A program made the position numbers and the translations under genes. This document shows, in pieces, positions 1-32,898 of a stretch of DNA of 32,898 nt. The stretch is from Phascolarctobacterium sp. (GTDB lineage Bacteria; Bacillota; Negativicutes; Acidaminococcales; Acidaminococcaceae): contig JAFTID010000040.1 of the NCBI GenBank assembly GCA_017457085.1, forward strand, positions 1 through 32,898. Direction: 5' to 3'. Every line of letters begins with the position of its first letter. The first letter of the stretch is position 1. The notes under the pieces are model-generated. The model searched no databases. It saw only the letters and a program-made list of their open reading frames with translations, and was not told the origin of the DNA.

Positions 1-114
1 ATGCTGGAAGATATGATTGTTTCCGCAGTTAACGAAGGCATCCGTCAAGCTGACGAAATGTCCGAAAAAGAAATGGCTAAAATTACCGGTGGCATGAAAC
101 TGCCCGGTATGTAA
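1..114 (+). CDS. YbaB/EbfC family nucleoid-associated protein, C-terminal part
   Basis: The reading frame is open from the first base and ends with TAA at 112-114. It encodes about 37 residues ending in [10 protein letters not shown]. The residues ([12 protein letters not shown] then a short helix and GGMKLPGM) match the C-terminus of the YbaB/EbfC family, small dimeric DNA-binding proteins of about 100-110 residues. Its position directly in front of recR is the usual ybaB-recR arrangement. The 5' part lies outside the window, so the ATG at base 1 is probably an internal methionine and not the start. Confidence 0.8.
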
Positions 115-115
115 T

Positions 116-715
116 ATGGCAAGAATGATTAGGCCTTTGGCGAATCTTCACGAACAGCTGCGCCGCTTGCCGGGCATCGGTTCCAAGACCGCCATGCGCC
201 TTGCTTATCATATTATTGATATGTCAGAAGAGGATGTGCGCCGTCTGGCGCAAGCCTTGACCAATGCTAAGGAGCAAATTCACTACTGCCGTTCCTGTTT
301 TAATTTGACGGACGGTGATGTATGTGACGTGTGTGCTGACCCTAATCGCGATAGGTTTACCGTGTGCGTAGTGGAACAGCCTCAAGACATTGCAGCCATG
401 GAGCGTAGTAGGGGCTATAAAGGCTTGTACCACGTTCTGCACGGTGTGCTTTCTCCGCTGGATGGCATTGGCCCTGAAAATTTGCGTATCCGTGAATTGT
501 TCCAACGCTTGCAAAAGGAAAGCGTAGCAGAAATTATTATTGCTACTAATTCCGATGTGGAGGGCGAGGCTACTGCAACTTATTTGGCTCAGCTTTTAAA
601 GCCTGTAGGCATTAAGGTTAGCCGTATTGCCCACGGCTTGCCCGTCGGTGGCGATTTAGAATACGCTGATGAAGTAACCTTATCCCGCGCCATGGAAAAC
701 AGGCGCGAAATGTAA
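116..715 (+). CDS. recR: Recombination mediator protein RecR
   Basis: The 199-residue product is the normal RecR length. It has the N-terminal helix-hairpin-helix ([18 protein letters not shown], about residues 15-33), a C4 zinc finger (CRSCFNL and CDVCAD, about residues 58-75) and a Toprim domain starting at [14 protein letters not shown] (about residues 83-97). RecR acts with RecF/RecO in loading RecA at gaps during DNA repair. The ATG sits one base after the stop of the ybaB-like gene, so the two are very probably cotranscribed and translationally coupled. The C-terminus [10 protein letters not shown] is typical of the family. Confidence 0.97.
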
Positions 716-732
716 GAAAGGGAGGGGTACTC

Positions 733-1101
733 ATGGATGAAGTGATGAAATTTGCTAAAGATGCGTGGAATTCCATCAGCTCCTTGGATTTTAGTTTTTT
801 AGATTCAGTAGGTAGCAGTGTTGGCTCTTCCTTGGGTAAAATAGGAGACGTGGGTGACATCACCTCCTTCTGGCCCTACATCGTAGGCTTAATTTTGATT
901 TTGTTTGTTGTGCAGTTGTTTGAACTGCCTTTCCAATTGGTTTGGAACGGATTGGTTGGTGCGGCAATGCTGTGGCTGATTAATCTTGTGGGCGGTTTTG
1001 TAGGCTTCGGCTTAAAAATTACTGTTATCAAAGCACTTATAGCAGGCTTCTTCGGAATACCGGGAGCTTTAGCCATAGTGTTATTTGAAATATTTGGTTA
1101 A
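733..1101 (+). CDS. BofA-family membrane protein (pro-sigmaK processing inhibitor family)
   Basis: The 122-residue product has a polar N-terminus of about 45 residues and three hydrophobic segments. The conserved BofA-like pattern appears in the second half: VWNGLVGAAMLWLINLVGG followed by KALIAGFFGIPGALAIVLF. In Bacillus, BofA inhibits the SpoIVFB protease in the forespore membrane. In Negativicutes the family is often found after recR even where sporulation is uncertain, so the role here is inferred only from family. A strong ribosome binding site (GGGAGGGG at about 719-726) supports the ATG, 17 bases after recR. Confidence 0.85.
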   Translation: MDEVMKFAKDAWNSISSLDFSFLDSVGSSVGSSLGKIGDVGDITSFWPYIVGLILILFVVQLFELPFQLVWNGLVGAAMLWLINLVGGFVGFGLKITVIKALIAGFFGIPGALAIVLFEIFG

Positions 1102-1133
1102 TAATTAACCACAAGAAAAGAGGGGACTGCTTT

Positions 1134-1946
1134 ATGTGTGCAATGCGTAAAGCCATGACCATCGCTGGTAGCGATACTAGCGGCGGTGCAGGCATGGAAG
1201 CCGATTTAAAAACTTTTCAGGAGCTGGGTGTTTATGGAATGACAGCTCTGACCGTAATCGTGACTATGGATCCGCACAACAACTGGTTCCATAATGTGTA
1301 CCCCATTGAAATGCACATTATCGAGAAGCAGTTGGAAACCATTTTGGACGGCATCGGTATTGATGCTATGAAAACTGGTATGCTGGGTAGTGCAGATTTG
1401 GTAGAACTGGTTGCGAAAAGTATTGATCGCTACAGCCTGAAAAATGTTGTAATTGACCCGGTAATGGTGTGCAAGGGCATTGATGCCATTATGGTACCTG
1501 ATGCAGCTGCTGCCATTAAAAAATATCTGGTAAAACGGGCAGATGTGATTACTCCTAATACCATTGAAGCAGCTTACTTGGCAGATATGCCCAAAGTAAA
1601 TTCTTTGGACGAAATCAAGGAAGCAGCTGGTCGTATTAAGGAGCTGGGTGCGAAAAACGTTGTCATCAAAGGTGGCGAACGTATGGAACGTGATGAAGCG
1701 GTAGATGTTTTCTATGACGGCAAAGAATTTAAAGAGATGTCCGCTAAGAAAATTTATCCTTCCTATAATCACGGCGCAGGCTGCACTTATTCTGCTGCGA
1801 TTACCGCAGGTTTGGCAAATGGTTTGAGCGTTGAGGATGCGGTTATCCAAGCTAAAGCGTTCATCACCGAAGCATTGAGACATTCTTTCCAATTGAATGA
1901 GTTTTCTGGATGCACTGACCATTCTGCTTACAAAAAAATGTTATAA
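1134..1946 (+). CDS. PdxK/ThiD-family pyridoxine or hydroxymethylpyrimidine kinase
   Basis: The product has 270 residues and belongs to the ribokinase-like ThiD/PdxK family. Visible signatures are the N-terminal TIAGSDTSGGAGMEADLKTF, the MKTGML segment, DPVMVCKG, ITPNTIEAA, and the C-terminal anion hole HGAGCTYSAAITAGLANG with the expected cysteine. The enzyme phosphorylates a hydroxymethyl-pyridine or pyrimidine in vitamin B6 or thiamine metabolism. The HGAGC form, without the T of the usual ThiD GTGC, is closer to the B. subtilis/S. aureus PdxK subgroup, so pyridoxine kinase is my preferred reading. No other thi gene is nearby and no TPP riboswitch was seen upstream. The ATG at 1134 has GAGGGG about 10 bases upstream. 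Confidence 0.85.
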   Translation: MCAMRKAMTIAGSDTSGGAGMEADLKTFQELGVYGMTALTVIVTMDPHNNWFHNVYPIEMHIIEKQLETILDGIGIDAMKTGMLGSADLVELVAKSIDRYSLKNVVIDPVMVCKGIDAIMVPDAAAAIKKYLVKRADVITPNTIEAAYLADMPKVNSLDEIKEAAGRIKELGAKNVVIKGGERMERDEAVDVFYDGKEFKEMSAKKIYPSYNHGAGCTYSAAITAGLANGLSVEDAVIQAKAFITEALRHSFQLNEFSGCTDHSAYKKML

Positions 1947-1954
1947 GCCGCCTT

Positions 1955-1976
1955 CCGGCACTTCTAAAGATTTTTA
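1955..1976 (+). repeat. Dispersed intergenic motif, copy 1
   Basis: This is one of three near-identical intergenic copies of a motif with consensus C(C/T)GGCACTTCT(AA/CC)AG followed by a TTT-rich tail. The others are at 7711-7731 and 20353-20375. It lies a few bases after the stop codon of the kinase gene and upstream of its terminator. Its function is unknown. Confidence 0.5.
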
Positions 1977-1990
1977 GATTGAATTTTTCT

Positions 1991-2024
1991 AAAGCACTTC
2001 GTAAAAATACGAGGTGCTTTTCTA
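1991..2024 (+). terminator. Rho-independent terminator after the kinase gene
   Basis: AAAGCACTTCG (1991-2001) and CGAGGTGCTTT (2010-2020) form an 11-bp stem with one G-U pair and an 8-base A-rich loop, followed by a short T-rich stretch. It closes the ybaB-recR-bofA-kinase run of genes. Confidence 0.85.
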
Positions 2025-2159
2025 ATGTCTGGGTATATTTCTTGTAAAACAAACTAAGATTATTTTGCAATTTCTTCAAACGCTACTAGCAGGATAATTT
2101 TTCCAAGACGTAGAAAATTTTTTGTAAGATATGTATAATATTGAGCGTAGGTGTTTTAT

Positions 2160-2810
2160 ATGGCAGATATGGAAAGATTAATGGATAGGCTTTACGAAAA
2201 ATTACATAGACGTCCTGCTGGCATTGACCGTATGGATAGATTGTGGGAGGCTTCCGTGCTGTTGCCCATTGTTAAAACGGAAGAAGGCCCCGCAGTTTTG
2301 TTTGAAGTGCGTTCCAAAACTTTGAAACGCCAGCCGGGAGAGATTTGCTTTCCCGGTGGCAAGTACGAATGTGAAGACAGTAGCTTTGAGCGTACTGCTA
2401 TCCGTGAAACTTGCGAGGAGCTTGGCTTGACCACAGATGATATTGAAATTTGTGGGGAGCTTGATTCTTTGGTAACTCACATGGGGCCAATTATTCATCC
2501 CTTTGTTGGTTTACTCCATAATCACGAAAAGATTACCTTTAATCCTGACGAGGTGGAAGAAGTTTTCACCGTGCCTTTGGAATGGCTTCTAAACAACGAG
2601 CCGATGGTGTGCGGTATGGAATTGGCAGATAGACCTTTAGAGGATTTCCCTTTGGAATTGGTGCCGGGCAGGGATAAAGGTTGGCGTTATCGTAAAACCT
2701 ACAATGTTTATTTTTATCAGTACAAGGGTTATGTAATCTGGGGCTTGACTGCCAGAATGCTGTACGCATTTTTGAAACGCTGTAAGCCTGTTTTAAATGA
2801 ATTTGCTTAA
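2160..2810 (+). CDS. Nudix hydrolase, CoA-pyrophosphatase type
   Basis: The product has about 216 residues. It carries the segment VLFEVRSKTLKRQPGEICFP followed by GG, which matches the UPF0035 signature that precedes the Nudix box in CoA-specific pyrophosphatases (NudL/YeaB/PCD1 type). The Nudix box itself follows (RETCEELGL). These enzymes cleave CoA and its derivatives to 4'-phosphopantetheine and 3',5'-ADP. A GTG at 2151 is in frame, but it lies inside the TAGGTG ribosome binding site, so the ATG at 2160 (6-base spacing) is chosen. A likely -10 TATAAT is at 2134-2139, although no clear -35 is visible. The LCP gene follows closely. Confidence 0.85.
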   Translation: MADMERLMDRLYEKLHRRPAGIDRMDRLWEASVLLPIVKTEEGPAVLFEVRSKTLKRQPGEICFPGGKYECEDSSFERTAIRETCEELGLTTDDIEICGELDSLVTHMGPIIHPFVGLLHNHEKITFNPDEVEEVFTVPLEWLLNNEPMVCGMELADRPLEDFPLELVPGRDKGWRYRKTYNVYFYQYKGYVIWGLTARMLYAFLKRCKPVLNEFA

Positions 2811-2830
2811 ATTGGGAAAGGTTTTTGTTG

Positions 2831-3940
2831 ATGAAGAAATTTTCTAGCGGTACCATTATCTGTTTTTTAGCAGCGATGGTAGCAGTATTATATATCGTAA
2901 TGGGTGGGGGCAAGATTACCGTAGATAGTCCCGTATCCAGTCGTCTTGACAAGAGGGAGCTGCTTTCTGCTCGCCAAAATATTTTGGTAATGGGCAAGGA
3001 CTTCCGTGAGGGCGATGGTCCCAACGGTCGTAGTGATGCGTTCTTTATGTTGATGTTTGATGAGAACACCAAGGTTCCTTATTTACTCAACATTCCTCGT
3101 GATACACGCGTGCATATTCCAGGCTATGGTTGGGATAAAATTAATCACTCCTATTCCTACGGTGGCTTTAAGCTTACCATGCAAACCATGGAAGAATTCT
3201 TGGGCATCAAGATTCACCGTCATCTGCTCATCGGTTTCAAAGAATTTGAAGAAATCATAGATGACATTGGCGGCTTGGACTTCCTTGTGGAAAAGGATAT
3301 GTATTCCGTAGATAAGAACGATGGCTTTACCGTTGATTTGAAGAAGGGCTTCCAAAATATCAACGGTAAGGAAGCAATTCAGTTCGTGCGTTTCCGTGAT
3401 GAAGAGGGGGATAACGCACGCATTCATCGTCAGCAACGCTTCATCGTAAAAATGTACGAGAAGATTGCTGATAACCTGATGGTTATGTACATTGACGGTT
3501 TGTATAAAAAATTGCTGGCAATGCTGGTAAGTGATTTATCCGTTAGCGATTTGGGACACATCGGTACTGCACTTTACATTCGTGTGCGAGACGGAGGCCC
3601 CGGCGTGAAGATTGAAACTGTTCCCGGCACACCTGCCCACATTAACGGTACTGCTTACTGGGTGCCTGACATGACTGCCTTGCGTGCCAAGGTTGCAGAA
3701 ATGGAAGGCGTGAAGCCTAGCGATAGATTTGTTGAATCTTCCAGACTTTTTGAAGAAGAATACAATGCTGCTTTGCTGAAAGCAGAAGCCGGAGATAGCA
3801 GTGGTGAGTGCAAGGCTGCTAAAAAACTTGCGGCAAGCATTCGTGCCAGTGAAGTGGAAGCAATCCAAGGCGTTGATACTGCTGTGAAAGCTATCGTCAA
3901 AAATGGCGGAAACCCTGACGGAACCGTGAAAAAACAGTAA
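2831..3940 (+). CDS. LytR-CpsA-Psr (LCP) family envelope polymer ligase
   Basis: The product has about 369 residues: a short cytoplasmic start (MKKFSSG), one membrane segment (about residues 7-25) and an extracellular LCP domain. Conserved LCP blocks are ILVMGKDFREGDGPNGRSDA, LLNIPRDTRV, KINHSYSYGG, the DDIGGLDF segment, and the FVRFRDEEGDNARIHRQQRF arginine/aspartate motif. LCP proteins transfer secondary polymers from undecaprenyl pyrophosphate onto peptidoglycan or surface glycans. A C-terminal helical, Ala/Lys-rich extension of about 85 residues follows the domain. The ATG at 2831 has GGGAAAGG upstream (2814-2821). Two in-frame TTG codons at 2825 and 2828 are less likely starts. Confidence 0.92.
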   Translation: MKKFSSGTIICFLAAMVAVLYIVMGGGKITVDSPVSSRLDKRELLSARQNILVMGKDFREGDGPNGRSDAFFMLMFDENTKVPYLLNIPRDTRVHIPGYGWDKINHSYSYGGFKLTMQTMEEFLGIKIHRHLLIGFKEFEEIIDDIGGLDFLVEKDMYSVDKNDGFTVDLKKGFQNINGKEAIQFVRFRDEEGDNARIHRQQRFIVKMYEKIADNLMVMYIDGLYKKLLAMLVSDLSVSDLGHIGTALYIRVRDGGPGVKIETVPGTPAHINGTAYWVPDMTALRAKVAEMEGVKPSDRFVESSRLFEEEYNAALLKAEAGDSSGECKAAKKLAASIRASEVEAIQGVDTAVKAIVKNGGNPDGTVKKQ

Positions 3941-3993
3941 AATTTTTAGCTGTTGAAAAATTAGAATTGTCTAACAAATATGGGCGTTTCGGC

Positions 3994-4022
3994 TTGCATT
4001 TTGTATACAAGTTTGTTATACT
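3994..4022 (+). promoter_or_regulatory. SigmaA-type promoter with an internal palindromic operator candidate
   Basis: TTGCAT (3994-3999), a 17-base spacer and TATACT (4017-4022) make a good promoter. The spacer holds the perfect 10-bp palindrome TTGTATACAA (4001-4010), a shape common for GntR-family operators (inference). A terminator starts only 27 bases downstream, so transcription from here would give a very short RNA unless the terminator is read through. Confidence 0.5.
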
Positions 4023-4048
4023 TAAAGCATCAAACAGCCCCTCATTTG

Positions 4049-4074
4049 GCCCTTCTCGCAAGGGCTTTTTTTTT
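4049..4074 (+). terminator. Rho-independent terminator after the LCP gene
   Basis: GCCCTT (4049-4054), a 5-base loop and AAGGGC (4060-4065) are followed by nine T residues. It ends the Nudix-LCP transcript and also any RNA from the promoter at 3994-4022. Confidence 0.9.
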
Positions 4075-4107
4075 GTCCTTTTTCAAGTTAAACGGACGAT
4101 TAAAAAG

Positions 4108-4125
4108 CTACATATATATATGTAG
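4108..4125. promoter_or_regulatory. 18-bp AT-rich perfect palindrome upstream of the fatty-acid kinase pair
   Basis: CTACATATATATATGTAG reads the same on both strands. It lies about 38 bases upstream of the likely -35 of the DegV gene. It may be an operator, or a chance property of an AT-rich stretch. Confidence 0.35.
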
Positions 4126-4162
4126 GAAACTTTGTGACGAGAATGTGGCAAAAGGTAATTTG

Positions 4163-4190
4163 TTGTGGTAAAATAAAAGTTAATTATAGA
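4163..4190 (+). promoter_or_regulatory. Likely promoter of the degV-fakA operon
   Basis: TTGTGG (4163-4168), a 16-base spacer and TATAGA (4185-4190) lie 42 bases before the DegV start codon. The match to the sigmaA consensus is moderate. Confidence 0.45.
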
Positions 4191-4231
4191 ATAAAATCGC
4201 CTAACTATGCTTTGTTTAAGGAGGCTTATTT

Positions 4232-5092
4232 ATGCACGACGATATACATGTAATTGTTGATAGTGTTTCTGACGTTCAAGATACTGATTTGATGAACCAT
4301 CCCCGTCTGCACGTACTGCGTCTTATCGCACGTCATGGCAATGAAGAATGGTTTGATGGTGACAGAAGCACCGCTTACTTGTTTGACCTGGTTAAGAAAA
4401 CCGGCAAGCTTCCTGCAACTTCTCAACCTCCCATCGGTCATATCATTGAATTGTACACCGGGCTTGTAAAACAAGGTATTAAGCTGGTAGTTATTAACTG
4501 CGATAGCGTGCTTAGCGGTACCTACCAAACCTGCTGCGTTGCAGCAAAACAAGTTATGGCTGAAGTTCCCGGTGCTGACATTCGCGTTGTGGATAGTAAA
4601 GCAGCAGGCTGCTCTATTTGCGGTATGGCTAAAGAAGCTTTGAAAGCTGTTGACGAAGGCAAAACCATTGATGAAGTAGAAGCTTATGTTTTGGATATGG
4701 TTAAACGTACCAAAACCTACTTTACTTTGGACACCTTGGAATACTTGGCTAAGGGTGGTCGTATTGGTGCCGTTGGTGCGCTTTTGGGCAGCATCTTTGG
4801 TATTCGCCCCATTATCCACGTTGTTGAAGATGGTAACATCGTTCCTTATGATAAAGTTCGTACTCGTAAGAAAGCATTAAAACGCCTTTTGGAAATTGCG
4901 AATGAGCAAGGCGAATTGGAAGAAATCTTTATTCCTAACGCTATGGTTCCTGAAGACGCAGAATATTTCCGTGCTGAAATGGCAGCAAGACATCCTGGCG
5001 TGCCTATCTGGATTACTCAAATTGGTACTCCGTTGGCAGCTCATCTTGGCCCTGGCGCAATTGGGCTTTTTGTAAGACAAAAAGCAAAATAG
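4232..5092 (+). CDS. DegV family protein (FakB-like fatty-acid-binding subunit)
   Basis: The 286-residue product is the normal DegV length. It starts with the family signature (HVIVDSVSDVQDTDL), has NCDSVLSGTYQTCCVAA with the conserved serine region, and carries the TYFTLDTLEYLAKGGRIG block that is diagnostic of DegV proteins. DegV proteins bind a fatty acid and present it to the kinase FakA for phosphorylation to acyl-phosphate. The neighbour 15 bases downstream is a FakA homologue, which supports that role here. The start is supported by AAGGAGG at 4218-4224 with 7-base spacing. Confidence 0.92.
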   Translation: MHDDIHVIVDSVSDVQDTDLMNHPRLHVLRLIARHGNEEWFDGDRSTAYLFDLVKKTGKLPATSQPPIGHIIELYTGLVKQGIKLVVINCDSVLSGTYQTCCVAAKQVMAEVPGADIRVVDSKAAGCSICGMAKEALKAVDEGKTIDEVEAYVLDMVKRTKTYFTLDTLEYLAKGGRIGAVGALLGSIFGIRPIIHVVEDGNIVPYDKVRTRKKALKRLLEIANEQGELEEIFIPNAMVPEDAEYFRAEMAARHPGVPIWITQIGTPLAAHLGPGAIGLFVRQKAK

Positions 5093-5107
5093 AAAGGTGT
5101 TTTTATT

Positions 5108-6736
5108 ATGTCTCAAAATAAAAGATATATTACCGGTAAACAAATTAAGGATATGCTGCTTGGTGCCTACCACAGCTTCGAGAAAAACTATCAAGTTATT
5201 AACGACTTGAACGTTTTTCCTGTTCCTGATGGTGATACCGGTACAAATATGATGCATACTATGGCTTCCGTTGCTCGTGAGCTTAGCGCAATGAGTGATA
5301 ACTCCACTGTTGGCGAAATTGGTCTTGCTGCTGCGAAGAGCGCTATTATGGGTGCGCGTGGTAACTCCGGCGTAATTCTTTCCCAATTGCTGCGTGGCAT
5401 TGGTCGCGGCTTGGCTGGCAAAAATCTTGCTAGCAATAACGAATTGGGTAAAGCTTTCCAATATGGTGTACTCTTTGCCTATCGTAGTGTTTCTCAACCG
5501 GTAGAAGGTACCATTTTGACAGTAGCTCGTGGTATTGCTAAAGGTGCTTACACTGCAACTCGTAACTGCGAAGGTTTGGAAGACATCTTTAATGAAGCTA
5601 TCCGCGTTGGTAAATTGGAACTGGCAGAAACTCCGGAAAAACTTCCTGCTCTGAAAGCTGCTGGCGTAGTTGACGCAGGTGGTCAAGGCTTGATTGCTTT
5701 CCTCGAAGGCTGTTTGGCTGGTTTGCGTGGCGAAGATTGTGCAGAAATCAAAGTTACCCAAAAGGCTAACGTTAAGATGCAAGCTGAGGACGAAGAACCT
5801 CTGGATTTGGAATTCCCCTATTGCACCGAATTTATCGTAAAAGGTGCAAATGTAGATAAAAAGACTGTTGTAAGTGCTATTGAGGACTTTGGTAACTCCT
5901 TGATTGTTGCTGTTGTAGAAGACATTGTTAAAGTACATATTCACAGCAAAAATCCTGGTAACGTACTGAACACTGCTCAACAATGGGGCACTTTGCACGA
6001 TATCAAAATTGAAAATATGGTTGACCAACACGAAAACCGTATTTTCTCTGATGACGAAGAAGTTATCCAAGCATCTGGTAAACGTAGTGGTGTAGGCATT
6101 ATTGCCGTAGCTGCAGGTGAAGGTATTGCAAAAATGATGCGTGATTTGGGCGCTGCTGAAATTATCAGTGGTGGTCAAAGCATGAATCCTCCTGTTGAAG
6201 ATTTCGTTAATGCTATTGAAAAAGGCGAATACGAACAATATATCATTCTTCCCAACAACAAAAACATCATCTTGGCAGCAGACCAAGTTAAAAAGATGTT
6301 GGGCGACTCCAATGTTAATTACGTTTCCACTGCTAACTTGGCGCAAGGTATGGCGGCGCTCTTTAACTTCAATCCCGAAAGCAGTTTGGAAGAAAACTAC
6401 GTTGTTATGTCTGAAGCAGCAAAAAGCGTGACCAGTGGTGCTGTTACTATTGCTGTTCGTGACAGTGTTGTTAATGGCGTACAAGTTCATAAAGGTGAAT
6501 ACCTTGGCTTGATTAACGACAAAATTTACTGCACTGGTTTGAGTGTAAAAGCCGTTCTTGACAAAATGCTGGAAGATGGCGATTACGAACTCATTACCTT
6601 GTATTATGGTGAAGATATTACCAAGGAAGAAGCAGAAGAAATCGTTGAACATCTGGGTGAAATCAACGAAGATTGGGAAGTTGAACTGTTCAATGGCGGA
6701 CAACCTCTCTATCCTTTGCTGATGTCTATGGAATAA
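5108..6736 (+). CDS. fakA: Fatty acid kinase FakA homologue (DAK2/YloV family)
   Basis: The product has 542 residues, the usual length of YloV/FakA. The N-terminal DhaL/DAK2 kinase domain (about residues 8-205) has the metal/ATP loops DLNVFPVPDGDTGTNM and GARGNSGVILSQLLRG, then AAGVVDAGGQGL. A middle domain follows (FCTEF-like start at YCTEFIVKGANV). The C-terminal DegV-like domain has GVGIIAVAAGEGI and FILPNNKN-type blocks (here YIILPNNKNI). FakA phosphorylates fatty acids bound to FakB/DegV, which feeds exogenous acyl chains into phospholipids. It forms an operon with the upstream degV gene and is closed by a strong terminator. A long minus-strand frame across it is only a codon-bias shadow. 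Confidence 0.93.
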   Translation: MSQNKRYITGKQIKDMLLGAYHSFEKNYQVINDLNVFPVPDGDTGTNMMHTMASVARELSAMSDNSTVGEIGLAAAKSAIMGARGNSGVILSQLLRGIGRGLAGKNLASNNELGKAFQYGVLFAYRSVSQPVEGTILTVARGIAKGAYTATRNCEGLEDIFNEAIRVGKLELAETPEKLPALKAAGVVDAGGQGLIAFLEGCLAGLRGEDCAEIKVTQKANVKMQAEDEEPLDLEFPYCTEFIVKGANVDKKTVVSAIEDFGNSLIVAVVEDIVKVHIHSKNPGNVLNTAQQWGTLHDIKIENMVDQHENRIFSDDEEVIQASGKRSGVGIIAVAAGEGIAKMMRDLGAAEIISGGQSMNPPVEDFVNAIEKGEYEQYIILPNNKNIILAADQVKKMLGDSNVNYVSTANLAQGMAALFNFNPESSLEENYVVMSEAAKSVTSGAVTIAVRDSVVNGVQVHKGEYLGLINDKIYCTGLSVKAVLDKMLEDGDYELITLYYGEDITKEEAEEIVEHLGEINEDWEVELFNGGQPLYPLLMSME

Positions 6737-6756
6737 AAGAACATTTAAATAAAAAT

Positions 6757-6784
6757 AAGGCTCCGCATTTGCGGAGCCTTTACT
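6757..6784 (+). terminator. Rho-independent terminator after fakA
   Basis: AAGGCTCCGC (6757-6766) and GCGGAGCCTT (6771-6780) form a perfect 10-bp GC-rich stem with a 4-base loop. The T tail is short. Confidence 0.85.
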
Positions 6785-6816
6785 GTATGATTTTCATTTG
6801 GTTTGAGGGGTCTTAT

Positions 6817-7113
6817 ATGGAAGAAATTATTATTTGTATCACAATAGGCATCTTGCTAGGCTGGTTTGACGTGTTAGGCTACAAAACTAAGCTGTGGCTG
6901 AACAGAGCATCCTTGGCGTGCCTGTTTTTGATGCTTATTTGTTTAGGAGCTAAGATTGGTTGCGACAGTAATTTGCTGGCGCAGATCGAAACCCTTGGTA
7001 AGCAAGCCTTTATCTTGGGGGGGAGCACCATCATCGGTACAATGGTGATGTTCTATATCATCATCAAGCTTTTTGCCCGTGACTTCGATGAAGAAGGAGG
7101 GGAGGAGCGATGA
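6817..7113 (+). CDS. LysO-family lysine exporter, N-terminal half
   Basis: The 98-residue product has about three hydrophobic helices and ends in an acidic tail (DFDEEGGEER). It corresponds to the N-terminal half of the LysO/YbjE (DUF340) family, and the following gene is the C-terminal half. E. coli LysO is a single protein of about 300 residues that exports lysine. ATG 6817 has GAGGGG at 6805-6810. The stop overlaps the next start (ATGA at 7110-7113), so the halves are translationally coupled and probably assemble as a heteromer. Split versions are known in the family, so this is not necessarily a mutation. Confidence 0.75.
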   Translation: MEEIIICITIGILLGWFDVLGYKTKLWLNRASLACLFLMLICLGAKIGCDSNLLAQIETLGKQAFILGGSTIIGTMVMFYIIIKLFARDFDEEGGEER

Positions 7114-7706
7114 TTTACGCATTGTTTGGTGCCATCGCCGGTGGTATTCTTTTAGGCTACCTGTGCTTTGATGTTAGCGCTAAGCCTGCGCTGGACACAA
7201 CCTTGATGACGGCTTTGAACTTTATGATTTTGGTAGCAGGCATTGAAATTGGTGGGAACCGTAAGCTGATTACTAAAATCTGCACGCCGAAGAATATGGT
7301 GCTGGCTCTAGCTTTGCCTATTGGGACTATCGTAGGTAGCTTGGCAGGTGCTTATTTAAGCAGCTTCATTACTGGGCTTGGTGTTTACGATTCTATTTTG
7401 GTTGCTAGTGGGTTAGGTTGGTACAGCTTGTCTTCCGTTGTTATCAGCACTATGCACAGCACGGAACTGGGAGCCATTGCCTTTTTTGGCAATATGATTC
7501 GTGAAGTATCTTCCTTCGTTTTAATTCCGTTACTCGCCCGTTGGCATAAGCTGATGTGCATTGCTCCAGGCGGAGCGGCGACAATGGATTCGCTGTTACC
7601 CTTGGTAATTAATTCCGCAGGAATGCACACGGGAATGTTCTCGTTTATTAATGGATTGGTGCTATCATTGCTGGTGCCTGTGTTTTTGTCGTTGCTTTTA
7701 AAATAG
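7110..7706 (+). CDS. LysO-family lysine exporter, C-terminal half
   Basis: The 198-residue product is strongly hydrophobic with five or six membrane segments. It has the conserved GLGWYSLSSVVIS segment, the GAIAFFGNMIREVSSF segment, and the ending LPLVINSAGMHTGMFSFING typical of LysO C-terminal domains. The family exports lysine and toxic analogues such as thialysine. Its start is overlapped by the stop of the N-terminal-half gene, and GGAGGGGAGG lies just upstream. No lysine riboswitch was recognised upstream of the pair. Confidence 0.8.
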   Translation: MIYALFGAIAGGILLGYLCFDVSAKPALDTTLMTALNFMILVAGIEIGGNRKLITKICTPKNMVLALALPIGTIVGSLAGAYLSSFITGLGVYDSILVASGLGWYSLSSVVISTMHSTELGAIAFFGNMIREVSSFVLIPLLARWHKLMCIAPGGAATMDSLLPLVINSAGMHTGMFSFINGLVLSLLVPVFLSLLLK

Positions 7707-7710
7707 TTAT

Positions 7711-7731
7711 CTGGCACTTCTAAAGCGTTTA
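7711..7731 (+). repeat. Dispersed intergenic motif, copy 2
   Basis: CTGGCACTTCTAAAGCGTTT lies five bases after the lysO stop. Its core GGCACTTCTAAAG is identical to the copy at 1957-1969 and its tail AGCGTTT is shared with the copy at 20355-20375. Confidence 0.5.
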
Positions 7732-7756
7732 TCGATAGAGAACAAGCAAAAGAAAG

Positions 7757-7785
7757 TTGACACCTAAAACAGAAACAGTTACAAT
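7757..7785 (+). promoter_or_regulatory. Promoter of the candidate antitoxin RNA
   Basis: TTGACA (7757-7762), a 17-base spacer and TACAAT (7780-7785) are near consensus for sigmaA. No protein-coding gene follows on this strand before a terminator about 65 bases later, which points to a small RNA. Confidence 0.75.
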
Positions 7786-7791
7786 GAGAGT

Positions 7792-7885
7792 ACAAAGAGA
7801 CACTACCGATATAAACGGCTAGCCCGATAAATGATTTTAGTTATACAAAGATAACCGCAAGTTTTCCGGACGCGCGGTTATTTTT
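7792..7885 (+). ncRNA. Candidate type I antitoxin small RNA (RNAII-like)
   Basis: A transcript of about 94 nt is predicted from the consensus promoter at 7757-7785 to the hairpin and T tract at 7851-7885. It has no plausible reading frame with a ribosome binding site. It converges on the toxin message of the opposite strand and overlaps it at the shared terminator. Near its 5' end it carries GACACTACC (7799-7807) and ATAAACGGCTAGCCC (7811-7825). Both recur, with few changes, at the 5' end of the toxin mRNA. GGCTAGCC is self-complementary, so it could also pair with the GGTTAGCC of the toxin leader. The layout is that of the par (Fst) system. The function is inferred. Confidence 0.55.
7851..7885. 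terminator. Shared bidirectional terminator of the type I locus
   Basis: ATAACCGC (7851-7858) and GCGGTTAT (7874-7881) form an 8-bp stem. A T tract follows on the plus strand, and a weaker T-rich end (ATCTTTG) follows on the minus strand. It can end both the antitoxin RNA and the toxin mRNA, so the two RNAs would be complementary across this hairpin. Confidence 0.7.
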
Positions 7886-7890
7886 GCGTT

Positions 7891-7974
7891 TTAATGGGAA
7901 AGTCCCATCATATAGCCAAGGCTGAAAATTGTTATAGTATAACCGACGAAGGTCATTAACTGTTCAATAGTCAT
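7891..7974 (-). CDS. Candidate type I toxin: 27-residue hydrophobic peptide
   Basis: ATG at 7974-7972 reads to TAA at 7893-7891. The 27 residues comprise a short polar start (MTIEQLMTF), one hydrophobic stretch (VGYTITIFSLGYMMGL) and a short polar end (SH). A very strong ribosome binding site, AGGAGGG, lies at 7988-7982 with 7-base spacing. This resembles the small holin-like or Fst-like membrane toxins of Firmicute type I systems in size and build, but I do not recognise a specific family. A long structured leader, a dedicated promoter and a convergent small RNA with a shared terminator support the toxin reading. Alternatives are a leader peptide or a small regulatory membrane protein. Confidence 0.6.
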   Translation of the reverse strand: MTIEQLMTFVGYTITIFSLGYMMGLSH

Positions 7975-8119
7975 AATGGCTCCCTCCTAAACGGAGATTT
8001 TCGGAAGACCGAATTTCTATGTCATCGGAGGGTCACAGTCCCTCCGTAGAGGGCTAACCGCTTATTACCGTAATGGTAGTGTCTAATGATATTTTAACAA
8101 ATTGTTTGCAAACGTACAA
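7975..8119 (-). promoter_or_regulatory. Promoter and structured 5' leader of the candidate toxin mRNA
   Basis: On the minus strand, -35 TTGTAC (8119-8114), a 17-base spacer and -10 TAAAAT (8096-8091) predict a start near 8084 and a leader of about 110 nt. The leader contains ATTACGGTAAT and a hairpin GGAGGG-ACTGTGA-CCCTCC (8045-8027). A second hairpin is TTCGG-TCT-TCCGAA. The CCCTCC arm can also pair with the AGGAGGG ribosome binding site (7988-7982), so two mutually exclusive structures could close or open translation. Confidence 0.55.
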
Positions 8120-8127
8120 GTAAAAGC

Positions 8128-8165
8128 AAAAAGAAGTTCTTTGAAATGGAGAACTTCTTTTTCTT
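8128..8165. terminator. Bidirectional terminator between the type I locus and the next gene
   Basis: AAAAAGAAGTTCT (8128-8140) and AGAACTTCTTTTT (8150-8162) form a perfect 13-bp stem with a 9-base loop and T tracts on both strands. A near copy follows the RelE-type toxin at 10105-10141. Confidence 0.8.
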
Positions 8166-8234
8166 TCTGTAATAGAGTTGTATAATGTAACTAAGATTAA
8201 GAAGTTTTACGTGAAACGATGGAGATAATTTGCA

Positions 8235-8840
8235 ATGCCACTTGTAATTAATGGGAAATCATTAACATTTTCTAACGAGCTTTTTGAAGCTGTAAAATCT
8301 TATATCGATAAAAACTTTGTAGAGGCAATACACTGTAAAAAATATTTACTGGACGAGAAGAGCTTTAATTTTAGTGTATCTGAATCTGCCTGCGAATTCG
8401 AGTGCCTTAAAACGATATCATCACGTTCCTGTAGCAAAACATATTCAGCAGAGAACAATCTTCGTCCGTTTGAAGATATCATTAAAAATTTGGAAAGCAG
8501 TTTTGCGGAGGCGCTTTTTGCTCGCATAGACGAAAAGGGCTTAACTGACCCGCAAGTTTATAAACGCGCCAACTTGGATAGGAAGCTGTTCTCGAAAATT
8601 AGAAAAAATAAAAATTATAAACCAAGTAAAACCACAGCAATCGCTATTGCCATTGCCTTGGAGCTTAATTTAGATGAAACCAAAGATTTTATTGGCAAGG
8701 CAGGTTATGCGCTTACACATAGTAGTAAGCTGGATGTTATCGTAGAGTATTTTATCATCAATGGCGAATATGACATCTTCAAAATAAATGAAGTGCTTTT
8801 TGCTTTTGAGCAACCCTTGCTTGGATTAAATGTCGCTTGA
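8235..8840 (+). CDS. Hypothetical helix-turn-helix-like protein paired with a vWA protein
   Basis: The product has 201 residues. The N-terminal 90 residues are unrecognised. The C-terminal half (about residues 95-195) reads like a family seen beside vWA proteins in Firmicutes: LFARIDEKGLTDPQVYKRAN, then LDRKLFSKIRKNKNYKPSK, then ALELNLDETKDFIGKAGYAL. This looks like an XRE-like helix-turn-helix fold (inference from the DPQVYKRANLDRKLFSKIR helix pair). A GGAG at about 8220 and a TATAAT at 8181-8186 precede the gene. Its stop is followed at once by the inverted repeat that covers the ribosome binding site of the vWA gene, so regulation of that neighbour is plausible. The biochemical role is unknown. 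Confidence 0.6.
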   Translation: MPLVINGKSLTFSNELFEAVKSYIDKNFVEAIHCKKYLLDEKSFNFSVSESACEFECLKTISSRSCSKTYSAENNLRPFEDIIKNLESSFAEALFARIDEKGLTDPQVYKRANLDRKLFSKIRKNKNYKPSKTTAIAIAIALELNLDETKDFIGKAGYALTHSSKLDVIVEYFIINGEYDIFKINEVLFAFEQPLLGLNVA

Positions 8841-8893
8841 TAGGCGACCTCTCCTTTGTTTTAAACGCCTATAATTAGGTTAAAACAAAGGAG
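8841..8893 (+). promoter_or_regulatory. Inverted repeats enclosing the -10 and ribosome binding site of the vWA gene
   Basis: CTCCTTTGTTTTAA (8851-8864) and TTAAAACAAAGGAG (8880-8893) are perfect 14-bp complements, and the second arm contains the AAGGAGG ribosome binding site. TATAAT (8870-8875) lies between the arms. A second pair, TAGGCG (8841-8846) and CGCCTA (8866-8871), interlocks with the first in pseudoknot order. A transcript coming from the upstream gene would hide the ribosome binding site, while one starting after the internal TATAAT would not. No good -35 is visible. Confidence 0.6.
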
Positions 8894-8903
8894 GTTTTTA
8901 TTT

Positions 8904-9551
8904 ATGAAAGAATTAACAGAAGTTGTATTTATTTTGGATCGCAGTGGCTCTATGAATGGCTTGGAAAAGGATACCATTGGTGGCTTTAACAGTATGCTTA
9001 CAAAACAAAAGCAAGTTGAAGGCGATGTGCTTATTTCTACGGTTCTTTTTGATGACAAGTGCGAGGTTTTGCATGACCGTAAGCCAATTCAAGAGATTAA
9101 CCCCATGACAGAAAAGGAATATTACGTGCGTGGCTGCACTGCATTGCTTGATGCTGTTGGCGGAGCTATTCATCACATTGGCAATATCCATAAGTACGCT
9201 CGTGAAGAAGACAGACCTAACAAGACCTTATTTGTGATTATCACAGATGGTTTTGAAAATTCCAGCAAGCGTTATACTTATGATAGAGTTAAGAGTATGA
9301 TTGAACGCCAACAAAAACGTTACGACTGGGAGTTTATGTTCTTAGGCGCAAACATTGATGCTATTGCTGAAGCAAAACGCTTTGGGATTAGGGAAGATAG
9401 GGCAGTAGATTATCTTTGTGATGAAGTTGGCACTGCACTGAATTACGAAACTGTAAGCGAAGTAGTAAGTTGCCTGCGAGCAAACAAATCTATTTGTGCC
9501 GGTTGGAAAAAGAAAATTGAAAGAGATGTTGCGAGTCGTGGCATGTGTTGA
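8904..9551 (+). CDS. von Willebrand factor type A domain protein (TerY-like)
   Basis: The 215-residue product is a stand-alone vWA domain. The metal-ion-dependent adhesion site is complete: DRSGSM (about residues 12-17), the threonine in VRGCTALLDAVGG (about residue 79) and the aspartate in FVIITDGFENSS (about residue 114). There is no signal peptide or membrane segment, so it is probably cytoplasmic, like TerY-type vWA proteins. Those bind partner proteins through the metal site. No ter genes, PP2C phosphatase or kinase are nearby, so it is not an ordinary tellurite or TerY-P cluster. The upstream helix-turn-helix-like protein is the likely partner or regulator (inference). Confidence 0.85.
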   Translation: MKELTEVVFILDRSGSMNGLEKDTIGGFNSMLTKQKQVEGDVLISTVLFDDKCEVLHDRKPIQEINPMTEKEYYVRGCTALLDAVGGAIHHIGNIHKYAREEDRPNKTLFVIITDGFENSSKRYTYDRVKSMIERQQKRYDWEFMFLGANIDAIAEAKRFGIREDRAVDYLCDEVGTALNYETVSEVVSCLRANKSICAGWKKKIERDVASRGMC

Positions 9552-9598
9552 GAAGAATATTCATAATATTTCGTAAGAGTAAATATGCTAAGAAGCAT

Positions 9599-9635
9599 TT
9601 GACAACATAATTTTATTGATTATAATGAAATCAAT
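9599..9635 (+). promoter_or_regulatory. Promoter and operator of the RelBE/ParDE-type module
   Basis: TTGACA (9599-9604), a 16-base spacer and TATAAT (9621-9626) are both consensus. The inverted repeat ATTGATT (9615-9621) / AATCAAT (9629-9635) brackets the -10, as expected for autorepression by an antitoxin or toxin-antitoxin complex. Confidence 0.8.
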
Positions 9636-9649
9636 GGAGGTATTTTGAA

Positions 9650-9799
9650 ATGCAAAAGATTCCGCAAGAACATCTTGAGGCACTCCTTGAATCGGAGAAA
9701 CAGGAAGCTATGGGAAAAGCAGAATATCTTTCGCACGAGGAACTTGTGAACTCTATAGAGAGGATATTCGCAGATTTTGATGAAGCGAAAGCAGTATAG
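9650..9799 (+). CDS. Small antitoxin of a RelBE/ParDE-type module
   Basis: The frame from ATG 9650 to TAG 9797-9799 encodes 49 residues (starts MQKIPQEHLEALLESEK, ends IFADFDEAKAV) and is predicted to be mostly helical and acidic. GGAGG at 9636-9640 gives 9-base spacing. It directly follows a consensus promoter with an operator-like inverted repeat and overlaps the toxin gene by about 20 bases, the classic antitoxin-first order. The sequence is too short to assign to RelB, ParD or another family. The C-terminal IFADFDEA segment is the probable toxin-binding part (inference). Confidence 0.7.
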   Translation: MQKIPQEHLEALLESEKQEAMGKAEYLSHEELVNSIERIFADFDEAKAV

Positions 9800-10100
9800 A
9801 ATTATTTACAGAATTGTTTTCCATAAAGAGTTAAGCAGTATTGTAAATTATATTTTATACGTGTTGCATAACAGAAGTGCAGCTCGAAGAATCTATAAGA
9901 ATGTTATTAGCGCAATAGAAAAACGTGCTGTAACGTTGCCAAGTGCTTATGAGATTCTTAGAAATGAAATGTTGACAAAAGAATATTATAGAATTTATAT
10001 CAATAATTATGTTGTGTATTATTCGTTGGAAGAAGATACAATGCTTGTTGAGCATATAGTTTATTCTAAACAAAACGCATTAGAGTTTTTGGATATATAA
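9780..10100 (+). CDS. RelE/ParE-superfamily toxin
   Basis: The product has 106 residues from ATG 9780; a TTG one codon upstream is an alternative start. It shows the RelE/ParE pattern: an N-terminal strand and helix (YRIVFHKELSSIVNYILYVL), a second helix (AARRIYKNVISAIEKRAVTL), then the paired strands YRIYINNYVVYYSLEED and VEHIVYSKQN. RelE toxins cleave mRNA on the ribosome, while ParE toxins poison gyrase, and the sequence alone does not decide which. The gene overlaps the antitoxin gene in another frame, which implies translational coupling, and a strong terminator follows. Confidence 0.8.
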   Translation: MKRKQYRIIYRIVFHKELSSIVNYILYVLHNRSAARRIYKNVISAIEKRAVTLPSAYEILRNEMLTKEYYRIYINNYVVYYSLEEDTMLVEHIVYSKQNALEFLDI

Positions 10101-10104
10101 GCGG

Positions 10105-10141
10105 AAAGAAGTTCTCTTGAACGGAGAGCTTCTTTTTTTTA
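10105..10141 (+). terminator. Rho-independent terminator after the RelE/ParE-type toxin
   Basis: AAAGAAGTTCTC (10105-10116) and GAGAGCTTCTTT (10124-10135) form a 12-bp stem with one G-U pair and a 7-base loop. A run of Ts follows. The stem resembles the one at 8128-8162. Confidence 0.9.
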
Positions 10142-10167
10142 TGCACATTGTGAGAAACTCGATTGCT

Positions 10168-10211
10168 TAGCCAAATGTTGGCAAGATAATTTTGTAAAAT
10201 ACTAGTATACA
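10168..10211 (+). promoter_or_regulatory. Shared operator and promoter upstream of the WYL regulator
   Basis: TAGCCAA-ATG-TTGGCAA (10168-10184) is an imperfect palindrome with GCCAA/TTGGC arms. It is followed by TAAAAT (10195-10200) and by TATACA (10206-10211). The same element with identical spacings (N10 to TAAAAT, N21 to TATA) recurs at 16447-16490. The palindrome centre is about 42 bases upstream of the start predicted from TATACA, a position typical of activator sites overlapping the -35. Confidence 0.55.
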
Positions 10212-10307
10212 ATCTATGCTCACTAAAATTTAAAGGATAATTTTTTTTTTGTAGAATATGTTACTAATAGTTTATGGGTATAGGTAAATTTTTTGGGAAG
10301 TGTTGAT

Positions 10308-11264
10308 ATGGAAAACTACAAAGTTGCAAAAGACCGATTGTTAGTTATGCAAGCACGTTTACTTGAAGGCAAGGTTTTGTATAAAGAGGAAGAAGCTAAG
10401 AGATTTGGCTGTTCCGTGCGTTCAATACAACGTGACATTGATGACTTGCGGTCTTTTTTTCATAATCAGAGTGAGGATAGTGGTGTCGTTCAAGACCTTA
10501 TTTATGACCGAAAGCTAAAAGGCTATCGCCTTGTTCCGCCAGTTAGAAATGTCTTAAAAAATGAAGAAGTATTTGCTGTGCTGAAAATTTTGTTGGAAAG
10601 CAGAGCTTTTACGAAAGACGAGCTTTATCCAATTTTAGATAAGCTGGTAGATTGTTGTGTTCCGAGAGAAAAGAAACGCCAAGTAAATGAGTTGATTGGT
10701 AATGAAAAATTGCATTACGTAGAACCGCAACACAAAAGTGCTTACTTAGAAAAAATGTGGAACCTTTCTGAAGCGGTTAAAGAACGTAAACAGATAATTA
10801 TAAATTACAGACGTGCAGTTTTAGATGACAAAGTTGTAGAACGTACTTTACAACCTGTAGGGATAATGTTCTCAGAATTTTACTTTTACCTTGTTGCGTT
10901 CATAGTACCTAAAGAAAATGAAAGCATTAAGTACAAAGTAAAAGATGACCCGTTCCCGACAATTTATAGAATAGACCGCATTCAAGATTACACCATAACA
11001 GATGAGCATTTTTATGTGCCTTATCAAAATAGATTTGAAGAGGGCGAGTTCCGCAAGCGGGTACAATTCATGTACGGTGGTAAGTTGCAAAAAATAAAAT
11101 TCTACTATAAAGGACCTAACGTTGAAGCTGTTCTTGACAGATTGCCCACTGCAAAAATTTTGGAGCATAATGAGAAAGGTTACCTTGTTAGTGCAGAAGT
11201 TTTCGGTGCAGGTATTGAGATGTGGCTTAGAAGCCAAGGCGAGATGGTAGAAGTGGTGGAATGA
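10308..11264 (+). CDS. WYL-domain transcriptional regulator with N-terminal HTH
   Basis: The product has about 318 residues. The N-terminal winged helix-turn-helix (about residues 5-65) has AKRFGCSVRSIQRDIDDLRS, the DeoR-like recognition pattern. The WYL domain (about residues 150-230) shows IIINYRRAVLDDKVVERTLQ, PVGIMFSEFYFYLVAF and IYRIDRIQDY. A C-terminal WCX-like segment follows (KIKFYYKGPNVEAVLDRLP to LRSQGEMVEVVE). WYL proteins sense nucleic acid or nucleotide ligands and often control DNA-damage responses or phage-defence loci. ATG 10308 has GGGAAG at 10295-10300; an in-frame TTG at 10293 is less likely. The gap to the next gene is 62 bases without a terminator, so it probably heads the 11.3-14.9 kb operon. 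Confidence 0.88.
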   Translation: MENYKVAKDRLLVMQARLLEGKVLYKEEEAKRFGCSVRSIQRDIDDLRSFFHNQSEDSGVVQDLIYDRKLKGYRLVPPVRNVLKNEEVFAVLKILLESRAFTKDELYPILDKLVDCCVPREKKRQVNELIGNEKLHYVEPQHKSAYLEKMWNLSEAVKERKQIIINYRRAVLDDKVVERTLQPVGIMFSEFYFYLVAFIVPKENESIKYKVKDDPFPTIYRIDRIQDYTITDEHFYVPYQNRFEEGEFRKRVQFMYGGKLQKIKFYYKGPNVEAVLDRLPTAKILEHNEKGYLVSAEVFGAGIEMWLRSQGEMVEVVE

Positions 11265-11326
11265 ATTGATTACAAATATATTTTAATAAGGTTTAAAAGG
11301 GTATATGGTTGAAAGGATATAAGAAT

Positions 11327-13012
11327 ATGACTTATGTAAAAAATAATGATGTGGCAACAGAAGTATTTGATTTTGATGAGTTAGAAGAAATGCTTCAAAA
11401 GAATTTAGAAGAGGAACTTTCTGGATTAGATTTTCTTAAACGTGAGCAAGAGATAATAGGAAATCCAGAAAACCTTGGTAATGTTATTAAAAATGTTGTT
11501 TGGGAGCAGTTTGTAAATCAAATAGCAGTTACCGCTGGTAAGGATTTTATTAAAGAAAATAAAGGGCTTACATTGGACGTGCGTGAGGAAGCTCATATTC
11601 AAACAGCTGATAATTTTGCTGTCGGAAAGATTGCTACACATAATTATTTAAGCAAAGATAAGATTGAACAAAATTACGACAGATATATAAATATACCGCA
11701 TAAAGAATTTCGGGATGAATTTGTAGATAAAGGTATGGATGTAACGCTTAAACGAGCGGGAGAATTGAAAAAAGAAGGTATTGATTATGTAAAAGATATT
11801 TATACAGGAAGGCAGATTTCTACTAGCACTAAGTTAGAGAATGGTGAGAATAATTCGAAGGCTGCACAGAGGGAACATGTAATGCCTTCTGCAGAAATTT
11901 ATAAAAATCCATCTTTACAAATGGCTAACGATAGCGATGAATTAGCAGATGTAATTAATCATCCTGAAAATTTACAAGGTTATACTACAGCTGAACGTAA
12001 TCTCAGAAAAAGTGATAAATCTAGCTGTAAAATGGATGAGCGTGATAAAACGAAACATTGGGAAGAAGCAAATAGTAGAGCAGAAAAATATATTCAAGAT
12101 AAAGAGCAAAGTGGTGAAAAGCGCCTTAGAAATGAAGGTGAGAAAACTCGTGAGGAAGAAGCTTTTCGTATTGGTGGTAAAGCGTTACGAGCGGTTATTA
12201 TGCGTTTGCTTGCAGAATTGGTAAAAGAAATTATTGTTAAGCTTGTAAAATGGTTTAAGTCTGCAAAGAGAAAGTTAGAAACATTTTTGGAAAGTCTAAA
12301 AGAAGCTATACATTCTTTTGTGAATAATTTGAAGACGCATATTTTTAATGCCGTTCATACATTAACAGATACCATTGTTACATCTATTGTGGGACCTATT
12401 TGGGGAACTATTAAAAAAGTATGGATTTTATTAAAGCAAGGCTGGAAATCTTTACGTGAGGCAGTTGCTTATATTAAAAGTCCTGTTAATGGAAATAAAC
12501 CTATTGGTATTTTGTTAATGGAAACTGGGAAAATTATTATAGCAGGTCTGGCTGGAGCAGGTGCGATTGTTCTTAGTGAGGTTATAGAAAAAGGATTGCT
12601 TACTGTTCCTGTATTTGCAGTTGAAATTCCGATGATTGGGAGTCTAGCTAACATATGTGGTATCTTTTTTGGTGCTGTAACTGCTGGCATTATAGGTGCA
12701 ATAGCAATCAATATTATTGAGAAGAAAGTTGAAAAACAAAAAAAGGCTGAAAATATTAAAATGCAAATTGCAAAAGGGAATGAAGTTTTGGTTATACAGG
12801 ATCAACTTCTTGATGTCAGCAAGGAGAAACTGAATACTAGGAAAGATGATTTTAGAAGTGATATTAATAAAAGACATAAAGAAGCACAAAAAGAAATTCA
12901 TAAATCACTAAGCAGTATTTTTGATAATAAAGTAAAAGTTAACAGCGATAAAGATTTTGCTGAAATGGACGCTTTGTTAGATAGTTTAAGCTTTAACAAA
13001 GGGGATGCATAG
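11327..13012 (+). CDS. Unknown protein with HNH-like motif and C-terminal membrane segments
   Basis: The product has 561 residues from ATG 11327 (AAAGGA upstream; an in-frame TTG at 11309 is less likely). Residues 1-160 are charged and mostly helical. Residues about 160-235 contain an HNH-like array: AAQREHVMPSAEIYKN with H184, then HPENLQGYTTAERNLRKSDK with N215, N225 and K228. This suggests a His-Me-finger nuclease, but the match is by eye. Residues 240-390 are amphipathic helices. Hydrophobic segments follow at about 393-420 and 433-464 (GIFFGAVTAGIIGAIAINII), then a lysine-rich coiled-coil tail. So it is probably a membrane-bound protein with a nuclease-like head. AT content is high. It is encoded two bases before the next gene. 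Function unknown. Confidence 0.6.
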   Translation: MTYVKNNDVATEVFDFDELEEMLQKNLEEELSGLDFLKREQEIIGNPENLGNVIKNVVWEQFVNQIAVTAGKDFIKENKGLTLDVREEAHIQTADNFAVGKIATHNYLSKDKIEQNYDRYINIPHKEFRDEFVDKGMDVTLKRAGELKKEGIDYVKDIYTGRQISTSTKLENGENNSKAAQREHVMPSAEIYKNPSLQMANDSDELADVINHPENLQGYTTAERNLRKSDKSSCKMDERDKTKHWEEANSRAEKYIQDKEQSGEKRLRNEGEKTREEEAFRIGGKALRAVIMRLLAELVKEIIVKLVKWFKSAKRKLETFLESLKEAIHSFVNNLKTHIFNAVHTLTDTIVTSIVGPIWGTIKKVWILLKQGWKSLREAVAYIKSPVNGNKPIGILLMETGKIIIAGLAGAGAIVLSEVIEKGLLTVPVFAVEIPMIGSLANICGIFFGAVTAGIIGAIAINIIEKKVEKQKKAENIKMQIAKGNEVLVIQDQLLDVSKEKLNTRKDDFRSDINKRHKEAQKEIHKSLSSIFDNKVKVNSDKDFAEMDALLDSLSFNKGDA

Positions 13013-13013
13013 T

Positions 13014-13655
13014 ATGAGTGACATTATAGTTAATAGGGTTAAGATCAATAAGGAGAAATTTTTACGATCCAAAGAAAAACTTAAAGTTTTTTCACAACGT
13101 GCGAAAACAGATGTCCAAATTCCTAAAGTTGCTGATAGTGACCTATACTTTTTTGATCATGCTGTTACTGGAAAGGAATTAAATAGAGTAACTGCTAGTG
13201 TGCAGGGCGTTTTGGTAAAGTTAAATAACTTGCAAATAGATACGATTAAAGAATTTTCGGAAGTCTATGATACACTTGCATATTTAGATAAAGAATATTT
13301 GAATAGTATAGTGATGGCATTAAAAGCAGCAGAGGAGGTAGATAGAGAGATAAAGGCTGAACAAGTAAGGCTAAATAATACTATAGAAAGACAAATACGC
13401 ACAATTGTAGAATTAAAAGCCTTTGATAAAGCTGTTAACGAGAGGTTTGAGTATATAGATAATAGTACTGTTGCATTATTAAATAAAATAGAAATGATAG
13501 GTGCACAATACCAAAGCAAAATAATTGAGATGGAATCACGATTAGAAAAATTACAGGCAAGAAACAGTAATGATAATAGAGCTTTTGTTATAGCGTGTGT
13601 TGCAATTCTTGGTGTTATTGCGGAGGCTGTTTATATAATTACTAAACTTATTTGA
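13014..13655 (+). CDS. Unknown coiled-coil protein with C-terminal membrane anchor
   Basis: The product has 213 residues from ATG 13014. AAAGGGG at 12998-13004 supports this start over an in-frame ATG at 13005, which would touch the Shine-Dalgarno. Almost the whole chain is predicted helical and coiled-coil (LDKEYLNSIVMALKAAEEVD, QSKIIEMESRLEKLQARNSN). It ends in one hydrophobic segment (AFVIACVAILGVIAEAVYII) with a short tail, so it looks tail-anchored with its coiled coil in the cytoplasm. No enzymatic motif is visible. The gene is wedged two bases behind the HNH-motif gene, and its stop is 41 bases before the next start. A structural or adaptor role in a membrane complex is inferred only from this arrangement. 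Confidence 0.65.
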   Translation: MSDIIVNRVKINKEKFLRSKEKLKVFSQRAKTDVQIPKVADSDLYFFDHAVTGKELNRVTASVQGVLVKLNNLQIDTIKEFSEVYDTLAYLDKEYLNSIVMALKAAEEVDREIKAEQVRLNNTIERQIRTIVELKAFDKAVNERFEYIDNSTVALLNKIEMIGAQYQSKIIEMESRLEKLQARNSNDNRAFVIACVAILGVIAEAVYIITKLI

Positions 13656-13696
13656 GCGTTATTGATTATTTTAACAAAATAATCATGGAGGTTGTT

Positions 13697-14929
13697 ATGA
13701 ATTTCAAATCTTTACGAGAAAATAAATTACAAATCAGTGTTGAGGAAATGGCAGCACTTATTGGTAAAACAGAAGCTGATGTTTTGGAAATGGAAGTAGA
13801 TCCAGAAATGATTGATTTGAAGACCTTAAAAGTATTAGCTGAAAAAACCAATATGACATTAGATGAGCTCGAAGCTTGGGGGGCGTTAACGGTGCAACCT
13901 GAGCAAAAAACAGTGCTGGACAAATTTGGAAACTTTGTAAAAGAAGCTAATATTGGGGACATGCAAAAAGAAATGTCTACAAAGATTAAAGAATTTGGAT
14001 TAGCTGAAAGATTTAATATTCAAGCAGAAGAAATGAAAGAGAGTGCTAAAGGAATAAATTTTATAGAGAAAATAAAAGAAGCTACTTTAGCGCATAATGT
14101 TGCTGAAACCGTGCAAAAGATAGCGAAGAGTAGCAAAGTTAAATTATTTAAGCAAGAGGATAGGAAAATTACTTTTGCTGAATTGTTGGCTAAGTTACCG
14201 AAAATGCCTATCAACATATCATACTTTATTAAAGATATTAAGGACGAAAAAGCTAAGAATGCAACAATCAATATAATGAAAGGAAATATTGAAAATAATA
14301 TTGAACAATACAGGAAAAATACGAAGCAAGAATTTCAAGAAATCTATAAAACTAGTATTAACATAGATGTATTAGTAGGACATATTTCTAGATGTGGTAT
14401 AACAAGGAAGAGTAGTAAGAATGAAATACAATTAATGTTGCAAGAATTGGAATGCTATTTTAAAAATAGCATTAGTGATATTTTGAAAGATAAAGCAAAG
14501 GATTTAGGAAATGATATTCAAGTATTTATGTTAAGATATGCTTATATACGTTACGGAAATCTTGAGATTGGTGATAAGAAATGGATAGGTGAACAGGGAT
14601 TTCTAGAAGAAGGTATAAGTTGTACTATTGAAGATTATAGTGATTTTGAAGAATTTTTTAGGGTCGTTGTAATTTTAGGTAGTTTTTTTGACCCCACAGG
14701 AGGTGTATTTGCAGAACTTTTTGATACAGGTTTAGATTGGTATTATACTGATGAAAAATTTAGGAATAAAATTGCGGAAAAGATAGTTGAAGCATACGAA
14801 AAGGGTAATTTATTAAATCTGTATATGTCTAAAATGGATGATTTTTGGAATAAAAATAGTAAATCATTCGATAGCTTAGTAAAAGATATGGATAAAGCAT
14901 ATAAAGAATATGCTAAAACAGTGAAATAA
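13697..14929 (+). CDS. Unknown protein with N-terminal XRE-like HTH and long helical C-terminus
   Basis: The product has 410 residues from ATG 13697 (TGGAGG at 13686-13691). Residues 1-62 read as an XRE/Cro-type helix-turn-helix: FKSLRENKLQISVEEMAALI, then LKTLKVLAEKTNMTLDELEA. The remainder is charged and helical, with amphipathic stretches (EKIKEATLAHNVAETVQKIA). One moderately hydrophobic part is VVVILGSFFDPTGGVFAELF (about residues 325-345). No catalytic motif was recognised. As the last gene of the cassette it could sense a signal, repress the operon or act as an effector, and the sequence does not decide. A strong terminator follows. Codon use is very AT-rich, as in the two genes before it. 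Confidence 0.65.
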   Translation: MNFKSLRENKLQISVEEMAALIGKTEADVLEMEVDPEMIDLKTLKVLAEKTNMTLDELEAWGALTVQPEQKTVLDKFGNFVKEANIGDMQKEMSTKIKEFGLAERFNIQAEEMKESAKGINFIEKIKEATLAHNVAETVQKIAKSSKVKLFKQEDRKITFAELLAKLPKMPINISYFIKDIKDEKAKNATINIMKGNIENNIEQYRKNTKQEFQEIYKTSINIDVLVGHISRCGITRKSSKNEIQLMLQELECYFKNSISDILKDKAKDLGNDIQVFMLRYAYIRYGNLEIGDKKWIGEQGFLEEGISCTIEDYSDFEEFFRVVVILGSFFDPTGGVFAELFDTGLDWYYTDEKFRNKIAEKIVEAYEKGNLLNLYMSKMDDFWNKNSKSFDSLVKDMDKAYKEYAKTVK

Positions 14930-14955
14930 TAATATATTATATAATTTTATACGTG

Positions 14956-15000
14956 CCACCTCACATTAAGTTGAAAAACTTAGTGTAAGGTGGTGTTTTT
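14956..15000 (+). terminator. Rho-independent terminator after the WYL-led cassette
   Basis: CCACCT (14956-14961) pairs with AGGTGG (14988-14993), and inner segments ACA/TGT and TAAGT/ACTTA extend the stem. A T run follows. The rest of 15000-15228 holds no gene that I can support. It contains CAACCTC/GAGGTTG inverted arms at about 15172-15207, probably the end of the IS remnant. Confidence 0.85.
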
Positions 15001-15228
15001 CTCCTTGAGTGAAATAGTAACTGCAAGATAGTATATAGGTTAAAGAAAATAGTCGCTTAAAATGGCTATTAAAGCATTAAAAACTGGTATATAATAATCT
15101 AAAACTGTTGGTTTTGCACTATTTTTGCGAATAGCAAACAGACGACGCTCCAATTTTTGAAAAAGAAAATGCAACCTCGTCTAAGTTAGCTTATCGAGTT
15201 GAGGTTGGTTGTCTGACTTGCGTAAAAA

Positions 15229-15730
15229 TTACCTGTTTTGTTTTAACAGGATTGGTTTGAGGCACACTTCATCGGGTGGAATCGCGGAGAGTGCTAGTGC
15301 GGCTAACAGTTTTTTGTGTTTCTCGGAAGTCATAAGGTCAAATGGGGTAAGGTTATCAAATATTTCTCTGGTAACACTGTTAATATGCCTAGTAATGAGA
15401 TGTACATCTTCTGCTTTCAAGAACTTGAAAGTAGTACCTTTGGGTAAAATTCTCCTGATCAGAGCATGGTTTTTCTCAATATGAGCTTTTTGCCATGAAG
15501 CTTGAGGGTCACAGTAGAAGATTCTAGTCCGGCGTTCTCCTGTTTCAGAGAATTCGAGATTGTGAGGCCCTTTAAACTCAACGCCATTGTCGGTGAGAAT
15601 GACAGGGAAAACCTTTTTGAATAAGTCTAAACCTAATTTTCTTGTCAAATAATCGAATACTCCGTTCACACTCTTTATGGAAGATAATTTTATAAAAGTG
15701 TATTTTAAAAGATGTGAGAATTTGACAATA
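15229..15730 (-). pseudogene. Truncated IS30-family transposase (C-terminal part)
   Basis: The open frame encodes the C-terminal part of an IS30-family DDE transposase. It shows VFPVILTDNGVEFKGPHNLE with the second catalytic aspartate, RTRIFYCDPQASWQKAHIEK with the catalytic glutamate, then NHALIRRILPKGTTFKFL and HINSVTREIFDNLTPFDLM. The N-terminal helix-turn-helix and first aspartate are missing. In-frame IS30-like residues (FSHLLKYTFIK and SVNGVFDYL) continue upstream to about 15730, where the sequence passes into the promoter of the HigB-type gene. No start codon with a ribosome binding site is present. The element is a 5'-deleted remnant and should be inactive. Confidence 0.85.
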
Positions 15731-15750
15731 TTCCTTTTGGGGAATATACT
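15722..15750 (+). promoter_or_regulatory. Promoter and operator of the HigBA-type module
   Basis: TTGACA (15722-15727), a 17-base spacer and TATACT (15745-15750) are close to consensus. ATATTCC and GGAATAT form a perfect 7-bp inverted repeat inside the spacer and -10, a likely binding site for the XRE antitoxin. Confidence 0.75.
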
Positions 15751-15768
15751 AGTATTGAGGAAGGTGAT

Positions 15769-16125
15769 GTGTTGTTTGATGTAGATTTTTACAGATTGCC
15801 AAATGGTAAAGCACCAGTAGAAGAATTTTTAGATAGTTTGAGCGTCAAAATGAGAAACAAAGCTTTAGATAGTATCTTGCTTCTGGAAGAGTTTGGCAAC
15901 AATCTTAGAGAACCACATTCAAAGGCTATGGGTGATGGGATTTTTGAATTAAGAATTAAATTCTCTAATGACATTAGCAGAATTTTTTACTTTTTCTGCG
16001 TTGGTAATAGGATTATTCTAACAAATGGGTTTATTAAGAAAACTAACAAGACCTCTGTTTCGGAATTAAATCTTGCTAAAAAATATAAATTAGATTATGA
16101 ACAAAGGAGCATGCAAAATGAGTGA
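15769..16125 (+). CDS. HigB-like toxin (phage Gp49-like/RelE superfamily)
   Basis: The product has 118 residues. It matches the Gp49-like HigB pattern throughout: LPNGKAPVEEFLDSL, then EEFGNNLREPHSKAMGDGIF, ELRIKFSNDISRIFYFF, and IILTNGFIKKTNKTSVSELN. These toxins are ribosome-dependent mRNA interferases. The first usable codon is GTG 15769 after GAGGAAGG (15757-15764); TTG 15772 is an alternative. Toxin-first order and an 8-base overlap with the XRE antitoxin gene are typical of higBA. The promoter lies right at the edge of the IS30 remnant. Confidence 0.88.
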   Translation: MLFDVDFYRLPNGKAPVEEFLDSLSVKMRNKALDSILLLEEFGNNLREPHSKAMGDGIFELRIKFSNDISRIFYFFCVGNRIILTNGFIKKTNKTSVSELNLAKKYKLDYEQRSMQNE

Positions 16126-16390
16126 CTTCAGAAAATATCTTGATAAACAATTGCAAAACGAAGAATTTAGGGCAGAACATGAAGCTACTCGTGCAGAATT
16201 TGAAGTGGTACGTGCGTTAATTGCTGCTAGAATTGAATCCAATCTTACCCAAAAAGAGTTGGCAGAGTTGTCTGGTGTAAGGCAATCTAATATCAGTCGT
16301 ATTGAAAACGGAAGCTGTATGCCTTCTTTGGCAACGTTGCAAGCTTTGGCAAAAGGCTTGAATAAAAAACTTGTAATTGAGTTTGTATAA
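16118..16390 (+). CDS. HigA-like XRE-family antitoxin
   Basis: The product has 90 residues from ATG 16118 with AAAGGAG about 10 bases upstream; an in-frame ATG at 16097 precedes that site and is less likely. An acidic N-terminal helix (FRKYLDKQLQNEEFRAEHEA) probably contacts the toxin. A complete XRE helix-turn-helix follows: SNLTQKELAELSGVRQSNIS, then RIENGSCMPSLATLQALAKG. It would neutralise the HigB-like toxin and repress the operon at the inverted repeat in the promoter. The gene overlaps the toxin stop and is followed by a terminator. Confidence 0.9.
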   Translation: MSDFRKYLDKQLQNEEFRAEHEATRAEFEVVRALIAARIESNLTQKELAELSGVRQSNISRIENGSCMPSLATLQALAKGLNKKLVIEFV

Positions 16391-16410
16391 AAATTTTTGT
16401 TTGAAAGTTG

Positions 16411-16443
16411 GAGAGTGGATTTTTCCGCTCTCTTTTTCTTTTT
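16411..16443 (+). terminator. Rho-independent terminator after the HigBA-type module
   Basis: GAGAGTGGA (16411-16419) and TCCGCTCTC (16424-16432) form a 9-bp stem with one G-U pair and a T-only loop, followed by a long T-rich tail. Confidence 0.88.
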
Positions 16444-16446
16444 ACC

Positions 16447-16490
16447 TAGCCAATATTTGGCAAAGCGCTGGGATAAAATCAAAGTATAAT
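16447..16490 (+). promoter_or_regulatory. Second copy of the shared operator and promoter
   Basis: TAGCCAA-TAT-TTGGCAA (16447-16463), then TAAAAT at 16474-16479 and TATAAT at 16485-16490. All spacings match those of the element at 10168-10211. It lies 41 bases before the start of the 16532 gene and starts only four bases after the previous T tail. Confidence 0.6.
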
Positions 16491-16531
16491 CCTTAAATAG
16501 AAAGGGGTTAGGAAAGGAAGGAGTGATTTGT

Positions 16532-16873
16532 ATGAGATTAAAAGATAATAACAAATTTGTTGCAACTAAGATTAGAGATTTTGCAAAGTTGATTATGAAA
16601 GAACGAGCTGTGACTGAAAGGGTAGAACGTCATTTTAAAAATCTTGTGCGTACTACGGGTAAACCCTATCGTTCTGTGCAACTTCTCACGCTATGGACTA
16701 TTATTAAAGCTTATCCCAAAGCAAGTCTACCGCATTTAACTTATTTAGATATAGAAGGATTTATAGATGCGGCTACTGCAGAAAATAATTGGGCAAAGGT
16801 TAAGAATTTACCGAAAACATCTGATATTATGGGAGCCATAGAACGAAAGGTAGATGTTGGTGAATACCGATAA
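16532..16873 (+). CDS. Small hypothetical protein
   Basis: The product has 113 residues from ATG 16532 with an AAGGAAGGAG ribosome binding site 9 bases upstream. It is soluble and helical with a basic N-terminal half (KFVATKIRDFAKLIMKERAV, then ERVERHFKNLV). I do not recognise the family, and no catalytic motif or membrane segment is visible. It is the first gene of a probable three-gene operon with a DUF1232 protein and a small membrane peptide, driven by the promoter that carries the shared TAGCCAA-N3-TTGGCAA element. Confidence 0.7.
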   Translation: MRLKDNNKFVATKIRDFAKLIMKERAVTERVERHFKNLVRTTGKPYRSVQLLTLWTIIKAYPKASLPHLTYLDIEGFIDAATAENNWAKVKNLPKTSDIMGAIERKVDVGEYR

Positions 16874-16905
16874 ATTCAGTTTTCAGAATATGAGGAGGAG
16901 TTTAT

Positions 16906-17271
16906 ATGAGGACAGTTGGTATAGTTGACAAGGATATGATAGAAATTTATTTTAAATGGGAAGCATTATATAAGAAAATTAAAAGGGTGTTAATCAAAGC
17001 AGGGTTAGAGTTAATTTATAAGGTTTTACAACTTTGGTACGTACTTCAAAAACCAGACCTGCTTTACCCTATCAAAGCAACCATTGTTGGTGCCCTTACC
17101 TATTTTATTTTGCCGATAGACAGTGTTCCAGATTTTTTGCCTGGTGGTTTTACAGATGATGCCGCGGCAATAGCTTTTGCTTTGAGTATGGCATCTTTGT
17201 ATATTGATGAGCATGTGAATGAAAAGGCGCGAAAGAAACTTATTGAGCTTATGGCACAAGTCGTGTGTTAA
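16906..17271 (+). CDS. DUF1232 (YkvA-like) membrane protein
   Basis: The product has 121 residues. The DUF1232 signature is clear: AFILPIDSVPDFLPG-type sequence (here YFILPIDSVPDFLPGGFTDD), followed by AAAIAFALSMASLYIDEHV. One or two hydrophobic segments flank it, and the N-terminal 45 residues are basic and helical. The family is widespread and its biochemical role is not established. GAGGAGG at about 16891-16898 gives a firm start. It lies 32 bases after the 16532 gene and 18 bases before a small membrane peptide. Confidence 0.85.
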   Translation: MRTVGIVDKDMIEIYFKWEALYKKIKRVLIKAGLELIYKVLQLWYVLQKPDLLYPIKATIVGALTYFILPIDSVPDFLPGGFTDDAAAIAFALSMASLYIDEHVNEKARKKLIELMAQVVC

Positions 17272-17289
17272 ACGGAAGGATTGGTTAGT

Positions 17290-17427
17290 TTGTTTGATAA
17301 TAAGATTTTGATCTCACTTGGAGGAATTGTTTTGCTTGCCCCTGCATTACCTTTTTTGGTGTTAATGCTTTTGGGATTGATAGTTGCTGGATTTGCGTTG
17401 TATTATTTAGTTGAGCTAATGGATTGA
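17290..17427 (+). CDS. Small hydrophobic membrane peptide
   Basis: The frame encodes 45 residues from TTG 17290 (MFDNKILISLGG then two hydrophobic stretches, LVLMLLGLIVAGFALYYLVE) and ends in LMD at 17427. The site GGAAGGA at 17274-17280 gives 9-base spacing to TTG 17290. An in-frame TTG at 17281 directly abuts that site and is less likely. It is probably a one- or two-pass membrane protein cotranscribed with the DUF1232 gene. Function unknown. Confidence 0.55.
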   Translation: MFDNKILISLGGIVLLAPALPFLVLMLLGLIVAGFALYYLVELMD

Positions 17428-17448
17428 TGTAGTAACTTAGTAACCGCT

Positions 17449-17634
17449 TTAATGATTTCCAGTGAAACGATTATGACGAGTAGCAACAACAAAATCGAGA
17501 AAAATATCGTTAAGACCACATTCTGAGCTGTAGTTTCCAAGTTGTTGTTTAATGTACGAGGCGAATATGTGGGCAACGATATTTTTAACTAAAATGTTGC
17601 GTAGGGAGTCATTGTTGAACGGAAATATTAAAGC
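17449..17634 (-). pseudogene. Possible remnant of a protein-coding gene
   Basis: On the minus strand an uninterrupted frame of about 61 codons ends at TAA 17451-17449. It reads like real protein (NDSLRNILVKNIVAHIFASY, then GLNDIFLDFVVATRHNRFTG). It begins just after an in-frame stop, has no start codon with a ribosome binding site and lies downstream of no visible promoter. I do not recognise it. It is either a decayed fragment at the island boundary or chance. Nothing else could be supported in 17428-17670. Confidence 0.25.
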
Positions 17635-17670
17635 GTTTTAGAATACTAATTAAAAATTATCACCCCAAAC

Positions 17671-17710
17671 CAAAAAACTCCGTCCCTCAATTTGAGGAAC
17701 GGAGTTTTGC
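17671..17710. terminator. Bidirectional terminator at the 3' end of metNIQ
   Basis: AAAACTCCGT (17674-17683) and ACGGAGTTTT (17699-17708) are perfect complements and the stem continues with CCTCAA/TTGAGG. A/T tracts lie on both sides, so it can terminate metQ on the minus strand and transcripts of the island on the plus strand. Confidence 0.88.
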
Positions 17711-17724
17711 TTTTTATGAAGCAA

Positions 17725-18552
17725 TTACCATGCCGGAGTAATGGTGCCTTTGAAGTATTCGTTTACGAATTTTTTGTTTTCTACGGATTGGTAAACTTCT
17801 TGCAATTGTTTAATACGCGGGTCGTTTACGTTAGCTTCGCGGGTAACAAAAATGTTCAAGAACGGGTTGTTAGCATTTTCCAAGAGGATGGAATCATTGG
17901 TGGGGTTCAGACCTGCGGGCAGAGCGTAGTTGCAGTTGATAACAGCAACGGTCAAGTCAGGCAAGCTGTTGGGAATGATGGCAGCATCCAGTTCACGGAT
18001 AACCAAGTTTTTCGGGTTAGCGGTGATGTCTTTAACAGTGGTAACAACATTGGTTTTATCTTTGAGTTCGATTAAGCCTTTGTCAGCCAAGAGGAGCAGT
18101 GCGCGACCGCCGTTAGAGGGGTCGTTAGGAATACCAACAACTGCACCTTCAGGGATTTCTTCACCTTTTTTAACTTTTTGAGAGTATACTGCCATAGGGA
18201 AGTTTACGGTTTTGAAAACTTCTACCAATTTAAAAGAAGGTTCTTTAGCCAAGGTTGCTTTCAGATAAGGAGCGTGTTGCATGGAGTTTGCAAAGAGTTC
18301 GCCTTGATGGAGAGCAACGTTGGGAGTTACATAATCGGAGAATTCAACAACTTCTATTTTCAAGCCTTTTTTGTCAGCCAATTTTTTTACGTTATCCATG
18401 ATCTCAGCGTGAGGACCAGCAGTTACACCAATTTTAATGGGAGCGTTGGTATCTGCTTTCTTTTCAGCTTTTTTATCGCCACCGCAACCAACTGCGAAAG
18501 CGGTGAATGCACAAAGTGCTGCGATGCTCAAAATTTTTGCTAATTTTTTCAT
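17725..18552 (-). CDS. metQ: Methionine ABC transporter substrate-binding lipoprotein MetQ
   Basis: The product has 275 residues. It has a lipoprotein signal peptide with lipobox around AFAVGC (Cys about residue 23), a short Lys/Ala linker, then the NlpA/MetQ fold: IKIGVTAGPHAEIMDNVKKL, VEFSDYVTPNVALHQGEL, QHAPYLKATL, and RELDAAIIPNSLPDL. It captures methionine at the outer face of the membrane for MetNI. The start is ATG 18552-18550 with GGAGG 8 bases upstream; the in-frame TTG at 18567 overlaps that site. It is the last gene of the riboswitch-controlled metNIQ operon. Confidence 0.95.
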   Translation of the reverse strand: MKKLAKILSIAALCAFTAFAVGCGGDKKAEKKADTNAPIKIGVTAGPHAEIMDNVKKLADKKGLKIEVVEFSDYVTPNVALHQGELFANSMQHAPYLKATLAKEPSFKLVEVFKTVNFPMAVYSQKVKKGEEIPEGAVVGIPNDPSNGGRALLLLADKGLIELKDKTNVVTTVKDITANPKNLVIRELDAAIIPNSLPDLTVAVINCNYALPAGLNPTNDSILLENANNPFLNIFVTREANVNDPRIKQLQEVYQSVENKKFVNEYFKGTITPAW

Positions 18553-18609
18553 AGGGGATTCCTCCAAACTTTTATAGACGTTCTAAGGAGCTTGCTCGCT
18601 TAGAAAATT

Positions 18610-19269
18610 TTACAGTTTATTTTTGTTAAGTTTTTTGCTCATCCAGTCACCGAAGGATTGCATTACTTGAACCATTACGATGAGGACGATAACGGTTACA
18701 ATCATAACGTCCATTTGGAAACGTTGATAACCATAACGGATTGCTAAGTCACCCAAACCGCCGCCGCCAAGTGCGCCAGCCATTGCAGAGTAACCAATCA
18801 AGCTGATGATTGCAAGGGTTACGCCCAATACGATGGAGTGGAGTGCTTCCGGAAGCAGAACCTTGGTGATGATTTGCATGGGGCTTGCGCCCATTGCTTG
18901 TGCTGCTTCGATGATACCGGGGTTGATTTCCAAAAGGGAAGATTCAATGATGCGGGCAATGAACGGTGCTGCAGAAATTGTCAGCGGCACGATTGCTGCG
19001 GTGGTACCAATGGAAGAACCAACAATCATACGGGTTACAGGGATGATGGCAACCATTAAGATGATGAACGGAGTGGAACGGGCTGCGTTTACAACTGCGC
19101 CCAATACGGAATTGATTGCTGCGTTGGGAAGGATGTGGTCTTTACGGGTAACGGTCAAGATCACACCCAAGGGCATACCTATTGCGGTAGCGAGTGCTGC
19201 AGAAGCGAAAACCATGTAGCAGGTTTCCCAAAAAGATTTTATCAAAAGATCAATCATATCAGGACTCAT
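18610..19269 (-). CDS. metI: Methionine ABC transporter permease MetI
   Basis: The product has 219 residues with five or six membrane segments and the ABC permease EAA loop (EAAQAMGASPMQIITKVLLP). RSTPFIILMVAIIPVTRMIV and GYSAMAGALGGGGLGDLAIR are typical MetI blocks. It forms the transmembrane channel with MetN. The ATG at 19269-19267 follows GGAGG at 9 bases. A TTG two codons upstream is possible but lies closer to that site. The gene overlaps the end of metN by 11 bases. Confidence 0.96.
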   Translation of the reverse strand: MSPDMIDLLIKSFWETCYMVFASAALATAIGMPLGVILTVTRKDHILPNAAINSVLGAVVNAARSTPFIILMVAIIPVTRMIVGSSIGTTAAIVPLTISAAPFIARIIESSLLEINPGIIEAAQAMGASPMQIITKVLLPEALHSIVLGVTLAIISLIGYSAMAGALGGGGLGDLAIRYGYQRFQMDVMIVTVIVLIVMVQVMQSFGDWMSKKLNKNKL

Positions 19270-20296
19270 AACCAATTACCTCCGTTTTCAGATTTTGGTT
19301 GTGCAAGTATTCCAAAGCACTGTCGATACCTTCGTGGGTACCGGAGATTTCGATAATCAAAGTGCCGAAGGGAACATCTTTCAGTTGAGCGATGTTACCA
19401 AACAAAATACTTACATCTACGTCAAACTTTTTAACCATGCCGGAAACGATAGGTTCGCCTGCGGAATTGCCTAAGAAGGAGATACGCACGATGAGCTTGC
19501 TGTTTTCAACATATTTTTCGGTCAGATGCATGTTCTTGATAATTTCAGGAAGCTCTGCATTCATAACGCTCTTGGTAAATTCTTTGGTGGTTTCGTGTTG
19601 CGGATTGGTGAACACTTCTACCATGTTACCTTGTTCAATAATCTCGCCATTGTCGATTACTGCAACGCGGTCGCAAATTTCAGTTACAACTTCCATTTGG
19701 TGGGTAATCAGTACGATGGTGAGCTGCATTTTTTTATTGATGTCTTTGAGCAAGTCCAAAATGGATTTAGTAGTTTGGGGGTCCAACGCGCTAGTTGCTT
19801 CGTCGCACAGCAGAACCTTCGGATTACTAGCCAAAGCACGAGCAATGCCTACGCGTTGCTTTTGACCGCCGGAAAGCTGGCTGGGATAGTAGTTAGCTCT
19901 GGTTTCCAGTTGTACCAATTCCAGAAGGGGACGTACACGTTTATCAATTTCATCTTTGCTCAAGCCTTGGATTTCCAGAGGGAAAGCAATGTTGTCATAG
20001 ACAGTACGGGAAGCCAACAGGTTAAAGTGTTGGAAAATCATACCAATGCCTTGTCGAGTTTTGTTCAGCTCTGTTTTGTTCATGGAGGTCAGTTCTGCAC
20101 CGTCAACATAAACTTTGCCTGCGGTGGGGCGTTCTAACATATTGATGCAGCGCACCAAAGTAGATTTGCCTGCACCGGACAAACCGATGATGCCGAAGAT
20201 TTCGCCAGCATTGATAGACAGGTTGGTAGTTTTCAAAGCGTGGATGTCGCCGGCTTTGCTGTAGTAAGTTTTCTCTACATTTACTAGTTCTATCAT
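19259..20296 (-). CDS. metN: Methionine ABC transporter ATP-binding protein MetN
   Basis: The 345-residue product is the usual MetN length. It has Walker A (GLSGAGKST, about residues 38-46), the Q-loop region (GMIFQHFNLLASRTVYDNIA), the ABC signature (LSGGQKQRVGIARALA), Walker B (VLLCDEATSALD) and the switch histidine (VLITHQMEV). The C-terminal 80-90 residues form the NIL domain that gives methionine transinhibition in this family (LIVRISFLGNSAGEPIVSGM). It powers methionine import with MetI and MetQ and is the first gene after the SAM riboswitch. Confidence 0.97.
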   Translation of the reverse strand: MIELVNVEKTYYSKAGDIHALKTTNLSINAGEIFGIIGLSGAGKSTLVRCINMLERPTAGKVYVDGAELTSMNKTELNKTRQGIGMIFQHFNLLASRTVYDNIAFPLEIQGLSKDEIDKRVRPLLELVQLETRANYYPSQLSGGQKQRVGIARALASNPKVLLCDEATSALDPQTTKSILDLLKDINKKMQLTIVLITHQMEVVTEICDRVAVIDNGEIIEQGNMVEVFTNPQHETTKEFTKSVMNAELPEIIKNMHLTEKYVENSKLIVRISFLGNSAGEPIVSGMVKKFDVDVSILFGNIAQLKDVPFGTLIIEISGTHEGIDSALEYLHNQNLKTEVIGYES

Positions 20297-20352
20297 AAAC
20301 TTTTATCCTTTCTCGAAAGCTGTATAAGTACCATTATGCTTTGTCGCAACTT

Positions 20353-20375
20353 CCGGCACTTCTCCAGCGTTTTAG
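20353..20375 (+). repeat. Dispersed intergenic motif, copy 3
   Basis: CCGGCACTTCTCCAGCGTTTTAG lies between metN and the riboswitch terminator. It shares CCGGCACTTCT with copy 1 and AGCGTTT with copy 2. Read on the minus strand it is in the metN leader. Confidence 0.45.
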
Positions 20376-20393
20376 TTTTTATAAAATGTACCA

Positions 20394-20543
20394 CAAAAAA
20401 CCCTTCGCCTCTAGACGAAGGGTACATTTCTTGCGCTTAGTATCTCTTCATCTGCCGGAAAACTCCGTAGGATTTGGCACCGTTCACTAAAAGCGTGGTT
20501 GCCGTAGCTTCATTGGGCCAGTCCCTCGGCTACTCTTGATGAA
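20394..20543 (-). promoter_or_regulatory. SAM-I (S-box) riboswitch with terminator, controlling metNIQ
   Basis: Read on the minus strand, the aptamer runs from TTCATC (20543-20538) to GATGAA (20452-20447), which pair as P1. It contains the S-box core GAGGGACTGGCCCAATGAAG, then CGGCAACC and GGTGCCAAATCC. Downstream is a terminator stem, ACCCTTCG (20423-20416) with CGAAGGGT (20407-20400), and a T tract. SAM binding should favour this terminator and lower methionine import. Complementary AAATGTACC/GGTACATTT segments flank the terminator and may extend it. Confidence 0.93.
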
Positions 20544-20564
20544 TTTTTTGTTAACTTAATGACT

Positions 20565-20595
20565 TAATGTTATAATATCTTTCAAAAATTGTCAA
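20565..20595 (-). promoter_or_regulatory. Likely metNIQ promoter
   Basis: On the minus strand TTGACA (20595-20590) is followed after about 15 bases by TATAAC (20574-20569). The -35 is perfect and the spacing is short. It lies just upstream of the riboswitch. Confidence 0.55.
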
Positions 20596-20626
20596 CAAAA
20601 ATATTTCTCAGGTCACAAAATTTTCC

Positions 20627-20655
20627 TTGACTTTCATAAGCTAAAGGGTTAAAGT
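20627..20655 (+). promoter_or_regulatory. Likely promoter of the histidine operon
   Basis: TTGACT (20627-20632), a 17-base spacer and TAAAGT (20650-20655) lie about 110 bases before the first gene and diverge from the metNIQ promoter. No his-specific T-box or histidine-rich leader peptide was recognised in the leader. Confidence 0.6.
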
Positions 20656-20762
20656 AGGATAAAGAAATTTTTAAAATCTAAGGAAGGTTTCAAACTGGAA
20701 CACTTCTTTTAAAAAGGAAAGCAATATTGCGAAAAGCTTGTGAATTTATAGGAGGGAATGTT

Positions 20763-21071
20763 ATGGCACCCAAACTTCAAGACCATTTGACCGACCAACT
20801 TTTTGAAGCGATTTTAAGCTTGAAAGATAAAGAACAATGCTACAATTTTTTTGAAGACATCTGCACCATTAGCGAGCTGAAAGCTTTGGCTCAACGTTTA
20901 GAGGTTGCCCGTATGCTGGACGAAGGCAGTATATATGAAGAAATTGTTAGCAAGACCGGTGCCAGCACCGCAACAATTTCCCGCGTAAAACGTTGTCTTG
21001 TTTACGGAGCAGACGGTTACAATTCTGTAATGCCTGTTCTGAGGAAGGGGAAAGAGGAAAATGTTGAATAA
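20763..21071 (+). CDS. YerC/YecD-type TrpR-family regulator
   Basis: The product has 102 residues from ATG 20763 (AGGAGGG at 20750-20756; an upstream in-frame start at 20727 lacks such a site). It matches the TrpR-like YerC/YecD family: FFEDICTISELKALAQRLEV and the helix-turn-helix SKTGASTATISRVKRCLVYG. Comparative work has linked this family to control of histidine genes in Firmicutes (from memory, not checked). Its place as first gene of the his operon, overlapping the next gene by 11 bases, fits a histidine-responsive autoregulator. Confidence 0.88.
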   Translation: MAPKLQDHLTDQLFEAILSLKDKEQCYNFFEDICTISELKALAQRLEVARMLDEGSIYEEIVSKTGASTATISRVKRCLVYGADGYNSVMPVLRKGKEENVE

Positions 21072-22683
21072 GGTTTTTCAGGTGCCCTACGGCACGAAAG
21101 ATATATTGCCCGGCGAAATGAAACGTCGTCGTAAAATAGAGAACGCTATTTTAGATGTTTTTGAAGGCTGGGGCTACGAAGAAGTAAAGACTCCCGGTTT
21201 TGAATACGCTGATACTTTTGGCAGTATGGTTAAGGACAGCGACTTCCGCTTCTTCGATCGCAATAATAATTTACTGGTGTTACGCAATGACATGACTGCT
21301 CCCATTGCCCGCTTGGCAGCAACTCGTTTGCAGCAGGGCGAAGGAGCGAAACGCTTATGCTATCTTGCTAATTTGTACCGCTACGAAGAAATCCAAATGG
21401 GACGTCAATGCGAGTTTGAACAAGCTGGCGTAGAATTCTTCGGTGCTAACGGGGCAGAGGCTGATGCAGAAATTATTGTGTTGGCAGCTCAAGCCTTGCA
21501 AGCTACTGGCTTGGAGAAATTTGCTTTTAGTGTTGGTCACGTTGGCTTTATCAACGGTTTGGCAGAAGAAGCAGGCTTCACGGCAGAGCAAACCTTGCAG
21601 TTAAAGGATTGCCTGCGTCGCCACGATGCAGTTGCTATTGAAGAACTGGTAGCAGCTACCAATATTAATGAAGAAATTAGAAAGCTCTTTACAGATTTCC
21701 TGTTCCTGCAGGGAGGCGTAGAGCTTTTAGATAAAATGACCAGCGTTGTGCAAAATGCAGAGTGCCTTGCCGCACTGCAAGACCTGCGCCAAATTTACCA
21801 GCTGGTTGAAAAACACGGAGCAGGTAAATATGTAAGCTTTAACTTAGGCTTGTATCGCTCCTTGGGTTATTACACTGGCATGCTTTTTGAAGTGTACGTT
21901 CCGGAAATGGGTTACCCTGTTGCCGGCGGCGGACGTTACGACAAAATGATGCGTGGCTTTGGACTGGATTGCCCCGCTACTGGCTTTGCCATTGGCGTTG
22001 ACCGTGTGCTTTTGGCTTTGGAACGCAACACTAATGACGAATACATTACTATCGCCATGCCCAAGGGCAAGCTGTTCAAGAAAAGCTACGCCTTGCTGGA
22101 AAAAGTTGGCTTTAGTGGTGAAAACGTTACAGAAGATTCCCGCAAGCTGGTAATTACCAATGAAGAAGCCAAAGTACGCTTCATCATTGCCAAAACTGTG
22201 GACGTGCCTACTTACGTTGAGTATGGCGCCGCAGATATTGGCTTCATCGGTAAGGATGTATTATTAGAAGAAAACAAAGACGTTGTGGAATTATTGGACT
22301 TGGGTTTTGGCAAATGTCGCTTGATGATGGCGGTACCCGAAAAGAATCAACGTGCTAAGCTGACAGATTACGCACATATCCGTGTGGCAACCAAGTACCC
22401 CAACTGCGCACGAGCTTATTTTAACAAGCTTGGCGTGCAAAATGAAATTGTTAAGCTGAACGGCTCCATTGAACTTGGCCCATTGATTGGTCTGAGTGAA
22501 GTGATTGTAGATATTGTGGAAACAGGTACTACCTTACGTGAGAATAAATTAGTAGAGGTTGATTCTATTTTTACCGCTACTGCCCGTTTGATTGCCAATC
22601 GTGCCAGCTTTAAGCTGAAATTCGCCCGTTTACACAAATTAGTTGAAGATTTACGTGCTGTTTTAAATGAAAGGGATAAATAA
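21061..22683 (+). CDS. HisZ-HisG fusion: ATP phosphoribosyltransferase with fused regulatory subunit
   Basis: One 540-residue frame joins two proteins that are usually separate. Residues about 1-320 are HisZ, the histidyl-tRNA-synthetase-like regulator: VPYGTKDILPGEM, LVLRNDMTAPIARLAA, EFEQAGVEFFG, GYYTGMLFEVYVP, then GFAIGVDRVLLAL. Residues about 328-540 are short-form HisG: ITIAMPKGKLFKKSYALLEK, VEYGAADIGFIGKDVL, and the PRPP loop VDIVETGTTLRENKL (about 483-497). The linker is only about 7 residues. HisG condenses ATP and PRPP, the first committed step of histidine synthesis, and short HisG needs HisZ for activity and feedback. The fusion would enforce 1:1 stoichiometry. The gene starts inside the end of the yerC-like gene. 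Confidence 0.93.
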   Translation: MLNKVFQVPYGTKDILPGEMKRRRKIENAILDVFEGWGYEEVKTPGFEYADTFGSMVKDSDFRFFDRNNNLLVLRNDMTAPIARLAATRLQQGEGAKRLCYLANLYRYEEIQMGRQCEFEQAGVEFFGANGAEADAEIIVLAAQALQATGLEKFAFSVGHVGFINGLAEEAGFTAEQTLQLKDCLRRHDAVAIEELVAATNINEEIRKLFTDFLFLQGGVELLDKMTSVVQNAECLAALQDLRQIYQLVEKHGAGKYVSFNLGLYRSLGYYTGMLFEVYVPEMGYPVAGGGRYDKMMRGFGLDCPATGFAIGVDRVLLALERNTNDEYITIAMPKGKLFKKSYALLEKVGFSGENVTEDSRKLVITNEEAKVRFIIAKTVDVPTYVEYGAADIGFIGKDVLLEENKDVVELLDLGFGKCRLMMAVPEKNQRAKLTDYAHIRVATKYPNCARAYFNKLGVQNEIVKLNGSIELGPLIGLSEVIVDIVETGTTLRENKLVEVDSIFTATARLIANRASFKLKFARLHKLVEDLRAVLNERDK

Positions 22684-22684
22684 A

Positions 22685-24031
22685 ATGATAGTTACCGATG
22701 CAAGAGCCATGAGCGCTCAACAAATTGCAGATTTAATGAAGAAAAAAGCTTTTGACGAATGTGTACTTTCCCCCGGTGTGCAAGCAGGTGTTAACGCTAT
22801 GTTCGGCGCTCCCCTGACTGCGGCGCAGGTAGTAGACCGCATCGTTGCTGATGTGCGTGCAGAAGGAGATGCCAAATTATTTTACTACACTAACTTGATT
22901 GACAAGGCTGGCTTGAACGCAGACAACGTTCGCGTTAGCGAAGCAGAATTTGCCGAAGCAGAAGCTTTGACTAAACCGGAGGTAGTGTCTGCCATTAAAC
23001 GTGCCATTGCCAATGTTACTAAGTTTCACGAAGAACAAATGCCTAAAACTTGGCTGACCAATCGCCCTTACGGCGCAATGCTGGGACAAAAGGTTACCCC
23101 TGTTGACTCCGTTGGTATTTATGTTCCCGGTGGTACTGCGGCGTATCCTTCTTCTGTAATTATGAATGCTTGTCCTGCCAAGGTAGCAGGTGTGCCTCGC
23201 ATTGTCATGGCAGTTCCCTGCGGTAAGGATGGCAAGGTAAATCCCTACGTGCTTGTAACTGCTAAAGAAATTGGCGTAACAGAAATTTATAAAATGGGCG
23301 GTGCCCAAGCAGTAGCTGCTCTTGCTTTTGGTACCGAAACCGTTCCTAAAGTTGAAAAGATTACAGGCCCTGGTAACATCTTCGTTACCTTGGCGAAAAA
23401 AGCAGTGTATGGTCACTGCGACATAGATATGCTGGCAGGCCCCAGTGAAATTTTAATCATTGCAGATGAAACTGCTGACCCTGTTTACTTGGCGGCAGAT
23501 TTGTTGAGCCAAGCAGAACATGACCCCTTGGCAAGCGCCATCCTCGTAACTGACAGCGAAGCTGTGGCAAAGGCTGTGGCTGAAGAAATTGAAGTACAAT
23601 TGGCACAATTGCCTCGTCAAGAAATTGCAGCGACTGCTCTTGCCAACTACGGCAAGATTATTCTCGCCAGCGATATGGCGACCGTAATTGAAATGGCAAA
23701 CATTTCTGCGCCGGAACATTTGGAAGTTATGACTAAGGCTCCCTTTGAAATCTTGCCCTACATTCGCAACGCAGGCGCAATTTTCTTGGGACAATATTCT
23801 CCCGAACCCTTAGGTGACTACTACGCAGGCCCCAACCACATTTTGCCCACAGGTGGTACTGCTAAATTCTATTCCGTTTTGAACGTAGAAACCTTTATGA
23901 AAAAGACCAGTATCATTTCTTATACAGGCGCAGCTTTGGCTGCCGTTGCCGACGACGTTATTGCCATGGCTGAAGCAGAAGGCTTGCGTGCTCACGCTAA
24001 TGCTATCCGTAAACGCGTAGAAGGGAAGTGA
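22685..24031 (+). CDS. hisD: Histidinol dehydrogenase
   Basis: The product has 448 residues from ATG 22685, one base after the hisZG stop. Family blocks are VDSVGIYVPGGTAAYPSSVI, YKMGGAQAVAALAFGTETVP, KITGPGNIFVTLAKK, and the metal and active-site region AGPSEILIIADETADP then DLLSQAEHDPLASAILV, with ISAPEHLEVM and HILPTGGTAKFYSVLNVETF. It oxidises histidinol to histidine in two NAD-dependent steps using zinc. Length and motifs are complete. Confidence 0.97.
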   Translation: MIVTDARAMSAQQIADLMKKKAFDECVLSPGVQAGVNAMFGAPLTAAQVVDRIVADVRAEGDAKLFYYTNLIDKAGLNADNVRVSEAEFAEAEALTKPEVVSAIKRAIANVTKFHEEQMPKTWLTNRPYGAMLGQKVTPVDSVGIYVPGGTAAYPSSVIMNACPAKVAGVPRIVMAVPCGKDGKVNPYVLVTAKEIGVTEIYKMGGAQAVAALAFGTETVPKVEKITGPGNIFVTLAKKAVYGHCDIDMLAGPSEILIIADETADPVYLAADLLSQAEHDPLASAILVTDSEAVAKAVAEEIEVQLAQLPRQEIAATALANYGKIILASDMATVIEMANISAPEHLEVMTKAPFEILPYIRNAGAIFLGQYSPEPLGDYYAGPNHILPTGGTAKFYSVLNVETFMKKTSIISYTGAALAAVADDVIAMAEAEGLRAHANAIRKRVEGK

Positions 24032-24035
24032 GCCG

Positions 24036-25235
24036 ATGGAAGAATTTGCAATTCGCAAAGGCTTGGAATCCATGGAAGAATATTCCGTAGAGCATGTGGC
24101 AGCGGACATCATCGTTAACGCTAACGAAAGCAATTACGAAATGCCCGAAGCGGTGCGCCAAGCAGTTGTTGCTTGTACCCAAAACTTTCCCTTTAACCGT
24201 TACCCTCCTATTAAATCTGAGAACTTGTGCGAAGCGATTGCTCAAGAATTAGATTTGGATATTGCCAATGTAAAAATTGGTAATGGTTCCAGCGAACTCT
24301 TGCAGGTAGCTTGCTACGTGTTTGGTGGTTACGGCAAGAAAATTGCCATTCCCTATCCCTCCTTTTCTATGTATGGTGAGTACGCTACTTTAAGTGATAG
24401 CGTTGCGGCACCTTACCCTCTGACGGAAGAAGGCTATGTAGATGCGGATGTTGTGATTGAATTCTGCGAAAGAGAACGTCCTGCGCTTCTTATCGTTTGC
24501 AATCCTAACAACCCTACTGGCAACTACAATTCCTTGGCGACAATGGAAAAGATTATTGCCAACGTGGAATGCCCTGTGATTATGGACGAAGCCTATATGG
24601 AATTTGCAGATGGCAAGGAAGTTCCGCCCTCTGATATGCGCCCCTTGAACAAGCTGTGGCTGGTGGCAGGCTCTACCTTGAGCTTGGTAGGCAAGTACAG
24701 TAATTTAATAGTCTTCCGCACCTTCTCCAAAGCTTACGGCTTGGCAGGCTTGCGTTGCGGTTACGCAGTAGGTGCAGCTGGCGTAATGCGTTTGCTGGGT
24801 AAGGCGCTTTTACCTTATCACGTAAATGCTTATACCTTAATGGTAGCGAAGACCTTGTACGAAAACAAAAATTTATATAAAGAACAGATTAAAGTTGTTC
24901 GTGGTGAACGTGATAAAATGGCAGCCTATCTGGCGAAGCTTGGCTTTAGAGTTTGGCCCACTGCTACCAACTTCGTAACCTTCTGCGCTGAAGGTGAGCT
25001 GGCGAAAAGCCTTGCCCGTGCTTACGAAAGAAAGTACCACGATTTCAGCTTGCTTCCCCAAGTTGCCAGTGGCAAGATGCTGTTCAAATACTTAATGGAA
25101 AACAGCATCCTCGTCCGTGATTATAGCGGACACCCGAAGCTGACAGGCTGCCTGCGTATTACGGTGGGTACTCCTGAAGAAAACTTAACCATTTTACAAA
25201 AACTTACTGCCTTGTGTACGGAGGTACAATTATGA
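24036..25235 (+). CDS. hisC: Histidinol-phosphate aminotransferase
   Basis: The product has 399 residues, longer than the usual 350-370. Class II aminotransferase landmarks are present: VNANESNYEMPEAVRQAV, GNGSSELLQVACYVFGG, CNPNNPTGNYN, VIMDEAYMEFADGKE, the PLP lysine in FRTFSKAYGLAGLRCGYAVG, and LVRDYSGHPKLTGCLRITVG near the end. The extra length seems to be two insertions, one before the PLP lysine (around PPSDMRPLNKLWLVAGSTLS) and one near KSLARAYERKYHDFSLLPQV. It converts imidazole-acetol phosphate to histidinol phosphate. The stop overlaps the hisB start (ATGA). Confidence 0.93.
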   Translation: MEEFAIRKGLESMEEYSVEHVAADIIVNANESNYEMPEAVRQAVVACTQNFPFNRYPPIKSENLCEAIAQELDLDIANVKIGNGSSELLQVACYVFGGYGKKIAIPYPSFSMYGEYATLSDSVAAPYPLTEEGYVDADVVIEFCERERPALLIVCNPNNPTGNYNSLATMEKIIANVECPVIMDEAYMEFADGKEVPPSDMRPLNKLWLVAGSTLSLVGKYSNLIVFRTFSKAYGLAGLRCGYAVGAAGVMRLLGKALLPYHVNAYTLMVAKTLYENKNLYKEQIKVVRGERDKMAAYLAKLGFRVWPTATNFVTFCAEGELAKSLARAYERKYHDFSLLPQVASGKMLFKYLMENSILVRDYSGHPKLTGCLRITVGTPEENLTILQKLTALCTEVQL

Positions 25236-25816
25236 GATGTGGCAGCGTAGAACGCAAAACTTTAGAAACTGAAATTTTTGCAGAACTGAATTTAGATGGC
25301 AGTGGCATTTGCCAAGTGAATACTGGCATTGGTTTCTTCGACCATATGCTGACCTTGTTTGCAAAACACAGTTTTAGCGATTTAACTTTGAAAGCAGTTG
25401 GCGATCTTGACGTGGATAGCCACCACACCGTTGAAGACTGTGGTATCGTTTTGGGACAGGCTTTGAAAGAAGCCATTGGCGATAAAGCTGGCATTCATCG
25501 TTACGGAAATTGCTTCCTGCCCATGGATGAAGCTTTGGTACAAGTAGTAATGGATTTCTCCGGTCGTCCTTACCTTGTTTTCGATGCAGATATTCCCAAA
25601 GTGCAATTGGGCATCTACGAAGCAGAGATGACGGAAGAATTTTTCCGTGCTGTTGCCATGAACGCAGGCATTACCCTGCACATTAGAGTTTTGTACGGCA
25701 AGAACACTCACCATATTATTGAAGCCATTTTCAAAGGCTTCGCTCGTGCCTTGGCAGAAGCAGTTGCTTATGATGAAAGAGTGCAAGGCGTAATGAGCAG
25801 TAAAGGATTGTTATGA
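25232..25816 (+). CDS. hisB: Imidazoleglycerol-phosphate dehydratase
   Basis: The 194-residue product is a monofunctional HisB. Duplicated metal-binding motifs are clear: GFFDHMLTLFAKHS and DSHHTVEDCGIVLGQAL in the first half, FFRAVAMNAGITLHI and NTHHIIEAIFKGFARAL in the second. It dehydrates imidazole glycerol phosphate using manganese. ATG 25232 follows CGGAGG and overlaps the hisC stop; its own stop overlaps the hisH start. The phosphatase domain of enteric HisB is absent, so histidinol phosphatase must be encoded elsewhere. Confidence 0.97.
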   Translation: MRCGSVERKTLETEIFAELNLDGSGICQVNTGIGFFDHMLTLFAKHSFSDLTLKAVGDLDVDSHHTVEDCGIVLGQALKEAIGDKAGIHRYGNCFLPMDEALVQVVMDFSGRPYLVFDADIPKVQLGIYEAEMTEEFFRAVAMNAGITLHIRVLYGKNTHHIIEAIFKGFARALAEAVAYDERVQGVMSSKGLL

Positions 25817-26418
25817 GTAAACAAGTTGTAATTATAGATTACGGTATGGGTAATCTTCATAGCGTTACCAAAGCCATTGCTGCTGTTGGCGGCGAGCCTA
25901 TCATCACTGCTGACAAGGAAGTCATCGCCAAGGCAGAAAAAATTATTCTGCCGGGGGTAGGTGCTTTTGGCGACTGCATGGCTAATTTGCACAAGAGCGG
26001 TCTTGTTCCGCTTATCATGGAGCTTTTGGAAAGTGGCAAGCCTTTTTTAGGAATTTGTCTGGGCATGCAAGTGCTTTTTGAAGGTAGCGACGAAGCTCCC
26101 GGCGTAGAAGGCTTAGGCTATTTCAAAGGGCAGGTAAAATATTTAAAGACTACCCATAAAATTCCCCACATGGGTTGGAATAAATTGTCTTTGAAAAATG
26201 CTTCTCCCCTTTTGGACGAAGCAGAGGGAGAATTTGTTTATTTCGTTCACAGCTTCCACTGTGAGCCAGAAGATAAAGGCATTATTACTTCTGTTTGTGA
26301 TTATGGTATGGAAGTTACCGCTTCCGTTGGTAAGGGTAGCGTGCATGCTTTCCAATTCCATCCGGAAAAATCTAGTCGTGCTGGTTTAGCATTGCTGAAA
26401 AAATTTGTAGAATTGTAG
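25813..26418 (+). CDS. hisH: Imidazole glycerol phosphate synthase, glutaminase subunit
   Basis: The product has 201 residues and is a class I glutamine amidotransferase: IIDYGMGNLHSVTKAI at the start, PGVGAFGDCM, the nucleophile cysteine in LGICLGMQVLFEGSDE, and the catalytic His/Glu pair in FQFHPEKSSRAGL. HisH supplies ammonia to HisF. It overlaps hisB by four bases and is followed by hisA after 10 bases. Confidence 0.97.
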   Translation: MSKQVVIIDYGMGNLHSVTKAIAAVGGEPIITADKEVIAKAEKIILPGVGAFGDCMANLHKSGLVPLIMELLESGKPFLGICLGMQVLFEGSDEAPGVEGLGYFKGQVKYLKTTHKIPHMGWNKLSLKNASPLLDEAEGEFVYFVHSFHCEPEDKGIITSVCDYGMEVTASVGKGSVHAFQFHPEKSSRAGLALLKKFVEL

Positions 26419-26428
26419 GAGAAAATTT

Positions 26429-27157
26429 ATGCTTATTTATCCCGCAATAGATATTCGTGGCGGACGTTGCGTTAGATTAACAGAAGGTCGTTTTGATGCG
26501 GAAACAGTTTTTGCAGATGATCCTGCGGAAATGGCTTTGAAGTGGGAGGCGTGCGGTGCAGAATACTTGCACCTTGTTGACCTTGACGGAGCGTTGGCAG
26601 GCGAAGGTAAAAATATTCCTGTTATTAAAAGAATTTTAGAAGCGGTACAAATTCCTGTACAGCTTGGCGGTGGCATTCGTAATATGCAAGCCATCGAAAA
26701 GCTTTTGGAATTGGGCGTTACCCGTTTAATCTTGGGTAGTGCTGCTGTGAAAAATCCTCAGCTTGTTGACGAGGCTTGTAAAAATTTCCCTGGTCACATC
26801 GCTGTTGGCATTGATGCTAAAAATGGCGAGGTTGCCATTGAAGGCTGGGGCAAGGGCAGTGGCGTAGCTGCTACTGAACTTGCTAAACAAATGGCGCAAT
26901 ATGGCGTTGACAAAATTATTTACACTGACATTAGCCGTGACGGCATGCTTACTGGCGTAAACGTAGAAGCTACGGCAGAGATTGCCCGTGCTGGTGGCAT
27001 TGAAGTTATTGCTAGCGGTGGCGTTGCTTCCATAAATGATATTAAAAATTTACTGCCCTACCAAAAGGACGGGGTAACCGGTTGCATTATTGGTAAGGCA
27101 ATCTATACAGGCGCAGTTGATTTGCGTGAAGCGTTGGCTTTGGCGAAGGAGGGCTAA
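26429..27157 (+). CDS. hisA: Phosphoribosyl-formimino-AICAR ribotide isomerase
   Basis: The 242-residue product is a TIM-barrel HisA. Visible are [20 protein letters not shown] with the catalytic aspartate, [26 protein letters not shown], the phosphate loops [15 protein letters not shown] and [14 protein letters not shown] with the second aspartate, and [13 protein letters not shown]. It isomerises ProFAR to PRFAR. The hisF start follows the stop after one base. Confidence 0.97.
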
Positions 27158-27158
27158 G

Positions 27159-27917
27159 ATGCATACTAAAAGAATCATCCCTTGCTTGGACGTTAAGGCT
27201 GGACGTGTAGTTAAAGGCACTAACTTTGTAGGTCTCAGAGATGCAGGCGACCCAGTGGAGCTGGCGGCGACTTACGATATTGAAGGTGCAGATGAATTAG
27301 TATTTTTAGATATTACTGCTTCCGTTGAAGAACGCAAGGCTATGCTTGACGTTATCAACAAAACTGCAGGCGAAGTGTTTATGCCCTTGACCGTTGGCGG
27401 TGGCATTAGTACCGTTGACGATATCCGTAATGCTTTGCGTGCCGGCGCAGATAAAATTTCCGTAAACTCTGCGGCGGTGAAGAACCCTCAACTGATTGCA
27501 GAGGGTGCTAAACTTTTTGGAAGTCAATGTATCGTCCTTGCCATTGATGCTCGCCGTTGTGGTGAAGCTAAATGGGAAGTTTATGTGCATGGCGGACGCA
27601 CTCCTACTGGCATTGATGCTATTGAATGGGCGAAAGAAGCTGTAGCTCTTGGCGCAGGCGAAATTCTGCTGACCAGTATGGATGCAGACGGAACCAAAGC
27701 TGGCTACGACATTCCCCTGACAAAAGCCGTAAGTGAAGCAGTTAATGTTCCCGTGATTGCCAGTGGCGGCGCGGGTAAATTAGAAGATTTTTACGAAGTG
27801 CTTGCAGAAGGCGGTGCTGATGCAGTTTTGGCAGCTTCCGTCTTTCACTATAAAACCTTCACAATTCAACAGGTGAAGGAGTATCTGCGTGATAGAGGTA
27901 TCGAGGTGAGAATATAA
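27159..27917 (+). CDS. hisF: Imidazole glycerol phosphate synthase, cyclase subunit
   Basis: The 252-residue product is full length. HisF blocks are [20 protein letters not shown] with the catalytic aspartate, [45 protein letters not shown], and the second catalytic aspartate in [17 protein letters not shown], with [14 protein letters not shown] at the end. ATG 27159 (GGAGGG upstream, inside the hisA end) is chosen over in-frame codons farther upstream. The stop shares one base with the hisIE start. Confidence 0.97.
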
Positions 27918-28576
27918 TGCAGATAGATTTCTCTAAAATTAAATTTGACGAAAAAGGCTTGGTGCCTGCCATCGTTCAAGATGTGCGCACCAATGCCGTT
28001 GTGATGCTCGCCTACATGAATGGCGAAAGCTTGGCGCGTACTGTGGAAACTGGTTATACTTGGTTCTGGAGCCGTAGTCGTCAAGAACTGTGGAATAAAG
28101 GCGCGACCAGTGGCAATTTGCAAAAGATTGTGGATATTAGCTACGACTGTGACGGCGATAGCCTGCTGGTACAAGTAGAACAAACTGGCGTGGCTTGCCA
28201 TACTGGCGAATATTCCTGCTTCCATAATTTACTGTGGAAACGTGACAACCTGCCCGTTCCTGAAATGGAAGGCATTCCCGGTGTGCTTAGCGAACTGTAC
28301 CGTGTCATCCAAGAAAAACGCGTTAATGGTGGCGAAAAATCTTACACCAAGTATCTGTTTACTTCCGGTCAAGACAAGATTCTCAAAAAAGTTGGCGAAG
28401 AAGCAGCAGAAACTATTATTGCTTCCAAGAACCACGCTAAAGACGAAGTGCTTTATGAAATGTCCGACCTGTGGTATCACTGCTTAGTGCTTTTGGCTTA
28501 CCATAATATTACGCCCAATGAATTGCTTGCAGAATTGGGTGGTAGACGCGCTAAAGAAAATAATAGTAAGTATTAA
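27917..28576 (+). CDS. hisI: Bifunctional phosphoribosyl-AMP cyclohydrolase/phosphoribosyl-ATP pyrophosphatase
   Basis: The 219-residue product joins both domains (often called HisIE). The cyclohydrolase part (about residues 1-115) has [36 protein letters not shown], then [20 protein letters not shown] with metal ligands. The pyrophosphatase part (about residues 120-219) has [20 protein letters not shown] and [16 protein letters not shown], then [13 protein letters not shown]. It catalyses steps 2 and 3 of histidine synthesis. It is the last gene of the operon and is followed by a strong terminator. Confidence 0.96.
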
Positions 28577-28580
28577 AATT

Positions 28581-28622
28581 AAAACAGCAATTGTTTGCGA
28601 CAAAACAATTGCTGTTTTTTTA
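28581..28622 (+). terminator. Rho-independent terminator of the his operon
   Basis: AAAACAGCAATTGTTT (28581-28596) pairs with AAACAATTGCTGTTTT (from 28603), giving a stem of about 16 bp with a short loop and a run of Ts. Confidence 0.92.
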
Positions 28623-28767
28623 TGTTTTTGGGCAAAGTGGGGAGCAACGTTCAAAATTAAAAATTTTTTCTGCAAAGTTCACAGGGATTTCACAACTTCG
28701 CATTTCAAATACAGGCAAAAGTCAGAAATTGTGGAATAGAGAAGTTAAAACAGGGAGGAGGTGAAGG

Positions 28768-29979
28768 ATGCAGGAGTTTTCGTGGCGAGCAAGGGAACCT
28801 ACGGGGAAGCTTTTGCGTGGCAAGGTACGTGCCGGGTCTAAACAGGAGGCTGCCAATTTAGTACGGGCAAGCTACGGCTACGTGGTAGGCTTGCGAACAA
28901 AGGAAGATAATTTTTTGCTACGATGGCAGGTGAAACTTTTCAAGGGAGATAAAAGTCTTTCTGATAAGCAGAAGATAGTGTTTTTCAAACAGCTGGCGGT
29001 CATTTTAAATAGCGGTGTTCCTCTTTTGAAAGGAATGGAGCTTCTCCAACAGCGGACTGATATTTTTATCGGTAGGGTTTGTAGAAAGCTGGAAGTTAAT
29101 TTGCGAGAGGGTATGTCTTTAGCGAATGCTATGCAGGAGTGCGGTAAGACTTTTCCAAATTTGGCTGTAACCTTGGTGGCGGCGGGTGAGCGTAGCGGTG
29201 AACTGAACACCGTGCTTTTAGAACTTGCCGGGTATTACAGTAAACAGCAGGCGATGAAGCAGTTTCTTTATAAGGCAACTCTTTATCCGTTGTTTTTATT
29301 GGGAGCATCTTTTAGCGTGCTAGTTTTCTTTTTGCTCTACGTTCTGCCAATGCTGGCTACAGTTTACGCCGGGTTAGGGGCGCAGCCTACAAAATTTTTA
29401 AAGCTTGCGCTTAGCATTAATGAATTTGTACTAACTTATAATTTGGAGCTAGGTATTCTTCTTTTAATGGTGCTTGGCGTTATCTACAGGCAAAGAATTC
29501 AATTCGTAAATTTTTGCTTAGAGTTACCGGGAATTAGAAAAATACACTCCATGCTTTTGGAGATTCGTTTTTGCAAACTATTGGGCTTGCTTTTGGATAA
29601 AGGGATTAGCATTACCCAAGCTGTGGATGTGGCTACTGCTACTATAAGTGGGAAGGAACGTATCCGTCAGTTAAAACTGTTTCGCCTTGCCCTACATCGT
29701 GGTGAAGCAATTAGCCTTGCAGTGGGCAGAGTAACGGAAATGTTTTCGCCAATTACTGCGGAATTGATTGCCATTGGTGCAGAAACAGGTTATCTTCCGA
29801 AACTGCTCAACGAAGCGGCAGAAATTTTAGAGCAGGATTTGCAGGAACGCTTAGAAAAGATACGTGAGCTTTTGTCTCCGTTGTTATTGTTGTTGGCAGC
29901 ATTAATCATAGCGTTGGTAGTTTGTTCCGTGATTGGTCCCTTGTTTGAGCTATTTACAGTATTACCAGAGTATAATTAG
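28768..29979 (+). CDS. Type II secretion/type IV pilus inner-membrane platform protein (GspF/PilC/ComGB family)
   Basis: The 403-residue product is typical of the family. Two repeated GspF domains are visible. The first begins at FFKQLAVILNSGVPLLKGME and contains MSLANAMQECGKTFPNLAVT and AAGERSGELNTVLLELA. The second begins at FCKLLGLLLDKGISITQAVD and contains GEAISLAVGR and AIGAETGYLPKLLNEAA. Three membrane segments lie at about 172-200, 225-245 and 370-395. It anchors the pilus assembly machine in the inner membrane. GGAGGAGGTGAAGG precedes the ATG. The expected assembly ATPase gene is not upstream; the his operon terminator is. Confidence 0.93.
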   Translation: MQEFSWRAREPTGKLLRGKVRAGSKQEAANLVRASYGYVVGLRTKEDNFLLRWQVKLFKGDKSLSDKQKIVFFKQLAVILNSGVPLLKGMELLQQRTDIFIGRVCRKLEVNLREGMSLANAMQECGKTFPNLAVTLVAAGERSGELNTVLLELAGYYSKQQAMKQFLYKATLYPLFLLGASFSVLVFFLLYVLPMLATVYAGLGAQPTKFLKLALSINEFVLTYNLELGILLLMVLGVIYRQRIQFVNFCLELPGIRKIHSMLLEIRFCKLLGLLLDKGISITQAVDVATATISGKERIRQLKLFRLALHRGEAISLAVGRVTEMFSPITAELIAIGAETGYLPKLLNEAAEILEQDLQERLEKIRELLSPLLLLLAALIIALVVCSVIGPLFELFTVLPEYN

Positions 29980-29988
29980 GAGGTTTTT

Positions 29989-30357
29989 ATGAAAAACAAG
30001 CAAAGTGGTTTCACTTTAATTGAAGTTGTGGCAGTGGCGGCGCTGCTGGGAATTTTGATAACGATGGTTATGCCTTCCTTGGACGGCGCAAATACAAAAG
30101 TTAAAAATGCAAAACTGCGTAATGATTTGGCAGCAGTTGACCAAGCAATTCAGCTTTACAAAATGGAAAACGGTAGTGTGCCTGCAAACTTAGAGGCGTT
30201 GCAAACAGACTATATTTCTGGAACTAGTGAGTTTAAGGATGCTAAAGGCGAAGCTTTGACCTACACCGCCAATGACACTAACGGAACTTACACTCTGACT
30301 GGAAAGAATGCTGGCGGGGAAGTAGTAACTTCTGGTGGCAGTACAACAAATCCGTAA
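29989..30357 (+). CDS. Major type IV (pseudo)pilin-like protein (GspG/ComGC type)
   Basis: The product has 122 residues. The prepilin leader MKNKQSG is followed by the cleavage and helix motif FTLIEVVAVAALLGILITMV with the conserved Glu at +5. The soluble part resembles the GspG fold (AVDQAIQLYKMENGSVPANL, then LQTDYISGTSEFKDAKG). The tail is Gly/Thr-rich. It should be processed by prepilin peptidase and polymerised on the GspF-like platform encoded nine bases upstream. AGGAGG supports the start. Confidence 0.93.
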   Translation: MKNKQSGFTLIEVVAVAALLGILITMVMPSLDGANTKVKNAKLRNDLAAVDQAIQLYKMENGSVPANLEALQTDYISGTSEFKDAKGEALTYTANDTNGTYTLTGKNAGGEVVTSGGSTTNP

Positions 30358-30805
30358 GGAAGAAGGCTTTTTGCTGGTGGAAGTACTAACTGTTGCGGCA
30401 ATTCTGTTGGTTTTGACAGGAGTTCTTCTGCCTAAAAGTGATGTTTATGTAAAACAATGTGCCAAAATGCAGGTGCGTACTGCGGCGAATATGCTGGCTG
30501 CGGATATGCGTAAGCTCCAACAACAGGCATTGTTTGGTGATGGCGAGCAAAGATACTTGCGGTCTTTGAGCAGTGGCTACGATTTCTACGAGCGAGGTAA
30601 AAAAGTAAAGCAAGTACGTTTTGCTGATAATGGTTGGGATTTGGTGCTTACCTGGCCGAAACGGTTTAACGTACAGTTCGGTGTAAATGGTGGACCTTCT
30701 GCGACGGGAACTTGGGTGCTGAAGCATGCCAAACTTGCGAATTTTAGTTGCACGGTGGCTGTTCAGCCTGTGACAGGAAGGATTGTTATTAGTGAAGGGG
30801 AGTAA
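30335..30805 (+). CDS. Minor prepilin-like protein 1
   Basis: The product has 156 residues from GTG 30335 and overlaps the major pilin gene by 23 bases. The short leader MAVQQIRKEEG precedes the prepilin motif FLLVEVLTVAAILLVLTGVL. The rest resembles GspH/ComGD-type minor pilins (AANMLAADMRKLQQQALF). The start has only a moderate Shine-Dalgarno (GGGGAAG at about 30316-30322), which suggests translational coupling. Confidence 0.8.
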   Translation: MAVQQIRKEEGFLLVEVLTVAAILLVLTGVLLPKSDVYVKQCAKMQVRTAANMLAADMRKLQQQALFGDGEQRYLRSLSSGYDFYERGKKVKQVRFADNGWDLVLTWPKRFNVQFGVNGGPSATGTWVLKHAKLANFSCTVAVQPVTGRIVISEGE

Positions 30806-31094
30806 GGGCTTTTTACTTTTAGAATTGGCGGTGGCGTTTTTGCTCGTTGGGATACTGCTAGCTTTTGTCAGTAGTAGCTTTACAAGCTGTATAAAAGCTT
30901 TGAGCCTTACGAAGGATATACAAAAGGCGCAGGCATTGGCAGAGGAAGCACTTTTTAGCGAAGCGGAGGAGGTTCCTCCCAATTGGCAGGTGCTTAAAGA
31001 GGAGCGTACGGTGCAGGGAGTAAACTTGAAGGAGGTGCAGATTCTAGATGTTCAAACTGGAAAGGTTATTTTCAATCTTTTCTGGGTGCAATAA
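30792..31094 (+). CDS. Minor prepilin-like protein 2
   Basis: The product has 100 residues from GTG 30792 (leader MKGSKG; GGAAGGA 9 bases upstream). An in-frame TTG at 30783 lies against that site and is less likely. The prepilin motif is FLLLELAVAFLLVGILLAFV with Glu at +5, and a short soluble domain follows (KAQALAEEALFSEAEEVPPN). It overlaps the previous gene by 14 bases. It is probably a minor pseudopilin of GspI/ComGE type. Confidence 0.75.
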   Translation: MKGSKGFLLLELAVAFLLVGILLAFVSSSFTSCIKALSLTKDIQKAQALAEEALFSEAEEVPPNWQVLKEERTVQGVNLKEVQILDVQTGKVIFNLFWVQ

Positions 31095-31584
31095 TCGGAG
31101 GGCTGGCTTTCTTTTAGTGGAACTGCAGATAAGCGTTGCCATCATGGCGATTGTTGTTGCCGTGCTATATGCTGATTTTTGTCAGGTGCTGCAAGGGTGG
31201 CAGAAAATATTTCTCGACATACAGATACAAGATACAGATCGCTATATGTTTAGCGTTTTAGAGAAAGATTTGTGCTACGAAGGACAGCAGATTGTCATAA
31301 CAGAAGATAGCTCAGGCAAAACGAAAATAGTTTGCCAAACGGGACACGCAGGCAAAAGCTACACCTATTCTTTAACCGGAAGAAGCCTTTACAAAACAAC
31401 CAAGACTACTAAAACAAGTGGTAAAAATCCTCTGTTCGTGCCTGATTGTCAGGTGGTTGACTTTCAAGCAGAACGGATTGGCGAAAATTTGCTATCTCTA
31501 AACATCACTTTGGAAAAGCAAGGTCGCAGGCAGAATTTTAAAAAGCTCTTGCATTGCTTTAATGGTAGTGTTATTTATGAATAG
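31048..31584 (+). CDS. Minor prepilin-like protein 3
   Basis: The product has 178 residues. An unusually long leader of about 20 residues (MFKLERLFSIFSGCNNRRAG) precedes the prepilin motif FLLVELQISVAIMAIVVAVL. The soluble part resembles GspJ/ComGF-type proteins (DTDRYMFSVLEKDLCYEGQQ, with CQVVDFQAERIGENLLSLNI). AAGGAGGT lies 12-13 bases before ATG 31048. The gene overlaps the previous one by 47 bases. Confidence 0.78.
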   Translation: MFKLERLFSIFSGCNNRRAGFLLVELQISVAIMAIVVAVLYADFCQVLQGWQKIFLDIQIQDTDRYMFSVLEKDLCYEGQQIVITEDSSGKTKIVCQTGHAGKSYTYSLTGRSLYKTTKTTKTSGKNPLFVPDCQVVDFQAERIGENLLSLNITLEKQGRRQNFKKLLHCFNGSVIYE

Positions 31585-32482
31585 GCAACGTGGAAATATT
31601 AGTATAGTTCTGCTAGTGATAGGCTTATTCTTGGTAGCGGTTGCCCAGTTGGCAATGGTGTGCGTACATCGAAATGTACAGCTTATGGAGGATTATTGGC
31701 GTGGTAGGCAGCTGCGAATGTTGTGTAGCTCTGCCATGGAAGCTTTTGCTAATAAAGATTTACGGGCAGGGGCGACTGCTTTTGAAGTACAGCTTTTCCC
31801 CGGAAATCATATCGCCACTTCTACGACAGCTGTAACTTTAAGTGCTGATGGCTTGTTTCGTTATCTAGATGTGAATGCACAAGCTTCGGAGCAATCTTAC
31901 AGCTTGCGAAATGTACAGTTCCAGCTTTCAGAAACGGACTTGCAGAAAGCACGACAGTATATGCTCATTAGCGGTAAAGAAGTTTTAGGCACAGAATTTT
32001 TATCTGGTGAGGTAGGATACACAAGCAAAGAAGAAGTAACAATTCCCCAGATAGATTTTCTGAAAAATACTAGCACTGCTAAAAGGAGCATATCTTCCCT
32101 TGGCATGGAAGATGTTAAGCTTTATGGCTTGGATAAAAGATTTTATTATTTGTCCAATGCCAGTACGCCACTCACCTTCACTAAAAATCTAAAGGTTTAT
32201 GGAACGGCGGTTATTGCTTCGGAAGGAAGTATTATCATTGAAGAAGGCTGTCAGTTTTTTGACAGGGTAATATTTTTATCCAAGGGGAATATCACTATTA
32301 AAGAAGGTGTTGAGTTACCCAAGGCTTTGCTGATGGCTTACGGAAAAGTTTCCCTAGGTGCAGGCTGCAAGCTAGGCGGTGTAATCTTTAGCGGAGGCAA
32401 TATTGAACTTCTAGGTTCAGCACAACTTGTTCATGACATAGAGGTTGTAGCGCCCTTTATGTCAGCGTTTTATATTTTGTAA
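31577..32482 (+). CDS. Pilus-operon membrane-anchored protein with bactofilin-like repeats
   Basis: The product has about 301 residues from ATG 31577, which overlaps the previous stop (ATGAATAG); an in-frame ATG at 31562 is possible. There is one N-terminal membrane segment after a basic start (MNRQRGNISIVLLVIGLFLV), as in PilX/ComGG-type proteins. The middle is unrecognised. The last 100 residues are short beta-strand repeats such as YGTAVIASEGSIIIEEGCQF, ITIKEGVELPKALLMAYGKV and GGVIFSGGNIELLGSAQLVH, which look like the beta-helix of polymer-forming (bactofilin-like) domains. It may cap or nucleate the pilus (inference). Confidence 0.6.
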   Translation: MNRQRGNISIVLLVIGLFLVAVAQLAMVCVHRNVQLMEDYWRGRQLRMLCSSAMEAFANKDLRAGATAFEVQLFPGNHIATSTTAVTLSADGLFRYLDVNAQASEQSYSLRNVQFQLSETDLQKARQYMLISGKEVLGTEFLSGEVGYTSKEEVTIPQIDFLKNTSTAKRSISSLGMEDVKLYGLDKRFYYLSNASTPLTFTKNLKVYGTAVIASEGSIIIEEGCQFFDRVIFLSKGNITIKEGVELPKALLMAYGKVSLGAGCKLGGVIFSGGNIELLGSAQLVHDIEVVAPFMSAFYIL

Positions 32483-32642
32483 CCTCAAAATTTTAGAAGC
32501 AACTAAGTGGCCTAAAAGTTGCGTTATTAAAAGGCATAAAGAAAACGGTTGGTGTAAAACTAGCCTCAAAAATCTAAAAAACGAGGTTGGGACAAAACCT
32601 CTTAATAAAAACTAAAAAGGCAGACGAAAAATTAGTATTACT

Positions 32643-32677
32643 AATCCTGTGAGTGGAAGCTTGCAGGATTTTTTATT
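32643..32677 (+). terminator. Rho-independent terminator of the pilus operon
   Basis: AATCCTG (32643-32649) and CAGGATT (32664-32670) form a 7-bp stem with a 14-base loop, followed by a T-rich tail. It lies 160 bases after the last gene. In between are GCAACT/AGTTGC and GAGGTT/AACCTC inverted repeats without T tails. Confidence 0.65.
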
Positions 32678-32898
32678 TAATGTTCAACTTGATTTTATAA
32701 TCAACCGTTAATACATAAATCTAAGTTACTACTAATTTTCTAGGAACAAGGAACAAAACTTTCAGTTTTGCTTGAACGGATGGCAGAAGAAAAAAAGAAA
32801 AAGAAAAAAAGAAGATTTCACACTATAACTACAACTGAAAAAGCAAAAATGGCAATGTTAATCAAAAAATATTTTTAATCGCAAATAGGAAAGTTCCG
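32678..32898. other. AT-rich window end without a supported gene
   Basis: A 32-codon frame at 32780-32878 encodes a lysine-rich peptide (MAEEKKKKKKRR, then FHTITTTEKAKM) but lacks a convincing ribosome binding site. I see no other gene, promoter or repeat that I can support here. The DNA may be the flank of an element beyond the window. Confidence 0.4.

Follow-up and report, generated by a model that had tools for sequence, protein, structure and literature searches.

That a nuclease anchored in the bacterial membrane might cut the DNA of phages as they enter was proposed only recently, with SNIPE in 2026. SNIPE, a GIY-YIG nuclease with a membrane anchor, is reported to cut phage DNA while it is being injected, and removal of the anchor makes it toxic to the host (PMC13190303). 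A 2026 review places SNIPE alongside Zorya and Kiwa among the membrane-located systems that target DNA (PMC12904381). The Juk system has a sensor, JukA, which according to a review senses early jumbo-phage proteins, recruits effectors and acts at the infection site (PMC13282480). The label PDC, used below for families of the PADLOC library, stands for phage defence candidate (PMC11514479).

We analysed a stretch of 32,898 nucleotides from Phascolarctobacterium sp. (assembly GCA_017457085.1, contig JAFTID010000040.1, forward strand), hereafter the window. Within it, an operon-like run on the plus strand consists of a WYL-domain gene, a gene that we call B, a gene that we call C and a third gene, with gaps of 62, 1 and 41 bases when starts preceded by ribosome-binding-like sequences are chosen. 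We consider it probable that the operon serves membrane-tethered anti-phage defence with B as its effector, an HNH nuclease that most likely cuts phage DNA at the membrane. The features on which the following paragraphs draw are these:

10091-17665, no strand: island of about 7.6 kb around the B operon, where sister genome G001 has about 208 bp instead (genome comparison)
10293-11264, plus strand: WYL-domain regulator with N-terminal helix-turn-helix (HTH), immediately upstream of B (Pfam WYL 1.9e-9; PADLOC WYL 2.5e-17)
11327-13012, plus strand: B gene, 561 aa, HNH (His-Me-finger-like) domain and helical/hydrophobic C-terminal region (PDC-M40B, alignment, model)
11786-12013, plus strand: predicted HNH-like domain core of B (domain model and conservation)
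11876-11878, plus strand: codon of H184, presumed general base (32/32 homologues)
11969-12010, plus strand: N215 and N225 (32/32 each) and K228 (31/32) of B (32-sequence alignment)
12533-12589, plus strand: first strong hydrophobic segment of B, residues 403-421 (mean hydropathy 1.93)
12653-12709, plus strand: second hydrophobic segment of B, residues 443-461 (mean hydropathy 2.33)
13014-13655, plus strand: C gene, 213 aa, probable coiled coil with a C-terminal hydrophobic segment at about 13584-13640 (homologues adjoin B)
13697-14929, plus strand: third gene, 410 aa, weak N-terminal HTH (open reading frame as listed from 13652)

For B we preferred the ATG at 11327, which is preceded by AAAGGA, a ribosome-binding-like sequence; the open reading frame as listed runs from a TTG (11309-13012). 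Counted from this ATG, H184 lies at 11876-11878, N215 at 11969-11971, N225 at 11999-12001 and K228 at 12008-12010, and counting from 11324 instead raises each number by one (H185, N216, N226, K229). A preliminary description of this DNA had picked out these four residues as a His/Asn/Asn/Lys motif of a nuclease, with their conservation set beforehand as a test; the motif is found at exactly the named residues, and these are the most conserved of the family. In an alignment of 32 B homologues (mean column identity 24%), no column apart from H184, N215 and N225 is invariant, and K228 (31/32) is the sole further column at 90% or above. The position before H184 holds D in 27 of the 32 and E in five, the window protein having E183. 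Judged from these sequences, the motif stands far above chance level; the preliminary description is correct on the motif and very probably on the nuclease too. Our literature search found no published activity for any member of the B family.

Structure prediction pointed the same way. The model of the domain (188 residues, 15 sequences; mean pLDDT 79.6, pTM 0.75) has short strands at 154-157 and 163-165, a strand at 181-184 that ends in H184 and is followed by a helical insertion, a strand at 216-220 directly after N215, and a helix at 222-229 that carries N225 and K228. The beta-beta-alpha order of elements, on which the nuclease proposal had been made to depend, is thus present in the model (strand with H184, insertion, strand, helix). 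When 41 PDB chains were re-aligned to this model with VIA, only two reached a Z of at least 2, both of them HNH proteins and both weak: the CBASS effector Cap5 (Z 2.9, rmsd 4.9 over 87), through a part that we take to be its HNH domain, and the HNH domain of Nme1Cas9 (Z 2.8, rmsd 8.8 over 97). No effector-ligand or guide parts were seen in B. Foldseek with the domain model returned nothing from the PDB at E 0.001 or better; in a viral library its top match was the homologue of phage LAh10 (E 6.0e-3, probability 0.97), and proteins named HNH filled nine of 35 rows, each at E > 2. These fold results agree with an HNH fold in B, short of proof.

Among known domains, GmrSD_C/DUF1524 (Pfam PF07510) has the same motif order as B, and one distant member, L022 (loci are numbered with L, genomes with G), passes its cut-off (26.8 versus 23 bits). 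Matches to GmrSD_C at E 0.1 or better were nevertheless confined to two of 32 members, the window protein is not matched by the model, and in B the HNH domain is fused to a membrane region. The Pfam scan of window B gave no HNH or GmrSD_C match, its sole row at E 0.1 being E2_bind (0.094). Alignment of three B sets to two GmrSD-type proteins with hhalign was weak (48.9%, 29.1% and 58.0%); the HNH matches L026 and L028 served for this comparison only, and the weak matches L024, L025, L027, L029 and L030 were left out. A PDB sequence search with the family profile returned a single row below 0.001, the Hsp90 co-chaperone Cdc37 (E 0.00066), which we judged a chance helical match, as we did seven further rows (E 0.065 to 0.42).

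The motif region also ties the family together. We built non-overlapping profile sets from a close group (14 proteins), a mainly plasmid-borne group (13) and distant relatives (5), and compared them over the motif region: the close group scored 99.2% against the mainly plasmid-borne group and 97.5% against the distant relatives, and the latter two scored 98.7% against each other, versus 0.1 to 1.1% in five control pairings that used another stretch of the same proteins. The five distant relatives have a C-terminus that differs from that of B. Distant proteins in the same class that combine an HNH part with hydrophobic segments were seen at L073-L077 (421-646 aa), where the neighbours are membrane-like partners and TerB, CxxCxxCC or ferredoxin-like (by eye) genes; in one of them the HNH part matches PDC-M40B and the C-terminus matches PDC-M09B.

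The preliminary description had placed two hydrophobic segments about 165 residues after the motif, in a protein otherwise helical. Both segments are present, at about 175 and 215 residues past K228 rather than 165, with weaker hydropathy peaks between them and at 289-307; the rest of the protein is almost wholly helical by prediction, but residues 281-480 are modelled with little confidence (block pLDDT 33-65). By simple hydropathy, a peak of 1.6 or more occurs in 22 of 23 B proteins scanned, the Vibrio protein having none at this threshold, and P435, between the two strong segments, is kept in 28 of 32 homologues. B is likely at the membrane, because of these hydropathy peaks and of the hydrophobic C-terminal tails found in 16 of the 18 close-type C proteins scanned, that of the window included; the C proteins of L042 (with masked residues) and L044 gave no hydrophobic tail in the scan. 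C itself is probably a coiled coil, as suggested by weak matches to coiled-coil models and by composition.

The same hydrophobic half could be read as the active part, with the C-terminal region permeabilising the membrane or a phage vesicle, as reported for JukB, and the HNH domain secondary. The near-universal segments and the retained P435 would fit such an activity, as would one member's weak match to Oleosin (23.6 bits, under the 25-bit cut-off), a JukA-like neighbour and the PDC-M09B match at the C-terminus of a distant member. The strictly conserved residues, however, all lie within the HNH domain and none of them in the membrane half (32 homologues), and we regard membrane disruption as the main activity of B as very unlikely. 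The full-length model (14 sequences; mean pLDDT 62.4, pTM 0.40), in which the second half is helical and poorly determined, gave a best VIA Z of 8.6 and no Foldseek match at E 0.001 or better. This search was uninformative, the matches of its long helices ranging over MukB, dynein and alpha-pore-forming toxins, and we read no pore-forming relationship into it.

Nuclease and anchor together make SNIPE the nearest published system to B by function, a comparison drawn from anatomy: B resembles SNIPE in its parts and is not a member. As in SNIPE, a nuclease domain, here a predicted one, is carried on a probable membrane anchor and could be expected to encounter DNA at the inner membrane. B differs in having an HNH rather than a GIY-YIG domain, in lacking a DUF4041 match, in carrying its hydrophobic part at the C-terminus, whereas the SNIPE segment is N-terminal, and in having extra partner genes. 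The toxicity of anchor-free SNIPE (PMC13190303) lends something to another use of the same architecture, abortive infection, in which the tethered nuclease would be freed on infection and cut the chromosome or all DNA indiscriminately, killing the cell before phages are released. The tethered, partnered layout of B would suit such an inhibited effector. It is hard to see, though, what a membrane anchor would gain for a nuclease aimed at the chromosome, and the only partner with known biology, JukA, works at the infection site (PMC13282480). We hold abortive infection to be unlikely.

All 16 distinct B proteins scanned with PADLOC, a set drawn without those of L042-L057, L031, L032, L038 and L041, matched the candidate-defence model PDC-M40B, the window protein weakly (2.5e-6) and its close relatives more strongly (L008 7e-14, L004 2.4e-12). 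PDC systems were reportedly first described in a preprint. The pair encoded on an E. coli plasmid matches both PDC-M40B (1.2e-101) and PDC-M40C (2.3e-26), whereas C of the window, and C and the AAA+ proteins of L008 and L004, match no PDC-M40 model. Since window C has no PDC-M40C match, we did not file the operon as a PDC-M40 system, and B alone is counted as a family member. The PADLOC library attaches no description to PDC-M40B, and a literature search whose coverage did not extend to preprints found neither the term PDC-M40 nor a system recognised as the B operon.

Around this one conserved protein the partners change. In close relatives the gene order is B-C-AAA+, with the AAA+ gene in all 18 loci that have downstream sequence (14 of 16 from the GTDB- and viral-contig scans plus L004, L005, L008 and L080; L043 and L046 were left out because of contig ends). 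AAA+ genes were recognised by likeness to the L008 and L004 proteins, and the Pfam scan, made for the L008 protein, gave AAA with AAA_lid_6. Of the 18 loci, 17 had a recognisable C, the open reading frame in the C position of L047 being unmatched by phmmer, and C homologues in plasmids (E 0.01) came to two records only, both with B. Elsewhere B is paired with PDC-M40C (E. coli and Klebsiella plasmids), with PDC-M09A (C. difficile, E. coli, Vibrio, phage LAh10, genomes G205 and G212) or, in three enterobacterial plasmids from a single lineage, with a JukA-like protein (E 2.4e-58); this naming of partners covers loci other than those of Variovorax, Paraclostridium, Pseudomonas, Photobacterium and three genomes. 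A CxxCxxCC-type gene accompanies five of the six PDC-M09A pairs and is absent from phage LAh10. All such counts are of loci and not of independent events: the B proteins of L046 and L047 are identical, and those of L049, L051, L053 and L056 share 96.8 to 98.6% identity. The exchange of partners beside a single effector is, we infer, the pattern of a sensor/effector defence system.

Two of these pairings deserve a separate word. In the Aeromonas jumbo phage LAh10 (L039 4940-7536), whose B is annotated 'cobalamin adenosyltransferase', the pair of a PDC-M09A-like protein and B is perhaps directed against competing phages. In the enterobacterial plasmids (L033 4591-7401), the JukA-like sensor with an HNH-membrane protein is possibly a nuclease version of Juk. 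Juk is relevant to B because JukA senses early jumbo-phage proteins (PMC13282480) and a JukA-like protein is encoded directly beside the B gene in the three plasmids. The two differ in that no scanned B matched a JukB model, if PADLOC contains one. A JukA match was obtained in L033 only; the PADLOC scan of ten window proteins, which took in those of the operon, gave none.

WYL proteins act as regulators of phage defence, and a WYL gene belongs to the B cluster of the window and to those of 11 of 39 other loci (L012, L033, L035, L036, L038, L044, L046, L047, L055, L073 and L075, the matches of L046 and L047 being weak), a count made without L007, a copy of L006, and L011, on the same contig as L043, and one that may miss diverged WYL genes, several loci being incomplete. 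C begins with an ATG one base past the stop of B (open reading frame as listed from 13005). The third gene of the window occupies the place of the AAA+ ATPase (CbbX-type) of the close relatives; searches with it gave no full-length homologue, with one 63-residue HTH match besides itself in 300 genomes and none in plasmids. The window locus is thus the exception in having no AAA+ gene. Elsewhere in the window genome we found only a 702-aa open reading frame on another contig (residues 98-365 at 38%), which was judged not to be the AAA+ partner of the operon.

Because the AAA+ gene is missing here against all 18 testable close relatives, the window copy may be altered or non-functional, a degenerate remnant that retained the motif and lost the ATPase. 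This reading is also favoured by genome G002 (L071 8684-9637), in which a WYL relative with 68% DNA identity lies directly after the counterpart of the 7110-7706 gene and the corresponding region contains neither B nor C, so that the WYL relative alone is retained. Yet the open reading frames of the window are all intact and closely packed, its catalytic residues are unchanged, and plasmid operons of E. coli, Klebsiella and Variovorax likewise have no AAA+ gene beside B and its neighbour. We therefore regard decay of the window copy as distinctly unlikely, and continue with B as the effector of an anti-phage operon.

The locus is mobile in its setting. In G001 the counterparts of window 8470-10090 and 17666-20297 are separated by about 208 bases, so that the island is extra in the window. 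A ParE-like toxin gene lies at its left edge (9777-10100), and a Gp49-like/HTH toxin-antitoxin pair lies within it (15769-16390). G003 has two McrB/McrC-like open reading frames (by eye) slightly upstream, in the interval bounded by the counterparts of window 8162 and 8541, adjoined by an HTH gene and a von Willebrand A gene (L070 8505-10001). An HTH gene followed by a von Willebrand A gene near a defence operon recurs in the window (8235-9551) and in another genus (L008 10722-12449), and the HTH genes of L008 and L070 have an N-terminal macro-like domain (by eye).

B homologues were found in plasmids, whole genomes, GTDB contigs, viral contigs and one jumbo phage, and record titles place them in Streptococcus, Lactococcus, clostridia, Prevotella, a Treponema bin and many Gram-negative plasmids. 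Plasmid records numbered 7 in one search and 74 in another. The initial scan of genome contigs with window B alone as query gave none, the close-group profile (E 1e-20) found one match besides the window genome among 398 genomes of the phylum, and window B found one besides the window genome among 59 genomes of the family. The phage collection gave no match to window B and one phage, in two records, with the E. coli protein. Of six viral-contig scans, two gave one relative each and four gave none, which, with most of the scans using only two short patterns, is suggestive of B being rare on viral contigs.

The plasmid records, with the toxin-antitoxin-like genes at the edge of the island and inside it, would suit an operon that is not anti-phage and instead acts on plasmids or conjugation, or stabilises mobile elements. 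Set against this are the candidate-defence listing in PADLOC, the JukA-like and WYL neighbours, the jumbo phage that carries the pair, and several B copies on contigs of 0.1 to 1.4 Mb; we think such a role improbable. Action on DNA entering the cell, which the preliminary description had expected of a membrane-attached nuclease, is favoured by context (the PADLOC candidate-defence family, the JukA-like partner in one lineage, WYL and the mobile island) and is best called putative; action at the nucleoid edge, the other site named there, may also occur.

With B as the effector of an anti-phage operon, its N-terminal half would carry a nuclease domain of the His-Me-finger (HNH) kind, closest to DUF1524/GmrSD_C, in which H184 would act as general base and N225, perhaps with E183, would lie at the metal site; the C-terminal half would insert into the inner membrane as a hydrophobic hairpin. 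C, which is probably a coiled coil with its own hydrophobic C-terminal anchor, would either sense infection at the membrane or keep B inactive, and the WYL protein would control the operon. On infection, the nuclease would be released or positioned so that DNA near the membrane is cut, most likely incoming phage DNA. We infer the nuclease activity and membrane insertion of B, the sensor and effector roles and the target; the conservation of the motif, the gene order, the family match and the island status of the locus are displayed by the sequence itself.

Carried further, B may be the common effector of a large undescribed defence class, in which one membrane-tethered HNH nuclease is joined to interchangeable sensors, a reading to which we give somewhat less than an even chance. 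The sensors would then be the tail-anchored coiled coil, which works with an AAA+ remodeller of CbbX type, PDC-M40C, PDC-M09A together with a CxxCxxCC protein, and JukA; the cutting of phage DNA at the membrane would not depend on SNIPE, Zorya or Kiwa; and the window would hold a further version, with an orphan HTH protein instead of the AAA+ ATPase. Three things appear to be new: HNH as the assignment of PDC-M40B, an operon version with the order B-C-AAA+, and partners that are swapped while the effector stays the same. The B family would be a second type of nuclease on a membrane anchor, one with swappable partners, and PDC-M40B, a family without description in PADLOC, gains a probable catalytic domain and residues to mutate, so that its function becomes directly testable.
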